DNA from: Actinomycetospora sp. NBRC 106375
Lineage (GTDB): Bacteria > Actinomycetota > Actinomycetes > Mycobacteriales > Pseudonocardiaceae
Assembly: GCF_030269665.1 (NCBI RefSeq)
Contig: NZ_BSTS01000001.1
Coordinates: forward strand, 434,001 to 498,000
DNA: 64,000 nucleotides
Direction of reading: 5' to 3'
Of the stretch, positions 1 through 64,000 are shown in pieces. Position 1 is the first letter of the stretch. Each line of letters begins with the position of its first letter. Under the pieces are notes generated by a model. The model was not told the origin of the DNA. It saw only the letters and a program-made list of their open reading frames with translations, and searched no databases. The position numbers were made by a program, and so were the translations under genes.

Positions 1-176
1 CGGAGATCCCCGACGGGCTCGCCGACGCCGTCATCCGCGTCCCGCGCCTGGAGCCCGAGCTCGACCCGATCCTGCTCGGCGTGCCGCTGCAGCTGCTCGC
101 CTACCACTGCGCGCGGGCGCTCGGCCGCGACATCGACAAGCCCCGCAACCTCGCCAAGAGCGTCACCGTCGAATAG
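1..176 (+). CDS. glmS: Glutamine-fructose-6-phosphate aminotransferase, 3' end only
   Basis: Only the last 57 codons lie in the window; the first complete codon begins at base 3 and the TAG stop is at 174-176. The C-terminus reads [20 protein letters not shown] followed by [10 protein letters not shown], the characteristic end of the GlmS isomerase (SIS) domain. GlmS makes glucosamine-6-phosphate from fructose-6-phosphate and glutamine for peptidoglycan precursor synthesis in the cytoplasm. The gene converges on the Clp ATPase gene, with a hairpin between them. Identity rests on this short but highly conserved tail; the amidotransferase domain is outside the window. Confidence 0.9.
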
Positions 177-181
177 CCCTC

Positions 182-218
182 GTGAGCAGTTGGCGCCCCT
201 CTGGGGGGCGCCAACTGC

Positions 219-222
<4 letters not shown>
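182..222. terminator. Perfect hairpin between convergent genes
   Basis: An 18-bp perfect stem, GTGAGCAGTTGGCGCCCC at 182-199 and its complement at 205-222, with a 5-nt loop at 200-204. It starts 6 bases after the glmS stop and covers the stop codon of the convergent Clp gene (complement of 219-221), so it can serve as a bidirectional terminator. There is no T-tract, as is usual in high-GC actinobacteria. Confidence 0.85.
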
Positions 223-2159
<1,937 letters not shown>

Positions 2160-2178
2160 CGCTCCATCATGCGCGCGC

Positions 2179-2466
2179 TCAGCAGGAGGGCTCGACGGAG
2201 AGGACGCCGGGCAGCGTGCGGACGCGGTCGGCGAACTCCGCGCACTCGGTGCTGGTGAGCGCGACGGTGCACTGGACGCACGAGCAGCTGACGCCCTCGT
2301 GGACGTCGACCGAGAAGTCCGGGACGCGGTAGCCGAACGAGCAGAGCGCGGACGCGAGGTCCATGACGCCGGGCATGCCGCCGGTGGTGAGGATCGTGAA
2401 CGGGCGGGGCAGCCGCGAGGCGCGTCGCGGGGCGGGGGCGGTGCGGGGCTGCTCGATGGTCGTCAC
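2179..2466 (-). CDS. Small ACT-like hypothetical protein
   Basis: A 95-residue cytoplasmic protein of unknown function. After a basic N-terminus (about 25 residues) the pattern [19 protein letters not shown] ... [19 protein letters not shown] ... [10 protein letters not shown] resembles a single ACT-type beta-alpha-beta-beta-alpha-beta domain, as in regulatory subunits that bind amino acids. It contains a CSCVQC cluster (residues about 61-66), further cysteines near residues 42 and 75, and a C-terminal Cys, which is notable for its size. It lies 20 bp downstream of the start of the Clp gene on the same strand and has its own promoter and a structured leader of about 155 nt. The ACT assignment is inferred from pattern only; binding of metal or thiol ligands by the Cys cluster is possible. 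Confidence 0.65.
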
Positions 2467-2622
2467 GACGTGGGCTCCCGAGGATCCGGTGGTGGAGGTG
2501 GATCCGAGCCAGGTCTCGGCGGACCGCTACGAGCCCCGGAGGGGCGAGCGGTGGTGCGCGCCGGGGCCCTGGCTCACCCGGCGCGCCGAAGTACTACCTC
2601 TCGACGGAGCGCTGCCTGCATG
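2467..2622 (-). other. Long structured 5' leader of the ACT-like gene
   Basis: The 333-base gap between 2466 and 2800 holds no convincing gene. Its left part is the predicted leader of the minus-strand gene. It contains a 10-bp perfect stem GCGCGCCGGG (2556-2565) / CCCGGCGCGC (2577-2586), a smaller GCCCC/GGGGC hairpin near 2533-2545, and paired GGATCC palindromes near 2485-2515. A long structured leader before a small ACT-like protein could be regulatory; I do not recognise a known riboswitch consensus. Confidence 0.4.
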
Positions 2623-2628
2623 ACGGGC

Positions 2629-2656
2629 ATGTTACCCCCGCCACTCCGATGGTCAA
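2629..2656 (-). promoter_or_regulatory. Sigma-70-type promoter for the ACT-like gene
   Basis: On the minus strand, -35 TTGACC (2656-2651) and -10 TAACAT (2634-2629) are separated by 16 bp. This is one of the best consensus matches in the window. Transcription would begin near 2622, giving a leader of about 155 nt before the GTG/ATG at 2466. Confidence 0.6.
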
Positions 2657-2799
2657 CTCGGCACCCCGGCGCGTCCGCCTCGATCGGGTGATCGTCGCCC
2701 GTGATCACGCTAGGCCGTCGCGCTCCGATCACCACGTGTCATCGCCCCGACCGGCCACTGGTCCCGACGCGCCGTCATCGGGAAAACTGGTGACGATAT

Positions 2800-4817
2800 G
2801 TGACCGATCGCGGGGCAGGGGCGGGGTTGAGCGAGTCCACCATCGGGTCCGTCGTGGGCGGGGTGCGCCTGGACGCCGAGATCGGCCGCGGTGGCATGGG
2901 CGTCGTCTACCGGGGCTTCCAGACCGCCCTCAACCGCACGGTGGCGGTGAAGGTCGTCCGCGGCGCGTTCGCCGACGACGAGGACTACCGCGCCCGGTTC
3001 CGGCGGGAGTGCGAGCTCGCCGCCTCCCTCGAGCACCCGCACGTCGTCCCGATCTACTCCGCCGACGTCGACGAGGGCCGACTCTCCGTCGTCATGCGCT
3101 TCGTCGACGGCCTCGACCTCGCCGCGGTCCTCGGGCGGCACGGCCGGCTCTCCCCGTCCTACGCCGTCGAGCTGATCGGCCAGATCGCCTCCGCCCTCGA
3201 CGCCGCGCACCGCCAGGGACTGGTCCACCGCGACGTGAAGCCGCCAACATCCTCGTGAGCAGCGCCGATGGCCGGCCGCACGCGTACCTCACCGACTTCG
3301 GGCTGAGCCGCGCCGGCACCGACCCCCGGGGGATCACCGGCAGCGGGGTGCTCATGGGCACGCCCGAGTACATGGCCCCGGAGCAGTACGAGGCGTCCCG
3401 GGGCCCCGACCCGCGCAGCGACGCCTACGCCCTCGGCTGCGTGCTCTACCAGTGCCTCACCGGCCGCGCGCCGTTCCGTCAGGACTCGGCGGCCGGCCTG
3501 ATGTGGGCGCACCTCTCCGCGCCGCCCCCGTCGCCCCGCGCGGACGTCCCGACGCTGCCGCCGGCGGTCGACGGTGTCGTGGCGCGGGCGATGGCCAAGC
3601 GGCCCGAGGAGCGCTACGGCTCGGCCGGCGAGATGGTCCGCGCGTTCCGCGACGCCGTCACCGGCCCGGTCGGATCGTGGACGCCGACGCAGACCAGCCC
3701 GTCGGTCGTGCGGACGGCGACCATCCCCCGGCCCGCCACCGCACCGACACCGTGGACGCCGGGCCCACCGCCACCCCCACAGCAGCCGCCCCCACCGCAG
3801 CAGCAGCAGCCGCCGCAGCCGCGGGAACCGGTCGCCGCCGGGACGCCGCGCCGGTCCCGGTGGCTCACCGTCGGCGTGCCGGTCGCGGCCCTGCTGCTGG
3901 TGGCGGCGGTCGTCGCGGCCGTCGCGCTCGTGCCCTGGGACCGGGCGGGCTCGATCGCCGGGGCCGCGATCACCGTCGGGCGCAAGCCGCTCGACGTCGA
4001 GGTCGGCGCCGGGTCGGTGTGGACCGCCAACGCCGACGACGGCTCCGTCTCCCGGATCGACCCGGCCACCGGTTCCGCCACGACGATCCCGGTCGGCGGC
4101 TATCCGTCCCAGCTCGTCGTCACCCCGGAGGCGCTCTGGGTGCTCGACCTCTACACGTCGGTGAACCGCGTCGACCTGGCCACGGGTACCCAGACGGAGG
4201 TGGCCGGGCCGGGCGCGGGAATCACCGCGATCGAGGGCGGCGGCGGCTACCTGTGGATGGCCCACGGCGACACGAACACGGTCTCGCGCATCGACATGGC
4301 CACGCGGCGCCTCGACCCGCTGCCGCCGGTCCCGGTGGGCCGGCGCCCGAGCACGCTGGCCTGGGTCGGCGACACGCTGTTCGTCGGGAACGCCGACGAC
4401 CGCACGATGTCGCTGATCGACCGCAGCGGCCGGCAGTTCTCGCCCCCGATCGTCTTCTCCACCGACGTCGGCGGGATGGAGGTGGACGGCGGGACGATCT
4501 TCGTCGTCTTCGGGGACGCGAACGCCCCCGCGGACCAGGCGCGGTTCCTCACCCGGCCCGTCGAGGCCGCCTCGCACGTCGTCGGCGCCCCGATCGACCT
4601 CGGGCCCGCCTCGTGGTTCGAGGTCGGGCACGGCGCCGGCTGGGCCGCCTACCCGTTCGCCGACGAGATCCGCCGGATCGACCTGCAGACCGGCACCGCC
4701 AGCGGCGACCCGATCGAGGGCGTGGGCCGCGACGTCGGCGCGATGCGCGCCGACGGCACCGACCTGTGGGTCACCGACATCCGCGAGAACACCCTGACCC
4801 GGGTGGCGCTCGAGTAG
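2800..4817 (+). pseudogene. PknD-like membrane Ser/Thr kinase, frameshifted in the catalytic loop
   Basis: The first frame (2800-3258, GTG start) carries the kinase N-lobe: glycine loop GRGGMGVV (residues 29-36), VAVKVV with Lys51, and LVHRDVKP at 141-148, then runs to a stop. The next frame, resuming at 3243, continues exactly with ANILV, TDFGLS, GTPEYMAPEQ and the C-lobe. One base, most simply a C in the run at 3241-3242, is missing. Downstream come a Pro/Gln-rich linker (about 3750-3830), one membrane helix (about 3860-3930), and an extracellular repeat region with VWTANADDGSVSRIDPATG-type motifs, a YVTN/NHL-like beta-propeller. This is the architecture of mycobacterial PknD. If the shift is real the kinase is dead; if it is a sequencing error the gene is intact and about 672 residues long. 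Confidence 0.85.
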
Positions 4818-4821
4818 GTCG

Positions 4822-5616
4822 TCAGACCATCACGATCCCGCCGTCGATCATCACCGCCTGCCCGGTCATGTAGTCGGCGTCGCGGCTCGCGAGGTAGGAG
4901 ACGAACGACGCGACGTCCTCGGGCGTCTGCACGCGGCCGAGGGCGATGAGCTGCGAGTACTGCTTCAGGGCCTCCCCCTTGCCGGTGCCGAGGTAGCCGC
5001 CGAGGCCCTCGTCGATCTCGTCCCACATGGTCGTGCCGACGATGCCCGGGCAGTAGGCGTTGACGGTGATCCGGTGGCTCGCGAGCTCCTTCGCGGCGGC
5101 CTGGGTCAGCGCCCGCACCGCGAACTTCGACGCCGAGTAGTGCCCGAGGTGGTCGAAGCCCTGGTGCCCGGCGATGGAGGCGGCGTTGATGATCTTCCCG
5201 CCGCGCCCCTGCTCGATCATCGCCTCGGCCGCGGCCTGCAGGCACCAGAGCACGCCGCCCACGTTGATCCCGAGCATGCGCTGCAGGTCCTCGGGCGTGA
5301 CCTCGAGCAGTGTCTTGACCTGGGCGATGCCCGCGTTGGCGACCATGACGTCGATCGACCCGAAGCGCTCGCGCGCCGCGGCGACCAGCGCCGTGCAGGC
5401 GTCCTTGTCGGCCACGTCGGTCGCGGTCGCCGCCGCCTGCCCGCCGGCGTCGGTGATCTCCTTCGCGACGCCCTGCGCCGTGGCCGGGTCGATGTCGGAG
5501 ACCATCACCGCCAGCCCGTCGGTCGCGAGCCGGCGCGCGATGGCGGCGCCGATCCCCCGTCCGGCGCCGGTGACGACGGCGACGCGCGTCCCAGCGGCGT
5601 TGTCCGGGGCGGTCAC
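4822..5616 (-). CDS. SDR acetoin/diacetyl reductase (2,3-butanediol dehydrogenase type)
   Basis: A 264-residue classical short-chain dehydrogenase. It shows TGAGRGIG (16-23) for the cofactor, Asp41 at the end of beta-2 favouring NAD(H), NAG at 94-96, Ser147, and the YSASK motif with Tyr160 and Lys164. The C-terminal pattern TTMWDEIDEGLGGYLGTGKG is typical of the acetoin reductase/meso-butanediol dehydrogenase branch, which interconverts diacetyl, acetoin and 2,3-butanediol. The GTG start overlaps the stop of the upstream zinc dehydrogenase by 4 bases (GTGA, 5613-5616), so the two are translationally coupled. It converges on the kinase gene with a 4-base gap. Substrate is inferred from family and neighbour. 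Confidence 0.85.
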   Translation of the reverse strand: MTAPDNAAGTRVAVVTGAGRGIGAAIARRLATDGLAVMVSDIDPATAQGVAKEITDAGGQAAATATDVADKDACTALVAAARERFGSIDVMVANAGIAQVKTLLEVTPEDLQRMLGINVGGVLWCLQAAAEAMIEQGRGGKIINAASIAGHQGFDHLGHYSASKFAVRALTQAAAKELASHRITVNAYCPGIVGTTMWDEIDEGLGGYLGTGKGEALKQYSQLIALGRVQTPEDVASFVSYLASRDADYMTGQAVMIDGGIVMV

Positions 5617-6668
5617 GGGTGCACCAGGATCTTCACGTTGGTCTCCTTGTGGTCGATGAGCTCGCGGAAGCCCTGCTCGACGATGTCCTCGAGCGGGATG
5701 CGGCCGGTGATGAACTGGTCGACGTCGACGACGCCGGAACGGATGAGATCGATGACCTCGGGGTGCCGGCCCGCGTAGGCCAGCGAGCCGATGAGCCGGA
5801 TCTCGGAGAACACGAGGGTGTTCACGTCGAAGGTCGCGGGGTGGCCCCAGATCGAGACGTTGATGCACGTGCCGCCCGGCCGGGTGGACGCGACGGCCTG
5901 GGCAAGGACGGGGTCGAGGCCGGCGCACTCGAACGTCACGTCCGCGCCCGCCCCGTCGGTCAGCTCGCGGATGCGCTCCGGCACGTCCTCCTGCGTGGGG
6001 TCGAGGACGACGTCGGCGCCCGCGCCGGGGGCCTTCGCCTTGCGCGCGTCGGCGGGCTCGACGACGACGATCTGACCGGCGCCCGCCGCGCGCAGCGCCG
6101 CGGCCGTGACGAGCCCGATCGGGCCGGACCCGAACACCGCGGCGGTCTGGCCCTTCTCGATCCCCGACAGCTTGGTGGCGTGGTAGCCGACGGCGAGCGG
6201 CTCGACGAGCGCACCCTGCTCGGCGGACAGACCGTCGATGGGGTGCACCCAGCGCTGGTCGACGACCATCTTCTCGGCGAACCCGCCCTGGTCCCCGTCG
6301 AGGCCGATGAACCCCAGCTGGCGGCAGACGTTGTAGCGCCCGGCTCGGCAGGCCACGCACGTCCCGCACACGTCGTAGGGCTCGACCACGACGCGGTCGC
6401 CCTCGGACACCCCGGTGACGCCCGAGCCGACCCCGGCGACGACCCCCGAGAACTCGTGCCCGAGCGTGATCGGGATGGCACCGCCGGTCAGCGGGTGCGG
6501 TGCCTGCGGGGTGGGCGTGAAGATCGGGCCGTCGAGGAACTCGTGGAGGTCGGTGCCGCAGATGCCGCACCACTCGACGGCGACCTGGACCTGGCCGGGG
6601 CCGGGACGGGGTTCGGGCACGTCCTCGACGCGCACGTCACCCCGGCCGTGGAAGCGAGCAGCCTTCAT
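5613..6668 (-). CDS. Zinc-dependent (R,R)-butanediol dehydrogenase type MDR enzyme
   Basis: A 351-residue medium-chain dehydrogenase. Catalytic zinc ligands are in CGICGTD (Cys37) and GHE (His71, Glu72), and the structural zinc site uses Cys101, Cys104, Cys107 and Cys115. The Rossmann motif GSGPIG follows near residue 176. The long insert between CGICGTDLHEF and ITLGHEFSG is typical of the BDH subfamily, which oxidises butanediol to acetoin with NAD+. It is the first gene of a two-gene operon with the SDR. The AcoR-like regulator gene lies 48 bp upstream on the same strand, suggesting control by acetoin or a related alcohol. Other secondary alcohols are possible substrates. Confidence 0.85.
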   Translation of the reverse strand: MKAARFHGRGDVRVEDVPEPRPGPGQVQVAVEWCGICGTDLHEFLDGPIFTPTPQAPHPLTGGAIPITLGHEFSGVVAGVGSGVTGVSEGDRVVVEPYDVCGTCVACRAGRYNVCRQLGFIGLDGDQGGFAEKMVVDQRWVHPIDGLSAEQGALVEPLAVGYHATKLSGIEKGQTAAVFGSGPIGLVTAAALRAAGAGQIVVVEPADARKAKAPGAGADVVLDPTQEDVPERIRELTDGAGADVTFECAGLDPVLAQAVASTRPGGTCINVSIWGHPATFDVNTLVFSEIRLIGSLAYAGRHPEVIDLIRSGVVDVDQFITGRIPLEDIVEQGFRELIDHKETNVKILVHP

Positions 6669-6716
6669 GGGTCCTCCCTGAGACGGTCTGGCGCCATCCC
6701 ACGGGAGTGACCGGTG

Positions 6717-7985
6717 TCACGGCCAGGGTTGCAGCGGTGTTGCAGACCCGTCCGGTCCGAACAGCCGTGCCAGCTCCCCCGCGGACGGCGCAGCGACCTC
6801 GACGCCCGGGGCGATCCGGTAGGGACGCGCGGCGAGCAGCCCGCCGAGCACGCGGCGCAGGCGGGACAGCTCGGCCCGCACGGTGACGAGGTGGTCGGCG
6901 TCGTCGTAGAGCGCGCGGCTGATGGCGGCCGCGTCGAGCCCGGTGCTGCCCGCCCGCATGAGCAGGGCGAGGATCTGCAGGTGGCGGCGCCCGAGGGTGT
7001 GTCGCCACCGCTCGTTGCCCTCCACCACCGCGCCCGGAGGGTCACCGTCGAGGTCGAGGCGCAGCCGCGTCGCCCCCGGTCCGGCGCCGTCGGACGGGCG
7101 CAGCAGCCACCCGCCGGGGACGCGGTCGGGCAGGCAGGCCCCGAGGCCGTGGATGAGCATCGCCTCGCCCGCGCGGGGCACGCCGACGCGGTCGCGCGGG
7201 GCGAGGCCGGTCGACGCCGCGACCCAGCCGTGCTCGTCGACGACGAGCGCCGGGCCGCTCTGGCGGGCCAGGACCGGCGCGGCCACCGCCCGCAGCTCCC
7301 CGAGCCGGCTCTCGTGCGCCGCCCACAGGCCGGTCTCGGCGAGCCGGACCGCGGTGTGGACGAGCGCCACCGTCGTGGGGTGCACCGTCGGTGCCGGGCC
7401 GGACAGGTCGACGACGCCGAGCATCTCGCCGGTGCGCGGGTCGTGGATCGGGCTGGCCGTGCAGGTCCACGGGTGCTGGGCGCGCACGAAGTGCTCGGCG
7501 GAGAACAGCTGCACCGAGGCGTGCTCCTCGAGCGCCGTGCCGATGGCGTTGGTGCCGACCGAGGCCTCGGTCCAGTCCGCGCCGGGCAGGAAGCCGAGGT
7601 CGTCGGCGAGCCGCCCGACCCGGACCGCGCCCTCGCGCCACAGCACGAGCCCGTCGGCCGCCGTGATCACCATGATGTGCTCGGCGTCCTCGGCCACGGC
7701 CGTGAGGCTCGCTCGCAGCTGCGGGAGCACGTGCGCGATCGGCGACTCGGCCCGGCGCCGTTCGACCATCTCCGGCGGCGCGGGATCGTCGAGCGACCGG
7801 CCGTCCGGCGCGACCCCGTAGGAGAGCACCCGGTCCCACGAGCGGCTGACGACCCGCCGCAGCGGCGTCGCGGGCCGGCTGCCGGACAGCCGCGCGTCGT
7901 GGGCCTGGTGGAGCATCCGGGCGTGCCGCCGCAGATCGGTGGTGCGCGTGACGGCGCAGATGCCGTCGTCGGCGTGAGTCATCAT
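6717..7985 (-). CDS. GAF-domain AcoR-like transcriptional regulator without a sigma-54 ATPase domain
   Basis: About 422 residues. The N-terminus (SRSWDRVLSYGVAPDG) and the GAF region with ASVGTNAIGTALEE are hallmarks of the AcoR/acetoin-activator family. The AAA+ sigma-54 interaction domain is missing. The C-terminal part (LQILALLMRAG ... AISRALYDDADHLVTVRAEL) looks like a winged-helix output domain, as in actinobacterial relatives that lack sigma-54. The start is set by GAGGGGG 5-8 bases before paired ATG codons at 7985/7982. It lies just upstream of the butanediol dehydrogenase pair and probably activates it. The ligand is inferred. Confidence 0.75.
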   Translation of the reverse strand: MMTHADDGICAVTRTTDLRRHARMLHQAHDARLSGSRPATPLRRVVSRSWDRVLSYGVAPDGRSLDDPAPPEMVERRRAESPIAHVLPQLRASLTAVAEDAEHIMVITAADGLVLWREGAVRVGRLADDLGFLPGADWTEASVGTNAIGTALEEHASVQLFSAEHFVRAQHPWTCTASPIHDPRTGEMLGVVDLSGPAPTVHPTTVALVHTAVRLAETGLWAAHESRLGELRAVAAPVLARQSGPALVVDEHGWVAASTGLAPRDRVGVPRAGEAMLIHGLGACLPDRVPGGWLLRPSDGAGPGATRLRLDLDGDPPGAVVEGNERWRHTLGRRHLQILALLMRAGSTGLDAAAISRALYDDADHLVTVRAELSRLRRVLGGLLAARPYRIAPGVEVAAPSAGELARLFGPDGSATPLQPWP

Positions 7986-8077
7986 CGACCCCCTCGACCG
8001 TCGGCGGACCTCGCCGCAGCCTAGGCAGCGCCGGTGACCGGCGCCATACGACGAGTGCCCCACCCGGGAGGAGCGCG

Positions 8078-8650
8078 TTGACGACGACCCGCCGCACGAC
8101 CCCGCCGCTGCGCACCGCGACGGACGCCGACGTCCCGGCGATCGCCGCGCTCATGCGCGCGTCGGTCCGCGCCGCGTTCCCGCGCTGGTACACCCCCGAG
8201 CAGGCGGCCGCGGGCGAGATCCACATCGCCCACCTGGACCGCGCGATGGTCGACGACGGCACCTACTTCGTGCACGACGACGGCGGCCAGATCGTGGCGT
8301 GCGGGGGCTGGAGCCGCCGCGCCCGGCTCTACACCGGCTCCGGCGATCGCGACGACGACGCTCGCCTGCTCGATCCCACCAGGGAACCCGCGCGAGTGCG
8401 GGCGATGTTCGTCAGCGGCGACCACACCCGCCGCGGTCTGGGCCGCGCGATCCTGGAGGCGAGCGCCCGGGCCGCCGGCGCGGAGGGCTTCCGCGACCTC
8501 GTGCTGATGGCGACGCTGCCCGGCGTCCCGCTCTACACGGCGTTCGGGTTCAGCGAAGTGCGCCGGGTCGAGGTCACGACCCCCGACGGTCTCGGGCTCG
8601 CCGGGGTCGAGATGACGCGGCCGATCACCGCCGCCGACCTCCGCGCCTGA
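8078..8650 (+). CDS. GNAT-family N-acetyltransferase
   Basis: A 190-residue acetyltransferase. It begins with LRTATDADVPAIAALMRAS and has the acetyl-CoA motif A near FVSGDHTRRGLGRAILEAS, where R-x-x-G-x-G/A binds the pyrophosphate, then the motif B segment LYTAFGFSEV. The TTG start is supported by GGAGG 7-8 bases upstream. It is divergent from the AcoR-like gene. Its stop codon abuts that of the convergent VOC gene: the palindrome TGATCA at 8648-8653 supplies both stops with no gap. Substrate unknown. Confidence 0.8.
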   Translation: MTTTRRTTPPLRTATDADVPAIAALMRASVRAAFPRWYTPEQAAAGEIHIAHLDRAMVDDGTYFVHDDGGQIVACGGWSRRARLYTGSGDRDDDARLLDPTREPARVRAMFVSGDHTRRGLGRAILEASARAAGAEGFRDLVLMATLPGVPLYTAFGFSEVRRVEVTTPDGLGLAGVEMTRPITAADLRA

Positions 8651-9073
8651 TCACTGCAGGCAGAACTCGTTGCCCTCCGGGTCGGCCATGACCAGGCACC
8701 AGCCGGTCGGCTCGTCGACCTCGTAGAGGAACCGCGCGCCGGCGCCCTCGAGCTTCTCGCGGTGGGCCTGCGCGCGCTCCCTGCGGTCGTCCGCGTGGCC
8801 GCCCACGTTGACGTCGAGGTGGACGCGGTTCTTCACCGTCTTGTCCTCGGGCACCTTCTGGAACAGCACCCGGGGCCCCGCCCCGTCCGGGTCGACGACC
8901 GCGTCGAGCCGGTCCCACTGCTCCTGCGGGATGCCGATCGTCCCGGCGAAGTCCTCCCACGAGTCGAAGCCCGGCGGCGGGGGCTGGCGGACGTAGTCCA
9001 GCGCGAGCGCCCAGAACTGCGCCTGCTTCGCCGGATCGTGGGCGTCGAACGTGATCTGCACACCGATGGCCAT
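8651..9073 (-). CDS. VOC (glyoxalase-like) family protein
   Basis: A 140-residue protein with one vicinal-oxygen-chelate repeat. It opens with VQITFDAHDPAKQAQFWALALDY, has LFQKVPEDKTVKNRVHLDVNV, and ends with VMADPEGNEFCLQ. The D-A-H motif near the start, HLDV and the E of PEGNEF are the usual metal-ligand positions. The family is widespread in actinobacteria and mostly uncharacterised, including resistance proteins and glyoxalase-like enzymes. ATG start at 9073. No operon partner is obvious. Confidence 0.75.
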   Translation of the reverse strand: MAIGVQITFDAHDPAKQAQFWALALDYVRQPPPPGFDSWEDFAGTIGIPQEQWDRLDAVVDPDGAGPRVLFQKVPEDKTVKNRVHLDVNVGGHADDRRERAQAHREKLEGAGARFLYEVDEPTGWCLVMADPEGNEFCLQ

Positions 9074-9113
9074 GGCGCGCAGTGTGTCGCAAGGGGCGGA
9101 CAGCTCCGGTCCG

Positions 9114-9785
9114 TCACCGCCGCTGCCCGGGCCCGTCTCCCGCCGCGGCGAGGCGGCGCAGAGCGGCGTGGTGCACCGTCGGCGGAGCGGCGGCGGGCTC
9201 GAGGGCACAGCGGACGAGGGCGTGGGCGAGGTCGTCGACCGGCAGCGCGATCGGGACGAGCAGGAGCCGGACCAGCGGCGACGTGGACGCCGGCAGCACA
9301 CCGCCCGGGCGGGCGCACCGGACGACGAACCCGGGGGTGTCTCCAGCGAGGGCCTGCAGGTCGCGCTCGGTGCGGCCTTTGAGGTGACGCGTCCGCCGCT
9401 CCCACGACAGCCGGGCGGTCTCGGTCGGGTCGGCGCCCATGCCGCTGAGGTAGACGAAGACGACCGGCCGGTGCCGCGCCGCGATCCCCCGGGCCAGAGC
9501 GAGCGTCGTGGTGTGGGTCAGCCGCTCGTGGGCGTCGGGATCGGCCTCGTCGGCGGCCGTGGCGCCGATCGTCCAGATCAGGGCGTCGTGGGCCGCCACC
9601 TCGCCGAGCACGGCGTCGGACCAGACGGTGAAGTCGGTGTGGACCACCGTCGTCAGGCGGGGCGACGTCGTCGCGAACGGCCGGCGGGTGAGCGCCGTGA
9701 CCTCCTCGACCCGCTCGTCGGCCAGCAGCCGCGCGAGCACCGCTCCGCCGACGAACCCGGTGGCCCCGGTGAGCACGACACGCAC
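9114..9785 (-). CDS. NAD(P)-binding atypical SDR (NAD-dependent epimerase-like)
   Basis: A 223-residue protein starting MRVVLTGATGFVGGAV, with the TGATGFVG nucleotide-binding motif at residues 7-14. The fold continues through LIWTIGATAA, VFVYLSGMGADP and RCARPGGVLP. The classical YxxxK motif is not seen, as in atypical NmrA/complex-I-type SDRs of about 220 residues. Probably a redox-sensing or oxidoreductase protein; the substrate cannot be deduced. It is divergent from udgX, with start codons 35 bp apart. Confidence 0.7.
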   Translation of the reverse strand: MRVVLTGATGFVGGAVLARLLADERVEEVTALTRRPFATTSPRLTTVVHTDFTVWSDAVLGEVAAHDALIWTIGATAADEADPDAHERLTHTTTLALARGIAARHRPVVFVYLSGMGADPTETARLSWERRTRHLKGRTERDLQALAGDTPGFVVRCARPGGVLPASTSPLVRLLLVPIALPVDDLAHALVRCALEPAAAPPTVHHAALRRLAAAGDGPGQRR

Positions 9786-9820
9786 GCGTCCATCCTGCTC
9801 CTCCTGGGCACCCCCGGCCG

Positions 9821-10450
9821 GTGACCGAACCGCTGGATCTGTTCGCCGAGGCCCCGGACCTGGACACGATCCGGGAGCAGGCGGCCGCCTGCACGCGCTG
9901 CGAGCTGTACGAGCACAGCACGCAGACGGTGTTCGGCGTCGGCCCGACGCGGGCCCGGCTCGTGATGGTCGGCGAGCAGCCCGGCGACCAGGAGGACCGC
10001 CAGGGCGCCCCGTTCGTCGGGCCGGCCGGGCGCCTGCTCGACCAGGCCCTCGACGCGGCCGGCATCGCCCGCGACGACGCCTACGTCACCAACGCCGTCA
10101 AGCACTTCAACTTCCGCTACCAGGGCAAGCGGCGCATCCACGAGACGCCGAAGGCACCGCACATCACAGCGTGCCGGCCGTGGCTCGAGGCCGAGCTGGC
10201 CGCGGTGGCGCCCCAGGTGCTGCTGACGCTCGGCGCGACCGCGGGCAAGTCCCTGCTCGGGGCGAAGTTCCGGATCACCGCCGAACGCGGCGAGCCGCGC
10301 TCGTGGAACGACATGACGCTCGTGCCGACGATCCACCCGTCGGCGATCCTGCGCGCCGACCGCGCGCGCGGGCAGGACCGCGACGAGATGATGGCCGGCT
10401 TCGTCGCCGACCTGGAGGTCGCGGGCGGGCTGCTCGTCGCCAGGGGCTGA
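9821..10450 (+). CDS. udgX: UdgX, uracil-DNA-binding family UDG that crosslinks to abasic DNA
   Basis: A 209-residue uracil-DNA glycosylase superfamily protein. It has the family-4-like motif GEQPGDQED (51-59), the TNAVKHF segment (90-96), and the UdgX-specific KRRIH loop (103-107) in GGKRRIHETP-like context. His107 corresponds to His109 of the mycobacterial enzyme, which forms a covalent bond with the abasic sugar after uracil removal. Cys24, Cys27 and Cys118 are likely iron-sulphur ligands, and HPSAIL provides the C-terminal motif. It acts on uracil arising from cytosine deamination, relevant in a 74% GC genome. GTG start. No recA/SOS neighbours are visible. Confidence 0.93.
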   Translation: MTEPLDLFAEAPDLDTIREQAAACTRCELYEHSTQTVFGVGPTRARLVMVGEQPGDQEDRQGAPFVGPAGRLLDQALDAAGIARDDAYVTNAVKHFNFRYQGKRRIHETPKAPHITACRPWLEAELAAVAPQVLLTLGATAGKSLLGAKFRITAERGEPRSWNDMTLVPTIHPSAILRADRARGQDRDEMMAGFVADLEVAGGLLVARG

Positions 10451-10560
10451 CGGGCCTCGCCTTCGGGCCACCGGTTGTGCCGCCGACCTCGTCCTCTCGC
10501 CGCGGGCCGCGCCGGCCGTCATGCTTGCCTGGGGAACGACGGTCAGAGGGGGCGCCGCAC

Positions 10561-12465
10561 GTGCTCCCGACAGGCGCCGCGTCCCGGCTCTCGGCGGGCA
10601 CGCGGCGGACGGCCCTGCTTCTGCTGGTCGCGGCCCTCGTCGTCGGTGGCGCCGCCGCGAGCGCGGCGTCGCGCGCGGCCGCACGCTGGCCGGACGTCGA
10701 GCCCGCGGCGACCACTCTGCTGGAACCGCTGGACGGCACCGACGCCCGGGCCCGACCCGGCTCGCCCGGCGACGCCGTCGTCGCGCTCGAGAACGCCGAC
10801 GGTGCGGTGACCATCAGCCTTCCCCGCCACCCCGGGGAGCGCTTTGCCGGGCTGGGCGAGCGGTTCGGTACTCCGGGTCTGGACGGGGTGCTCGAGGGCC
10901 GCCTGCTGAGCTCGCGACCGACCGACGGGACCGGCGCAGCGAACGGGACGAGCTACTCGCCGGCCCCGTTCCTGCTGTCCTCCCGCGGCTACGGACTGCA
11001 GCTCGACACGCTCGCCGCCGCGACGTTCGACCTGCGGGAGCCCGGCCGCGTCACGATCCGCGTCGAGGCGGGCCGGGTTCTCGCCCACGTCATCACAGCC
11101 CCGGACCCGGCCGGCGTCCTCGCCCGCCGCAGCGCACTCGTGGGGCGCCCACCGATACCGCCGTCGTGGGGCCTCGGCGTGTGGAAGAGCCTGATCGGTG
11201 GCCCGACACGCGTGATGGCCGACCTGGCGACCCTGACTGGTGCCGGGGTCCCCCTCGACGCCGTGTGGACCTACGACCTCCTCGACCCGGACTCCGGGTT
11301 CGGCTGGTGGTGGCCGATCTACCGACCGGTGGCGATCGGCGCCTACCCCGACGCCCGCGCGATGGTCGCCGCCCTGCACGCCCGCGGCGTGCGTGTCCTC
11401 GGCTACCTCTCGCCGTTCCTCGTGCCCGGCCGGCCGGGCTTCGACGAGGCCGCCGGCCGCGGCTTCCTGGTGCGGGACGCCGCGGGCGGGGTGCATCTCG
11501 AACCCTGGTGGGGAACGTCGGGGTGGCGCGCCTATGTCGACTTCACCAACCCGGCCGCGACGGCGTGGTGGCAGAGCCGCGTGAGCCACGCGGTGGCCGC
11601 GACCGGCTTCGACGGGGCCATGCAGGATTACGCCGAGGACGCGCCGCTCGACGGCCGCTACGCCAACGGCATGACCGGCGTAGAGGTCCGCGCCCTGTAC
11701 CCGGTCCTCTACGCCCGCAGCGCGCACGTGGCCGCGGAGCGGGCCCGCCCGGGCGCCACGGTGCTGTTCGCGCGCTCCGGTTACGACGGCACGCAGGAGA
11801 TCACGACCGGGCACTTCACCGGTGACCAGACGAGGGACTGGGACCCGCTCACCGGACTGCCCTCCGTGCCGGCCGGGATGCTCTCGGGCAGCGTGTCGGG
11901 GTGGCCCTACTGGGGACCGGACATCGGCGGGTTCCTCACGGGGAGCGGCGAGCACGACCGTGAGCTGTGGGCCCGCTGGGTGGAGGTCGGCGCCCTGTCC
12001 CCCGTCATGCGCGACATGCTGGGTGCCCAGCACGACCCGGTCGGCGTGCTCACCGATGCGGGCACCCTGTCGCTCTTCGGGGCCTACGCCCGTCTCCACG
12101 CCGGTCTCGGTCCCTACCTCGGCGACCTCGCCGTCGAGGCACACCGGACCGGGCTGCCGCTCCTGCGGCCACTCTGGCTGGTCGATCCCGACGACCCGAC
12201 CGCGTGGGTGGCCGACGACCAGTATCTGCTCGGACGCGACCTCCTGGTGGCGCCGGTCCTGAGACGCGGCGTGACCGAGCAGGCGGTCTACCTGCCGGCC
12301 GGTCGCTGGCGCTCGTACTGGACCGGCGAGGTGTTCGGCGGCCGCCGCTGGGTGCACGTCGCCGCCCCGGTCGAACGGATCCCGCTGTTCGTGCGCGACG
12401 GGGCGCGCGTCGGGCTCCCGCCCGCCGGCTCGCTCGGGTTGCCCCCGGGGATCGCGACCGGCTGA
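10561..12465 (+). CDS. Membrane-anchored GH31 glycosidase, YihQ/sulfoquinovosidase-like
   Basis: A 634-residue family-31 glycoside hydrolase with an N-terminal hydrophobic segment (residues about 17-36) indicating export or anchoring. The catalytic region is seen at FDGAMQDYAED, with nucleophile Asp356, and FTGDQTRDW, with the probable acid/base Asp422. Flanking motifs (VLGYLSPF, LFARSGYDGTQ, YWGPDIGGFL, QYLLGRDLLVAPV, YLPAGRWRSYWTGE) follow the order seen in YihQ-type enzymes. The Gln-containing segment that YihQ uses to bind sulfoquinovose is replaced here by VWTYDLLDPD, so alpha-glucosidase or alpha-xylosidase activity is equally possible. The mature enzyme probably works outside the membrane. 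A GTG start is chosen because it gives the best signal sequence. Confidence 0.8.
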   Translation: MLPTGAASRLSAGTRRTALLLLVAALVVGGAAASAASRAAARWPDVEPAATTLLEPLDGTDARARPGSPGDAVVALENADGAVTISLPRHPGERFAGLGERFGTPGLDGVLEGRLLSSRPTDGTGAANGTSYSPAPFLLSSRGYGLQLDTLAAATFDLREPGRVTIRVEAGRVLAHVITAPDPAGVLARRSALVGRPPIPPSWGLGVWKSLIGGPTRVMADLATLTGAGVPLDAVWTYDLLDPDSGFGWWWPIYRPVAIGAYPDARAMVAALHARGVRVLGYLSPFLVPGRPGFDEAAGRGFLVRDAAGGVHLEPWWGTSGWRAYVDFTNPAATAWWQSRVSHAVAATGFDGAMQDYAEDAPLDGRYANGMTGVEVRALYPVLYARSAHVAAERARPGATVLFARSGYDGTQEITTGHFTGDQTRDWDPLTGLPSVPAGMLSGSVSGWPYWGPDIGGFLTGSGEHDRELWARWVEVGALSPVMRDMLGAQHDPVGVLTDAGTLSLFGAYARLHAGLGPYLGDLAVEAHRTGLPLLRPLWLVDPDDPTAWVADDQYLLGRDLLVAPVLRRGVTEQAVYLPAGRWRSYWTGEVFGGRRWVHVAAPVERIPLFVRDGARVGLPPAGSLGLPPGIATG

Positions 12466-12500
12466 CCTGGCCGTGAGGCACAGCCGGGCACTCGCAGGGC

Positions 12501-13733
12501 TTAGACCGGCAGGCCCAGGCCGCGGGCGATCAGCAGCCGCTGGACCTCCGAGGTGCCCTCGCCGATCGTGAGGATGCGCGCGTCCTGGTAGTGCCGGGTC
12601 ACCGCCGTGTCCTGCATGAACCCGTACCCCCCGGCGAGCTCGGTCGCGAGGTACGCCGCCTTGTTCGCCGCCTCCGACGCGACGAGCTTGGCGGTGGCCG
12701 CCTCGCGCGCGATCGGGCGCCCGTGGTCGTACTTCCACGCGCCGTCGTAGGTCATCACGCGCGCCGTCGCGGCCAGCGCGGCGATGTCGGCGACCCCGAA
12801 CGCCACGCCCTGGTGGGCGCCGAGCGGGGAGCCGAAGGAGGTCCGGTCGCCGACGAAGCGCCGGACGTCGTCGAGGCAGCCCAGCGCGAGGCCGGTGCTC
12901 ATCGCCGCGATCGGGAACCGCGCCCAGGTCAGGAACCCGAGCGCCTCGCGGTACCCGCGGCCCTCCTCCCCCAGCAGCGCGTCGCCGGGCACCCGGACCT
13001 CGTCGAAGAACAGCGGATGGGTATCGGACGCGCGCCAGCCGAGCTTCGCGTAGGGCCCGCCGACCGTGACACCGGGCGCCTGCAGCGGGACGAGGAACGC
13101 CGAGACCGGTCGCCGGCTTCGGCCGTTCGCCCCGGCCGCCGCCTCGCCGGTCGCCGCGAAGAGGATGACGTAGCGCGAGAACGGGGTGCCGGAGTTCGTG
13201 ATGAACTGCTTCGACCCGGAGATCACCCAGTCGTCGCCGTCCCGCCGCGCCGTGGTGCCGATGTTGCCGGCGTCGGAGCCACCGGTGGGCTCGGTGAGGC
13301 CGAACGACACGAACGTCTCCCCCGCGCAGGCGTCGGGCAGCACCTCGGCGAGCAGGTCGTCGCGCCCGGCGGCCAGGTGCGCGAGCAGCGCGACGCTGAT
13401 GGCCTGGACGTGGACGGTGACGGCCAGCGACGAGTCGACGCGCGCCATCTCCTCGGCGGTCACGCACAGCGTGCGCAGGTCGGCGCCGCCCCCGCCGAAC
13501 CGCTCCTCGGCGAGCAGGCCGTAGGCGCCGAGCAGGCCGGCCGCGCGGGCCAGGTCGGCGTCGAAGGTGCCGTCGATGCTGCGCTGCGCCGCGCCCGGCG
13601 CGACCTCGCGCGCGCAGAACTCCCGCACGGTGCGCTGCCAGGCGCGGTGGTGGTCGTCGAGCGCCCACGGCACGCCGTAGTCGGCGTCGTCGAGCGTGTC
13701 GTCGAGGGACGTCCGGTCCGAGGTGTGCGTCAT
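12501..13733 (-). CDS. Acyl-CoA dehydrogenase
   Basis: A 410-residue FAD-dependent acyl-CoA dehydrogenase catalysing alpha,beta-desaturation of an acyl-CoA. It shows SFGLTEPTGGSDAGNI (FAD/substrate loop), WVISGSKQFITNSG, and near the C-terminus TIGEGTSEVQRLLIAR, where the Glu of GEGTSE is in the usual catalytic-base position. The ATG overlaps the stop of the upstream acyl-CoA ligase by 4 bases (ATGA, 13730-13733), so the pair is co-translated. Chain-length preference is not evident; the ligase neighbour suggests a dedicated fatty or aryl acid activation/oxidation module. Confidence 0.92.
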   Translation of the reverse strand: MTHTSDRTSLDDTLDDADYGVPWALDDHHRAWQRTVREFCAREVAPGAAQRSIDGTFDADLARAAGLLGAYGLLAEERFGGGGADLRTLCVTAEEMARVDSSLAVTVHVQAISVALLAHLAAGRDDLLAEVLPDACAGETFVSFGLTEPTGGSDAGNIGTTARRDGDDWVISGSKQFITNSGTPFSRYVILFAATGEAAAGANGRSRRPVSAFLVPLQAPGVTVGGPYAKLGWRASDTHPLFFDEVRVPGDALLGEEGRGYREALGFLTWARFPIAAMSTGLALGCLDDVRRFVGDRTSFGSPLGAHQGVAFGVADIAALAATARVMTYDGAWKYDHGRPIAREAATAKLVASEAANKAAYLATELAGGYGFMQDTAVTRHYQDARILTIGEGTSEVQRLLIARGLGLPV

Positions 13734-15268
13734 GCGCCGGCCACCCGCCGGTCCTGGCCGGCCCAGTGCGGTTCCCGCAGGGCCTTGCGCAGCAGCTTGC
13801 CGACGACGTTCTTGGGCAGCGGCTCGTGGACGAACTCGACGGCGCCGGGCTTCTTGTAGGAGCCGAGGTTCTGACGGACCAGCTCCACGATCTCCTCGGC
13901 GGTCACCGTCGCCCCGGGCTCCACCCGACACACGGCCATCGGGGTCTCGCCCCAGCGCTCGTGCGGGACGGAGAAGACGGCCACCTCGACGACCTCCGGA
14001 TGGTCGGCGATCGCCGACTCGAGCTCGGCGGGCCAGATGTTGAAGCCGCCCGAGACGATCATGTCGTCGGCGCGGTCGAGGACGTAGACGTAGCCGTTGG
14101 TGTCGATGCGCCCGATGTCGCGGGTGCGGACCCAGCCGTCGACGAGCCGGGTGGCGGTCAGCTCCTCGTCGTCCCAGAAACCCCGCATCTGGCCCTCGAC
14201 CTGGGCCCACAGCTCGCCGTCGGCACCGAGCGGCAGCGCCACCCCGTCCTCGTCGCGGATCTCGATCCGCGCGAACGGCAGGACCTTGCCCGCGGCCCGC
14301 AGCGGCGACGAGCCCGGGACGTCCGCGAACCACTCCTGCGGGGTCATCACGGTCAGCGGGACGGCCTCGGTCTGCCCGAACACCTGGTGCAGGACGTCGC
14401 CGAACGCCGCGCGCCCCGCCAGCGCGGTCGCGTCGGTGATCGGCGCGCCGCCGACCAGCAGACACCGCAGCGCCGACGTGTCGCGGTCGGCCCGCGACGG
14501 ATCGGCGGTGAGCATCTGCACCATCGACGGCGGCGCGAACATGTGCGTGACGCGGTGGCGCTCCATCAGCGCCAGCACCGTGGCCGGGTCGAACGCCCCG
14601 AAGAGCAGGTTGGCGCTCCCGTGGAGCCACGCCGGCAGGAACAGGTAGCCCGACGCGTGCGAGATCGGGCCCGCATGGCCGACGACGCTGTCGGTCTGCA
14701 GGTTCGGCAGGCGGTAGTACCAGTTGCGGCAGTTCACGAGCCAGTCGTGCTGGGTGTACCCGACGCCTTTGGGACGGCCGGTCGTGCCCGCCGAGTGCCG
14801 GATGACGTACCAGTCGTCGGGCCCGACCAGCAGCTGCGGATCGACGTCCGACTGGGCGTCCAGCCACTGCTCGTAGCCCGCGTCGCGCACGAGGACGTGC
14901 TCGAGGCCTGCGGTGTCCTCGTCGAGGCCCTTGACCTCGTCGACGTGCGCGGCGTCCACCACCAGCACGCGCACCTGCGTCTGCTCGATCATCTGCTGGT
15001 GGGCGCGCCGGGCGTTGCGGGCGTAGAGCGGGACGCGCACGGCCCCGGCGATCGCCGCGCCGAGGAACAGGTCCGCGGCCCCGAGGTCGTTCTCCTCGAG
15101 GCTCGCGACCCGGTCGCCGGGCCGGACGCCGAGCGCGATGAGGCCGTTGGCGGTGCGGACGCCACGGTCCCACGCCTCGCCGAAGGTCAGGCTGCGGTGC
15201 TCGGTGACGAGCGCGGGCCGGTCGCGGTGCAGGGTCATGGCCTGGCGCATCAGGCTGGGCACGTCCAT
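13730..15268 (-). CDS. AMP-dependent acyl-CoA ligase/synthetase
   Basis: A 512-residue ANL-superfamily enzyme forming acyl-adenylate and then acyl-CoA. Motifs include the P-loop HSAGTTGRPKG near residue 160, GQTEAVPLTV (A5), DGWVRTRDIGRID (A7), the hinge DRADDMIVSGGFNIWPAELE, and the C-terminal lysine motif LPKNVVGKLLRK. The start ATG at 15268 is preceded by GAGGAG at 8 bases. It forms an operon with the downstream acyl-CoA dehydrogenase. A LuxR-type regulator lies 92 bp upstream on the same strand and may control the pair. Substrate (medium/long-chain or aromatic acid) is not determined. Confidence 0.9.
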   Translation of the reverse strand: MDVPSLMRQAMTLHRDRPALVTEHRSLTFGEAWDRGVRTANGLIALGVRPGDRVASLEENDLGAADLFLGAAIAGAVRVPLYARNARRAHQQMIEQTQVRVLVVDAAHVDEVKGLDEDTAGLEHVLVRDAGYEQWLDAQSDVDPQLLVGPDDWYVIRHSAGTTGRPKGVGYTQHDWLVNCRNWYYRLPNLQTDSVVGHAGPISHASGYLFLPAWLHGSANLLFGAFDPATVLALMERHRVTHMFAPPSMVQMLTADPSRADRDTSALRCLLVGGAPITDATALAGRAAFGDVLHQVFGQTEAVPLTVMTPQEWFADVPGSSPLRAAGKVLPFARIEIRDEDGVALPLGADGELWAQVEGQMRGFWDDEELTATRLVDGWVRTRDIGRIDTNGYVYVLDRADDMIVSGGFNIWPAELESAIADHPEVVEVAVFSVPHERWGETPMAVCRVEPGATVTAEEIVELVRQNLGSYKKPGAVEFVHEPLPKNVVGKLLRKALREPHWAGQDRRVAGA

Positions 15269-15360
15269 CGGGCGCTCCTCGTCCGGCCGGCTCCACCCGG
15301 CTCTCCGCGCGGACGCTAGGGCCGACGTGACCCGGGTCACCACCCTCGAACGAGGGGGCG

Positions 15361-16188
15361 TCAGGGCAGGAGGCCGCCCGCCCGGGCGCGGTGGACGGCC
15401 TCGCCGCGGGTGCGGCTGCCGAGCTTGGCCATCGCGGACTTGAGGTACGACTTGACGGTCTCGACGCGCAGGCCGAGGTGCGCGGCGATCTCGCCGTTCG
15501 CGCGTCCGACCGCGACGAGGGCGAGGACGTCCTGCTCCCGCCCGGAGAGGTGGATCGCCGCCGGCACGGCGGTGGCGTCCGGGTGGTGGAGCCGGGCCGC
15601 GAGGGTGTCGAGCCGGGCCCGGGTGCCCGCGTCGGCGGTGCCCGCCCGCGCCGCGCGGAGGACGGCGTGGAGCTCCCGGGCCTCCTCGCGGGAGAGCAGG
15701 ACGTCGGGTGCGGGATCCCCCGCCGTCGCCGGCGGGCGCGGCGCGTGCCGGACCGCCGCCCGCACCGTGTCGATCATGCGGCTGAGGAACCGCTCGCCGA
15801 ACTCGAGGGGGCGCCGCACCGCCCCGTACACGGCGCCGTGGAGCGCGCCGTCCACCCGGACCGGCAGCGCGAACACCGCCCGCAGCCCCTCCGCGCCCAC
15901 CGCCTGGTCGAACTGGTGGGTGATGCCGGGCGCGCGCGCGTAGTCCGCGACGGCGAGCGGGCGCTCGAGGGCGAGGACCTTGCCGCCGAGACCCTGCCCG
16001 ACGCCGGTGACGAGTCCGTCCATGCTGCCGGCGCGCGCGCCGTGCATGTGCCCGAGCCGGAACACCGCCGCGGGCGCGTCCAGCGAGGCGGCGAACGACA
16101 TGTCGAGGACCTCGACCTCGCCGAGTGCCCGGACCGCCCGCTCGAGCGGCGTGGGCTCGCCAGGACCGGGGACAGCACCCACCGCCAC
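15361..16188 (-). CDS. GAF-like sensor with LuxR-type HTH regulator
   Basis: A 275-residue regulator. Residues about 25-150 resemble a GAF ligand-binding domain (GQGLGGKVLALERPLAVADY ... AVFALPVRVDGALHGAVYG). The C-terminal 65 residues, LSGREQDVLALVAVGRANGEI to SYLKSAMAKLGSRTR, are a LuxR/NarL helix-turn-helix. GTG start. It lies directly upstream of the acyl-CoA ligase/dehydrogenase operon, so I infer that it senses a related acid or CoA ester. The homologous class often regulates aromatic or short-chain acid catabolism in actinobacteria. Confidence 0.8.
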   Translation of the reverse strand: MAVGAVPGPGEPTPLERAVRALGEVEVLDMSFAASLDAPAAVFRLGHMHGARAGSMDGLVTGVGQGLGGKVLALERPLAVADYARAPGITHQFDQAVGAEGLRAVFALPVRVDGALHGAVYGAVRRPLEFGERFLSRMIDTVRAAVRHAPRPPATAGDPAPDVLLSREEARELHAVLRAARAGTADAGTRARLDTLAARLHHPDATAVPAAIHLSGREQDVLALVAVGRANGEIAAHLGLRVETVKSYLKSAMAKLGSRTRGEAVHRARAGGLLP

Positions 16189-16267
16189 CTCCCCGCACCG
16201 GGACCGGGCTCCCGATGCTAAGGCACGGGTGTGGCCCAGGTCACGGCCGTGGCCCGGGGCCCGCGGA

Positions 16268-18475
16268 TCAGCTGACTCCGGCGGCGTCCATCCCCCGCAT
16301 CTCCTTCTTCAGGTCGGCGATCTCGTCGCGGAGGCGACCGGCGAGCTCGAACTGCAGGTCGCGCGCCGCGGCCATCATCTGGTCGGTGAGCTGCTGGATG
16401 AGGTCCGCCAGCTCGGCGCGCGCCATGCCCGAGGTGTCGCGGTGCTCGACGATGCCCGAGCTGCCCCGGCCACCGGCCTCGCCCGCCGCGCGCCGGCCGC
16501 GGGAGCTGTTGCGCGCGGACCCGCCGACCTCGACCGACTCCTCGGTGTCCTCGGCCTCGCGGTAGACGCGGTCGAGGATGTCGGCGATGTTCTTGCGCAG
16601 CGGCTGCGGGTCGACCCCGCGCTCGGTGTTGTAGGCGATCTGCTTCTCGCGGCGCCGGTTGGTCTCGTCGATGGCGTACCGCATGGACTCGGTGACGGTG
16701 TCCGCGTACATGTGCACCTGGCCGGACACGTTGCGCGCCGCGCGCCCGATCGTCTGGATCAGCGAACGCTCGCTGCGCAGGAAGCCCTCCTTGTCGGCGT
16801 CCAGGATCGCGACGAGCGAGACCTCGGGCAGGTCGAGACCCTCCCGCAGGAGGTTGATGCCGACCAGCACGTCGTACTCGCCCGAGCGCAGCTGCCGGAG
16901 CAGCTCGACCCGCCGCAGGGTGTCGACCTCGGAGTGCAGGTAGCGGACCTTGATGCCGAGCTCGAGCAGGTAGTCGGTGAGGTCCTCGGCCATCTTCTTG
17001 GTCAAGGTCGTGACCAGCACGCGCTCGTCCTTGTCGACCCGCGTGCGGATCTCGCCCACGAGGTCGTCGATCTGGCCCTTGGTCGGCTTGACGACCACCT
17101 CGGGGTCGACCAGGCCGGTCGGCCGGATCACCTGCTCGACGAACTCGCCGCCGGCCATGCGCATCTCGTAGTCGCCCGGCGTCGCCGACAGGTAGACCGT
17201 CTGTCCGATGCGGTCGGCGAACTCCTCCCAGGTCAGCGGCCGGTTGTCGGTGGCGCTCGGCAGCCGGAAGCCGTACTCGACGAGGTTGCGCTTGCGCGAC
17301 ATGTCGCCCTCGTACATGCCGCCGATCTGCGGCACCGTCACGTGCGACTCGTCGATCACGAGCAGGAAGTCCTGCGGGAAGTAGTCGATCAGCGTGGCCG
17401 GCGCCGTGCCCGGGCCGCGGCCGTCGATGTGGCGCGAGTAGTTCTCGATGCCTGAGCAGAACCCGACCTGGCGGATCATCTCGATGTCGTAGCTGGTGCG
17501 CATGCGCAGCCGCTGGGCCTCGAGCATCTTGTTCTGGCGCTCGAGCTCGGCCAGGCGCTCCTCGAGCTCGGCCTCGATGGCCTTGACCGCCTTCTCCATC
17601 CGCTCGGGCCCGGCGACGTAGTGGGTGGCCGGGAAGATCCGGACGTCGTCGACCTGCTTGACGACGTCGCCGGTGAGCGGGTTGAGGTAGTAGAGCGACT
17701 CGATCTCGTCGCCGAAGAACTCGATGCGGACCGCGAGCTCCTCGTACGCCGGGATGATCTCCACGGTGTCGCCGCGCACCCGGAACGTGCCACGGGCGAA
17801 GGCCATGTCGTTGCGGGTGTACTGCACGTCGACCAGGGCGCGCAGCAGCTGGTCGCGGTCGAGCTCGTCGCCGACGTTCAGCTGCACCGAGCGGTCGAGG
17901 TAGGACTGCGGCGTGCCGAGGCCGTAGATGCACGACACCGACGCGACCACCACGACGTCGCGGCGACTCAGGAGGTTGGACGTGGCCGAGTGCCGGAGGC
18001 GCTCGACGTCCTCGTTGATCGAGGAGTCCTTCTCGATGTAGGTGTCGGTCTGCGCGATGTACGCCTCGGGCTGGTAGTAGTCGTAGTAGGAGACGAAGTA
18101 CTCGACCGCGTTGTTCGGCAGCAGCTCGCGCAGCTCGTTGGCCAGCTGGGCGGCCAGGGTCTTGTTCGGCGCCATCACCAGCGTCGGGCGCTGCACCCGT
18201 TCGATGAGCCAGGCCGCCGTGGCCGACTTGCCGGTGCCGGTGGCGCCGAGCAGGACGATGTCGTGCTCGCCCTCCTTGACCCGGTGCTCCAGCTCCTCGA
18301 TGGCGGCCGGCTGGTCGCCCGCCGGGTCGTACGGGCTGACGACCTCGAACTGGCCCCCGGTGCGCTCGATCTCGCCCACCGGCCGGAACTCCGAGTGGGC
18401 GAGGGCGTCCTCGGGCAGCCCCTCGGGGTTCTCCCCGTCGCGGGCCGAACCCGGAACCTCTGTCGCGAAGGCCAT
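16268..18475 (-). CDS. uvrB: Excinuclease ABC subunit B
   Basis: A 735-residue UvrB, the damage-verification helicase of nucleotide excision repair, which receives DNA from UvrA and recruits UvrC. Walker A GATGTGKS is at residues 77-84. The beta-hairpin region [11 protein letters not shown], the DESHVTVPQ Walker B box, [14 protein letters not shown], and [10 protein letters not shown] motif VI are all present. The C-terminal UVR motif ([14 protein letters not shown]) is intact for UvrC binding. A linker of about 40 residues rich in Ser, Gly and Arg precedes the UVR domain. The start ATG at 18475 gives the typical MAFATE N-terminus of actinobacterial UvrB. Confidence 0.98.
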
Positions 18476-18578
18476 GGGATCGAGGTTAACCGCGACCCCC
18501 GACAGCGACGCGGGAGACGGAGTGCAGCTGAGCTCGACCCGGCACGAACGCGGCCGGTCGCCGCTAGGGTCGCCGCCC

Positions 18579-19085
18579 GTGGGGATCCACGCGCCGAAGA
18601 TCGAGACGTTCGACGTCACCGCCGGGACCAACACCGACCCGAAGGGTTTCGTGCGCGCCGTCGACGTCTACCGCGAGGCGCCGTTCGGGCTCTACCTCAG
18701 CCGGCCCATGCCCGACCACCCGACGTTGACCCACCTGCGCTCGTGGCTGCTGCCCGCGCTCGGCATCCGGGTCACCGACTTCTCCTGGAAGCCGGGCCAC
18801 GAACGCCTCCAGGACCACTACCTCGACATCGTCGACATCACCCGTGACGGCGCGACCTGGCGGACCGAGGACCACTACGTCGACCTCGTCGTCCACACCG
18901 GCGAGCGGACCGAGGTGCTCGACCTCGACGAGCTCGCGGAGGCCGTCGCGGCCGGGCTGCTCGACACCGGGCGCGCGGAACGGGCGCTCACGACGAGCCA
19001 CGCCACCCTCGCCGCGCTCGCCGAGCACGGCCACGACCTGGAGCGATGGCTCGCGACGCGGGACGTCACCCTCACGTGGCCGTGA
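18579..19085 (+). CDS. DUF402 domain protein A
   Basis: A 168-residue DUF402 (COG2306) protein, a family of phosphoesterase-like, RNase-E-associated or nucleotide-hydrolysing proteins. The N-terminus [20 protein letters not shown] and the core [12 protein letters not shown] ... [14 protein letters not shown], with paired acidic residues, are typical, followed by [15 protein letters not shown] and a helical tail ending in DLERWL. GTG start. It is divergent from uvrB (104 bp between starts) and followed by a paralogue 87 bp downstream. Enzymatic activity is not proven for this subgroup. Confidence 0.8.
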
Positions 19086-19172
19086 TCCACCTCACGAGGA
19101 GAATGACAGCGATGGGATTCGGGTAGGGGTCGCCGTCCGGTCCCCCCGACGGGTGGCTTAGGGTCCTGCGCC

Positions 19173-19700
19173 GTGAGCCCGGTCGTCTCCCGCCAGCTGG
19201 TCGAGGTCGTCGACACCCGCTGCGCGACCCGCACCCTCCCCCTCACCGCGGACCAGGCCCTGGAGCAGGGCCTCGACCGATGGCACGAGGCCCCCTGGGG
19301 CCTGCGCACGACGGTCCTCGGCCCGGAGGACCCGTTCGTCCTCGCCGAGACGTGCTGGTACGTGCCCGACCACGGCCTCCGCCTGCGGCGGCGCACCCCG
19401 CGGGAGGGCGCCGGCGCCGGCGTCACGACCGAGATCGGCGCCGTGCGGATCGCCGTCGACGGTGACCGGTGGCGGTGCACCGATCTCCTGCTCGGCCTGG
19501 AGATCGTGCCCGGGCGCCCGGCCCGCGTCGTGCGCGACGCGGACTTCGCGGCCGCGGTGGCCGGCGGGGTGCTCACGGGCGCCGACGCCGACGAGGCCAT
19601 GAGCACCGTGCACCGCGTGCTCGGCGAGCTCGTCGACGCCCGTCACGACCTCGACGTCTGGACCCGCTCGCTCGGCATCGGAGCGCTCACCGGGTCCTGA
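19173..19700 (+). CDS. DUF402 domain protein B, tandem paralogue
   Basis: A 175-residue DUF402 protein. The second half, RCTDLLLGLEIVPG followed by DFAAAVAGGVLTGADADEAM and VDARHDLDVWTRSLG, aligns in pattern with DUF402 protein A. The N-terminal half is more divergent, and the acidic HYLD core of protein A is replaced by LAETCWYVPDHGLRLRR. GTG start. It probably shares a transcript with protein A. Divergence of the presumed metal-binding core suggests a partner or regulatory role rather than the same activity; this is inference. Confidence 0.7.
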   Translation: MSPVVSRQLVEVVDTRCATRTLPLTADQALEQGLDRWHEAPWGLRTTVLGPEDPFVLAETCWYVPDHGLRLRRRTPREGAGAGVTTEIGAVRIAVDGDRWRCTDLLLGLEIVPGRPARVVRDADFAAAVAGGVLTGADADEAMSTVHRVLGELVDARHDLDVWTRSLGIGALTGS

Positions 19701-19704
19701 CGCC

Positions 19705-20118
19705 TCACCGGGGCGAGTGCTCGAACGGCAGCTGCTGGAGGCGGACGCGCTCGGGCTCGATGACCATGACGATGGACGAGCGGACCGGGAAATCGGCGCC
19801 GGTGTAGCGCCGGCTCATGCTGTCCGCGATCGCGAGGGCGCGCTCCCCGTGGATCTCGTCCACGACGCGGCCCCGGATGACCGCGGCGCGGTACGGGTCG
19901 TGCTCGTCGGCCACCGAGATCGCGATCCGCGGGTCGCGGCGCAGGTTGCGAATCTTCAGGTGCGCCTCGGTGGAGAAGATCGCGAGCCGGTCGTCGTCGA
20001 GCACCTCGAGCCAGACCGGCGACACGTGCGGGGCGCCGTCGCTCATCAGGGTGGCCACGTGAGCCATGTTGCGGGCGGTCAGGAGCTCCTTGACCTGGGG
20101 ATCGAGCGGGGTGGTCAC
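19705..20118 (-). CDS. PPOX-class F420/FMN-dependent oxidoreductase-like protein
   Basis: A 137-residue split-barrel flavin-binding protein of the pyridoxamine-phosphate-oxidase-like superfamily. It has VKELLTARNMAHVATLMSDG, then PHVSPVWLEV, LRRDPRIAISVADEHDPYR and RGRVVDE, the standard PPOX order. Actinobacterial members mostly use F420, or FMN, to reduce small substrates. GTG start at 20118. It is convergent with the second DUF402 gene (4-bp gap). Only 6 bp separate its start from the first possible ATG of the antiporter, so one of the two starts is probably further in. Confidence 0.85.
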   Translation of the reverse strand: MTTPLDPQVKELLTARNMAHVATLMSDGAPHVSPVWLEVLDDDRLAIFSTEAHLKIRNLRRDPRIAISVADEHDPYRAAVIRGRVVDEIHGERALAIADSMSRRYTGADFPVRSSIVMVIEPERVRLQQLPFEHSPR

Positions 20119-20124
20119 GAGCCG

Positions 20125-21849
20125 ATGCTACGGCTCCTGATCTACCGTCCCCAGGTCATGGGCAGCTTGGTGGTGGTCGTCCTCGGCCTGCTCGCGATCG
20201 CCGGGGTGCGGGTCCTGGCCGACCGGATCGGCGTCGGGGCCCCGCTCCTGCTGGTGCTGGTCGGGGTCGGCGTCTCGGTCCTGCCCGGCGTGCCCGTCGT
20301 GGAGATCGAGCCGGAGTGGATCCTCGCCGGGATCCTGCCGCCGCTGCTGTTCTCGTCGGCGGTCGCCATGCCGTCCATGGACTTCCGGCGCGCGTTCGGG
20401 GCCGTCAGCGGCCTGTCGGTGCTGCTCGTGGTGATCTCGTCGGTGGCGATCGGGCTGGTCGCGGACCTGCTCGTGCCCGGGCTGGGTCTCGCGGGCGGCA
20501 TCGCCCTCGGGGCGATCCTGAGCCCGACCGACGCCGCGGCGACCGCGATCGTGCGCCGGGTCGGGGTGACGTCGCGGGTCACCACCGTGCTCGAGGGCGA
20601 GGGCCTGCTCAACGACGCCACGGCCCTGGTCCTCCTGCGCGCCGCGATCGCGGCCTCGGCGGCCACGGTGTCGATCGGCGGCGTCGTCGGCCGGTTCGCG
20701 CTCGCCGTCGTCGTCGCGGTCGCCATCGGGCTGGTCGTCGGGGGCCTCGGCCTGCTCGCGCGGCGCCACGTGACCGGCCCCGCCGTGAACACCCTCCTGT
20801 CCTTCGCGACGCCGTTCGTCGCGTCGATCCCGGCCGAGGAGCTCGGCGCGTCCGGCCTCGTCGCGGCGGTGACGGCCGGGCTCGTCACCGGTCACGGGGC
20901 GACGCGGTGGCTGCCGGTGCGGCACCGTCTCTCCGACACCGAGACCTGGCGGATCGTCGAGCTCGTCCTCGAGGGAACGATCTTCCTGCTCATGGGTCTC
21001 CAGCTGACCGCGGTGCTGGAGGACCTGCACCGGTCCGGCGCCGCCGGGAGCCTCGGGCTCCTCGTGGCGGCGGTCGCGCTCGTCGCGACGGTCGTCGTGC
21101 GCGCCGGGTACGTGTCCGTGCTGGTGCTGTGGCTGCGGTCGTCGGCGCGGCGCGGCTCGGACATGCAGTCGCAACTGCAGGACATGGACGCGCAGCTGCA
21201 GGCCGGGGAGGAGGTCACCATCCGCGGGCGTCCGGTGTCGCTGACGACCCCGCAGCGCATCGCCCGGTTCCAGGAGCGGGTCCGTCTCAAGATCGCCGAC
21301 ATCGACTACTTCCGGGCCGCGCCCCTCGGCCCGCGCGAGGGCGCGGTGGTCGTGTGGGCGGGCATGCGGGGCGCGGTCACCCTCGCCGCCGCCCAGACCC
21401 TGCCGATCGGCTTCCCGCAGCGCTCCCTGCTCGTCTTCGTGGCGTTCGCCGTCGCGGCCGGCTCGCTGCTCCTGCAGGGCGGGACGCTGGCCCTGCTCGT
21501 CCGGTGGGTGGCACCCGCGCCCGCCGAGGTCTCCTCCATCGCCGAGCAGGAGGCCCTCACCGAGCGCCTGACGGCCGCCAACCTCGCAGTGCTCGACCGG
21601 CACGCCGGCGAGCCGGAGGTGGCGGCCTACCGCGAGCGCCTCGCCGCGCAGGGCGGCCGGCCCGACCCCGCGACGTCCACCGACACCCGTATCCGCGTCC
21701 GCCTGGAGATGATCGAGGCGCAACGGACGGCTCTCCTGGCCGCCCGCGACGAGGGCCGGTTCACCTCCGCGGCGCTCACGGCGGCCCTCGAGAACCTCGA
21801 CGCCGAGCAGATCAGCCTCGAGCTGCGGGGCAACTCCGCCTGGACCTGA
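20125..21849 (+). CDS. Na+/H+ antiporter, CPA1/NhaP type
   Basis: A membrane protein of up to 574 residues with about a dozen hydrophobic segments between residues 10 and 475. The LSPTDAAATAIV and EGEGLLNDATALVL stretches are the core ion-binding segments of CPA1 antiporters (ND pair and EGEGLLND). WAGMRGAVTLAAA is the conserved late transmembrane motif. A cytosolic insertion of about 75 residues (near 350-420) and a C-terminal helical tail follow. It exports Na+ or K+ in exchange for protons. The ATG at 20125 is only 6 bp from the divergent PPOX start; ATG 20158 is an alternative start that leaves room for a promoter. Confidence 0.88.
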   Translation: MLRLLIYRPQVMGSLVVVVLGLLAIAGVRVLADRIGVGAPLLLVLVGVGVSVLPGVPVVEIEPEWILAGILPPLLFSSAVAMPSMDFRRAFGAVSGLSVLLVVISSVAIGLVADLLVPGLGLAGGIALGAILSPTDAAATAIVRRVGVTSRVTTVLEGEGLLNDATALVLLRAAIAASAATVSIGGVVGRFALAVVVAVAIGLVVGGLGLLARRHVTGPAVNTLLSFATPFVASIPAEELGASGLVAAVTAGLVTGHGATRWLPVRHRLSDTETWRIVELVLEGTIFLLMGLQLTAVLEDLHRSGAAGSLGLLVAAVALVATVVVRAGYVSVLVLWLRSSARRGSDMQSQLQDMDAQLQAGEEVTIRGRPVSLTTPQRIARFQERVRLKIADIDYFRAAPLGPREGAVVVWAGMRGAVTLAAAQTLPIGFPQRSLLVFVAFAVAAGSLLLQGGTLALLVRWVAPAPAEVSSIAEQEALTERLTAANLAVLDRHAGEPEVAAYRERLAAQGGRPDPATSTDTRIRVRLEMIEAQRTALLAARDEGRFTSAALTAALENLDAEQISLELRGNSAWT

Positions 21850-21870
21850 CGGGCCGCTGCTGGACGTCGG

Positions 21871-22908
21871 TCAGGGCAGCGCGACCTCGGCCCGGACGGC
21901 CGCAGGGTCGGCGGCGACCCGGCGCGCATCGGCGGTGGCGCGGTCGCGGGCCTGCACGACGGCCTTCGCCTGCTTCGCCTGCTTCCGGTCCTTGCCGTCG
22001 AGCACCAGCAGCCGGGCGGGACGGCCGGGATCCGCCGAGGCGTGGCGTCCCGGACCGACGGCCGGGAACCCCGCGACGGCCAGCGCCTCGGCGAGGTCGC
22101 GGCCCGGCCGGTCGGCCTCGACGAGCAGCTCGACCACGTCCGGGGCGGGCAGGCCGGGGACGGCGCCGGGTCCGACGTGCTCGACCCGGCGGATCCCGTC
22201 GCCGCCGGCGACCGCCACGCGCGCGGCCAGGCGGCGTCCGGTGACCTCGCGGTCCGCGGCGGGCGCCACGACCTCGGTGGGCAGCGCGACCGCGGTGCCG
22301 TACTCGACGTTCTCGGCGAACGGCACGAGGCGCTCGTGCCAGACGCGCTCGACCTGCTCGCGCAGGGCGCCCGCCACCCCGGCGTTCTCCAGCCACACGT
22401 CGGCCGCGGCGCGCCGGGCATCGTCGTCGGCCTGGGCGGCCATCCGCGCGCGGGCGTCCTCGGCGGTCATGTCCCGGGTCTCCACGAGGCGCCGGACCCG
22501 CACGTCCACCGGCGCGTCGACCACGAGCACCAGCGCGAACGCCGCACCCATCCCGTTCTCGACGAGCAGGGGGATGTCGTGGACGACCACGGCGTCGTCC
22601 TCGGCGTCGGCGACCATCTCGGCGGTCCGCGCGCCGATCCGCGGGTGCAGGATGCCGTTGAGCTTCTGGCGCTTCGCGTCGTCGCCGAAGACGATCCGGC
22701 CGAGCGCCGGGCGGTCGAGCGCCCCGTCCGCGTCCAGCACGTCCTCGCCGAACGCCGCGACGACCTCCGCCAGGCCCTCGGTGCCGGGTTCGACCACCTC
22801 GCGGGCGATCCGGTCGGCGTCGATCACCACCGCGCCCAGTTCGGTCAGCGTCGCCGCGACCGTCGACTTCCCCGCCCCGATCCCTCCGGTGAGCCCGAGC
22901 CTCAGCAC
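21871..22908 (-). CDS. coaE: Dephospho-CoA kinase with shortened C-terminal UPF0157/GrpB-like domain
   Basis: A 345-residue protein. Residues 1-200 form the P-loop kinase that phosphorylates dephospho-CoA in the last step of CoA synthesis: GGIGAGKS at 8-15, DADRIAREVV, and VVVHDIPLLVENG. Residues about 220-345 match the start of a UPF0157/GrpB-like domain (RRVEHVGPGAVPGLPAPDVVEL), a fusion common in actinobacterial CoaE. This copy is shorter than the usual 400 or so residues, and the conserved GST of the domain reads GPG. The C-terminus is rich in Lys, Gln and Ala. The kinase part looks active; the appended domain looks degenerate. Confidence 0.93.
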   Translation of the reverse strand: MLRLGLTGGIGAGKSTVAATLTELGAVVIDADRIAREVVEPGTEGLAEVVAAFGEDVLDADGALDRPALGRIVFGDDAKRQKLNGILHPRIGARTAEMVADAEDDAVVVHDIPLLVENGMGAAFALVLVVDAPVDVRVRRLVETRDMTAEDARARMAAQADDDARRAAADVWLENAGVAGALREQVERVWHERLVPFAENVEYGTAVALPTEVVAPAADREVTGRRLAARVAVAGGDGIRRVEHVGPGAVPGLPAPDVVELLVEADRPGRDLAEALAVAGFPAVGPGRHASADPGRPARLLVLDGKDRKQAKQAKAVVQARDRATADARRVAADPAAVRAEVALP

Positions 22909-23055
22909 GCCCGCAGTCTGCCCGAGGGGGCGGGGTGCTCACTCGACCCGGGGTCGAGACTCGCCCACGCGAACCACTCGTGTCCCTGCTGTCACATCGC
23001 TATGGTGGCGCCTCACGTGCACCACACGACCCGCTCACGACCCCGAGGAGCTCGC

Positions 23056-23250
23056 GTGTTCCTGTCACGCCGCCCCCGCGGCCGGCACCGCCTCGGCGCT
23101 CCCGGTCTGGTCTGGTGCCGCGCCCTCCCCCAGGTCGCCGCGGCCCTGTCCGTGCCCCACATCGCCCGCCGCGGGCTCGTGGAGCGCTTCCTCGCGGGGC
23201 CGCGTCACCTGCGCCCGGCGCTCGTGACGCCGCCGCCCGCCTTCGGCTGA
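23056..23250 (+). CDS. Possible small Arg-rich protein
   Basis: A 64-codon frame with a GTG start preceded at 7 bases by GAGGAG, encoding an Arg/Pro/Ala-rich peptide (MFLSRRPRGRHRLG ... PPPAFG). There is no recognised domain. Support is the good ribosome-binding site and a position in otherwise gene-free DNA between coaE and rpsA. High GC produces spurious frames, so this is tentative. Confidence 0.3.
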   Translation: MFLSRRPRGRHRLGAPGLVWCRALPQVAAALSVPHIARRGLVERFLAGPRHLRPALVTPPPAFG

Positions 23251-23424
23251 GTCCCGGCGCCTGCCGGCGCTCACGTCCGAGACATCGCATGATCAGGGGC
23301 GACGTCATGCACCCTGTCGCGCCTCGCCAGGTGTCTGACGCGCTCGTGATCTCCCTCCGGGGTGTGCTCCGCCGCTGGCGTGCCCTCGCGTCCCCGGGGT
23401 GCGCGGCGAGGGCGTCACCCTGCT

Positions 23425-23668
23425 GCGGGGTGGAGCGAGCGCGTCCCTCGCTGCGTCGGGCGCACCGAAGGCGCCCTTCGGTCCGCGGCGGCCCCGTGGT
23501 CTCGCCGCGGCGGCGGGGTGGAGCGAGGGCGTCCCTCGCTGCGTCCAGCGCACCCAGGGCGCCCCTCGGTCCGCGGCAGCCCCGTGGTCCCCTCGCTGCG
23601 GGGTGGAGCGAGGGCGTCCCTCGCTGCGTCCAGCGCACCCAGGGCGTCCCTCGGTCCGCGCCCGACGC
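23425..23668. repeat. Three imperfect tandem copies of an ~85-bp unit with internal hairpins
   Basis: Copies start at 23425, 23513 and 23598 (periods 88 and 85 bp), each opening GCGGGGTGGAGCGAG. Each contains a short palindrome such as GCGAGGGCGTCCCTCGC and a second one (ACCGAAGGCGCCCTTCGGT in copy 1; one-mismatch versions in copies 2 and 3). The surrounding gap 23251-23916 has no supported gene. Frames are open on both strands only because of base composition. Confidence 0.75.
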
Positions 23669-23916
23669 CAGCCGCACGATGAGGCGCGGCAGACGCGCGC
23701 GCCCCGTCCGCCACACGAGAAGCACGTTGCGAAGCTCACGAGCCCTGTCGATCATGCGCAACGTGCCACTCGCGGCAACCGCCGGGACCCCGGCGCGCCC
23801 CGGCACACACCGGACCCCGTGATCAACGGGGACTTCAGACGCGTACAAGCAGCGAACATCCCATTGAGCACGCCGATAGGGCGTTCGCTGCGACACCACG
23901 CCCACCCCGCACACGA

Positions 23917-23954
23917 CGACGGGCCCCCACCCCGCGAGGGGTGAGGGCCCGTCG
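23917..23954 (-). terminator. rpsA terminator with GCGA tetraloop
   Basis: A 17-bp stem (23917-23933 with 23938-23954) with a single C-A mismatch and a GCGA loop (GNRA type). It lies 25 bases past the rpsA stop codon in the direction of transcription. No T-run follows. Confidence 0.85.
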
Positions 23955-23978
23955 GTCGAGCTCAGACGCGGCGGAGGA

Positions 23979-25499
23979 TCAGCCGCCCGACAGCTTCTCG
24001 CGGAGCGCCGCGAGCTGGGCGTCGCTGGCCAGCGCGCCGCCGCCGGACTGGGACGGCGGGCCCTGGCCCGGGTCCTCGTCGTCGCGCTCCTCGGCCGACT
24101 CGCCACCGTCCGACGGCCCGCCCGAGGAGTAGTTGGCCGGCGCCGCCTCGGCGGCCTCGGCCTCCTGCTCCTGGGTGCGCTGCAGCTGGGCGATGTGCTG
24201 CTCGTAGCGGGCGTAGGCCGCCTGGTACTGGCGCTCCCACTCCTCGCGCTGCGACTCGTACCCCTCGCGCCACTCGCCGGTGTCCGGGTCGAAGCCCTCG
24301 GGGTAGATGTAGTTGCCGGCGTCGTCGTACTCGGCGGCCATGCCGTAGAGCGCCGGGTCGAACTCGGTCTCCGGCGTCATGCCCTCGTTCGCCTGCTTGA
24401 GCGAGAGGGAGATGCGGCGACGGTCGAGGTCGATGTCGATGACCTTGACCATGACGTCGTTGCCGACCTGGACGACCTGCTCCGGCACCTCGACGTGGCG
24501 CTCGGCCAGCTCCGAGATGTGGACCAGGCCCTCGATGCCCTCGTCGACGCGGACGAACGCACCGAACGGCACGAGCTTCGTGACCTTGCCGGGCACGATC
24601 TGGCCGATCTGGTGGGTGCGGGCGAACTGACGCCAGGGGTCCTCCTGCGTCGCCTTGAGCGACAGGGAGACCCGCTCGCGGTCGAGGTCGACGTCGAGGA
24701 CCTCGACCTTGACCTCCTGGCCCACCTCGACGACCTCGGACGGGTGGTCGATGTGCTTCCAGGACAGCTCGGAGACGTGGACCAGACCGTCGACACCGCC
24801 GAGGTCGACGAACGCACCGAAGTTGACGATCGACGAGACCTGGCCGGACCGGATCTGGCCCTTGGCGAGCTGGTTGAGGAACTCGCTGCGCACCGCCGAC
24901 TGGGTCTGCTCCAGCCACGCACGGCGGGAGAGGACGACGTTGTTGCGGTTCTTGTCCAGCTCGATGATCTTGGCCTCGATCTCCTTGCCCACGTAGGGCT
25001 GGAGGTCGCGGACGCGGCGCATCTCGACCAGCGAGGCCGGGAGGAAGCCGCGCAGGCCGATGTCGAGGATGAGGCCGCCCTTGACGACCTCGATGACGGT
25101 GCCCTTGACGGGCTCGTCGTTGTCCTTGAGCTGCTCGATCGTGCCCCAGGCGCGCTCGTACTGCGCGCGCTTCTTGGACAGGATCAGCCGGCCCTCCTTG
25201 TCCTCCTTCTGGAGGACGAGGGCTTCGACCTCGTCGCCGACGGCGACGACCTCGTTGGGATCGACATCGTGCTTGATGGACAGCTCACGCGAGGGGATGA
25301 CGCCCTCGGTCTTGTAGCCGATGTCGAGGAGGACCTCGTCCCGGTCGACCTTCACGATGGTGCCTTCGACGATGTCGCCATCGTTGAAGTACTTGATCGT
25401 CTGGTCGATGGCGGCGAGGAAGTCCTCTTCCGACCCGATGTCGTTCACAGCCACCTGGGGGCTGGTCGTCGTCGGGGCGGTGTGGGTGTCGATGGACAT
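23979..25499 (-). CDS. rpsA: 30S ribosomal protein S1
   Basis: A 506-residue S1 with four OB-fold S1 domains at about residues 38-105, 125-190, 212-282 and 297-370. Recurrent motifs include GTIVKVDRDEVLLDIGYKTE, GFLPASLVE, NFGAFVDLGGVDGLVHVSEL and PFGAFVRVDEGIEGLVHISE. It binds mRNA on the 30S subunit and aids initiation. Domains 3 and 4 are the most conserved. After residue 375 comes a tail of about 130 residues rich in Glu, Gln, Tyr and Asp, ending SDAQLAALREKLSGG; this end resembles the C-terminus of mycobacterial RpsA. Promoter and terminator are both visible, so it is probably monocistronic. Confidence 0.98.
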   Translation of the reverse strand: MSIDTHTAPTTTSPQVAVNDIGSEEDFLAAIDQTIKYFNDGDIVEGTIVKVDRDEVLLDIGYKTEGVIPSRELSIKHDVDPNEVVAVGDEVEALVLQKEDKEGRLILSKKRAQYERAWGTIEQLKDNDEPVKGTVIEVVKGGLILDIGLRGFLPASLVEMRRVRDLQPYVGKEIEAKIIELDKNRNNVVLSRRAWLEQTQSAVRSEFLNQLAKGQIRSGQVSSIVNFGAFVDLGGVDGLVHVSELSWKHIDHPSEVVEVGQEVKVEVLDVDLDRERVSLSLKATQEDPWRQFARTHQIGQIVPGKVTKLVPFGAFVRVDEGIEGLVHISELAERHVEVPEQVVQVGNDVMVKVIDIDLDRRRISLSLKQANEGMTPETEFDPALYGMAAEYDDAGNYIYPEGFDPDTGEWREGYESQREEWERQYQAAYARYEQHIAQLQRTQEQEAEAAEAAPANYSSGGPSDGGESAEERDDEDPGQGPPSQSGGGALASDAQLAALREKLSGG

Positions 25500-25677
25500 A
25501 CGGTGGACGGCTCCGGGAACATGGTCAGATCGAGCAGGCAGGGACACCACGGCAGGGCGCCGTCGACCTGACGCGAGCACCGCTGGACCCGGCGAACGCT
25601 GAGGTGGAGACGAGACCCGCCGCCACCGCCGGAGAGCGGGACGCGGACAGGGCGAGACACCACTGACGTGGACCTTC

Positions 25678-25707
25678 ATCGTAACCGCGTCCGACACGGA
25701 CCGGCAA
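25678..25707 (-). promoter_or_regulatory. rpsA: Candidate rpsA promoter
   Basis: Minus-strand -35 TTGCCG (25707-25702) and -10 TACGAT (25683-25678) are separated by 18 bp. This implies an rpsA leader of about 170 nt, long enough for the translational feedback known for ribosomal-protein genes. The 385-bp gap 25500-25884 otherwise holds no gene; it must also carry the promoter of the divergent methyltransferase. Confidence 0.5.
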
Positions 25708-25884
25708 TCGGGTCGCCCCCCAGCAGAACCCGGCGTGTCGCAGGCGGTTCCCACGGCGTGTCGCCTGCTCCCTGCGCGGAGGGGTGACACGACCCCGATC
25801 ATCGCCGACCAGCGGCGACGATCTCCGCCGTGACCGGCGACGACGGCGGGGGTGTCCTCCGTCCGGGCGTGTCAGGATGCCCCG

Positions 25885-26778
25885 GTGTCGACCCCTCCCC
25901 CGCCCGCGGACGCGGCCGGGAGCGCCCGGAAGGCGTCCGCGGAGGAGGTCCTGGGTGCCGCCGGGATCACCCGCCGCGCGGTCGGGCCCGCCGAGTCGAG
26001 CGCCGCCAGCCGCGCCTGGTGGGACGCCGACGCCGACGACTACCAGGCCGAGCACGGCGCCTTCCTCGGCGACGCGGACTTCGTGTGGTGCCCCGAGCGC
26101 CTGCGCGAGGCGGACGCCCACCTGCTGGGCGACCCGGCCGGGCTGCGCGGCCGGACGGTCCTCGAGGTGGGCTGTGGCGCCGCGTCGTGCGGTCGCTGGC
26201 TCGTCCGCGCCGGCGCGCGGGTCGTCGGGCTCGACCTCTCCGCGGGCATGCTGCGCCAGGCCCGCGCCGCCGACCGGCGCACCGGCACCGCGGTGCCGCT
26301 CGTGCAGGCCGACGCCGGGGCGGTCCCGCTGCGCGACGGGTGCGTCGACGCGGCGTTCTCCGCGTTCGGCGCGGTGCCGTTCGTCGCGGACGCGCGGGCC
26401 GTCATGCGCGAGGTCGCGCGGGTGCTGCGGCCCGGCGCACCGTGGGTGTTCGCCGTCAACCACCCCGTGCGCTGGATGTTCCCGGACGACCCGGGCCCCG
26501 ACGGCCTGACCGTCTCCCAGTCGTACTTCGATCGCACGCCCTACGCCGAGGTCGACGAGGCGGGCCGCGTCGTCTACGTGGAGCACCACCGCACGATCTC
26601 CGACCGGGTGGCCGACGTCGTCGGTGCCGGGCTCGTGCTCGAGGGGATCGTCGAGCCCGCGTGGCCCGACGACCTCGACGAGGTGTGGGGCCAGTGGTCA
26701 CCGCTGCGGGGCGCGCTCTTCCCCGGCACGGCGATCTTCTGCTGCCGGCGTCCGGTCACGACCGGGGCGCCGCCGTGA
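25885..26778 (+). CDS. Class I SAM-dependent methyltransferase
   Basis: A 297-residue methyltransferase. Motif I VLEVGCGAASCGRWL lies near residue 90, followed by RVVGLDLSAGMLRQA (motif post I), PLVQADAGAVPLRDG (motif II) and VLRPGAPWVFAVNHP. The Rossmann-fold Methyltransf_11 pattern is complete. GTG start at 25885. It is divergent from rpsA and coupled to the acetyltransferase gene by a 4-base GTGA overlap (26775-26778). The substrate is unknown; the partner acetyltransferase suggests joint modification of a shared target, but this is speculative. Confidence 0.88.
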   Translation: MSTPPPPADAAGSARKASAEEVLGAAGITRRAVGPAESSAASRAWWDADADDYQAEHGAFLGDADFVWCPERLREADAHLLGDPAGLRGRTVLEVGCGAASCGRWLVRAGARVVGLDLSAGMLRQARAADRRTGTAVPLVQADAGAVPLRDGCVDAAFSAFGAVPFVADARAVMREVARVLRPGAPWVFAVNHPVRWMFPDDPGPDGLTVSQSYFDRTPYAEVDEAGRVVYVEHHRTISDRVADVVGAGLVLEGIVEPAWPDDLDEVWGQWSPLRGALFPGTAIFCCRRPVTTGAPP

Positions 26779-27752
26779 TCGGCCGGCCGCGGGCGACACC
26801 CTCGGGACGCGCGCCCGAGGTCGTGCTCTCCGACCTCCTGCACGAGCAGCACGCCCGATTCGCCGAGCTCGACCCGGGGCTGCCGGCCGCGATGCCGCCC
26901 CCACCCGGCGAGGTGATCGTGGTCGCCGACGACACCGCCGGTGAGGCGGCCGGCGTCCTGACCCACCACAGCTGGCCGCCGGGCAGCTCGCCGCTGCTCT
27001 GGTCGGCGGCCGAGGTCACCGAGCTCCACCCCGTCCTCGGCAGCGCCGGGCGCGCCGGCGCGGACGGCCTGGTCGCCGAGTGGCGCCGCCGGATCCCCGG
27101 CCGGGTGCGGCAGGCCGCCGACTCGGCCGCGGTCGTCACGTGGCCGAGTCGCGACGTCGTCGCCGCCCGCGCCTTCCTCGACCACGGTCTGGTGCCGCTG
27201 GCCGTGCTCGCGGTCCGCCCCGCCGGCCCTCCGCCCGGCCCCCCGTCGCACGACCCCTCCCTGGTCGTCCGCCGCGCCCGGGAGGACGACCTCGCGGCGT
27301 GCCTCGAGCTCGCCATGCACGAGATCGCGTACTCCAGCGCCGTCGGCGGCAGCGTCCTGCGCCCCGACGCCAAGGCGGTCAAGCGCGCGGCCCTGCGCGA
27401 GCGCTTCGCCCGCGACGAGCCGATCCACCTCGCCGAGCGCGACGGGCGGGCGGTCGGCCTCCTCGAGTGCGGGCTCACCGACGTCACCACGGGCTCGTGG
27501 CTCGCGGGCCTGCTGCCGACCGGGCGGTGGGGCTACGTCAACTGCGCGTCGGTGCTGCCGGGACGGCGCGGCAACGGGGTGGGCCACGCCCTCGTCACGG
27601 CCGCGCTGCCGGGCCTCGAACCGCCGGGCGCGCGCGGCACCTACCTCTACTACAACCCGCCGAACCCGCTCTCCTCGGTGTTCTGGCCACGGCACGGCTA
27701 CCGCCCGCTGTGGACGCTGTGGGAGGTCCGGCCCGCGTCCGCGCTGCGCTGA
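26775..27752 (+). CDS. GNAT N-acetyltransferase, two-domain form
   Basis: A 325-residue protein. The C-terminal half carries a GNAT domain: LVVRRAREDDLAACLELAMHE at the start and SVLPGRRGNGVGHALVTAALP as the acetyl-CoA-binding motif A (RRGNGVG), then YLYYNPPNPLSSVFWPRHGY. The N-terminal half may be a degenerate second GNAT fold. GTG start overlapping the methyltransferase stop. It converges on the conservon operon with a 7-base gap. Likely co-expressed with the methyltransferase; substrate unknown. Confidence 0.8.
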   Translation: MIGRPRATPSGRAPEVVLSDLLHEQHARFAELDPGLPAAMPPPPGEVIVVADDTAGEAAGVLTHHSWPPGSSPLLWSAAEVTELHPVLGSAGRAGADGLVAEWRRRIPGRVRQAADSAAVVTWPSRDVVAARAFLDHGLVPLAVLAVRPAGPPPGPPSHDPSLVVRRAREDDLAACLELAMHEIAYSSAVGGSVLRPDAKAVKRAALRERFARDEPIHLAERDGRAVGLLECGLTDVTTGSWLAGLLPTGRWGYVNCASVLPGRRGNGVGHALVTAALPGLEPPGARGTYLYYNPPNPLSSVFWPRHGYRPLWTLWEVRPASALR

Positions 27753-27759
27753 CGTGCGC

Positions 27760-28362
27760 TCACGCGCTGCGCGCCAGCGCGTGCTCCACCAGGACGATCA
27801 GCGCGGCGGTGCACGAGGCGTCGTCGCGGGCGTCGACGTGCACGATCGGGCAGCCCGGCGGCACGGCCAGCGCCTCGCGCACGATGTCGTCGTCGACGCC
27901 CTCGGTGCCCGGGAACCCGTTGAGCGCCACCACGAAGGGCACGCCGCGGTTCTCGAAGTAGTCGATGGCGGCGAAGCAGTCGTCGATGCGGCGCAGGTCG
28001 ACGAGGACGACCGCCCCGACCGCGCCGCGCACGAGCTCGTCCCACATGAACCAGAACCGCGACTGGCCCGGCGTCCCGAACAGGTAGAGCACCAGCGCGT
28101 CGTCGATCGTGACCCGGCCGAAGTCCATGGCCACCGTGGTCGTCGTCTTCTCCGGGACGATGCTCACGTCGTCGACGCCGTCGGACAGGCTCGTCATCTG
28201 CTGCTCGGTGGACAGCGGCGGGATCTCCGAGAGCGCCCCGACCAATGTCGTCTTCCCGACGCCGAACCCGCCCGCGACCAGGATCTTCAGCGGGAGCAGG
28301 TCACGCTCGGGGACGACCCGGGTGGCCGCTCCACCGGCCCGGTCATCGTGCACGGAGTCCAT
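27760..28362 (-). CDS. cvnD: Conservon GTPase-like protein CvnD
   Basis: A 200-residue Ras-like ATP/GTP-binding protein, the last gene of the conservon. P-loop GGFGVGKTT is at 31-39, a TTTTVAMDFG switch follows near 74-82, and GTPGQ (96-100) is the G3 box. ALNGFPG near 147-152 stands where GTPases have NKxD. In Streptomyces, CvnD associates at the membrane with CvnA-C in a complex thought to resemble eukaryotic G-protein-coupled signalling. The chosen ATG at 28362 lies inside the end of cvnC (20-base overlap). Confidence 0.93.
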   Translation of the reverse strand: MDSVHDDRAGGAATRVVPERDLLPLKILVAGGFGVGKTTLVGALSEIPPLSTEQQMTSLSDGVDDVSIVPEKTTTTVAMDFGRVTIDDALVLYLFGTPGQSRFWFMWDELVRGAVGAVVLVDLRRIDDCFAAIDYFENRGVPFVVALNGFPGTEGVDDDIVREALAVPPGCPIVHVDARDDASCTAALIVLVEHALARSA

Positions 28363-28723
28363 CGAGCAGCCTCTCCAGGAGTTCACGCCGGGGGCGACCG
28401 TCGGTCCCGACGAGCGGCAGGTGGATGGCGAGGTGGTCCTCGGCGGCGAGATCGCTGACGAGGACCCGGGCGACGCCGATCGGGACCCCCAGCAGCGCGC
28501 CGATCTCGGCGAGCGACTGCGGCTCCCGGCTGGCCTCGACGATCGCCCGGGACTCGGGCGACAGGGTCGCGGCCGCGGCGACGCCGAGCTCGGTCGCGGT
28601 GACGAGTGCCTCGATGGGCATGTCCGTCCCCGCGGCCGAGCGCGTGCGGCCCGCGGTGAAGGCGTAGTTGGGGACGACCCGCCCGCCGTCGGTCTGCGGA
28701 CGCTGGCGGCGGTCCACGGTCAC
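28343..28723 (-). CDS. cvnC: Conservon DUF742 protein CvnC
   Basis: A 126-residue DUF742 protein, predicted to be a winged-helix-like adaptor. Typical features are RVVPNYAFTAGRTRS near the N-terminus, LSPESRAIVEASREPQSLAEI in the middle and IGVARVLVSDLAAEDHLAIH near the C-terminus. The GTG start overlaps the cvnB stop by 4 bases and the end overlaps cvnD by 20 bases, so the cassette is tightly coupled. It is thought to bridge the Roadblock protein and the GTPase. Confidence 0.93.
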   Translation of the reverse strand: MTVDRRQRPQTDGGRVVPNYAFTAGRTRSAAGTDMPIEALVTATELGVAAAATLSPESRAIVEASREPQSLAEIGALLGVPIGVARVLVSDLAAEDHLAIHLPLVGTDGRPRRELLERLLDGLRAR

Positions 28724-29139
28724 GACGCTGTCGTGTCCCCGGCGCGCCCGGCGTGGGCGCCCGGGGTGAGCGCGTGCCCGACCCTGGAGGCGAGCATGGT
28801 CATCTCGTAGCCGACGAGTCCCATGTCGGCGGTGCGGTCGGTGACGACCGCGAGGGTCGAGCCGAGGCTGATCGACGTCGCGAACAGGTAGCCGCCGGCC
28901 ATCTCGACGATCGTCTGGTTGACGGGCTCGGCCTCCAGCAGGGTCGCCGTCCCCCGCGCCAGGCTCACGAGCCCCGAGACCGCCGCGCAGAGCTGGTCGG
29001 CGAGGTGGGCGTCGACGCCGTCGCTGACCGCCAGTCGCAGGCCGTCCGCGGACACCACGAGGACGTGGCGCACCCCGGGGGTGCCGACGGCGAACTCCGA
29101 GAGGAGCCAGTCCAGTCCGCTGTCGGTCGGTGCGCTCAC
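28720..29139 (-). CDS. cvnB: Conservon Roadblock/LC7 protein CvnB
   Basis: A 139-residue Roadblock/LC7-domain protein, the MglB-like partner in conservon signalling. It shows LDWLLSEFAVGTPGVRHVLV, then VSADGLRLAVSDG, SLGSTLAVVTDRTADMG and a C-terminal helix. Roadblock proteins act as regulators or GAPs for small GTPases such as CvnD. The GTG start overlaps the cvnA stop by 4 bases (29136-29139), and its stop overlaps the cvnC start. Confidence 0.93.
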   Translation of the reverse strand: MSAPTDSGLDWLLSEFAVGTPGVRHVLVVSADGLRLAVSDGVDAHLADQLCAAVSGLVSLARGTATLLEAEPVNQTIVEMAGGYLFATSISLGSTLAVVTDRTADMGLVGYEMTMLASRVGHALTPGAHAGRAGDTTAS

Positions 29140-31439
29140 GTCGGCCTCCCGGAGGTGCTGTCGCGGTGGGGGTGGTGGTGCTCGACCGGCTCGGCCGCAT
29201 CGCCCGCGCCGACGGTGCCCTCCGGGCCACCGGAGCCGATCGCCGACCGGGCCGCGGCCCGGCTGGCCTGGTAGGCCGAGAGCGCGTCCATGGCGCTGCG
29301 TGCTCCCGGCTGCCCGTGGCGGGACGGGGGCCCGCCGTTCCCGGTCGTCGGTGCCCCCGGTGCCTGCCCCGCTCCGGTGGCCGGTCCCGGCGCGGTGGCC
29401 GCCGGGATACCGGGTGTCTTGCGGATCAGCTCCGGCGCGAGGTGGGTCTGCGGACGCCGCCGCGCCAGCACGAGGCCGTTCGGGCCCACGACCGCCGGGG
29501 TGTCCTCGCTCGACCGGCGGGGCGCGGGGGCACCCGGGGCGTCGTCCGCGGCAGGGATCCCGCCCGTGTCGGGAGAGGAGGCCGGGGACCCTGCGGGGGC
29601 CTGCTCGGCCGGAGCCCGACGGGGCGCGGTGCTCGCGGATGCGTCGGCGCCGGCGTGGTCCTCCCCCGGACCGGGCGGCGGCACGACGATCGGGTGGATC
29701 AGGCCGCGCCGGGTCGCCGTGCGCTCGGCGCCCGCGGTCACCGTCCCCGGACCGGGAGCAGTGCCGGCGTCGGAGGAGCCGTCCGCGCCGGCACCGTCGT
29801 CCGCGCCGGCCGTGGTGTCGGCACCCACCCCGACCGGCTCGACGTCCTCGAGGGTGTCGTGCGGGTCGTCCCCGGAACCGTTCAGCGACGGGTCGGCGGG
29901 GTCGTCCCCGCCGGGCGCGGCGTGGGCGCCGCGGCGCGGCGTCGCCGTGCCGGACCCACCCGTGCCGTCGCCACCGTCGGGGCCGCCGACCCCCGGCCAG
30001 GAGTGGCGGCCGTCGAGCGCGATCGGGCCGCTCGGCGGCGGGGCGTCCGCTCCCCGGTCGGGGGCGGCGTGACCGTTGTCGGCCGACCCGCGCCGCGGCG
30101 CGGGCACGGCCGAGGCGGGGACACGTTCGAGCCCGCGCCCGCCGACGGCCGGCACGGTCGGCTGGGAGGCCACGGAGTCGGCGAACAGGGCCGCGGGCAG
30201 CAGCAGCACCGCGGTGACGCCGCAGCCGGGGGTCGGCGTGAGCGAGACCTGGATGCCGTGACGCTCGGCGAGCCGGGAGACCACGTGGAAACCGAGCCGG
30301 CGGGCCGCCGCCGAGACGTCGACCTCCTGCGGGTCGGCGAGCAGCTCGTTGGCCGCCAGCAGGTCCGGGGGCGGCATACCGATGCCGGTGTCCTCGATGA
30401 CGAGCAGGTGGGAGCCCGGCGCGCGGTGGTAGCTGCGCGTCTGGATCACCACGGGCGCGGACGGGGGCGAGTAGCGCGCGGCGTTCTCGACGAGCTCCGC
30501 GATCATGTGGGTCAGGTCGGCGACGCTGCTCCCGACGATCTTGGGCCGCTCGTCGACGACGAGGGTCACGCGGTCGAGGTCCTCGGTCTCGGCGACGCCG
30601 GCGCGCACGACGTCGCGCAGCGCCACGGGCTCGGACCACACGCGGGCGGGCTGCTCGCCCGAGAGCACGAGCAGGCTCTCGGCGTTGCGGCGCACGCGGG
30701 TCGCGAGGTGGTCGAGCCGGAAGAGGTCCGCGAGCGCGTCGGGGTCGCGCTCGCGCTCCTCGAGATCGTTGATGATGTCCAGCTGGCGGTGGAACATGCT
30801 CTGGTTCCGCCGCGCGAGGTTCAGCAGCAGGCCCGACGTGAATTCCTGCTGGCGCACCTTCTGTTCGTGCAGTTCCTTCGTGAGCTCGATACGACGGCGC
30901 TGCTCGTCCTCGGTGATCTTCACGAAGATCGCGACGCCCGCGCACGCGAGCAGGACCGCGAAACCGTGGATCAGCGACCACAGCCACGGCGAGTGCTGGG
31001 CGGCGTGGTGGTTGAAGAACAACGTCGGCACCAGCAGCGTGCCGAGTCCGTGCGACAGCGTCGTGAACCCGATGTTCACCGCGAACGGCACCCAGCTCTG
31101 GTAGAGCATGAGGAAGCCGATGATCACGAAGAACGAGAAGTGCGCCTCGATGTACCCGCCGGAGAGGATGACGAGGCCGGCGCAGGACGCCGACAGGCCG
31201 GCGGACACGAAGATCTCGCCCGCGAGCCGGCCGGGCACGAACCGCCCGCCCGCCGCCGCGAGCAGCGGGACGAGGGCGATCAGACCGGCGAGCAGCAGCG
31301 TGTTGCCGACGAGCAGCCCGAAGACCAGCAACAGCGGCGCGAGCGAGACCAGCACCGTCAGCAGGAAGCGATGACGCCGCATCCAGGACGCATCGTCGAC
31401 CATGTCCCCGCGGGGGAGGTAGTCCAGGACACGGGCCAT
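29136..31439 (-). CDS. cvnA: Conservon sensor histidine-kinase-like ATPase CvnA
   Basis: A 767-residue membrane sensor and the first gene of the conservon. The N-terminal 175 residues hold about five or six hydrophobic helices and almost no extracellular domain, suggesting sensing within the membrane. A coiled linker with RLDHLATRVRRNAESLLVLSG (about 241-261) stands at the dimerisation helix. The GHKL ATPase has the N-box ELVENAARYSPP (Asn319) and the G1 box EDTGIGM (349-355). From about residue 430 to the end is a long, low-complexity, disordered tail rich in Pro, Gly, Ala, Asp and Thr, far longer than the catalytic core needs; it may be the docking surface for CvnB. Confidence 0.93.
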   Translation of the reverse strand: MARVLDYLPRGDMVDDASWMRRHRFLLTVLVSLAPLLLVFGLLVGNTLLLAGLIALVPLLAAAGGRFVPGRLAGEIFVSAGLSASCAGLVILSGGYIEAHFSFFVIIGFLMLYQSWVPFAVNIGFTTLSHGLGTLLVPTLFFNHHAAQHSPWLWSLIHGFAVLLACAGVAIFVKITEDEQRRRIELTKELHEQKVRQQEFTSGLLLNLARRNQSMFHRQLDIINDLEERERDPDALADLFRLDHLATRVRRNAESLLVLSGEQPARVWSEPVALRDVVRAGVAETEDLDRVTLVVDERPKIVGSSVADLTHMIAELVENAARYSPPSAPVVIQTRSYHRAPGSHLLVIEDTGIGMPPPDLLAANELLADPQEVDVSAAARRLGFHVVSRLAERHGIQVSLTPTPGCGVTAVLLLPAALFADSVASQPTVPAVGGRGLERVPASAVPAPRRGSADNGHAAPDRGADAPPPSGPIALDGRHSWPGVGGPDGGDGTGGSGTATPRRGAHAAPGGDDPADPSLNGSGDDPHDTLEDVEPVGVGADTTAGADDGAGADGSSDAGTAPGPGTVTAGAERTATRRGLIHPIVVPPPGPGEDHAGADASASTAPRRAPAEQAPAGSPASSPDTGGIPAADDAPGAPAPRRSSEDTPAVVGPNGLVLARRRPQTHLAPELIRKTPGIPAATAPGPATGAGQAPGAPTTGNGGPPSRHGQPGARSAMDALSAYQASRAAARSAIGSGGPEGTVGAGDAAEPVEHHHPHRDSTSGRPT

Positions 31440-31493
31440 GCGGGCGCTTCACCGTCCCTACGAAAAGTCGCCATCCGGATGAGGAACGGCGGA

Positions 31494-31521
31494 ACCGTAC
31501 ACGCAGCGTCCTCGTTGTCAG
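31494..31521 (-). promoter_or_regulatory. Candidate conservon promoter
   Basis: On the minus strand, -35 CTGACA (31521-31516) and -10 TACGGT (31499-31494) are separated by 16 bp, with transcription expected about 45-50 bases before the cvnA ATG at 31439. The rest of the 421-base gap (31440-31860) shows no gene or repeat that I can support; local GC is slightly lower than in the neighbouring genes. Confidence 0.45.
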
Positions 31522-31860
31522 TTCGGCGAACGAGACCACCCCGGTCGAAATGCCCGATGGGTGGCGTCGGATCTCACGGAGCGCTATTCCTGCGCACTCG
31601 TTCGCGTCCGGACGACGGAGATGGGATCACCCGCTCGGAGGCTGGCACCTGGACCGTCCGGCCGAGCCGAAGATCGCGCGGGGGAACGCCGGAAAAGGCT
31701 CCGAAAGAGTCGGTGCCTCGGCCGGTGGTGGGTCGGTCACGAGCCATCGACCGGGTCCGCCCCGGCGAGCGGTCCTCGCCACTGCGCCGGTCGGCGCATC
31801 GCCGACCGCACCGACTGCTCGGACACGATCCGTGACGCAGCGGTGACCTTGCGCAGGTCC

Positions 31861-32742
31861 TCAGGTCCCGTCGCCGGGCCGCAGTCCGGTGGTGTCGTCG
31901 AGGTGCGCCGGGACCTCCCCGGGCTGACGCGCACCCCAGGCGCTCGTGGCGAGGTCGCGGTAGACGGCGGCGAGGCCGTCGGCCAGGGCGGGGGTGAGGC
32001 CGGCGGCCGCCTGGGTGGTGGCGATCTCGGTCATCTCGTCGACGAAACGCCAGGCCTTGGTGGCCGCGACGGCCGCCGGGACGATCCCGGCGTCGGGGAA
32101 GTCGAGGCGGACGTCCTCGAGCACGGCGGGGAGCACGCCGTGCTCGTCGGCAGTGACGAGCGCCTGCACCAGCAGCGCCTGGAACCCCTTGCGCACCGAC
32201 GCCGTGCACATCTTGGCCGCGCTGGCGGCGCCCACCGGGCCGTCGAGCTCGATCCAGCGCACGCCGGGGGCCGTGAGGGCCGCGACCTCCGCCGCGCGGG
32301 GTCCGGACAGGAAGACCCGTGTCGGCGCCCCGCTCTCCGGGCGAGGCGGCGGACCGGAGATCGCGCCGTCCACCAGGTCGCCGGGCAGGTCCGCCGCGAT
32401 CGCGGTGACGGTGGTCGGGGCGACCGCGTCGAGCTCGACCACGAGCGGCCGGGCGCCGGTCGCGTCGCAGGCGGCGGCCACGTCCCGCCCGGCGTCGCGG
32501 GCCGCGCCCGGTGGCACGACCAGCATCAGCACGTCCACGGCGCGGACGAGATCGGCGACGGTGCCCGCGTCCTCGAGCGTGGTGCGCGCGACGGTCGCCG
32601 CGGAGCGGCCCGCCAGGCTCGTCAGCACCCGATGGCCGCCGGCCGCGAGGCAGCCGCCCAGGGCCGTGCCCATCGCCCCCGGCGCGAGGACGCCGACGGT
32701 GCTGACGCGTGGTACGGAATCCACGGGGGCGACAGGGCTCAC
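31861..32742 (-). CDS. NAD(P)-dependent beta-hydroxyacid dehydrogenase-like protein with DUF1932
   Basis: A 293-residue 6-phosphogluconate-dehydrogenase-type oxidoreductase. The Rossmann start VGVLAPGAMGTALGGCLAAG carries the G-x-G-x-x-G-like motif with GAPGAMG character. Later, GAISGPPPRPESGAPTRVFL and AKMCTASVRKGFQALLVQAL (DUF1932 C-terminal domain) are typical. The Lys of AKMCTAS is in the catalytic-lysine position. GTG start at 32742, 5 bases after the monooxygenase stop on the same strand, so the two are probably co-transcribed. Substrate unknown. Confidence 0.82.
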   Translation of the reverse strand: MSPVAPVDSVPRVSTVGVLAPGAMGTALGGCLAAGGHRVLTSLAGRSAATVARTTLEDAGTVADLVRAVDVLMLVVPPGAARDAGRDVAAACDATGARPLVVELDAVAPTTVTAIAADLPGDLVDGAISGPPPRPESGAPTRVFLSGPRAAEVAALTAPGVRWIELDGPVGAASAAKMCTASVRKGFQALLVQALVTADEHGVLPAVLEDVRLDFPDAGIVPAAVAATKAWRFVDEMTEIATTQAAAGLTPALADGLAAVYRDLATSAWGARQPGEVPAHLDDTTGLRPGDGT

Positions 32743-32747
32743 GGGCC

Positions 32748-34235
32748 TCACCCGGCGGCGCGCTCGTCCTCCGGCAGGCGGCGTTCGCCAGCCGGGACGA
32801 AGCGCATCGCCGCGTCGTCGACCCGGCTGCGGCGCAGGGCGACGGCGTCGATCGCGTAGTTCATCGCGAGGCGCCAGGGCGCGCGGGTGCCCTGCTTGGG
32901 GAGCTCGTCGATCGAGCGCTGGACGTATCCGGCACCGAAGTCGAGGAACGGCGCCTCCCCCACCTCCGGGTCGCGCTCGGGGACGGCCGTGCCCAGGTCG
33001 CGGTCGCGCAGGTGACGCAGCAGGCGGACGACGTACTCGGCGACGAGGTCGACCTTGAGCGTCCACGAGGCGTTCGTGTAGCCGATCATGTAGGCGAGGT
33101 TCGGCACCCCGGAGAGCATCATGCCCTTGTAGGCCATGGTGTCCGGCAGGTGCACCGGCTCGCCGTCGACGACGATCTCGGCGCCGCCGAACATCTGCAG
33201 CGTCAGCCCCGTCGCCGTGACGATCACGTCCGCGGGGAGCTCGCGGCCCGACGTCAGGCGGATGCCGGTCTCGGTCACCGTGTCGATCGTGTCCGTGACG
33301 ATCTCCGCCCGCCCGGAGCGGATCGCCCGGAACAGGTCGCCGTCCGGGACCATGCACATCCGCTGGTCCCAGGGGTCGTAGCGCGGGTTGAAGTGCGTGT
33401 CGACGTCGTAGCCCTCGGGCAGGGCGGCCCGCGTGGCCTTGCGCAGCAGACCGCGCACGAACCCGGGGAAGCGCTGGCTGATCTGGTAGAGGGCGATGAT
33501 CTGGGCGATGTTCTTGACGCGCGTCAGGGGGTCGGCCACCGCCCGCGGCAGCCACCGCGAGAGCGTCTCGGCGACCGGGTCGGTGCGCCCGATCGAGAGC
33601 ACGTAGCTCGGCGAGCGCTGCAGCTGGGTGACGTGGGCGGCCGCCTGGTCGCCCTCGAGCAGCGCGGGGACGAGCGTCACGGCCGTCGCGCCGCTGCCGA
33701 TGACGACGACCCGCCGGTCGGCGTAGTCGAGGTCCGGGTCCCAGAGCTGGGGGTGCACGACCGTCCCGCCGAAGCGGTCCAGGCCGGCGATCTCGGGCGT
33801 GTAGCCGTGGTCGTAGCGGTAGTAGCCCGAGCACATCAGCAGGAACGAGCAGGTCAGCGGGGCCTGGCCTGGGATCTCGAGGGTCCAGCGCTGAGCCCCG
33901 GAGTCCCACGACGCGCGGGTGAGCCGATGGTCGTAGCGGATCTTCCGGTCGACCCCGAACTCCGCCGCCGTGTCCCGGACGTAGGACAGGATCGACGGGC
34001 CGTCGGCGAGCGCCGTCGCGCTGCTCCAGGGCCGGAAGCGGTAGCCGAGCGTGTGCATGTCGGAGTCCGAGCGGATCCCCGGGTAGCGGAAGAGGCTCCA
34101 CGTGCCGCCGAGGTCCTCGCGGGCCTCCAGCACGGCGTAGCTCGTCCCCGGCAGGTCGCGCTCGAGGTGGCAGGCCGTGCCGATCCCGGACAGGCCCGCG
34201 CCGACGATGACCACGTCGAGGTGCTCGGTACTCAC
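32748..34235 (-). CDS. EthA-like flavin-containing (Baeyer-Villiger) monooxygenase
   Basis: A 495-residue FAD/NADPH monooxygenase. FAD-binding GAGLSG appears at once, then GGTWSLFRYPGIRSDSDMHT (the BVMO/EthA fingerprint region), the second Rossmann GSGATAVTLVPAL for NADPH, and MAYKGMMLSGVPNLAYMIGY plus TNASWTLKVDLV near the end. The whole chain follows mycobacterial EthA, which oxidises ketones and activates ethionamide; this is from memory of that sequence. A GTG at 34235 gives an N-terminus (STEHLDVVIVGAG) matching EthA; an upstream GTG at 34244 is in frame. Downstream is the DUF1932 dehydrogenase. Confidence 0.9.
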   Translation of the reverse strand: MSTEHLDVVIVGAGLSGIGTACHLERDLPGTSYAVLEAREDLGGTWSLFRYPGIRSDSDMHTLGYRFRPWSSATALADGPSILSYVRDTAAEFGVDRKIRYDHRLTRASWDSGAQRWTLEIPGQAPLTCSFLLMCSGYYRYDHGYTPEIAGLDRFGGTVVHPQLWDPDLDYADRRVVVIGSGATAVTLVPALLEGDQAAAHVTQLQRSPSYVLSIGRTDPVAETLSRWLPRAVADPLTRVKNIAQIIALYQISQRFPGFVRGLLRKATRAALPEGYDVDTHFNPRYDPWDQRMCMVPDGDLFRAIRSGRAEIVTDTIDTVTETGIRLTSGRELPADVIVTATGLTLQMFGGAEIVVDGEPVHLPDTMAYKGMMLSGVPNLAYMIGYTNASWTLKVDLVAEYVVRLLRHLRDRDLGTAVPERDPEVGEAPFLDFGAGYVQRSIDELPKQGTRAPWRLAMNYAIDAVALRRSRVDDAAMRFVPAGERRLPEDERAAG

Positions 34236-34267
34236 GCGTACCACCGTAGCGCGTGGTGCTGTCGTCT

Positions 34268-34327
34268 GCCTCCGGCGCGGCAGCTCTGCAGGCTCCGTGC
34301 CGCAGCGCCCGCCTCCGGCGCGGCAGC
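34268..34327. repeat. 17-bp direct repeat in a short intergenic gap
   Basis: GCCTCCGGCGCGGCAGC occurs at 34268-34284 and 34311-34327 (period 43). Each contains CTGCC/GGCAG-type self-complementarity. It lies in the 136-bp gap between the LuxR regulator's stop and the monooxygenase start. Confidence 0.6.
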
Positions 34328-34371
34328 CCCGCCGCGCTCCGGGCCGCCTGACGTACCACCGCCGCCGGTGC

Positions 34372-37101
34372 TCACAGCCCCCGGCGGACGGCGGCCGCCG
34401 CCAGCTCGGCGCGGGACGTCAGGTCGAGCTTCGTGAAGATCCGTCGCAGGTGGGTCCGGACCGTGCCGGTGCCGATGAGCAGCTGATCGGCGATCGCCTG
34501 GTTGCGCAGCCCGCGCGCCGCGAGCACCACGACGTCGCGCTCGGTCGGGGTCAGGCTGTCCCACCCGCTGCGCGGCCGCCCGCGCGCGCCCCGGGCGCGG
34601 CGGGCGTAGGCCACGGCGCCGTCCAGGTCGAGCGAGGCGCCCTCCTCGCGGGCCCGCTCGCGGTCCGCGTCGTCGAGCGCCGCGACCGCCGCGACCGCCG
34701 CGTCGACCCTCCCGCCGTCGAGCACCGTCCGGGCCAGCGGGGACACCACGAGCCCCCGGGCCCGGCGGGCCGTCTCCAGGGCGGCGTGCAGGCGCAGCGC
34801 GGTCGTGGCGTGCCCCGCGTCGAGCGCGACGCCCGCGACCAGCGCGAGGGCGTCGAGCGCCTGGATCGTGAACCCGCCCTCCTGCGCGGCGGCGAGCGCA
34901 TCGTGCGCGTCGGCGGTGACGTCCTCACCCGCGGCCCGGCGGGCCGCGGCGTGCGCCAGCGCGGCGGCCACCCCGAGCTCCCGGGCGCCCCGCTCGCCGG
35001 CCCGTCTCCGGGCCGTGGCGGCGAGCTCCCGGGCGCGGCCGACGTCGCCGGCGGCGAGCAGGGCCACCGCGAGGACGCCGCCGACCTCGGCCGCGATGAG
35101 CGTGAGGCCCTGCTGCGCCCACAGCTCGAGTGACCCGGCGAGCACGTCGATCGGGCCGGGCGGGTCGGACCAGAGCGCCACGTGGGCGCGGCACGCGTCG
35201 AGGGCCTCCATCGCGCCGAGGCCCGGATGGTCGTCGAGGAAGGGTTCGTGCGCCCGGACCAGGACGGCGGCCTCGGTGACCCGCCCGGCGCGGCACAGCG
35301 CGCGCACCGCGGGCAACAGGGCGCAGGTGGCGCTCAGGGGCTCGCCGATCCCGACCGCCAGCGCGTGCCCGGCGCGCCCGTGGGCGAGCGCGCCCGCCAC
35401 GTCGCCCCGCAGGCTCGCGACCTCCGCGCGGATCGCGTCGTCCCACGCCCGGAGCTGGTGGTGCCCGAGCTCGTCGAGGGCGGGCCGCGCCGCGTCCGCC
35501 GCGGCGAGCGCGGCCGCGGAGTCGCCGAGCCAGAGATGGGTGTAGGCGAGGACCTGGAGCGCCTCGACCCGACCCCACCGGTCCCCCGCCGCGAGCGCCA
35601 GCTCGGCGGCGCCGGTGAGGACCGGAGCTGCGCCGGCCGGATCGTCGAACCCCTGCGCCATCCCGAGCAGGATCATCGCCCGGCCCCGGACGTCGTCGGC
35701 GGCCGCCGGGTCCTCGGCGACCGCGACCGCGAGGCCGAGTCCCGTCTCGACGTCGCCGCCGTAGAGGGCGAGGAAGGCGTGTGCCCAGCGCAGCCGGTCG
35801 GGGACCGCCTCGCCGGCGTCCGCGCGCGCCGCGGACAGCCGCTCGGCACGGTCGATCCCCTCGCGGCACCGCCCCCGCAGCGACCACCAGAAGGCGAGGT
35901 CGGCGACGACGTCGGCGGCCGCGGTGCCGTCGCCAGGTGTGCCGGCGGCGTGCGTCAGCACCGCCCGGATGGCCGCGGCGTCGCCGTCGAGGCGGGCCAG
36001 GACGTCGAGGTCCGCGCGTTCGAGGGCAGGGCGGGCACGGGCGGCGAGGGCGGCCACCCAGGGCGTGAGCCGCGCGAGGGCCCGGGGGCCCTCGTCGGCG
36101 ACGAGCTCGCGCGCGTGCTCCCGCACGGTCTCCAGCACGAGGTAGGAGCCGCCGTCGTCGGGCGCGAACCGCACGAGGGAGTGGTCCACGAGCTCCTCGA
36201 CCACCGCGACCGCGTCCGCCTCACCGGGCGCGCGCGGCGGTCCGACCGCCGCGACGGCGGCGTCGAGGGAGCACCGGCCCTCGACCACCGCGAGCGCGGC
36301 GAGGCCCGCCCGGGCGCGGTCGGCGAGCAGGGCGGTGCTCCAGGACAGGCACGCCTGCAGGGAGCGGTGTCGCGGCTCGCGGGCCCCGCCGGCCGCTCCG
36401 GCGTCGAGGAACGCGAGGCGGTGCGCCGTGCCGTCCTCGATCACCCGCAGCGGCAGGCCCCGGGCGCGCGCGGCCGCGAGCTCGAGGGCGAGCGGGAGCC
36501 CGTCGAGGGCGATCGCGATCCGGCGGGCGCGCCGGGCGGTGTCGTCGGTGTCGGGCAGGTCCGGACGGACCCGGCGGGCCCGGTCGAGGAACAGCGCGGT
36601 CGCGGCGGGCACGTCGAGCCCCTCGACCGGGAGGGCGGTCTCCCCCGGGACGCCGAGCGAGAGCCGGCTGGTGGCGAGGATGCGCACGCGCGGTGCGCGG
36701 GCGAGCAGCGCGCCGGCGATCTCGGCGACGGCGTCGCGGACGTGCTCGCAGTTGTCGAGCACGAGCAGGGCGTCCCGCTCGCCGGGAAGGTCGCCGAGGC
36801 GGTGGGCGAGGCGCTCCACGGGGCTGACGGCGGGGTCGTCGCGCAGGTCGCACGCCGCGAGGACGACCGACCAGAGGTCGTCGCCCGGGACGCGCGTCGC
36901 GAGCTCGACCACCCCCAGCACGACGGGCGCGACGGTCGGCAGCACCTCGGATGCGAGGCGCGTCTTGCCGCTGCCGCCGGGCCCGAGCACGGTGACCAGC
37001 CGTTCGGCACCGCAGAGACGCCGCAGCGTCGCGAGCTCGTCCTCGCGGCCCACGAACGGCGCCGCGGCGACGGCCGGACGCGACCGCACCCCCTCGGTCA
37101 T
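34372..37101 (-). CDS. Large ATPase-LuxR regulator (NB-ARC/TPR type)
   Basis: A 909-residue STAND-type transcription factor. The P-loop GPGGSGKT is at 40-47, with LLVLDNCEHV as Walker B-like and RILATSRLSLG as the sensor segment, the usual predicted-ATPase arrangement. Residues about 400-830 are Ala/Leu/Arg-rich helical repeats of TPR type. The C-terminal LuxR domain runs from LTPTERDVVVLAARGLRNQAI to IFTKLDLTSRAELAA. Such proteins integrate a ligand or partner via the repeats. ATG at 37101. It is divergent from the SnoaL-like gene, 144 bp away, a candidate target. Confidence 0.88.
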   Translation of the reverse strand: MTEGVRSRPAVAAAPFVGREDELATLRRLCGAERLVTVLGPGGSGKTRLASEVLPTVAPVVLGVVELATRVPGDDLWSVVLAACDLRDDPAVSPVERLAHRLGDLPGERDALLVLDNCEHVRDAVAEIAGALLARAPRVRILATSRLSLGVPGETALPVEGLDVPAATALFLDRARRVRPDLPDTDDTARRARRIAIALDGLPLALELAAARARGLPLRVIEDGTAHRLAFLDAGAAGGAREPRHRSLQACLSWSTALLADRARAGLAALAVVEGRCSLDAAVAAVGPPRAPGEADAVAVVEELVDHSLVRFAPDDGGSYLVLETVREHARELVADEGPRALARLTPWVAALAARARPALERADLDVLARLDGDAAAIRAVLTHAAGTPGDGTAAADVVADLAFWWSLRGRCREGIDRAERLSAARADAGEAVPDRLRWAHAFLALYGGDVETGLGLAVAVAEDPAAADDVRGRAMILLGMAQGFDDPAGAAPVLTGAAELALAAGDRWGRVEALQVLAYTHLWLGDSAAALAAADAARPALDELGHHQLRAWDDAIRAEVASLRGDVAGALAHGRAGHALAVGIGEPLSATCALLPAVRALCRAGRVTEAAVLVRAHEPFLDDHPGLGAMEALDACRAHVALWSDPPGPIDVLAGSLELWAQQGLTLIAAEVGGVLAVALLAAGDVGRARELAATARRRAGERGARELGVAAALAHAAARRAAGEDVTADAHDALAAAQEGGFTIQALDALALVAGVALDAGHATTALRLHAALETARRARGLVVSPLARTVLDGGRVDAAVAAVAALDDADRERAREEGASLDLDGAVAYARRARGARGRPRSGWDSLTPTERDVVVLAARGLRNQAIADQLLIGTGTVRTHLRRIFTKLDLTSRAELAAAAVRRGL

Positions 37102-37245
37102 GACGGGCAGTGTGCTCCGGCGCTGAGCGACCGTCACCCGCATCGGGGCCAGGGTCTGCCGGCCGGCAGATGTTCCGCCCGTTCGGCTCACCCAGAGTGA
37201 CCGATACCGGGCACGGGCCCGGGGTCTCGAGAGGGGGTGTCGGCG

Positions 37246-37656
37246 ATGGCCGACCTGCTGGAGGAAGCCACACGGCTCTGGAACGACCGCGACCGCACGG
37301 CGTACCGCGACTGCTACACCGACGACGCCGAGCTGGTGGCGCCCGGCTTCGGCGGCAAGGGCCACGAGGCGGTCCTCGAGTTCTGGGACGAGAACATGAC
37401 CGGCTTCCCGGACAACCGCGTGGTCGTCGACCGGGCGGTGGTCCACGGCGACGTCCTCGTCGAGGAGTCGCGCTTCGAGGGCACGAACACCGGCCCGCTC
37501 GCGGGACCGGACGGGGCGCCGATCCCCGCGACCGGCCGCTCGGTGTCGGTCCCGTTCGCCGGGATCCACGTCGTGCGGGACGGCCGCATCGCTAGCACCC
37601 ACTTCTACTGGGACTCCTACGACATGCTCGGCCAGCTCGGGCTCCTCGACGGCTGA
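37246..37656 (+). CDS. SnoaL-like/NTF2-fold protein
   Basis: A 136-residue cone-fold (NTF2-like, SnoaL) protein. The opening LLEEATRLWNDRDRTAYRDCY and DDAELVAPGFGGKGHEAVLEFWDENM, followed by GRSVSVPFAGIHVVRDGRI and YWDSYDMLGQLG, match the SnoaL polyketide-cyclase-like family. In actinobacteria these are often ester cyclases or small-molecule-binding proteins of unknown function. The GAGAGGGGG upstream supports the ATG at 37246. It is followed 10 bp downstream by the membrane protein and likely forms an operon. Confidence 0.8.
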   Translation: MADLLEEATRLWNDRDRTAYRDCYTDDAELVAPGFGGKGHEAVLEFWDENMTGFPDNRVVVDRAVVHGDVLVEESRFEGTNTGPLAGPDGAPIPATGRSVSVPFAGIHVVRDGRIASTHFYWDSYDMLGQLGLLDG

Positions 37657-37666
37657 GGGGTCTCCG

Positions 37667-38353
37667 ATGCGCTCCTCGACCATCCTGCTCACCACGACCG
37701 TCGCGTCGGTCGTGCTCTACGTCGCCGCGGCCGGGGCCCTCGGCACCCCGCCGGATGCCACGGCGGCCGGCGACGAGGTCGTCGCCTGGTTCGCCGCGCA
37801 CGGCTCCGCGGTCCGCACCTACGTCTGGTGCCTGACGCTGCTCGCGCCGGTCGCCGGCGTCTCGGTCGCCCTCGTCCGCGAGCGGCTGCCGCGGCCGTAC
37901 CGGGACGTCTACTTCCTCGGCGGCGTCACGTTCGTCGCCGAGACCGCCGTCGTGGGCTGGATCTGGGGCGCGCTCTCGGCGCACCAGGGGATGCTCGAGG
38001 CGGGCACGGCCCGGGCGCTGCTCGACGTCGCCGCGTTCTGGGGTCCGGTCCTGACGGGCTCGACGGTGACCATGCTGGCCCCGGTCGTGGTGGCCACGGC
38101 CCGCGGGGCGCTCGCCCTGCCCCGGTGGCTCACGGTCCTGGGCGCGGTGGCGCTCGTCGAACAGATCGTCGAGACGATCACCGTCTTCGGGCGGACGGGC
38201 TTCACCGCGCCGGGCGGGCCGATGAACCTCTACCTCGGTGCGGTCCTGACGCTCGCCTGGTTCGCGGCCCTGGGGATCGTCCTCGCCCGCCGCGGCGACG
38301 CCGGCGTCGCCGCGGCCCCGGCGGCCGGCACCGCGGTGGAGCCCGTGCGGTGA
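37667..38353 (+). CDS. Six-helix membrane protein (DUF4386-like)
   Basis: A 228-residue polytopic protein with about six hydrophobic stretches (roughly 5-25, 52-68, 82-100, 120-145, 150-170, 195-215). Its spacing resembles DUF4386-type membrane proteins, but I cannot assign a family firmly. The C-terminus is Ala/Gly-rich. It follows the SnoaL-like gene by 10 bp and is ended by a strong hairpin. Function unknown. Confidence 0.65.
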   Translation: MRSSTILLTTTVASVVLYVAAAGALGTPPDATAAGDEVVAWFAAHGSAVRTYVWCLTLLAPVAGVSVALVRERLPRPYRDVYFLGGVTFVAETAVVGWIWGALSAHQGMLEAGTARALLDVAAFWGPVLTGSTVTMLAPVVVATARGALALPRWLTVLGAVALVEQIVETITVFGRTGFTAPGGPMNLYLGAVLTLAWFAALGIVLARRGDAGVAAAPAAGTAVEPVR

Positions 38354-38360
38354 CGCGGTC

Positions 38361-38401
38361 ACTGGCTGGTATCTCTCGCTGGGCGAGAGATACCAGCCAG
38401 T
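38361..38401 (+). terminator. Strong hairpin terminator
   Basis: A 19-bp perfect stem, ACTGGCTGGTATCTCTCGC at 38361-38379 and its complement at 38383-38401, with the loop TGG. It begins 7 bases after the stop of the membrane protein gene. The stem has AT-rich steps unusual for this genome and no T-tract. Confidence 0.85.
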
Positions 38402-38480
38402 AGCCGACCGCGGCGTGCCGGGCCCGGGTCCTGCGAGGGGCGGACCCGGGCCCGTCGGTGCGCTGGTGTTGGCTGGGCCG

Positions 38481-38816
38481 ATGGCACGCTGGCGACGCAG
38501 CTTCCTGCGCGAGGTGACGGCCGCGCTCACCCGTCTCGGGCTGTCGTCGTGCCCGGTCTGCGACGGCGGCGAGCTGCAGGTGCTCGCCCGGCCCCGCGTG
38601 CTCCACGTCGGCGGCCGCGGCGCCCGCGGGTGGCTCCAGCCCGCCGCCGCGGACGAGACGATCGAGTACCTCGTCGCCGTGCGCTGCTACCTGTGCGGGC
38701 ACCAGCTGCTGTTCGACGCCGAGCAGTACCGCCGCGGCGACGAGCCGATGACGATCGCCGCCGACGCGAAGGACGAGGAGGCCGGCGCGGACGAGGGAGG
38801 CGGACCGGGCGGCTAG
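38481..38816 (+). CDS. Small zinc-ribbon-like protein
   Basis: A 111-residue protein with two Cys pairs, CPVC (24-27) and CYLC (about 69-72), spaced as in a zinc ribbon: SSCPVCDGGELQVLARPR and YLVAVRCYLCGHQLLFDAEQ. The C-terminal 25 residues are acidic and Gly-rich. Its function is unknown; zinc-ribbon proteins of this size often bind nucleic acid or protein. Its TAG stop and the polA TAG stop share one CTAG palindrome (38813-38816). The ATG is chosen because translation from the GTG upstream adds only low-complexity residues. Confidence 0.6.
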   Translation: MARWRRSFLREVTAALTRLGLSSCPVCDGGELQVLARPRVLHVGGRGARGWLQPAAADETIEYLVAVRCYLCGHQLLFDAEQYRRGDEPMTIAADAKDEEAGADEGGGPGG

Positions 38817-41569
38817 TGCGCCGCCTGGTCCCAGGAGCGCCCGAAGCCCACCGACACCTCGAGGGGCACGTCGAGCTCGAAGGCCGCCCCCATCTCGCGG
38901 CGCACGAGATCGGTGACCTGCTCCTTCTCCTCGGCCGCGACCTCCAGCACGAGCTCGTCGTGCACCTGCAGCAGGATGCGCGAGCGCAGGCCCTCGTCGC
39001 GCAGCGCCTGGTGCACCCCGAGCATCGCGACCTTGATGATGTCGGCCGCGCTGCCCTGGATCGGGGCGTTGAGCGCCATGCGCTCGGCCATCTCGCGGCG
39101 CTGGCGGTTGTCGCTCGTGAGGTCGGCCAGGTAGCGGCGCCGGCCCAGGATCGAGCTGGTGTAGCCGTCCTTGCGGGCCTGGGCGACGACCTGCTGCAGG
39201 TAGTCGCGCACCCCGCCGAAGCGCGTGAAGTACTCCTCCATCAGCTCCTTGGCCTCGTCGGTGGAGATCCGGAGCTGCGCGGACAGGCCGTAGGCGGACA
39301 GGCCGTAGGCCAGCCCGTAGTTCATCGCCTTGATCTTGGCGCGCTGGGCCGGGTCGACCTCGTCCTCGGCGACACCGAACACCCGCGCCGCCGTGGCCGA
39401 GTGGAAGTCGAAGCCCGACTGGAACGCCTCGATCAGCGCGTCGTCGCGCGAGAGGTGCGCCATGATGCGCATCTCGATCTGCGAGTAGTCGACGGTCATC
39501 AGCTCGGAGAACGCGCCGTCGGCGGAGTCGGACCCCACGACGAACGTGTCGCGGATGCGGCGGCCCTCGGCGGTGCGCACCGGGATGTTCTGGAGGTTGG
39601 GCTCGGTGGAGCTCAGGCGCCCGGTGCGCGCGATGGTCTGGTTGAACGTCGTGTGGATGCGCCCGTCGTCGGACAGCGCGTCGAGCAGACCCTTGACCGT
39701 CACCCGCAGCCGCGTGGCGTCGCGGTGCTCCAGCAGGTGCTCGAGGAAGGGGTGGGGGTTCGACTCGTTGAGCGTCTGCAGCGCGTCGGCGTCGGTGGTG
39801 TAGCCGGTCTTGGTGCGCTTGGTCTTCGGCATCTCGAGCTCGTCGAACAGCACCACCTGCAGCTGCTTCGGCGACCCGAGGTTGATCTCCTTGCCGATGA
39901 CGTCGTACGCCGACTGCGCGGCCGCCTGCACGCGCGCCCCGAACTGGGACTCGAGGTCGTGCAGCGCGGTGACGTCGACCGCCACCCCCGCGGCCTCGAG
40001 GTCGGCCAGCACCGCCAGCAGCGGCAGCTCGAGCTCGGTGAGCAGCGCGGTGCCGCCGAGCTCGGCGAGGTCGGCGTCGAGCTTGTCCGCGAGGTCGGTG
40101 ACCGCGCGGGCGCGCAGCATCTCGGCCTGCGCGAGCGCCGCGTCGGCCTCCTCCTCGCCGCCGTCGAGGGTGAGCTGCTCGCTCTCCCCGCCGTCCTCGA
40201 CCCGCAGCTCCCGGCGCAGGTAGCGCAGCGCGAGGTCGGCGAGGTCGAAGCTGCGCTCGCCGGGACGCGCGAGGTACGCGGCGAGCGCGGTGTCGCTGGT
40301 GACGCCCTCGAGCCGCCAGCCGCGCGCGCGCACCGCGTGGCTCGGCCCCTTGACCTCGTGGCCGGCCTTCGGGAGGTCGGCGTCGGCGAGCCAGGCGGCC
40401 AGCGCCTTCTCGTCGCCCTCGTCGAGCGCGGCGACGTCGACGTAGGCGGACTCGCCGTCGGCGGACGCGAGCGCGATCCCCTCGAGATCGCCGGTGCCGT
40501 GCGCCCAGTGGCCCCGGAAGGAGAGGCCGACGCGGGTGCCGTCGCGGGCGTGGTCGGCCAGCCAGTCGGCCACCGCGCCCGTCTCGAGCGCGGCGCCGCG
40601 CACCTCGAAGCCCTCGTCGGCCTCGGGCTCGGCCGCGGTGAGCGTGGAGAACAGCCGCTCGCGCAGGACCCGGAACTCGAGCTGGTCGAACAGCTGGTGC
40701 ACCGCGTCGCGGTCCCACTGGCGCACCGCGAGGTCCTCGGGCCCCATGCCGATGCCGTCGACGTCGCGGACCAGCTCGGTGAGCTGGCGGTTGAGCACCA
40801 CCGACGACAGGTGCTCGCGCAGCGCGTCGCCGGCCTTGCCCCGCACCTCGTCGACCCGGTCGACCAGCGCGTCGAGCGACCCGAACTCGCGGATCCACTT
40901 CTGCGCGGTCTTCTCGCCCACGCCGGGGATGCTCGGGAGGTTGTCGCTCGGGTCGCCGCGCAGCGCGGCGAAGTCCGGGTACTGCTCCGGGGTGAGCGTG
41001 TAGCGCTCCATGACCTGCTCGGGCGTGTAGCGCACGAGATCGGACACGCCCTTGCGCGGGTAGAGCACGGTGACGTCGTCGGAGACGAGCTGGAACGCGT
41101 CGCGGTCGCCCGTACAGATCGACACCGACATGCCCTGGGCCACGGCCTGCGTGGTGAGCGTCGCGATCAGGTCGTCGGCCTCGTAGCCCTCGACCGCGAG
41201 CACCGGGATCGCGAGCGTGGCCAGGATGTCCTTGATGAGGTCGATCTGGCCGCGGAACTCGTCGGGCGTCGCGCTGCGGTTGGCCTTGTAGGCCGCGTAC
41301 GTCTCCGCCCGGAACGTCTGGCGCGAGACGTCGAACGCCACCGCGACGTGCGTGGGCTCCTCGTCGCGCAGGAGGTTGATGAGCATCGACGTGAAGCCGT
41401 AGACGGCGTTCGTCGTCTGCCCCGTCGTGGTGTTGAAGTTCTCGGTCGGCAGGGCGAAGAAGGCCCGGTAGGCCAGCGAGTGGCCGTCGAGCAGCAGCAG
41501 GCGTGCTCGCCCGCCCGCCGGGGCGTCCGGGGTGGAGGTGGGCTGCTCTGCGGTGCTGGTCGGAGCCAC
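38813..41569 (-). CDS. polA: DNA polymerase I without proofreading residues
   Basis: A 918-residue family A polymerase. The N-terminal 5'-nuclease domain (residues about 20-300) has LLDGHSLAYRAFFALP, VFDV-type acidic sites, GYEADDLIATL and GDPSDNLPSIPGVGEKTA. The polymerase domain has the A motif VDYSQIEMRI, the O-helix RAKIKAMNYGLAYG and the C motif LQVHDELVLEV. In the 3'-5' exonuclease-like middle domain, the position of the DxE dyad reads GLSFRGHWAHG, so proofreading is predicted absent, as in mycobacterial PolA. It processes Okazaki fragments and fills repair gaps. It converges on the zinc-ribbon gene with a 4-base overlap. Confidence 0.97.
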   Translation of the reverse strand: MAPTSTAEQPTSTPDAPAGGRARLLLLDGHSLAYRAFFALPTENFNTTTGQTTNAVYGFTSMLINLLRDEEPTHVAVAFDVSRQTFRAETYAAYKANRSATPDEFRGQIDLIKDILATLAIPVLAVEGYEADDLIATLTTQAVAQGMSVSICTGDRDAFQLVSDDVTVLYPRKGVSDLVRYTPEQVMERYTLTPEQYPDFAALRGDPSDNLPSIPGVGEKTAQKWIREFGSLDALVDRVDEVRGKAGDALREHLSSVVLNRQLTELVRDVDGIGMGPEDLAVRQWDRDAVHQLFDQLEFRVLRERLFSTLTAAEPEADEGFEVRGAALETGAVADWLADHARDGTRVGLSFRGHWAHGTGDLEGIALASADGESAYVDVAALDEGDEKALAAWLADADLPKAGHEVKGPSHAVRARGWRLEGVTSDTALAAYLARPGERSFDLADLALRYLRRELRVEDGGESEQLTLDGGEEEADAALAQAEMLRARAVTDLADKLDADLAELGGTALLTELELPLLAVLADLEAAGVAVDVTALHDLESQFGARVQAAAQSAYDVIGKEINLGSPKQLQVVLFDELEMPKTKRTKTGYTTDADALQTLNESNPHPFLEHLLEHRDATRLRVTVKGLLDALSDDGRIHTTFNQTIARTGRLSSTEPNLQNIPVRTAEGRRIRDTFVVGSDSADGAFSELMTVDYSQIEMRIMAHLSRDDALIEAFQSGFDFHSATAARVFGVAEDEVDPAQRAKIKAMNYGLAYGLSAYGLSAQLRISTDEAKELMEEYFTRFGGVRDYLQQVVAQARKDGYTSSILGRRRYLADLTSDNRQRREMAERMALNAPIQGSAADIIKVAMLGVHQALRDEGLRSRILLQVHDELVLEVAAEEKEQVTDLVRREMGAAFELDVPLEVSVGFGRSWDQAAH

Positions 41570-41649
41570 GCGGCGAGTCTAGGCGCGACCCCCGACACAC
41601 CCGGCCCGCCCGGGCGGCCGCGCCCGGAGCACCGCCCTACGCTGCGGGG

Positions 41650-42105
41650 ATGACCAGTTCGCCGGCGCCCGAGTCCGCCCCCGAGTCGGTGGCCGTGCCC
41701 GAGATCGAGGTGCAGTACCCCGACGAGCAGCTCGCCGCCCGGATGGGCATCGAGATCGTCTCGTGGGAGGCCGACCGGGTCGTCGGCACCATGCCCGTGA
41801 CCGGCAACCGGCAGCCGTTCGGCCTGCTGCACGGCGGCGCCAACGGCGTCCTGGCCGAGACCCTCGGCTCCACCGCCGCCGCGATGCACGGGTGGCCCGA
41901 GCGCCTGCCCGTGGGCCTCGAGCTGAACTGCACCCACCACCGCTCCGCGCTGGACGGGAAGGTCACCGGCGTGTGCACGCCGCTGTCGGTGGGCCGCACG
42001 ATCGGCACCTTCGAGATCGTGATCACCGACGAGCAGGACCGCCGCGTGTGCACCGCCAAGCTCACCTGCGTCTACCGCTCCCGCCCGCCGGGCTCCGGGA
42101 GCTGA
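41650..42105 (+). CDS. PaaI-family hotdog-fold thioesterase
   Basis: A 151-residue hotdog-fold protein of the PaaI/YdiI type. GLLHGGANGVLAETLGSTAA contains the catalytic HGG and the downstream acidic residue, followed by VGLELNCTHHRSALDGKVTG and VCTPLSVGRTIGTFEIVITD. It hydrolyses a small acyl- or aryl-CoA thioester. ATG at 41650. It is divergent from polA, an adjacency seen often in actinobacteria. Natural substrate unknown. Confidence 0.88.
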   Translation: MTSSPAPESAPESVAVPEIEVQYPDEQLAARMGIEIVSWEADRVVGTMPVTGNRQPFGLLHGGANGVLAETLGSTAAAMHGWPERLPVGLELNCTHHRSALDGKVTGVCTPLSVGRTIGTFEIVITDEQDRRVCTAKLTCVYRSRPPGSGS

Positions 42106-42166
42106 CGGGGGCGCGCCGCCGGGTGGCGCTCGTCGTCCCTGGTCAGGAGGTCCGGAGCGCGGTGCA

Positions 42167-44956
42167 ATGGGTCGCGTGCCCGGCCCGCGCCTCCCCCTGG
42201 TCGGCCGCGAGGCCGAGCGGGCGGCGGTGCGCGAGCACGTCGCCGCGCTGGGTGACGGCACCGGCGGGTCGCTGCTGATCACCGGCGAGGCGGGCATCGG
42301 GAAGTCCCGGCTGCTCGCCGAGGTCGCGGACGTCGCCGCCGCGGCCGGGCTCCCCGTCCTCACGGGCCGCGCCGTGCCCGGCGGCGGCGCCCACCGCCCC
42401 GTCGCCGAGGCCCTCGCCCGTCCCCTGCGCGCCGGGCCGCTGCCGGCGACCGCCCGTCTGCGCCCCTTCCGCGCCGCCCTCGCCCGGCTGGTGCCGGGGG
42501 CGGTCGAGGACGACGCGCCGGATCTCCCCGCCGGCCCCGGCGCCGACCCGGCCGTCGTGCTCGGCGAGGGCGTGCTCGCCCTGCTCGCCGCGCTCCACGG
42601 GGACGCCGGCGGCGTGCTCCTGCTCGACGACCTGCACTGGGCCGACGCCGACACCCTCGCCCTGCTCACCTACCTCGCGGGCGCCGTCGCCGACGCGCCC
42701 CTGCTGCTCGCCCTCGCCGCCCGGGACGACGAGCCCGGCGGCACCGCGCTCGCCGCGCACCCCGACGTCACCGTCCTGCGCCCGGGGCGCCTCGACGCGG
42801 ACGCCGTCGCGGTGCTCGCCCGCGACGCGGAGACAGCGCGCGTCGACGAGCTCCTCCGGCGCTCCGAGGGGCTGCCCTTCCTGGTCCGCGAGCTGCTCGA
42901 CGCGGAGGCCGGCACGGTGCCGGCGAGCTGGGCGGGCCTGGTCGCGCACCGTCTCGACGGCCTGCCCGCCGGCGCCCGCGCGGTGGTGGACGCGGCCGCC
43001 GTCGCCCCCGGGGACCCCGACCACCGACTGCTCGCGGATGCCACCGGCCTCGACGAAGCGCCCGTCCTGGCGGCCCTGCGGGCGGGCGCGGCCACGGGCC
43101 TGCTCACGGTCGTGGACGGCCGCCTGACCTGGCGCCACGCCCTCACCCGCGACGCCGTCCTCGCCGCGCTCCTCCCGCCCGACCGCGCTGCCGTCGCCGC
43201 CCGGCTCGCCGCCGCGCTCGAGACCCGCGACGGGCCGGGTGACCGGGAGGCGGCCGCCGCCCTCCACGCCGACGCCGGCGACCACGCCCGGGCCACCGCG
43301 CTCCTGCTCGACCTCGCGCGCCACGACGCCGACCGGGGCGCCCCGGGCCACGCCGACGAGCTCCTGCGGCGCGCCGAGGCGCTCGGGACGGTGCCGGGCC
43401 CGGTGGCCGCCGCCCGCGTGCGCGTGCTGACCCTGCGCGGCGAGGCCGCGGGGGCCCTGGCCGTCGGCGACGCCGCCCTCGCCACCGGCGAGGTGACCGG
43501 CGACGAGCACGCCGAACTGTGCCTGCGCCTCGCCCGCGCGGCCGTGCTGGGCGGCCGGTACGCCGAGGCCGGCGAGCGGGCCGCCCGCGCCGCCCGTCCC
43601 GACGACCCTCGCTCGCTCGTCCTCGCCGCCGACGCGGCGTTCGGATCCGGCGACACGGTCGTCGCCACCGAGCGGGCCCGCGAGGCCGTGGACGCCGCGG
43701 ACCACGCGTTCGTCTCCGGCACCACCACCGAGGCCGCCGCCACCCTCTGCGAGGCCCTCCTCGTCCTGGCCCGCTGCTCGGTCACGGTCGACGACATCGA
43801 CGCCGACGCGCTGGTCAGCCGTGCGGTCGGGGTCGCGGCGGAGCACGGCCTGACGCCCTGGCTGGTCGAGGCGCTGTTCTCCCTCGGGGCGCGCCGGATG
43901 ACCCTGGGCGACTCGACGACCGCCGACCTCACGCGCGCCCGCGACCTCGCCGAGCGTCACGGCATGGTCGCCCGGGCCGCCCAGGCCGACCTGCTCCGCG
44001 CGGACGCCGCGCTGCACGTCCACGGCCCGCGCGCGGCCCTCGCGATCCTGATGCCGGCGATCGACCAGCTCGGCCGCCTGCGCCTCGGCACGCTCCAGGG
44101 CACCGCCGAGCTGTTCGCGGCGGCCGCGACGGCGCTCACCGGGGACCCGGCCGGGGCCGACACGCTGCTCGCCGCGGCCCGGTCCCGCCCGGACCTCCCC
44201 GCCGACGTCGCGGTGACCGGCCCGTTGGTGACGGCGCTGACGGCGCTGCTCGCCCACGACCTGCCGCGCGCGACGGCGCTCGCCGACCGCACGGTGCCCG
44301 CGGTCCTGGCCCACCGCAGCGCCGCGCCCATCCCGCTCTACGGGCTCTGGCCCCTGCTGCGCACCGCGGTCGGCGACCGCGACGCCGAGGCGCGCGCGCT
44401 CGTCCGGGGCCACCACGTGATGATCGCCGTGCCCAACCGCGCGGCCCTGGTCTTCGCCGACGCGATCGCCGCCGGGCGCGCGGGCCGGTCCGCGGAGGCG
44501 GTCGCGCTCGCCGCCGAGGCGGACGCGGTGCTCGCGGACTGGCCGTGGTGGCACCGGCTGCTGCGGACGGTGGTCCTCGATGCCGCGGTGCGCGACGGGT
44601 GGGGCGACCCGGTGCCCGCCCTGCGCGCCGACCTCGCGGTCCACGAACAGGGCGACGACGCCGGCGCCCGAGCGCTCGCCCGGACGTGCCGCGACCTGCT
44701 GCGCGCCGCCGGCGCCCCCACCCGGCGCTCCGGGGACGGGGTCGCCCCGGACCTGCGGCGGCTCGGGGTCACCGCCCGCGAGGCCGAGGTGCTCGCCCTG
44801 GTGGCCGAGCACCGCACCAACGCCGACATCGCCGCGCGCCTGCACCTGTCCGCGCGCACCGTCGAGTCCCACGTCGCCCGGCTGCTCGCCAAGACCGGGA
44901 CCACCGACCGTGCCGGGCTACGGACCTGGGCGGAGCGCGCCGCGGTAGTTAAGTAG
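42167..44956 (+). CDS. Large ATPase-LuxR regulator (MalT/LAL type)
   Basis: A 929-residue LuxR-family regulator of the LAL type. The P-loop GEAGIGKS is at 40-47, with VLLLDDLHWADADTLALLTYL as Walker B, and a domain opening LVGREAERAAVREHV. A helical repeat region (about 320-840) follows. The C-terminal LuxR HTH is LGVTAREAEVLALVAEHRTNA to ARLHLSARTVESHVARLLAKTG. The neighbouring FAD monooxygenase (start 45002, 45 bp downstream) is a likely target. GC at third positions is extreme, as in its neighbours. Confidence 0.85.
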   Translation: MGRVPGPRLPLVGREAERAAVREHVAALGDGTGGSLLITGEAGIGKSRLLAEVADVAAAAGLPVLTGRAVPGGGAHRPVAEALARPLRAGPLPATARLRPFRAALARLVPGAVEDDAPDLPAGPGADPAVVLGEGVLALLAALHGDAGGVLLLDDLHWADADTLALLTYLAGAVADAPLLLALAARDDEPGGTALAAHPDVTVLRPGRLDADAVAVLARDAETARVDELLRRSEGLPFLVRELLDAEAGTVPASWAGLVAHRLDGLPAGARAVVDAAAVAPGDPDHRLLADATGLDEAPVLAALRAGAATGLLTVVDGRLTWRHALTRDAVLAALLPPDRAAVAARLAAALETRDGPGDREAAAALHADAGDHARATALLLDLARHDADRGAPGHADELLRRAEALGTVPGPVAAARVRVLTLRGEAAGALAVGDAALATGEVTGDEHAELCLRLARAAVLGGRYAEAGERAARAARPDDPRSLVLAADAAFGSGDTVVATERAREAVDAADHAFVSGTTTEAAATLCEALLVLARCSVTVDDIDADALVSRAVGVAAEHGLTPWLVEALFSLGARRMTLGDSTTADLTRARDLAERHGMVARAAQADLLRADAALHVHGPRAALAILMPAIDQLGRLRLGTLQGTAELFAAAATALTGDPAGADTLLAAARSRPDLPADVAVTGPLVTALTALLAHDLPRATALADRTVPAVLAHRSAAPIPLYGLWPLLRTAVGDRDAEARALVRGHHVMIAVPNRAALVFADAIAAGRAGRSAEAVALAAEADAVLADWPWWHRLLRTVVLDAAVRDGWGDPVPALRADLAVHEQGDDAGARALARTCRDLLRAAGAPTRRSGDGVAPDLRRLGVTAREAEVLALVAEHRTNADIAARLHLSARTVESHVARLLAKTGTTDRAGLRTWAERAAVVK

Positions 44957-45001
44957 TCAGCACGGATCCGCCGCGAGCCCGGCGTCGCGACCCTCGACGC
45001 C

Positions 45002-46636
45002 ATGAGCAACCACGAGAGCCACCACCAGACCCACGTCCTCGTCGTCGGCGCCGGCCCGGCCGGCCTCGCGACCGCGATCTCCGCCGCGCGCCACGGCGCG
45101 CAGGTGCTGGTCGTCGAACGGCATCGCACCACCTCGATCCATCCCCGGGCCTCGGGGCTGAGCACCCGCACGATGGAGATCTTCCGGAGCTGGGGCGTCG
45201 GCGACGCCGTGCGCGCCGCCAGCTCGAAGGTCGTCCCCCGCGCCGCGTTCGGCACGACGCTCGACGACCCGGAGATGACCGAGAACCCGCTCGGCTTCCC
45301 CCTCCCCCGCGAGGCCCTGACGGTCAGCCCGACCTTCCCGGCCTGCTGCGCCCAGGACCACCTGGAACCGATCCTGCTCGCCGCCGCCCGCCGCGCCGGG
45401 GTCGAGGTCCGGTTCGACACGGAGCTCACCGACCTCGCCGTCGACGACGCCGGTGCCTGGGCCCGGGTCGTCGACCGGTCGACGGGCAGCACGTCGACGG
45501 TGACCAGCCGCTTCGTGGTCGGTGCCGACGGCCCGCGCAGCCGCGTGCGCGCGGCGCTCGGGATCGACACCACGCCCCTCGGCGGAATCGGGCGGCACGT
45601 GCAGATGCTGTTCCGTGCCGACCTCTCGGCGGCGATCGGCGACCGGCGTCACGCGCTGTACTCCCTGACCTGCGGCGAGGCCACCGGGCTGATCATCGCC
45701 TTCGGGGAGGACGCGGGCACCGACCGCTGGGGCTACGCCCGCCCGTGCCCGACCGATGCCGACCTCCCCGCCGACGACGCGCGGTGGACCGCCCTGCTGC
45801 GCACCGCCACCGGCATCCCGGACCTCGAGCCCGACCTGCTCGGCACCGCCGTCTTCGACCTCGACGCCGAGCTCGCCACCGCCTCCCGGGCGGGCGCGGC
45901 GTTCCTCGTCGGCGACGCGGCGCACCGGATGACACCGGTCAACGCCGTCGGGCTCAACACCGCCGTGCAGGACGGGCACGGTCTCGGCTGGAAGCTGGCC
46001 TGGGCCGCCCGGGGGGACGCCGGCGAGGCGCTGCTCGCGAGCTACGTCGCCGAGCGGCGGCCGGTCGGCGAGCGCAACGCGCGCCGCTCGGCGCGTCCCG
46101 GCGAGACCGACCCGTCCGACGGCGTCGTCGGCGACCTCGGCACGCGGTACGCCTCCGCCGTGATCGCCGGCGCGGGGGCTGGGCTCGTCGACCCGGCGGA
46201 CCTCGCCGCGGCACCCGGCGAGCGCGCCCCGCACGTGTGGACCACGGTCGACGGGCGGCGGCGCTCCACGCTCGACCTCTGGGACTCCCGGCTCACCCTC
46301 GTGACCGCCGACGCGACCTGGCGCGACACCGCCGGGGTGCTGGGCGTCGCCGCCCCGGAGTTCCACGACCCCGACGGCCGGCTCGCGCGGGCGTACCGGC
46401 TCGCCGGCGGCGGCGCCGTGCTCGTCCGGCCCGACGGCTACGTGGCCTGGCGCCACGACGCCGCCGTCACCGACCCCGTCGCGGCCCTGCGCGACGCGGT
46501 CGCCGTGGCGCTGGGGCGTCCGGTGGACGACGTGGGGCGTCAGCTCACGCCGAGGTACGCGTCCTGGACCGTCGGGTCGGCGAGCAGCTCCGCGCCCGTG
46601 CCGGAGCGGGTGACCTCGCCGGTCTCCATCACGTAG
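45002..46636 (+). CDS. FAD-dependent aromatic hydroxylase-type monooxygenase
   Basis: A 544-residue class A flavin monooxygenase. GAGPAG (16-21) binds FAD, GADGPRSRVR is the second motif, and GDAAHRMTPVNAVGLNTAVQD is the FAD ribityl/phenol-hydroxylase motif. The order matches the PheA/TfdB and polyketide-hydroxylase group acting on phenols or polyketides with NAD(P)H and O2. Residues after about 515 extend 97 bases into the convergent livF gene; the ordinary domain end is near GRPVDD, so the last 30 or so codons may be stop-loss read-through. It probably belongs to a unit with the upstream LuxR gene. Confidence 0.85.
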   Translation: MSNHESHHQTHVLVVGAGPAGLATAISAARHGAQVLVVERHRTTSIHPRASGLSTRTMEIFRSWGVGDAVRAASSKVVPRAAFGTTLDDPEMTENPLGFPLPREALTVSPTFPACCAQDHLEPILLAAARRAGVEVRFDTELTDLAVDDAGAWARVVDRSTGSTSTVTSRFVVGADGPRSRVRAALGIDTTPLGGIGRHVQMLFRADLSAAIGDRRHALYSLTCGEATGLIIAFGEDAGTDRWGYARPCPTDADLPADDARWTALLRTATGIPDLEPDLLGTAVFDLDAELATASRAGAAFLVGDAAHRMTPVNAVGLNTAVQDGHGLGWKLAWAARGDAGEALLASYVAERRPVGERNARRSARPGETDPSDGVVGDLGTRYASAVIAGAGAGLVDPADLAAAPGERAPHVWTTVDGRRRSTLDLWDSRLTLVTADATWRDTAGVLGVAAPEFHDPDGRLARAYRLAGGGAVLVRPDGYVAWRHDAAVTDPVAALRDAVAVALGRPVDDVGRQLTPRYASWTVGSASSSAPVPERVTSPVSIT

Positions 46637-47259
46637 GCCTCGTGGGCGAGGCCGAGGGCCTGGGTCGCGTTCTGCTCGACGAGCAGCACCGTGGTCCCCT
46701 CGCGGTTGATCTCCTCGATCACGCGGAAGATCTGCGCGATGAACTGCGGCGCGAGGCCCATGGAGGGCTCGTCGAGCAGCAGGAGCCGCGGCCTCGCCAT
46801 GAGTGCGCGGCCCATGGCGAGCATCTGCTGCTCGCCGCCGGAGAGCGTGCCGCCGGCCTGGGAGCGGCGTTCCGCGAGCCGCGGGAACAGCGCGTAGACC
46901 CGTTCCAGGTCGGCGGCGAACTCGGGGCTGCGCCGGTCCGAGCGCAGGTAGGCACCCATGTCGATGTTCTCGGCCACCGTCATGCCGGGGAAGATCCCCC
47001 GGCCTTCCGGCACCTGGCTGATGCCCTTCTTGACGCGCAGGTCGGCGCGCACGGACGTGAGGTCCTCGCCCTCGAAGCGCATCGCCCCGGACTGGAGACC
47101 GAGGATCCCCGAGATCGCCCGCATCGTCGTCGACTTGCCGGCGCCGTTCGCCCCGATGAGGGCGACGATCTGGCCCTCCTCGACGCGCAGGGAGATCCCG
47201 CGCAGGGCCTGGATGCGTCCGTAGGCGACGTGCACGTCCTCCAGCTCGAGCAGGCTCAC
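46540..47259 (-). CDS. livF: Branched-chain amino acid ABC transporter ATPase LivF
   Basis: A 239-residue ABC ATPase. Walker A GANGAGKST, the LSGGEQQMLAMGRALMARP signature and Walker B LLLLDEPSMGLAP are intact, followed by LVEQNATQAL. The length and the GRGIFPGMTV segment match LivF. With LivG it powers the LivHM permease. The GTG start overlaps the livG stop by 4 bases (47256-47259). Its 3' end overlaps the convergent monooxygenase by 97 bases. Confidence 0.96.
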   Translation of the reverse strand: MSLLELEDVHVAYGRIQALRGISLRVEEGQIVALIGANGAGKSTTMRAISGILGLQSGAMRFEGEDLTSVRADLRVKKGISQVPEGRGIFPGMTVAENIDMGAYLRSDRRSPEFAADLERVYALFPRLAERRSQAGGTLSGGEQQMLAMGRALMARPRLLLLDEPSMGLAPQFIAQIFRVIEEINREGTTVLLVEQNATQALGLAHEAYVMETGEVTRSGTGAELLADPTVQDAYLGVS

Positions 47260-48203
47260 GCGTTCTCCTCCCCCGCGGTCGCGGGCGTGACCTCGTCGAT
47301 CGCGCCGCCCAGGTACGCCGAGATCACCGCCGGGTCGCGCCGGACCTCGTCGGGCGCGCCGTCGGCGATCTTGCGGCCGAAGTCGAGCACGACGAGGCGG
47401 TCGGTGACGCCGAGGACGACGCGCATGTCGTGCTCGACGATGACCACGGTGTACCCGTCGTCCCGGATCTTGAGGATGAGCTCGGAGAGCGCGTCCTTCT
47501 CCGTGGCCGAGAACCCGGCGGCGGGCTCGTCCAGGCACAGCAGCTTGGGCTCCGTCGCGAGCGCGCGGGCGATCTCGAGGCGGCGCTGGTAGCCGTAGGG
47601 CAGGGCGGTGGCCTTGTCGGCGGCCCGGTCGGCGATACCGACGAACTCCAGCAGCGCCATCGCCTTCTCGACGCCCTCGCGCTCCTCGCGGCGGTGGCGC
47701 GGCAGGCGCAGCAGCGCGCCGGGGATCGAGGTCCGGTGCCGGGCGTCGGTGCCCACGACGACGTTCTCCAGTGCGGTCATCGCGCCGAAGAGGCGGATGT
47801 TCTGGAACGTCCGCGCCACGCCCTCCTGGATGATCCGGTAGCGCTTCATCCGCGAGAGCGACCGGCCCTCGAGCAGGACGTCGCCCGAGGTGGGCCGGTA
47901 GACGCCGGTCATGATGTTGAAGCAGGTGGTCTTGCCGGCGCCGTTCGGGCCGATCAGGCCGAGGATCTCGCCGCGCTTCACGTCGAAGGTGACGTCGTCG
48001 AGCGCGGTGAGGCCGCCGAACCGCACGGTCAGGCCGTCGACCGCGAGCAGGGTCTCGCCCTGTGCGACCGTCGAGACGCGCACGGGCGCGACCGACGACG
48101 CGACCGCCGCGTCGTGCTCGGCCCGCTCGGCGGCGTCCATGTGCTCGAGCGAGGAGAGGATGCCCTCGCCGGGGTCACCGCCGCGCCGCGTCGGCTCGCT
48201 CAT
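47256..48203 (-). CDS. livG: Branched-chain amino acid ABC transporter ATPase LivG
   Basis: A 315-residue ABC ATPase with a 50-residue N-terminal extension before [13 protein letters not shown]. Walker [10 protein letters not shown], the LivG hallmark [20 protein letters not shown], the signature [13 protein letters not shown] (a degenerate LSGGQ-type) and Walker [13 protein letters not shown] are present, followed by [12 protein letters not shown]. The 50-residue extension is uncommon for LivG and may be a start-site choice, but the ATG overlap with livM (ATGA, 48200-48203) supports it. Confidence 0.95.
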
Positions 48204-49399
48204 TCGCCACCTCCCCGCGGCGAGGTGCCGGCGTGGTCGTCCGGCTCGGCCTCGGCGAGGTCACCACGGGCGCGGGACGACGCCGTCAGCCCGCTCGGCG
48301 CGACGGCCGCCCCGGCCCCGAACAGCTTCTGGTACGCCTCGCGACCGTAGGCCAGGAGGTGCTGGCGCATGCCGAGCAGCCCTTGTGGCCGGAAGATCAT
48401 CAGGATGATGAGCGCGACGCCGAAGATCAGGAACCGGTAGGTCGGCTCGAACTGGAACCGGTCGGGGATGTAGGACACGAGGAACGCGCCGACGATGACC
48501 CCGACCTTGTTGCCCTGCCCGCCGAGCACGACCGCGGCGAGGTAGAGCGTCGACGTCGTGATGTCGAAGCGCTGGTTGTTGACGTAGCCGACCTGCGCGG
48601 CGAACAGCGTCCCCGACAGACCGCCGACCGCGGCGCCGATGGCGAACGCCCAGATCTTGAACCGGTAGGTCGGGACGCCGGAGAGCTCGGCCGCGTCCTC
48701 GTCCTCGCGCACGGCGATCCACGCGCGTCCGACCCGCGAGCGCTCGAGGTTCCCCATGAACAGCAGGACGATGACGATGATGATCACCGCGAGCCAGTAG
48801 AACCCGAGCGCGTCGGTCTGGCTGAAGATCGGCGTGCCGTCGGGGAAGTCGCCGCCGGGCCGGGCGATGTTCTGGAACCCGCGGTTGCCGCGCAGCGGGT
48901 CGACGTTGTCGGCGAGCAGCCGGACGATCTCGCCGAAGCCCAGCGTGACGATCGCCAGGTAGTCGCCGCGCAGGCGCAGCGTCGGCGTCCCGAGGATGAC
49001 CCCGGAGATCATCGTGACGACCATGGCGATCGGCACGATCACGAGCCACGGGTAGCGCACGCCCAGCTCGGAGTCGGGGCTGGACAGCAGCGCCGCGGTG
49101 TAGGCGCCGATGGCGAAGAAGCCGACGTAGCCGAGGTCGAGCAGGCCGGCCTGCCCGATGACGACGTTGAGCCCGATCGCGATGAGCGCGAACACCGCCG
49201 CGTTGAACAGCGAGATCGGGAAGTCGGTGTAGGGCTCGGTCGTGATGATCGGCGGGTTCAGCACCGGCAGCGCCAGCAGGAAGACGACGACGGGGACCAT
49301 GTAGCCCCACTGCGCCGCCCGGCTCTGCGCGTTCCACCAGTGCGAGACGGTGGTCATCCGCTCTCGCATCGAGGGTCCGGCTCCGCTGTGCTCGGTCAT
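48200..49399 (-). CDS. livM: Branched-chain amino acid ABC permease LivM
   Basis: A 399-residue polytopic permease with about ten hydrophobic segments. It has [38 protein letters not shown] (the LivM signature) and [21 protein letters not shown] hydrophilic tail of about 40 residues, rich in Ala, Glu and Gly, follows the last helix. It imports Leu, Ile and Val, or related amides, with LivH. The ATG overlaps the livH stop by 4 bases (49396-49399). Confidence 0.96.
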
Positions 49400-50382
49400 G
49401 CCCGCGACCTCGCCAACGACTCCCCGAGGATGCCCGTCGGCCGGAACATCAGGACCAGCACGAGGAGCACGAACGCGACGACGTCGCGCCAGTCGCCGCC
49501 GAAGAGGCTCTGCCCGTAGTTCTCGACGATGCCGAGGATCAGCCCGCCCAGCAGGGCGCCGCGTAGGTTGCCGATGCCGCCGAGCACGGCCGCGGTGAAC
49601 GCCTTGATCCCGAGCAGGAAGCCGCCGTTGTAGACCGCCCCCTGCGGGATCGTCATGAGGTAGAAGAGCCCTGCCGCGCCGGCGAGCAGGCCGCCGACGA
49701 GGAACGTGATCATGATGACGCGCTCGCGGTTGACGCCCATGAGCGTGGCGGTGGCCGGGTCCTGGGCCACGGCGCGGATGCCGCGCCCGAGGCGGCTGCG
49801 GTTCACGAACTGGTCGGCGACCACGAACATGGCGAGCGAGGCCAGGATGATGACGATCTGCAGGTTCGTCACCGTGGCCCCGAAGATCGTGAAGACCGGC
49901 GACGGCGGGACGAGCCGGATCGTGCCCTCGGGGTTCGACCCCCGCCAGATCCGGATGACCTGCTGGATCGCGAACGACGCGCCGATGGCGGTGATGAGGA
50001 ACGCCAGGCGGGGCGCGTTGCGTCTCCGCAGCGGCCGGTAGGCCACCCGTTCCAGCCCCACCGCGGCGAGGCCGGACACGGCCATCGCCACGAGCCCGGC
50101 GAGGACCAGGTCGAGGATGATCGCCGGCAGCGGGAGGTTCGGCAGCGCACCGGGCTCGAAGCCGAGCGCGAGGAACGTCAGGTAGGTGCCGAACACCCCG
50201 AGGACGAAGATCTCCGAGTGCGCGAAGTTGATCAGCTGGAGCACGCCGTAGACCAGCGTGTACCCCAGGGCCACCAGCGCGTAGATGCTGCCGTAGGCGA
50301 GGCCGTTGATCGTGTTCGCCCAGAACCGGTCGAAGAACAGACCGACGTCGAAGTTGATCCACGGCTCGGCGTGCACGATCAA
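49396..50382 (-). CDS. livH: Branched-chain amino acid ABC permease LivH
   Basis: A 328-residue inner-membrane permease of the LivH type. LAYGSIYALVALGYTLVYGVLQLINFAHSE, with the conserved NFAHSE/GH motif, and GIKAFTAAVLGGIGNLRGAL are diagnostic. About eight membrane segments. It is the first of the livH-M-G-F run, separated from livJ by 227 bp that contain a large hairpin, so expression may be uncoupled from the binding protein. Confidence 0.96.
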   Translation of the reverse strand: MIVHAEPWINFDVGLFFDRFWANTINGLAYGSIYALVALGYTLVYGVLQLINFAHSEIFVLGVFGTYLTFLALGFEPGALPNLPLPAIILDLVLAGLVAMAVSGLAAVGLERVAYRPLRRRNAPRLAFLITAIGASFAIQQVIRIWRGSNPEGTIRLVPPSPVFTIFGATVTNLQIVIILASLAMFVVADQFVNRSRLGRGIRAVAQDPATATLMGVNRERVIMITFLVGGLLAGAAGLFYLMTIPQGAVYNGGFLLGIKAFTAAVLGGIGNLRGALLGGLILGIVENYGQSLFGGDWRDVVAFVLLVLVLMFRPTGILGESLARSRA

Positions 50383-50539
50383 CGGCGCTGCGTGCAGCGC
50401 GGCGAGGTCGAGAACGGAAGACGGGATGACGCGCTCCCCGGGGGCGTCGGGCGCCCGCCGGCGGCGGGCACGGGAAAGGTGCGGGACGGCAGTGTCCGCC
50501 CCGCCGCGGCGGGCCGCACACCGGGCCCGGGAGGGCCCC

Positions 50540-50597
50540 GACGACCGACGGCCGCGTCCCCGCGCGACGCTGCGCGGGAACGCGGCCGAGGGTCGTC
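50540..50597 (-). terminator. Long hairpin downstream of livJ
   Basis: GGCCGCGTCCCCGCGC (50550-50565) pairs with 50572-50587 with one mismatch. An outer 7-bp stem, GACGACC (50540-50546) with GGTCGTC (50591-50597), extends it across a 3x3 internal loop. It begins 12 bases past the livJ stop and lies before livH. Attenuator-like: it could let the binding protein be made in excess of the permease. Confidence 0.75.
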
Positions 50598-50609
50598 AGC
50601 TCGTGCGCG

Positions 50610-51812
50610 TCAGCCGATCTGGGTGTCGGTGACGATCTGGTTGCCCTGCACCCGGTACATCCAGACCGGGGTGGCCGTGAGCTCCCCGGTGGGGCTCCAC
50701 TGGAACCGCTTGGTGAGGCCCTGGCCGTTGTAGGTCCGCACGAAGTTCAGCAGGCCCGCCCGGTCGGCGATGCCGCTGTCGAGACCCCGCAGGAGGATCG
50801 TCGTGACGTCGTACGACTCCGCCGAGTAGGTCTGCGGCGCGACGCCGAAGGCCTGGCGGTAGGCGTTCGAGAAGTCGGTGAAGCCCTCCTGCGGCACGCA
50901 CGGGCACGAGAGCAGCGAGCCGTCGGCCGAGCCGGCCGCGTTGACGACGTACTGCTCGTCCTTCACGCCGTCGGGACCGATGAACGTGGTCTGCACGCCG
51001 GCGTCACGCAGCTGCTGGATCAGCGGCGCGGCCTCCTGGTAGTAGCCCGCGTAGAAGATCGCCTGCGGCGCCTGCTGCTGCACCTGGCCGACGATCGCCG
51101 AGAACTCGCGCTGGTTGGTCTTGACATCGGCCTGGCACGAGGCGGCCGGGCCGAGCGTCTGGGTCACCTGCTGGGCGAGCCCGATGCCGTAGTCCGAGTC
51201 GTCCTTGATGACGCAGACCTTCTGGGCGTTGAGCCGCTGCTGGATGTAGCGGCCGACGGCCGGGCCCTGGACCGCGTCGTTGCCGAGGCCGCGGAAGAAG
51301 TTGGTCCACCCGTTCTGGGTCAGCCCCGGGTTGGTGGCCGACGGGGTGATGTTGACCAGGCCGGCCGCGTTGAGGGCGGGGCCGACGGCGCGGGACTCGC
51401 CGGAGAACGGCAGGCCCACGATGCCGAGGACTGCCGGGTTGTTGATCAGCGCGGTGGTCGGGCCGACCGCGGTGTCCGGGGTGCCGCCGGTGTCGGCACG
51501 GACCAGGGTGACCTGGCAGTTCGGGTTCGCCTGGTTGTGCTGGTCGACCGCGAGCTGGGCGGCGTTGACGATGGCGATGCCCAGCGCGGCGTTCTGGCCG
51601 GCGATGGTGCCCGCGTAGCCGATCGACGTCCCCGGGGCACAGCGTCCCTGGCCGTTGCCGGCCGGCAGGGCCGCATCACTGGGCTGGCTCGGCGCCCCGG
51701 CGGCCTGTCCGCCACCCTGCGCCTGCCCTCCTCCCTGGTTGGCACAGCCGCTGAGAACCAGTGCGACTGCCGCCACGAGCGCGCCCGCGGCTGCGAGCCG
51801 TCGTCGGATCAC
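50610..51812 (-). CDS. livJ: Branched-chain amino acid ABC substrate-binding lipoprotein LivJ/K
   Basis: A 400-residue type I periplasmic-binding-fold lipoprotein. The signal sequence ends in the lipobox LSGC, with Cys23 as the lipid anchor. The mature part has NPAVLGIVGLPFSGESRAVG, VCVIKDDSDYGIGLAQQV and AIFYAGYYQEAAPLIQQL, as in Leu/Ile/Val-binding proteins. The start is the GTG at 51812, set by GGAGGT 6 bases upstream; two in-frame GTGs at 51818 and 51827 lie over or before that site. A Gly/Gln-rich spacer follows the lipid Cys. Confidence 0.93.
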   Translation of the reverse strand: MIRRRLAAAGALVAAVALVLSGCANQGGGQAQGGGQAAGAPSQPSDAALPAGNGQGRCAPGTSIGYAGTIAGQNAALGIAIVNAAQLAVDQHNQANPNCQVTLVRADTGGTPDTAVGPTTALINNPAVLGIVGLPFSGESRAVGPALNAAGLVNITPSATNPGLTQNGWTNFFRGLGNDAVQGPAVGRYIQQRLNAQKVCVIKDDSDYGIGLAQQVTQTLGPAASCQADVKTNQREFSAIVGQVQQQAPQAIFYAGYYQEAAPLIQQLRDAGVQTTFIGPDGVKDEQYVVNAAGSADGSLLSCPCVPQEGFTDFSNAYRQAFGVAPQTYSAESYDVTTILLRGLDSGIADRAGLLNFVRTYNGQGLTKRFQWSPTGELTATPVWMYRVQGNQIVTDTQIG

Positions 51813-51884
51813 GTCCACCTCCGTCACACGCCGGATGAGTCACGACGGGGTCGCGTGATCTCTCTCGCCCGGTCGGGTGTGGAA

Positions 51885-51914
51885 GGTATAGGGGGTGTGT
51901 GCTCGCGCGCGCAA
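51885..51914 (-). promoter_or_regulatory. Candidate livJ promoter
   Basis: Minus-strand -35 TTGCGC (51914-51909) and -10 TATACC (51890-51885) are separated by 18 bp. The predicted start of transcription lies about 65 bases before the livJ GTG. The surrounding DNA has GC-alternating runs near 51900-51920. The 232-base gap 51813-52044 holds no gene. Confidence 0.5.
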
Positions 51915-52044
51915 GCGCGTACGCGGTCGTATTCGGACCGTAACGTCCGAACCGTTCCAGACCGGTGGCGGAGATCCGGACGTCCGGTGCGCTGTGCGAT
52001 CAGGCCCGGGTCCGGCTCGGGTCAGTCGGCCGGCCCGGCTCGGG

Positions 52045-53268
52045 TCAGTCGGCGGGGCCGACGACCGACCACTGCCCGCCCTGGACGCGGTAGACCGTGA
52101 CGGTGTCGGTGCTGACGTCGCCGAAACGGTCGAACGACAGCAGCCCCGTGATGCCGTCCCCGTGGAATCCCTGCACCGACCGGACCATCTCCGGGCGCAG
52201 GGCGGGCGACCACTCGCCGTCCTCCCCCAGCGTACGGACGGCGGAGTCGACGAGGACGTTCGCGGCATCGAAGGTGAACGCGCCGTACGACCCGATGCTG
52301 TCGGGATAGCCGGCCCGGCGGTAGGCGTCGACGAACCCGCGCGCGGCCGGGAGCGTCTCCGGCGGCGGCCCCACCGAGGTGCCGAGGTCACCCTCGCGAC
52401 CACCCGCCGTGACGTAACCGGGGTTGACCACACCGTCACCGCCGACGACCGGGGCCTTCACCCCGCCCGCGGCGAGCGCCGCCGAGAGCGGTCCGGCGTC
52501 GGGGTACTCGCCGCCGTAGAACACCGCGTCGGGCGCGGCGGCGGCGACCTGCGAGACCACCGCGGCGCGCGGGCTGCCGGGAGGCGCGGCGATCCGGGCG
52601 ACGACGTCGCCGCCCTCGGTGGCGAGCTGCTTGGCGAACTCCTCGGCGATGCCCTCGCCGTAGGTCTTGCCGTCGGACACCACCGCGACGCGGCGCCTGT
52701 TCTCGACGCGCGCCAGGTACGTCGCGGCCGCGGGACCCTGCACCGCGTCGGTCGCCACCGTCCGGAAGAACGTCTGGTACTGGCGCAACGGGGCGTTCAC
52801 CGCGTTCGCGCCGCGGGTCAGGCTCGTCGCGGTGCTGCCGGGCGAGACCTGGACGACGCCGGCGGCGCCGAGGACGGGCTGGACCGCCTGGGCGACCGAC
52901 GAGTTGAACGGGCCGAGCACCCCGATCAGCGACGGGTCGCGGGCGAGCGTCGCCGCCGCCGCGGCGCCGGTCGCCGGGTCTGCGCGGTCGTCCTGGCTCT
53001 GCACGGCGAGGTGGTAGCCCGGCACGGCGCAGCGCGCGTTGGCCTGCGTGACCGCGAGGTCGGCGGAGTTCTTCATGCCGAGCCCGACGGACGCGAGCTC
53101 GCCGGACAGCGGCGCCACGAGGCCGACGACGAGCGTGCCGCGGCTCGTGTCGCAGTCGCCGCCGGTGCCCGACGACCCGCCCGCGCCGCCGCAACCGGCG
53201 GCGAGCACGAGGAGCGTGGCGACCACCGCGGCACCCGTCACCGCTCCGACCCGACGACGTCGCCGCAC
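52045..53268 (-). CDS. Second branched-chain amino acid-type ABC substrate-binding lipoprotein
   Basis: About 407 residues with the type I periplasmic-binding fold. The lipobox LAAGC is preceded by an Arg-rich n-region when the GTG at 53268 is used (MRRRRRVGAVTGAAVVATLL then VLAAGC), a standard lipoprotein signal; a longer in-frame start at 53361 is possible. VGLVAPLSGELASVGLGMKN, VAVVSDGKTYGEGIAEEFAK and DAVFYGGEYPDAGPLSAAL are LivJ-like. It lies upstream of livJ on the same strand without its own permease, so it may feed the same LivHMGF with another ligand. Confidence 0.88.
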   Translation of the reverse strand: MRRRRRVGAVTGAAVVATLLVLAAGCGGAGGSSGTGGDCDTSRGTLVVGLVAPLSGELASVGLGMKNSADLAVTQANARCAVPGYHLAVQSQDDRADPATGAAAAATLARDPSLIGVLGPFNSSVAQAVQPVLGAAGVVQVSPGSTATSLTRGANAVNAPLRQYQTFFRTVATDAVQGPAAATYLARVENRRRVAVVSDGKTYGEGIAEEFAKQLATEGGDVVARIAAPPGSPRAAVVSQVAAAAPDAVFYGGEYPDAGPLSAALAAGGVKAPVVGGDGVVNPGYVTAGGREGDLGTSVGPPPETLPAARGFVDAYRRAGYPDSIGSYGAFTFDAANVLVDSAVRTLGEDGEWSPALRPEMVRSVQGFHGDGITGLLSFDRFGDVSTDTVTVYRVQGGQWSVVGPAD

Positions 53269-53436
53269 CCGCCTCGACCCCCTGCCGTGCCCGTTCCGTG
53301 GTGGGGGCCCACGGTAGGTCACGGCCGAGTGACGGCCGCGCGGGGGACGGTGCCGATGCATCCGTCCTGGTCAGCGCTTCGGCGCGCCCGTGGGTGAACG
53401 CCTGTCACCCGAGCGGCCTACTCACGCTCGGTAGCG

Positions 53437-54066
53437 TCAGCCGAAGGTCTCGACGACCGCGTCCGCCACCGCACGCATCGTGGTGCGGCGGTCCATGGCG
53501 GTGCGCTGGATCCAGCGGAAGGCGTCCGGCTCGGTCATCTTCTTCTTGCTCATCAGCAGGCCCTTGGCCCGCTCGACCGCCTTGCGGGTCTCGAGACGGT
53601 CGGTGAGCCCGGCGACCTCGGCCTCGAGCGCGGTGACCTCGGCGAACCGCGACGCGGCCAGCTCGATGGCAGGCACGACGTCGGTCTTCGAGAACGGCTT
53701 GACCAGGTAGGCCATCGCGCCGGCGTCCCGCGCGGACTCGACCAGCTCGCGCTGGCTGAACGCCGTGAGCATGACGACCGGGGCCAGGCGCTCGCCGGCG
53801 ATCGTGCGCGCCGCTTCGAGCCCGTCGGTGCCGGGCATCTTGATGTCCATCATGATCAGGTTGGGGCGGAGCTCGCGGGCGAGGCGCACGGCCTCCTCGC
53901 CGTCGCCGGCCTCGCCGACGACGTCGTAGCCCTCCTCGCGGAGCATCTCCACGAGGTCGAGCCGGATGAGCGCCTCGTCCTCCGCGACCACCACCCGCAG
54001 GCCGGCGGGCACGTCCGCCGCGGGCGCGGGCTCGGTCTCGCTGATGGTGTCGGCCGGCTGGCTCAT
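53437..54066 (-). CDS. pdtaR: ANTAR-domain response regulator, PdtaR-like
   Basis: A 209-residue response regulator. The receiver has acidic pocket ED at 30-31, the phosphoacceptor Asp74 in MMDIKMPG, Thr101 and Lys123 in LVKPFSK. The C-terminus (about 150-205) is an ANTAR RNA-binding domain: TDRLETRKAVERAKGLLMSKK and DAFRWIQRTAMDRRTTMRAV. In mycobacteria the homologue works with kinase PdtaS and binds nascent mRNA as an antiterminator. ANTAR targets are paired hexaloop hairpins. The ATG is preceded by AAGGAG. It lies just upstream of a tRNA gene and the liv genes, as in related actinobacteria. Confidence 0.93.
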   Translation of the reverse strand: MSQPADTISETEPAPAADVPAGLRVVVAEDEALIRLDLVEMLREEGYDVVGEAGDGEEAVRLARELRPNLIMMDIKMPGTDGLEAARTIAGERLAPVVMLTAFSQRELVESARDAGAMAYLVKPFSKTDVVPAIELAASRFAEVTALEAEVAGLTDRLETRKAVERAKGLLMSKKKMTEPDAFRWIQRTAMDRRTTMRAVADAVVETFG

Positions 54067-54362
54067 GAGCGGCTCCTTCGTCCCGGGCCCGGTCGCGCCC
54101 CGCAGCGTCCGGTCCTCACGCGTCGTCGCGCCGCCCCCCGGCGGCGCGGCGTTGCGATCGCCCCGGGACGGCCGCCCCGCCCGCCCCGGGTCGGTGGACG
54201 CGTCCCCCGGCGACCGGTTCGGGCAGGCCGTTTCGATTCAGGACAGTACCTGGCGGAGCCGGGATCACGGACGGTGACGCTCACCTCGTGTGGAGGGCGT
54301 AACAGGGGTCCGGGCCCGCAGCGCGACCCGCGCCCGCCAGCCTCGGCGGGCGAGATCCTCAG
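54067..54362. other. Intergenic region between pdtaR and the tRNA terminator
   Basis: Carries the pdtaR 5' region (AAGGAG ribosome-binding site just before 54066) and a GC-rich stretch. I see no gene or strong promoter consensus, only a weak TACTGT candidate on the minus strand near 54240-54250. It ends at the hairpin at 54363. Confidence 0.4.
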
Positions 54363-54405
54363 TTGGTGAGCGCGTGCTCCGCTGAGCGGAACGTTCGCTC
54401 ACCAA
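54363..54405 (-). terminator. Terminator of the tRNA gene
   Basis: TTGGTGAGCG (54363-54372) pairs with CGCTCACCAA (54396-54405), with an inner stem TCCGC/GCGGA (54378-54382/54386-54390). It sits 26 bases past the 3' end of the minus-strand tRNA, in the direction of its transcription. Confidence 0.75.
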
Positions 54406-54430
54406 TTCCGGATCTTGTCGTTGCGACGCG

Positions 54431-54504
54431 TGCCCCCGGTGGGATTCGAACCCACACTGTATGGATTTTGAATCCATCGACTCTGCCGATTGGTCTACAG
54501 GGGC
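54431..54504 (-). tRNA. tRNA with CAA (Leu) anticodon, class I shape
   Basis: 74 nt, 5' end at 54504. Acceptor GCCCCTG pairs with CGGGGGC with one U-G; D-arm with GG; anticodon stem ATGGA/TCCAT around the loop TTCAAAA, giving anticodon CAA for UUG (Leu); five-base variable loop ACAGT; T-arm GTGGG-TTCGAAT-CCCAC; discriminator A73. No CCA is encoded. Leucine tRNAs are normally class II with a long variable arm, so the identity is inferred from the anticodon and A73 only. Confidence 0.85.
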
Positions 54505-54600
54505 TTAAGGCACTTGGCGTACATCTCACGTCACCGAACCACCTCGCCGCGTCGGAGCATAGACGCCGCGTCGTGAGGCCCTCAGCCGCGTCGGCTCTCG

Positions 54601-55392
54601 TTGTCAGTGGTCGGTGCAAGCGTCAACGGCGTGCACCCGCAGGCGACGGTCGACCTCGCTCTCGCGCTGCGAGCCGGCGGGCTCGACGCCACCGAGATCG
54701 GGCGGAGCCTCGGGGTCCCGAAGAGCACGATCCAGTACTGGTGTCGCGGCGGTCGGCGCCCCGCCGACCCGCGCGCCGAGCCACCGGTCTGCCCCCGATG
54801 TCACGAGTTCCCCCTCGACGAGTTCCGGTACGCCCACCTTCTGGGCCACTACCTCGGAGACGGCCACATCAGCATCTCGCGCCGCTCGGTCCCCTGCCTA
54901 TCGATCTACTGCGCCGACGATTGGCTGGGAGTGCGCGCCGAGGTCATGGCGTCGATGAGTGCCGTCATGACGGCGTCGAAGGTGCACCTCGTCGCAAGGA
55001 CCGGCTGCCACGCGGTCAAGAGCTACACCAAGCACTGGCTGTGCCTGTTCCCGCAGCACGGCGCCGGCCCCAAGCACGCGCGCCCGATCGCTCTCGAGCC
55101 GTGGCAGCAGGAGATCGTCGAACGCGAGCCCGACAGGCTCCTCCGGGGTCTCTTCCACTCCGATGGCTGTCGGATCACCAACTGGACCGAGAAGCAGACG
55201 GAGAGCGGGACCAAGCGCTACGAGTACCCGCGCTACTTCTTCTCGAACAAGTCGACCGACATCCTCGGCATCGCCACGACCGCACTCGACCGCCTCGGCG
55301 TCGCGTACCGCCGACCGAGGTGGGACCTGGTCTCGGTGGCGCGGCGCGAGGCGGTCGCGCGGCTGGACGAGTTCGTGGGCCCGAAGTACTGA
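54601..55392 (+). CDS. Stand-alone LAGLIDADG-type homing endonuclease-like protein with HTH
   Basis: Up to 263 residues. The N-terminal HTH (about 16-48, TVDLALALRAGGLDATEIGRS) is followed by a CPRC knuckle (64-67). Two LAGLIDADG-like motifs follow: LLGHYLGDG (80-88, Asp87) and LLRGLFHSDG (180-189, Asp188). Both catalytic acidic positions are kept, and no intein or intron is seen, so it is a free-standing protein. TTG 54601 is the furthest start; GTG codons at 54607 and 54631 are alternatives. It is divergent from the tRNA, with starts about 100 bp apart. It may be a functional endonuclease or a domesticated DNA-binding regulator, like the LAGLIDADG-related WhiA. Confidence 0.75.
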   Translation: MSVVGASVNGVHPQATVDLALALRAGGLDATEIGRSLGVPKSTIQYWCRGGRRPADPRAEPPVCPRCHEFPLDEFRYAHLLGHYLGDGHISISRRSVPCLSIYCADDWLGVRAEVMASMSAVMTASKVHLVARTGCHAVKSYTKHWLCLFPQHGAGPKHARPIALEPWQQEIVEREPDRLLRGLFHSDGCRITNWTEKQTESGTKRYEYPRYFFSNKSTDILGIATTALDRLGVAYRRPRWDLVSVARREAVARLDEFVGPKY

Positions 55393-55399
55393 CCGCCGC

Positions 55400-55846
55400 T
55401 CAGGCCGGCACCGAGTCGTGGCGTGCCGAGATCGCGGCGCGGGCGGCCGGGTCGCGGATGGCGTCGGCGCTGAGCCCGCCGAGCTCGAAGAACATGTCCT
55501 CGAGTCCGCCGGGGACCATGAGCACGAGGCACCGGCCGCCGTCCGGGCCCGCGGCGAGGACGTGCCGGGTGTCGCGGGGCACGAGCAGGTAGTCACCCGG
55601 TTCGACGTGGACCTCGGTGTCCCCGACGCCGACGTCGAAGGAGCCGTCGAGCACGTAGAACGACTCCTCCATCCCGAGGTGGCGGTGCGGCACCGTCCAG
55701 GCGCCGGGACCCCCGCTGAACTCGGCGAGGGTGCACGTCCGGCCGGTGGTCTCGCCCGCGGCGAGCACGCGCATGCGGGCGATGCCGAGCTCGGCGACGG
55801 CGCCCTCGCCGGGGCGGACGACGTGGGCCTGGTCCGGGAGAAGCAT
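55400..55846 (-). CDS. Cupin-domain protein
   Basis: A 148-residue single-domain cupin. The first cupin motif is seen at VPHRHLGMEESFYVLDGSFD, with the metal-ligand pattern H-x-H and Glu, and the second at VEPGDYLLVPRDTRHVLAAG. It is a small metal-binding sensor or isomerase/dioxygenase-type enzyme. The start ATG at 55846 is fixed by GAGGTGA 7 bases upstream. It is divergent from the HxlR-family regulator (121 bp), which probably controls it. Confidence 0.82.
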   Translation of the reverse strand: MLLPDQAHVVRPGEGAVAELGIARMRVLAAGETTGRTCTLAEFSGGPGAWTVPHRHLGMEESFYVLDGSFDVGVGDTEVHVEPGDYLLVPRDTRHVLAAGPDGGRCLVLMVPGGLEDMFFELGGLSADAIRDPAARAAISARHDSVPA

Positions 55847-55967
55847 GGTGCTCACCTCTGTCATCGGTGCGGTGGGTCCGTGCCCGTCAGGGTCCTCACG
55901 ACTCCCTCGCGCGCCACGCTCAGAAAGTGAAGTTGTCCCGGGCCCCGGCGAGGTCGACCCTCGACCC

Positions 55968-56681
55968 GTGCGCACCTACGGGCAGTTCTGCCCCATCGCC
56001 CGGACCTCGGAGCTGTTCGCGGAGCGGTGGACGCCGCTCATCGTGCGCAACCTGCTCGCCGGCTGCCGGACGTTCACCGACATCCGCCAGGGCGCGCCCG
56101 GCATCCCCACCGCCCTGCTCGCGCAGCGGCTCACGGCGCTCGAGCGCCACGGCATCATCACGAGCGAACCTGCCCCGTCCGGGCGCGGCCGCTGTTACGA
56201 CCTCACCGAGAAGGGCCGCGAGCTCAAGACCGTCACCGACGCCATGGGCCAGTGGGGCGCCCGCTGGCTGGAGATCGAGCCGCACCACCTCGAGCCCGCG
56301 TACGTGCTGTGGGTGACCACGAAGCTCGTCGACGTCGACCGGCTCCCGGAGCGGACGGTCGTCGTGCGGTTCGACATCGTCGACCGCCCCGAGGAGCGCG
56401 CCTGGCTCATCCTGCGCCGTCCCCACCCGGAGCTGTGCTCGCGCGGGCTGGGCCACACCGAGGACCTCATCGCGCGCACCGACGCGGGCTGCCTCGTCGA
56501 CATCCACCTCACCCGCGTGAGCTGGGACGACGCCCTGCGCTCGGGTCGCCTGGCCCTCGACGGGCCGACCGACCTCGCCCGCGCGTTCACGGGTTGGATC
56601 CGGCCGAGCCCGTTCGCCGCGTCGACGCCCGGGACCGCCGCCGCACGAGCAGCCCGACCGCGAACCCCAGCACCGCGCTGA
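55968..56681 (+). CDS. HxlR-family transcriptional regulator
   Basis: A 237-residue regulator. FCPIARTSELFAERWTPLIV is the start of the HxlR winged helix, and IPTALLAQRLTALERHGIIT is the recognition helix region. The family senses redox, aldehydes or small organics. The extra C-terminal 130 residues (SCP2-like, VVVRFDIVDRPEERAWLILR) are a ligand-binding-like module found in some actinobacterial members. GTG start. The last 30 or so codons overlap the convergent rhomboid-like gene by 95 bases. Confidence 0.85.
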   Translation: MRTYGQFCPIARTSELFAERWTPLIVRNLLAGCRTFTDIRQGAPGIPTALLAQRLTALERHGIITSEPAPSGRGRCYDLTEKGRELKTVTDAMGQWGARWLEIEPHHLEPAYVLWVTTKLVDVDRLPERTVVVRFDIVDRPEERAWLILRRPHPELCSRGLGHTEDLIARTDAGCLVDIHLTRVSWDDALRSGRLALDGPTDLARAFTGWIRPSPFAASTPGTAAARAARPRTPAPR

Positions 56682-57234
56682 CGAGGTGGCCCACGGTCGT
56701 GAAGTCGGGGACCGCACCGAACCACGTCGCGTCGAGCAGCGGCCACGCCACGAGCACCGCCCCGCCGGCCACGGACGCCCACCTGGGCAGCAGCGCCACG
56801 ACGCACGCCGCGGCCGCCTGGGCGCCGTAGCTGACGCCGACGTCGGGCGCGGCGAGCACGGCGGCGGGATAGACGCCGGCGCGCACCGCCACGAGGATCA
56901 CGAGCGCCGTCACGGCCGTCGCCCCCGCGTGGCCGCCGACGAACGCCGCGCACGCCGTGCCGAGCCCGTGCCGGGACTCCAGCCACCACAGGGCGCCGCC
57001 GACGCCGACCACGACGATCGCGACCGTGCCGGCCGTGATCGTCGGACCGTTGCTCAGGAACACCAGGCTGGAGGCGAGCGAGCCCAGCGGGTGGCGGGCG
57101 AGGTTCTCGACGTTCGTGCTGCTCCACGCCTGCGCCGGCGCGAAGGCGCCCGTCCGGGTCAGGACGACGTGGGTGACGACGAGGACCGCGAGGTACGCGG
57201 CGGTCACCGGGCCGGCACGGAGGTAGGACCTCAC
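56587..57234 (-). CDS. Rhomboid-like membrane protein
   Basis: About 215 residues with six hydrophobic segments. A GVSYG segment near residue 135 takes the place of the catalytic GxSG of rhomboid proteases, and a late His is in TVGHLVSAVLGF. The fold is rhomboid-like, but the active-site context is altered; it may be a pseudoprotease or a general membrane protein. The chosen GTG at 57234 has GGAGCGGGG upstream; an earlier GTG at 57252 is possible. Convergent overlap of 95 bases with the HxlR gene. Confidence 0.65.
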   Translation of the reverse strand: MRSYLRAGPVTAAYLAVLVVTHVVLTRTGAFAPAQAWSSTNVENLARHPLGSLASSLVFLSNGPTITAGTVAIVVVGVGGALWWLESRHGLGTACAAFVGGHAGATAVTALVILVAVRAGVYPAAVLAAPDVGVSYGAQAAAACVVALLPRWASVAGGAVLVAWPLLDATWFGAVPDFTTVGHLVSAVLGFAVGLLVRRRSRASTRRTGSAGSNP

Positions 57235-57266
57235 GTCCCCGCTCCCCGGCACGGCATGATCGAACG

Positions 57267-57623
57267 ATGGCGGACGTCGGTGAGATCCTGCAGCGCAACC
57301 TGGTCGAGGTGTTCGGCGAGCGCGACGACGGCCGGCGTCGCGCCGCGATCGCGGCGATCTACCACGAGGACGTCCTGTTCCAGGACCCCGAGGCCCTCGT
57401 GCACGGGCGCGACGCCGTCGACGCGAAGGTGGCGGCGCTGCTGTCCGACGCTCCCGCGGACTTCGTCTTCCACGCCACCGGCCTGCCGCGCGTCAGCGGC
57501 GATCTCGGGCTGCTGTCCTGGGCGTTCGGGCCCGAGGGCGGCGCCCCGGTCGTCACCGGCACCGACATCGCGCTCGTCGAGGACGGCCGCATCACCCGGC
57601 TGCACACCGTGCTGGACGGCTGA
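57267..57623 (+). CDS. SnoaL-like/NTF2-fold protein
   Basis: A 118-residue NTF2-fold protein. It starts VGEILQRNLVEVFGERDDGRRR, has IAAIYHEDVLFQDPEALVHG, and ends with the EDGRITRLHTVLDG strand typical of SnoaL-like domains. No catalytic residues are clear. The ATG at 57267 is 32 bp from the divergent rhomboid-like gene. It is convergent with the OsmC gene, only 3 bases apart. Confidence 0.8.
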   Translation: MADVGEILQRNLVEVFGERDDGRRRAAIAAIYHEDVLFQDPEALVHGRDAVDAKVAALLSDAPADFVFHATGLPRVSGDLGLLSWAFGPEGGAPVVTGTDIALVEDGRITRLHTVLDG

Positions 57624-57626
57624 CCG

Positions 57627-58037
57627 TCAGGCCGGTGCGCCCACGTCCAGGTGCGTCACGATCACCAGGGCGTCGCGCAGGAGGACCGTCACCGGCGTGC
57701 TGTCGACGACGGTCGCGAGCTGGCGGCGAGCGTCGGGATCGAGGTCGACGGCGAGGCGGACCTCGCGGTGCAGCACCGGGGGCGGGCCGGCCTCGAAGGA
57801 CACCTCGACGGTCACGGCGCAGCCCGGGACGTGCCAGCGGTGCAGGAACGTGCGGACCGACATCGCGGTGCACGACGAGAGGGAGGCGGCCAGCAGCCCG
57901 AAGGACGTCGCGCCGTCGGGCGGACCGTCGTCCGCGGGGACCACGCAGTCCAGCGCCAGGCCGTTGACGTCGAGGGCGACCGTGCGCCCGTCGCCGTCGG
58001 GCAGGTGACCCCGGGCCCACACGGCCGGTGCGTCCAT
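57627..58037 (-). CDS. OsmC-family protein
   Basis: A 136-residue OsmC/Ohr superfamily protein. LLAASLSSCTAMSVRTFLHR contains the first conserved Cys; the second peroxidatic Cys of OsmC/Ohr is not clearly present. RLAVDLDPDARRQLATVVDS and the C-terminal strand with VLLRDALVIVTHLD follow the fold. Classic members reduce organic hydroperoxides; variants with one Cys may differ. ATG at 58037. A WhiB-family gene lies just upstream. Confidence 0.78.
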   Translation of the reverse strand: MDAPAVWARGHLPDGDGRTVALDVNGLALDCVVPADDGPPDGATSFGLLAASLSSCTAMSVRTFLHRWHVPGCAVTVEVSFEAGPPPVLHREVRLAVDLDPDARRQLATVVDSTPVTVLLRDALVIVTHLDVGAPA

Positions 58038-58067
58038 GGTCCTCAGCCTGCCATCACCGCCGCGGTC

Positions 58068-58352
58068 TCAGCCGGGGCGCCCGCGGGCGAGGTGCTCGCG
58101 GCGTTCCTGCTCGCTCTCGCCTCCCCACACGCCGTACGGCTCCGCGACGCGGCGGGCCCAGTCACGGCAGGGCTCGCGGACCGCGCAGCCGGCACAGATC
58201 CGGGCCGCCGCCTCGATGCGACGGCTGCGGCGGGGGTCGCGTTCGCCGTCGGGGTGGAAGAAGAGCTCGGAGTTCATGCCGCGGCACGCGGCGTCGCGCT
58301 GCCAGTCCCAGTGGTCGGTGATCGCCCAGGGGAGCCGCGAGACATCAGCCAT
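58068..58352 (-). CDS. WhiB-family iron-sulphur regulator, WhiB3/WhiD-like
   Basis: A 94-residue WhiB protein. The four cysteines Cys23, Cys53, Cys56 and Cys62 coordinate the 4Fe-4S cluster (C-x29-C-x2-C-x5-C). GVWGG is at 74-78. The leading WDWQRDAACRGMNSELFFHP and DGER segment resembles WhiB3/WhiD. Such proteins bind sigma factors and respond to nitric oxide and redox. AGGAGG lies 9 bases before the ATG at 58352. Confidence 0.9.
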   Translation of the reverse strand: MADVSRLPWAITDHWDWQRDAACRGMNSELFFHPDGERDPRRSRRIEAAARICAGCAVREPCRDWARRVAEPYGVWGGESEQERREHLARGRPG

Positions 58353-58477
58353 TGATGCACACCTCCTACCGACTGTCGTACACCTTGTTGTGCGCAACCT
58401 GTGTGAGATCCCCGTCTCCTCGGGACGCGGACGCACAGGGCGGTGGTGCGTGGACGGTCGTGGGGGTCCGGACGATG

Positions 58478-59350
58478 TCAGGCCGCGGCCGCGACGGTGG
58501 CCGGGGATGGGGCCGGGGACGGTGTGCGCCGACGGCGGCGCCCGCGACCGTCGCCCGACAGCCCGTGCGAGACCGCCTGCGGCCAGCGGAAGGGGCGCCA
58601 GCGCTCGAGGGGCACCTCGAGACGGTCGGCGACCGCCATCAGGGCCGCCGGGTTGTGGGTGAGCCCGCAGTGGCTGCTCGGGACGACGACGTTCTCGCAC
58701 AGGTCGCCGTCGTCCTGGCGGCAGCCGTCGCCGTGCAGGAGGCCGTCGTAGGGCGAGTAGACGGCGACCGACCGGACCGGTACGGGGCGACGGACCAGCT
58801 CGATCACCTCGTCGGTGCGGTCGGAGAAGCCCCAGTGCCGCTCGGCGGCGCGGAACGCGCCGGTCACACGGTTCTCCTCGATCTCGGCGCGCCAGGGCGA
58901 GCCGAGGCAGACGATGCGTTCGACGGCGTCGGGCCGCTGCTGGGCGAGCCAGCGCGCCATCAGCCCGCCGAGGCTCCAGCCCACGATCGCCGCCGGACGG
59001 CCGTGCTGGGCGTGGACCTCGTCGAACCGCGCGAGCAGCCCGTCGAGGATCGCGTCGGTGAACCCGCGGTTGAGGCCCAGGGTCCAGCGGTGGGTGTGGA
59101 AGCCGCGGTTGCGCAGGTGGGCGCGGAGGGCCGCGGTCGCGACGTCGCTGGTCAGGAAGCCCGGCAGCACCAGCACCGGGCGCCCGTCACCGCGTCCGCC
59201 GCCGGGCAGGACGTGCCGGACCGCGTGCCACGCGACGGTCTCCACCGACGCACGGCCGAGATCGGTGGCGGTGAGCCACCAGGCCGGAAAGGGCAGGGAC
59301 GCGACCACGGTGCTCGAGCCGGCGTCCGACGTCGGTGTGGGGACGGCCAT
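58478..59350 (-). CDS. Lipase-like alpha/beta hydrolase
   Basis: A 290-residue alpha/beta-hydrolase. The GWSLGG elbow at 124-129 carries the nucleophile Ser126. PVLVLPGFLTSDVATAALRAH and RNRGFHTHRWTLGLNRGF match the PGAP1/esterase-lipase style, and VPSSHCGLTHNPAALMAVAD provides the late His. The Ser, Asp and His triad is present by position. The C-terminal 25 residues are a basic, Pro/Ala-rich tail. The start ATG at 59350 has GAGGAGG 8 bases upstream. It is predicted cytoplasmic; the substrate may be an ester. Confidence 0.82.
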   Translation of the reverse strand: MAVPTPTSDAGSSTVVASLPFPAWWLTATDLGRASVETVAWHAVRHVLPGGGRGDGRPVLVLPGFLTSDVATAALRAHLRNRGFHTHRWTLGLNRGFTDAILDGLLARFDEVHAQHGRPAAIVGWSLGGLMARWLAQQRPDAVERIVCLGSPWRAEIEENRVTGAFRAAERHWGFSDRTDEVIELVRRPVPVRSVAVYSPYDGLLHGDGCRQDDGDLCENVVVPSSHCGLTHNPAALMAVADRLEVPLERWRPFRWPQAVSHGLSGDGRGRRRRRTPSPAPSPATVAAAA

Positions 59351-59619
59351 GACGACCACCTCCTCGCCGCGGTGCCGCCCCGACGCGACACCTGGGTCGA
59401 GATCGAAATACCCCCGGGGCAGTCCGGACAACCCCACTTCACGGCGCCATCCGGTCGAGCTGGACCTCGATCGGGGGCGACCTGCCCGTTCGGCGCACGA
59501 CGGGAGCCGCTGGACTCTCCGGTCGCGACGGCTCACCCGGACCGGGGAGGCGAGTCTTGCGCCGGTCGGCGGCACCGGCAACGCTGCGTGCGCACCGCCG
59601 TACGCAGGGTCGGGGGACC

Positions 59620-59934
59620 ATGGCCGAGCTCGAGATCGTCTACGACGCCGCGCGCACGCGCGTCGAGCTCCGCCGGGCGGGCGCGATCGAGGGGTTCGTC
59701 GAGTTCGGCCTGCGGGCCGACGCCGCCGTCCTGGCCTACTCCGAGGTCCGGGACGGCGACGCCCCCGTGCTGCTGGGCGCGGCGCTCGGCCTCCTGCGGG
59801 ACCGGGGCTACCGGATCGTCCCGCTCTGCCCCCGCGTGCGCGCCTTCCTGCGCGACCACCCCGAGCGCCTCGACGGCGTCGACGTCCGCTTCCTGGACCC
59901 CATCGGCAACGGTGAGTGCGCCGTCGCCGGCTGA
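59620..59934 (+). CDS. Small GNAT-type acetyltransferase (YjdJ-like)
   Basis: A 104-residue minimal GNAT domain. IVPLCPRVRAFLRDHPERLDG near residue 70 resembles the conserved CPF-x-AxxxxxHPE motif of this small family, and the chain starts with a strand LEIVYDAARTRVEL. Its activity is unknown. The ATG at 59620 follows GGGGGACC. It is convergent with the QOR2-like gene (5 bases apart). Confidence 0.72.
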   Translation: MAELEIVYDAARTRVELRRAGAIEGFVEFGLRADAAVLAYSEVRDGDAPVLLGAALGLLRDRGYRIVPLCPRVRAFLRDHPERLDGVDVRFLDPIGNGECAVAG

Positions 59935-59939
59935 CGGAC

Positions 59940-60842
59940 CTACAGGCGTGCGGCGCGGACGGCGTCGACCAGCGGGGTCGGCGCGCGGCCCAGCAGGTTC
60001 TCCAGCGCGGGGCTGTCGGTCTCCAGCTCGCCGCGGGCGGCGGAGAGCTCGAGGGCGGTGACGAACCCGGCGGTGTCGGCGTCCATGCCCATCGACTGCA
60101 GCGCGTCGGCGAACTCCTCCGCGGAGATGTCGCGGTAGGTCACCTCCGTGCCGGTGACCTGGGTGATCGTCGCGGCGAGCTCGGCCATGGTGAACGCGGG
60201 ACCGCCCAGCTCCCAGTAGCCCTGCTGGTCGGCGATGTCGCCGGTGAGCAGGGAGACGGCGGCCTCGGCGTAGTCGGCCCGGGTCGCCGCGGAGTTCCGC
60301 CCGTCGCCGGTGGCGCCGACGATCTCGCCGTGCGCGAGGTAGTCGTCGAGCCGGGCGGTGTAGTTCTCCGTGTACCAGCCGTTGCGGGCGACGGCGAAGG
60401 GCAGGCCGGACCCCTGCAGCACGTCCTCGGTGTCGGCGTGCTTGGGCGCGAGGACGTTCTCGGTGTCGTCGGCGTGCAGGATGCTCGTGTAGACGACGAA
60501 GCCGACGTCGGCGGCGTCGGCCGCGCGGATCACGGCGGTGTGCTGCCCGACCGGGTCCTCGGCCGACGGGCTGGACACGAGCAGCAGGCGCTCGATCCCC
60601 TCGAGCGCGGGACCGAGCGTGTCGGGCCGGTCGTAGTCGGCCTCGCGGACGCCGACGCCGAGGTCGGCCAGGTCCTTGGCCTTCTCCGGGTCGCGCACCA
60701 GCGCGAAGACGTTCCGCGCCGGGACGTCGCGTCGCAGCAGGGCGTCGACCGCGAGACGGCCGAGGTGGCCGGTCGCGCCGGTGACGGCGTAGGTCGCGGT
60801 GGGCAGGACGGGTGGTGCGGTCGGGTCGGTCGGCTCGGTCAT
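59940..60842 (-). CDS. NmrA/QOR2-like NAD(P)-binding oxidoreductase
   Basis: A 300-residue atypical SDR. TYAVTGATGHLGRLAVDALL holds the TGATGHLG nucleotide motif (21-28). VYTSILHADDTENVLAPKHADTEDVL and FAVARNGWYTENYTARLDDY, with GIGATGDG-like and GYWELGGPAFTMAEL segments, match the QOR2/NmrA group. It probably reduces quinones with NAD(P)H. ATG at 60842; a GTG at 60860 is in frame. Divergent from the MFS gene. Confidence 0.85.
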   Translation of the reverse strand: MTEPTDPTAPPVLPTATYAVTGATGHLGRLAVDALLRRDVPARNVFALVRDPEKAKDLADLGVGVREADYDRPDTLGPALEGIERLLLVSSPSAEDPVGQHTAVIRAADAADVGFVVYTSILHADDTENVLAPKHADTEDVLQGSGLPFAVARNGWYTENYTARLDDYLAHGEIVGATGDGRNSAATRADYAEAAVSLLTGDIADQQGYWELGGPAFTMAELAATITQVTGTEVTYRDISAEEFADALQSMGMDADTAGFVTALELSAARGELETDSPALENLLGRAPTPLVDAVRAARL

Positions 60843-60921
60843 GGGAAGCGGTGTGCCCACGCGGGCCGCGCGGCAGACCTCGGTCGCGGCGTCTCACGGA
60901 ACGGGGTCGCGCCGCCGGGTC

Positions 60922-62121
60922 ATGATGGGAGGCGTGGCCGGGACGACGGGGGGCGCGGTGGCCACCTACCGGGCGGTGCTGCGGCTGCCCGGGCTCGCGG
61001 CCCTCTGCGGGATCGGCTTCGCCGCCCGCCTGCCCGTCACCGCCGTCGGGGTGTTCCTGACCCTCCACGTGGCCGTCGACCTCGACCGCGGGTTCGCGGC
61101 CGCCGGGCTCGTCGGCGGCGCGGTCACGGCGGGGATCGCCCTCGGCGCCCCGCTGCTCGGCCGGCTGATCGACCACCGGGGACTGCGCCCCGTCCTGCTG
61201 CTCTGCGCGGTCGCCCAGACCGTGTTCTGGGCCCTCGTCCCCCTGCTCGACGCGACGACGCTCGCCCCTGCGGCCCTCGCGGCCGGGCTCCTGATGCCGC
61301 CCGCGTTCTCCGTGGTGCGCCAGTCGGTGGCCGCCTCCGTGCCCGCCGAGCACCACAGGCCGGCGTTCGCTCTCGACGCGATGTCGGTCGAGGTCACCTA
61401 CGCGGTCGGGCCGGCGCTGGGCACGCTCGTGGCGCTCACGCTGCCGGGGACCGGGGCCTGGGTCGTCGGCGCCGCGTTCGTGCTGGCCACCGCGGCACTG
61501 GGGTGGCTCGACCCCCCGGTCCGGCCGCGGGGTGTCCCGCACGGCGAGCGACCGCCGCCCCTGCGCTCGTGGCTGCGCGGCCCGATGCTCGTCGCCCTGG
61601 CCGCCACCGCCGCGGCGATCCTCATGCTCACCGCGACCGAGCTGTCGGTGGTCGCGATCCTCACCGGGCGGGGCGAGACCGCGTGGTTCGCCCTCGCCAA
61701 CACCGTCTGGTGCGCGGCGTCGCTGCTCGGCGGATGGATCTACGGGGCGGCGCGCCGGCCGCCCCCGACCGCGGTGCTCCTCGGGTTCCTCGCGCTCGGG
61801 TCCCTGCCGGTCGCCCTCGGCGGGCCGTGGTGGACGGTCACGTTGCTGCTCGTGCCCGCCGGGGCCTTCTGCGCGCCGGCGCTGGCCGCCGCCGCCGAGA
61901 CGGTCGGGCGCCTCGCCCCCGACGCCGCCCGTGGTGTCGCCACCGGGCTGCACAGCTCGGCGCTCATGGTGGGCGCGACGATCGCCTCTCCCCTGGCCGG
62001 TGTGCTGATCGACGCCGTCGCCCCGGCTGCCGCGATCGGCGCGGCCGTCGTGATCACGCTCGGCGTCGCCGTCGTCGCCGCGGTGGTCACCGGGACGCGC
62101 GCCGGGAGCCGGGGACGGTGA
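60922..62121 (+). CDS. MFS transporter
   Basis: About 399 residues with some 12 hydrophobic segments. PLLGRLIDHRGLRPVLLLCA contains the A-loop-like RxxDxxG/R motif of MFS exporters. The TM1 region (LAALCGIGFAARLPVTAVG) and the mid-loop rich in Pro and Arg near residue 200 are typical. Start choice is open: ATG 60922, ATG 60925, GTG 60934 or GTG 60958. The stop codon lies within the -35 element of the next promoter. Substrate unknown. Confidence 0.85.
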   Translation: MMGGVAGTTGGAVATYRAVLRLPGLAALCGIGFAARLPVTAVGVFLTLHVAVDLDRGFAAAGLVGGAVTAGIALGAPLLGRLIDHRGLRPVLLLCAVAQTVFWALVPLLDATTLAPAALAAGLLMPPAFSVVRQSVAASVPAEHHRPAFALDAMSVEVTYAVGPALGTLVALTLPGTGAWVVGAAFVLATAALGWLDPPVRPRGVPHGERPPPLRSWLRGPMLVALAATAAAILMLTATELSVVAILTGRGETAWFALANTVWCAASLLGGWIYGAARRPPPTAVLLGFLALGSLPVALGGPWWTVTLLLVPAGAFCAPALAAAAETVGRLAPDAARGVATGLHSSALMVGATIASPLAGVLIDAVAPAAAIGAAVVITLGVAVVAAVVTGTRAGSRGR

Positions 62122-62147
62122 CACAGTCAGCTCCGACTGTTTATGGT
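62118..62147 (+). promoter_or_regulatory. Promoter with inverted repeat in its spacer
   Basis: -35 GTGACA (62118-62123), 18-bp spacer, -10 TATGGT (62142-62147). The spacer region holds ACAGTC (62123-62128) and GACTGT (62135-62140), a 6-bp inverted repeat with a 6-bp gap, placed like a TetR- or MarR-type operator. It drives the SDR/crotonase operon. A GGGAGGA ribosome-binding site follows near 62170. Confidence 0.55.
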
Positions 62148-62185
62148 GCGCGGCAGCTCACCCCATCGACGGGAGGAACCTGATC

Positions 62186-62944
62186 ATGGATTTGCAGGGC
62201 GTCTCGGCCCTCGTCACCGGCGGCGCGTCGGGCCTCGGTCTGGCCACCGCGCAGGCGATCACCGCGGCGGGCGGCCGGGTGGTGGTCGCCGACCTGCCGT
62301 CGTCGAACGGGAAGGAGGTCGCCGCGGACCTCGGCGGCGAGTTCGTCGCGGCCGACGTCACCGACGCGGACGCGCTCGGCTCCGCCGTCGCCGCCGCGGA
62401 GGCCGCCGGGCCGTTCCGCGCGCTGGTGCACTGCGCGGGCATCGGCAGCCTCACCCGCGTCGTGGAGAAGAACGGCGAGCCGGGCGACATGGAGGCCTTC
62501 GAACGGGTCATCCGGGTGAACCTCTTCGGCTCGTTCAACGCCCTGCGCCTCGGCGGTGCCGCCATCGCGCGCACGGAACCCGTGAACGGCGAGCGCGGTG
62601 CCATGATCATGACGGCGTCGGTGGCGGCGTTCGAGGGCCAGATCGGGCAGATGGCCTACTCCGCGTCCAAGGGCGGCGTCGTGTCGATGACCCTCTGCGC
62701 GGCGCGCGACCTCGCCTCGAAGCTGGTGCGCGTCAACACGATCGCGCCCGGCCTGTTCGACACCCCGCTGTTCGCGACGCTGTCGGACGACGTGCGCAAG
62801 GCTCTCGGCGAGTCCGTGCCCAACCCGCGCCGCCTCGGCGACCCGGCCGAGTACGGGCAGATGGCGGTCTCGATGCTGCAGAACCCGATGCTCAACGGCG
62901 AGACGATCCGCCTCGACGGCGCGATCCGGATGGCCCCGCGGTGA
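62186..62944 (+). CDS. 3-hydroxyacyl-CoA dehydrogenase-type SDR (HSD10-like)
   Basis: A 252-residue classical SDR. TGGASGLG (11-18), Asp36 for NAD(H), Ser145, Tyr158 and Lys162 form the catalytic set. The line VHCAGIGSLTRVVEKNGEPGD, with an inserted loop before the active site, and NPRRLGDPAEYGQM resemble the HSD17B10/FadB-type SDR of beta-oxidation. GTG/ATGA overlap joins it to the crotonase (4 bases). The pair could perform hydration and oxidation of the same acyl-CoA. Confidence 0.88.
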   Translation: MDLQGVSALVTGGASGLGLATAQAITAAGGRVVVADLPSSNGKEVAADLGGEFVAADVTDADALGSAVAAAEAAGPFRALVHCAGIGSLTRVVEKNGEPGDMEAFERVIRVNLFGSFNALRLGGAAIARTEPVNGERGAMIMTASVAAFEGQIGQMAYSASKGGVVSMTLCAARDLASKLVRVNTIAPGLFDTPLFATLSDDVRKALGESVPNPRRLGDPAEYGQMAVSMLQNPMLNGETIRLDGAIRMAPR

Positions 62945-63726
62945 GCGCCCCCTCGGCCGACGACGAGACCGTCCTGCGCACCGAGCGGGAGGGCACGACG
63001 CTGGTCATCACGATCGACCGGCCGAAGGCCCGCAACTCGGTGAACACCGCGGTGGCCCAGGGCATCGCCGACGCCCTCGACGAGCTCGACGGCGACGACG
63101 CCCTCGTGTCCGGCATCCTCACCGGCGCCGGCGGGTTCTTCAGCGCCGGGATGGACCTCAAGGCCTTCCTGCGCGGGGAGCGCCCGCACATCGGCGACCG
63201 TGGCTTCGCCGGCATCACCCAGCGACCGCCCGAGAAGCCGCTCATCGCGGCCGTCGAGGGGCCGGCGCTCGCCGGGGGCTGCGAGCTGGCCCTGTCGTGC
63301 GACCTCGTCGTCGCCTCGGAGGAGGCGAGCTTCGGCATCCCCGAGGTCAAGCGCGGGCTCGCGGCCGCGGCCGGCGGGCTCCTGCGACTGCCCACGCGCA
63401 TCCCGCGGACCGTCGCCATGGAGCTCGCCCTCACGGGCGACCCGATGTCCGCCGCCGACGCCCACCGCTGGGGCCTGGTCAACCACCTCACCGCCCCCGG
63501 CGGCGCCCTCGACGGCGCCCGCGAGCTGGCGGGACGGATCGGCGCCAACGGCCCGCTCGCGGTGCGGGCGAGCAAGCGCGTGATCGTCGAGTCGCCCGAC
63601 TGGTCGGCCGCCGAGACCTGGAAGCGCCAGGGCGAGATCCTCGGCCCGGTACTGGGCAGCGAGGACGCCCGCGAGGGCGCCGCGGCCTTCGCCGAGAAGC
63701 GCGCTCCGGTCTGGCAGGGTCGCTGA
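62941..63726 (+). CDS. Enoyl-CoA hydratase/isomerase (crotonase) family protein
   Basis: A 261-residue crotonase. Both catalytic glutamates of the hydratase fold are present by position: Glu115 in GGCELAL and Glu135 in FGIPEVKRGL. The oxyanion hole is GGFFSAGMDLKAF. It hydrates 2-enoyl-CoA to 3-hydroxyacyl-CoA. The GTG start overlaps the SDR stop (GTGA, 62941-62944). A perfect hairpin terminator begins 12 bases past its stop. Confidence 0.9.
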   Translation: MSAPSADDETVLRTEREGTTLVITIDRPKARNSVNTAVAQGIADALDELDGDDALVSGILTGAGGFFSAGMDLKAFLRGERPHIGDRGFAGITQRPPEKPLIAAVEGPALAGGCELALSCDLVVASEEASFGIPEVKRGLAAAAGGLLRLPTRIPRTVAMELALTGDPMSAADAHRWGLVNHLTAPGGALDGARELAGRIGANGPLAVRASKRVIVESPDWSAAETWKRQGEILGPVLGSEDAREGAAAFAEKRAPVWQGR

Positions 63727-63738
63727 TCCGCGCCGGTC

Positions 63739-63772
63739 GGTGATCCGGGTCGTCACGGCGGCCCGGATCACC
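63739..63772 (+). terminator. Hairpin after the crotonase
   Basis: GGTGATCCGGG (63739-63749) and its exact complement (63762-63772), an 11-bp stem with a 12-nt loop. It lies 12 bases after the stop of the SDR/crotonase operon. Confidence 0.7.
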
Positions 63773-63875
63773 CACCAGCGACGGGGGCGCATCACCTACG
63801 ATGCAGGCTTCGTCGCTCGACCAGGCGGGCGCCGGCCGACGCGCGATCGGGACAGCCAGCCCCGGGGGACCAGGC

Positions 63876-64000
63876 ATGGACCTGCACCACTCCGTCGTCG
63901 AGCTCGAGGTGCTGCTCGCACGGATCTCCCGCGAGGAGCTGGCTCCCGGGTGGGACGGTCCCGGCGGCTGGACCCTGCGTCGCCAGCAGCTCCTCGTCGA
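63876..64000 (+). CDS. Unidentified protein, 5' end only
   Basis: An open frame from ATG 63876 runs off the window: MDLHHSVVELEVLLARISRE, then ELAPGWDGPGGWTLRRQQLL. The start is preceded by CCCGGGGGACC. Nothing in the 41 visible residues identifies a family. A weak -10-like TACGAT is near 63798. It could also be a chance frame. Confidence 0.4.
   Translation, partial: MDLHHSVVELEVLLARISREELAPGWDGPGGWTLRRQQLLV

Follow-up and report, generated by a model that had tools for sequence, protein, structure and literature searches.

The 64-kb window, that is, the whole 64,000-nucleotide stretch of DNA analysed here, carries a tRNA gene with the leucine anticodon CAA on a class I body, and this gene is best read, from its own sequence and those of its relatives, as a genuine tRNA-Leu that reads UUG. 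Bacterial tRNA-Leu is classically a class II tRNA with a long variable arm, a rule that is used in teaching, in models of tRNA evolution and in isotype calling, but chromosomal leucine tRNAs of well-studied groups, Mycobacterium and Streptomyces for example, break it. The explanation that we consider very probable as a whole is that of a functional, UUG-reading tRNA-Leu(CAA) that is leucylated by the cell’s single LeuRS and whose body has been swapped repeatedly.

Under this explanation, the window gene would give rise to a functional tRNA-Leu(CAA) reading UUG and charged by the single bacterial LeuRS of the cell, which would recognise A73, A14, A15-U48, G18G19 and A20a in a leucine-type D-arm and ignore the long variable arm. 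Three of the five isoacceptors (CAA, UAA and UAG, serving codons that are rare in seven genes) are class I in the window genome, with CAG and GAG staying class II. The CAA gene is a standing neighbour of pdtaR across the Actinomycetes, and its body has passed repeatedly between class I and class II, in most cases probably by replacement of the whole tRNA gene and not through loss of the arm at its site.

A leucine anticodon on a class I body

The only tRNA that ARAGORN calls in the 64-kb window is tRNA-Leu(caa), at 54430-54504 (-). The Rfam tRNA model RF00005 aligns over the full length of 54431-54504 (-) and scores 59.6 bits against a gathering score of 29. The gene (54431..54504, -) has a 7-bp acceptor stem and a 3-bp D-stem, as read from the sequence, and does not encode CCA. 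Its anticodon CAA (positions 34-36; 54468..54470, -) lies in the loop UUCAAAA and agrees with the position 35 given by ARAGORN. The variable loop ACAGU (54456..54460, -), with U48 as its last base, is 5 nt long, compared with 13-17 nt for the class II variable arm at the equivalent site, and the long arm that characterises class II tRNA-Leu is thus absent. The D-arm, GACC-AATCGGCAGA-GTC (54479..54495, -), is of leucine type, with a 3-bp stem, A14 A15, G18 G19 and A20a, and the discriminator base is A73 (54431, -). The CAA anticodon, 5-nt variable loop and A73 that the initial annotation had reported at 54431-54504 are therefore exact.

Folded on its own to minimum energy, the 74-mer does not form a cloverleaf. 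Greater weight was given to the comparative evidence, which points to a functional tRNA: stem cells are paired in 2486 of 2520 cases over the 126 different sequences that the 154 class I leucine genes described below comprise (among the matches listed), compensating changes occur in most pairs, and the RF00005 match spans the full length. A Plastid-ycf2 match on the plus strand, antisense to the tRNA, reached 29.4 bits against a gathering score of 65.7 and was taken as chance, being far under threshold and antisense on a tRNA. Just downstream of the tRNA lies a palindrome of about 65 bases (54353-54416; 10-bp arms at 54363-54372 and 54396-54405; fold z-score -5.95), and similar palindromes occur at five other places of the window genome (L003, L004, L005/L006, L007 and L008). 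It is a dispersed REP-like repeat, and a reading as terminator was rejected because the palindrome belongs to this dispersed family.

Leucine identity elements

Leucine identity in E. coli is described as resting on A73, the A15-U48 pair, G18G19 and A20a, with the long arm not needed (PMC9976931). The window tRNA has this whole set, A73, A15-U48, G18G19 and A20a, plus the leucine anticodon CAA. A D-arm signature that ignores the anticodon (A14, A or G at 15, G or GG, N, AGA, and a 3-bp D-stem) matched 5 of the 45 distinct tRNAs of the window genome, and these are exactly the five tRNA-Leu; a looser version without the 3-bp pairing also matched Ala, Asn, Gly, Lys, Val and other tRNAs and was dropped.

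To these were added 154 class I leucine genes, comprising 30 from a strict scan of the phylum, 118 among the named-collection matches listed and 6 others (three of the window genome and those of Nonomuraea, Tsukamurella and phage Mx1). Among the matches listed, A73 is present in 154/154 and U48 in 153/154, both positions having been left free by the search pattern, whereas the conservation of A14, A15, G18G19 and AGA is no test, since these were fixed by the patterns behind most of the relatives. Of the 63 class I CAA genes adjoining pdtaR, 61 have A-U at positions 15 and 48, and the other 2 have G-C, a compensated pair.

With the anticodon and variable loop excluded, the body nearest to that of the window tRNA is class I Leu(UAA) (0.83), followed by Lys(UUU) (0.77), whereas class I Leu(UAG) reaches only 0.67. 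Nearest-neighbour body identity was dropped as an isotype test, as it did not separate Leu from Lys, and the D-arm signature replaced it. In its overall composition this body is simply that of a class I tRNA, and it is the D-arm, U48 and A73 that speak for leucine.

The codon itself was followed in one gene, pdtaR, across related sequences. There, 67 of 100 TTG codons of class I genomes fall in columns where Leu is the commonest residue in class II genomes, and other TTG columns are those of Ile (14), Val (13) and Met (3); for CTG codons the same column test places 519 of 647 in Leu columns. UUG thus appears to behave as a leucine codon in pdtaR of class I genomes.

The initial annotation had offered two readings, an atypical tRNA-Leu or a tRNA with altered identity or function. 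Altered identity would mean that CAA on a class I body is charged by another synthetase, with UUG specifying another amino acid wholly or in part, and the class I body and its general likeness to Lys, Arg and Thr tRNAs are what such a change might look like. It is unlikely, indeed highly improbable, in the light of the A73 and U48 kept in 154/154 and 153/154 relatives (among the matches listed), of a leucine D-arm confined to exactly the Leu tRNAs of the window genome, of the window gene being the only UUG reader found there, and of the behaviour of UUG as Leu in pdtaR; in addition, the abstract of a screen of 250,000 genomes names no leucine-codon change (PMC8629427). The kept leucine elements, the conservation of the gene and the use of UUG as a leucine codon instead favour a tRNA-Leu, and we infer that the window tRNA is expressed and charged with leucine.

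Leucine isoacceptors, LeuRS and codon use

The window genome (6.79 Mb, 104 contigs, 97.3% complete) gave 46 tRNA matches, from which ARAGORN, run on the extracted stretches, called 45 distinct tRNAs. Five leucine isoacceptors are among them, with CAA, UAA and UAG of class I (5-nt variable loops) and CAG and GAG of class II. ARAGORN found no class II tRNA for UUG, UUA or CUA in this draft of 104 contigs, and the window gene is the only UUG-reading tRNA found in its inventory of 45; a class II tRNA-Leu(CAA) elsewhere in the genome, for which the initial annotation had proposed a search, was thus not encountered among these tRNAs.

Given the draft state (104 contigs, 97.3% complete), a class II copy could be absent from the window assembly, but not from G143, a single-contig genome placed alongside named Mycobacterium rows on the pdtaR tree. 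G143 has 45 tRNA matches, 8 of them of class II length, and its leucine set consists of CAA and UAA in class I and UAG, CAG and GAG in class II; none of the 8 class II-length tRNAs is CAA or UAA. As this single-contig genome also lacks them, the missing class II CAA and UAA are not an assembly gap. Pseudonocardia oceani (G396) shows the same leucine split as the window genome (CAA, UAA and UAG class I; CAG and GAG class II), and no class II CAA tRNA-Leu was found in either G143 or G396, the two inventories having covered class II-length tRNAs and leucine class I genes. Across the 14 genomes of the genus group to which G143 belongs (g3), the class II pattern matched once in 13 genomes, always CAG, and not at all in 1, with the reservation that this pattern is not a full inventory, having missed the class II UAG of G143 (backwards control, 1 match in 44 genomes). 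Class I genes for both CAA and UAA were present in 12 of these 14 genomes and for CAA only in 2.

One LeuRS above the family cut-off is encoded in the window genome. Comparison of this protein (L211 181-3141 (-), 986 residues) with solved structures led to the LeuRS of Thermus and that of E. coli, and the two alignments shown leave a stretch of about 50 residues (query 174-223) uncovered. Leucine codons in seven genes of the window genome number 124 for CUC, 112 for CUG, 4 for UUG, 3 for CUU, 2 for CUA and 0 for UUA, and the codons of the class I CAA, UAA and UAG tRNAs are therefore rare in the seven genes counted.

The pdtaR locus and changes of class

Adjoining the tRNA is the gene of a pdtaR-type response regulator with an ANTAR domain (53437-54066, -; Pfam), which is a conserved neighbour. 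In an even sample of the class, 30 genomes searched with the window pdtaR protein, pdtaR was present in 25 genomes at 26 loci, and a tRNA-Leu(CAA) lay at most 400 bp from the pdtaR match at all 26, of class I at 18 and of class II at 8. Conserved copies beside pdtaR, another check proposed in the initial annotation, are thus borne out, and its word ‘atypical’ holds against the textbook but not within the class, where class I is the commoner form of the gene (18/26 loci). The tRNA-Leu(CAA) beside pdtaR is the same gene by position and differs in its body.

Such constant proximity could also point to a tRNA-like RNA with a non-translational role, for example one tied to the adjoining ANTAR regulator. 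However, class II tRNA-Leu(CAA) stands at the same place at 8/26 loci, so what is constant is the leucine tRNA and not the class I body; the tRNA is on the strand opposite to pdtaR in 38/41 class I loci, and none of 98 UAA and UAG class I genes adjoins pdtaR. We regard such a role as extremely unlikely, and any tie of the class I body to pdtaR was rejected because class II copies occupy the same place. The window tRNA and pdtaR share a strand, and the tRNA gene appears to have been flipped in place, likewise in a Pseudonocardia sp. (L142) and in Bifidobacterium jacchi (L147).

On a pdtaR tree of 79 rows, 63 class I and 16 class II (not a prevalence, as most class I rows were found via the class I pattern), there are at least 11 changes of class, at least 8 of them forced by starred branches. 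Shuffling the class labels gave a mean of 14.9 changes against the 11 observed; the label is somewhat clustered, and switches are repeated but not free. Changes occur inside genus group g9, whose rows fall among named Streptomyces, and also inside clades holding named Micromonosporaceae, Nocardiaceae and Nocardioidaceae. Two long rows flagged on the tree (L253 and L273) join beside the window row, and both are class I.

The other neighbour, a gene for an HTH + LAGLIDADG protein (54601..55392, +), rests on Pfam matches under the curated cut-off and on the LAGLIDADG-like motifs LLGHYLGDG and LLRGLFHSDG. Relatives 40-47% identical to it adjoin class I tRNA-Leu(CAA) in Actinomadura, Catellatospora and two Streptomyces (L099, L107, L111 and L170), the L107 copy having an in-frame stop. 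The protein is possibly a homing-endonuclease-derived regulator. The initial annotation had placed the tRNA beside both neighbours: the pdtaR (ANTAR) gene proved to be conserved there (26/26), whereas the LAGLIDADG gene is occasional. A general functional link between it and the tRNA was rejected, the two adjoining in 5 loci only, and it is an optional neighbour with no part in the mechanism.

Distribution of class I tRNA-Leu

Class I leucine genes are widespread in the Actinomycetota. A strict pattern matched in 76/396 genomes of the phylum (backwards control, 0 in 396), a figure that was rejected as an estimate of prevalence because it is too low, the pattern having required a single D-loop length. 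A relaxed pattern that allowed other D-loop lengths matched in 95/118 genomes and 55/63 genera of the class (backwards control, 0 in 118). The empty controls show that the class I leucine patterns do not match by chance. It still misses Streptomyces-like variants that ARAGORN sees (L241 in G023 and L243 in G104), and the prevalences are therefore lower bounds. The 135 relaxed-pattern matches have the anticodons CAA (67), UAA (51), UAG (15) and CAG (2), and none of these chromosomal matches is GAG, which the pattern was able to find. Among the matches listed, the 154 class I genes divide into UAA (80), CAA (54), UAG (17) and CAG (3), from a pattern that could not find GAG.

The named collection contains at least 118 stretches with the class I pattern, at least 110 of them from the Actinomycetota and spanning at least 48 named genera; Mycobacterium, Streptomyces, Corynebacterium, Nocardia, Pseudonocardia and Bifidobacterium are among the matches listed. 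Outside the Actinomycetota, the matches listed in this collection include 7 in five other phyla and 1 in no named phylum, and two contrast groups gave 1/98 genomes (the seed itself) and 6/81 genomes (seed included). Class I tRNA-Leu is scattered there. Of the 7 non-actinobacterial loci that were extracted, 6 have class I Leu(UAA) in the vicinity of tRNA-Cys, and 5 have it in the vicinity of tRNA-Gly as well as tRNA-Cys; a class I UAA leucine tRNA in this setting, close to tRNA-Gly and tRNA-Cys, is present in L399, L400, L402, L403 and L404.

Probable exchange of whole genes and a possible phage source

The route between the two classes was approached through the acceptor, anticodon and T stems of tRNA-Leu(CAA), compared in pairs of loci whose pdtaR is at least 85% identical. 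Mean stem identity is 0.88-0.89 for same-class pairs (n=78) and 0.39-0.55 for different-class pairs (n=15). Within the Micromonosporaceae clade, stems of different class are 35% identical though pdtaR is 95% identical; in the Streptomyces-like group g9 the contrast is weaker, at 0.56-0.74. Class is also tracked by other positions, with T8A9 and C12C13 in 63/63 class I genes and T8G9 and G12G13 in 15/16 class II genes. As most switched pairs have unlike stems, whole tRNA genes have probably been exchanged.

Alternatively, class I could have originated by in-place loss of the variable arm, several times, with compensating changes at positions 9, 12, 13 and 23. The way in which positions 8-9 and 12-13 follow class is what structural coupling would give, and the g9 stems of different class do agree at 0.56-0.74. 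However, stems away from the variable arm are strongly unlike in most close relatives of different class, as in the Micromonosporaceae, and phages and distant families share one class I make-up, which leaves arm loss an unlikely origin. Whole genes rather than arms seem to have been exchanged in most cases, less clearly in g9, and replacement of the whole gene would be the route in each.

Phages or integrative elements are the presumed source of the replacements. Phages of several hosts carry leucine tRNAs with a class I body according to BLAST, and the sequences read are those of Bonray, Pseudomonas phage 254 and Mx1; among the matches listed on viral contigs (at least 124 copies), A73 is present in 123/124 and U48 in 124/124. 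Mycobacterium phage Bonray has a class I tRNA-Leu with the anticodon GAG (L059 2003-2076), an anticodon that is class I in 0/135 of the chromosomal relaxed-pattern matches. The gene for tRNA-Leu(CAA) is reported as the attachment site of cluster J and X phages, one of which has a tRNA-Leu(CAA) of its own (PMC10865867). In Mycobacterium phage WXIN (Omegavirus, L395), 56 nt match the 3' part of the class I tRNA-Leu(CAA) of G143 at 89%, and this attP-like stretch lies about 120 bases from the integrase gene; an integrase also adjoins the class I copy of Tsukamurella. Replacement through phage integration into a tRNA-Leu gene is plausible.

The same observations might suggest that the window gene is a relic of a phage or mobile element, an accessory or dead tRNA that an integration left behind while the true tRNA-Leu(CAA) lies at another site. 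Phages do carry class I tRNA-Leu, in one of them the 3' part of such a gene is found close to the integrase, and the Tsukamurella copy has an integrase beside it. Nevertheless, no other CAA tRNA-Leu was found in the window genome and no class II CAA in G143 or G396, the stems are intact, and the place beside pdtaR is fixed in 26/26 loci, and a relic is accordingly very unlikely. The reading of the window gene as a functional tRNA-Leu(CAA) is retained.

A broader, joint reading is offered tentatively, as one rather more apt to fail than to hold in full. Bacterial LeuRS would be indifferent to the arm in vivo, making the two classes interchangeable; phage-borne class I tRNA-Leu would on repeated occasions have replaced the host gene where it stood, via integration into tRNA-Leu, chiefly for rare leucine codons; and most Actinomycetes would now depend on such replacements for UUG, UUA or CUA.

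In effect, the test that E. coli biochemistry suggests, deletion of the arm, has already been performed by nature, with one locus holding either form within one genus. This opens questions about the purpose of the arm, about how one synthetase serves two tRNA shapes, and about how an apparently essential tRNA gene is replaced whole. Work on rare-codon control in Streptomyces and on tRNA-carrying phages gains concrete pairs of genes for comparison.

Comparison with known systems

A 2023 review describes tRNA-Leu as long-armed everywhere except in animal mitochondria. For M. tuberculosis, long loops are ascribed to tRNAs Leu-2, 3 and 5 (PMC11541572), which implies, without comment, that the others do not have them. 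The main text of PMC9569102, on mycobacterial tRNAs, contains neither ‘variable loop’ nor ‘variable arm’. A word-based search, with most subscription journals outside its reach, returned no paper that assigns chromosomal tRNA-Leu of actinobacteria to class I. The window tRNA is thus a leucine tRNA by identity and not a class II tRNA, and the general class I pattern was not met in the literature searched.

Several described tRNAs resemble it in part. A tRNA-Leu(TAG) with a short variable loop is reported from a horizontally acquired tRNA cluster in members of the Mycobacterium mucogenicum clade (PMC6582537) and is, like the window tRNA, a bacterial leucine tRNA with a short loop, but it is an extra copy beside a normal isoacceptor, whereas the window gene is a standing chromosomal gene. 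Phage-borne class I tRNA-Leu (Bonray, Bacillus phage P59 and Pseudomonas phage 254) has the same body and A73 (123/124 among the matches listed), but the phage copies sit among phage tRNAs, whereas the window gene is the sole chromosomal UUG reader found.

A tRNA-Met with a recent one-base change of its anticodon shares the CAA anticodon and a body without a long variable arm, but scores as Met, whereas the window tRNA has a leucine D-arm, A73 and wide conservation. Allo-tRNA also places an unusual body under a leucine anticodon, but its acceptor domain is described as 8/4 or 9/3, and it combines serine elements with a long variable arm (PMC7609411); the acceptor domain of the window tRNA is 7/5 (7-bp acceptor stem, 5-bp T stem), its variable loop is short and it has A73.

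Animal mitochondrial tRNA-Leu, which is class I, likewise has no long arm, and its LeuRS does not need one; leucine identity of the human mitochondrial tRNA is ascribed to A73 and A14 (PMC9976931). In contrast, the window gene is chromosomal and bacterial, and other leucine tRNAs of the cell keep the arm, and the likeness need not mean common descent. Another counterpart is bacterial class II tRNA-Leu(CAA), with which the window tRNA shares the anticodon, A73, A14-A15, U48, the leucine D-arm with its 3-bp stem and the place beside pdtaR in other actinobacteria, and from which it differs in a variable loop of 5 rather than 13-17 nt, in A9 rather than G9 and in C12C13 rather than G12G13.
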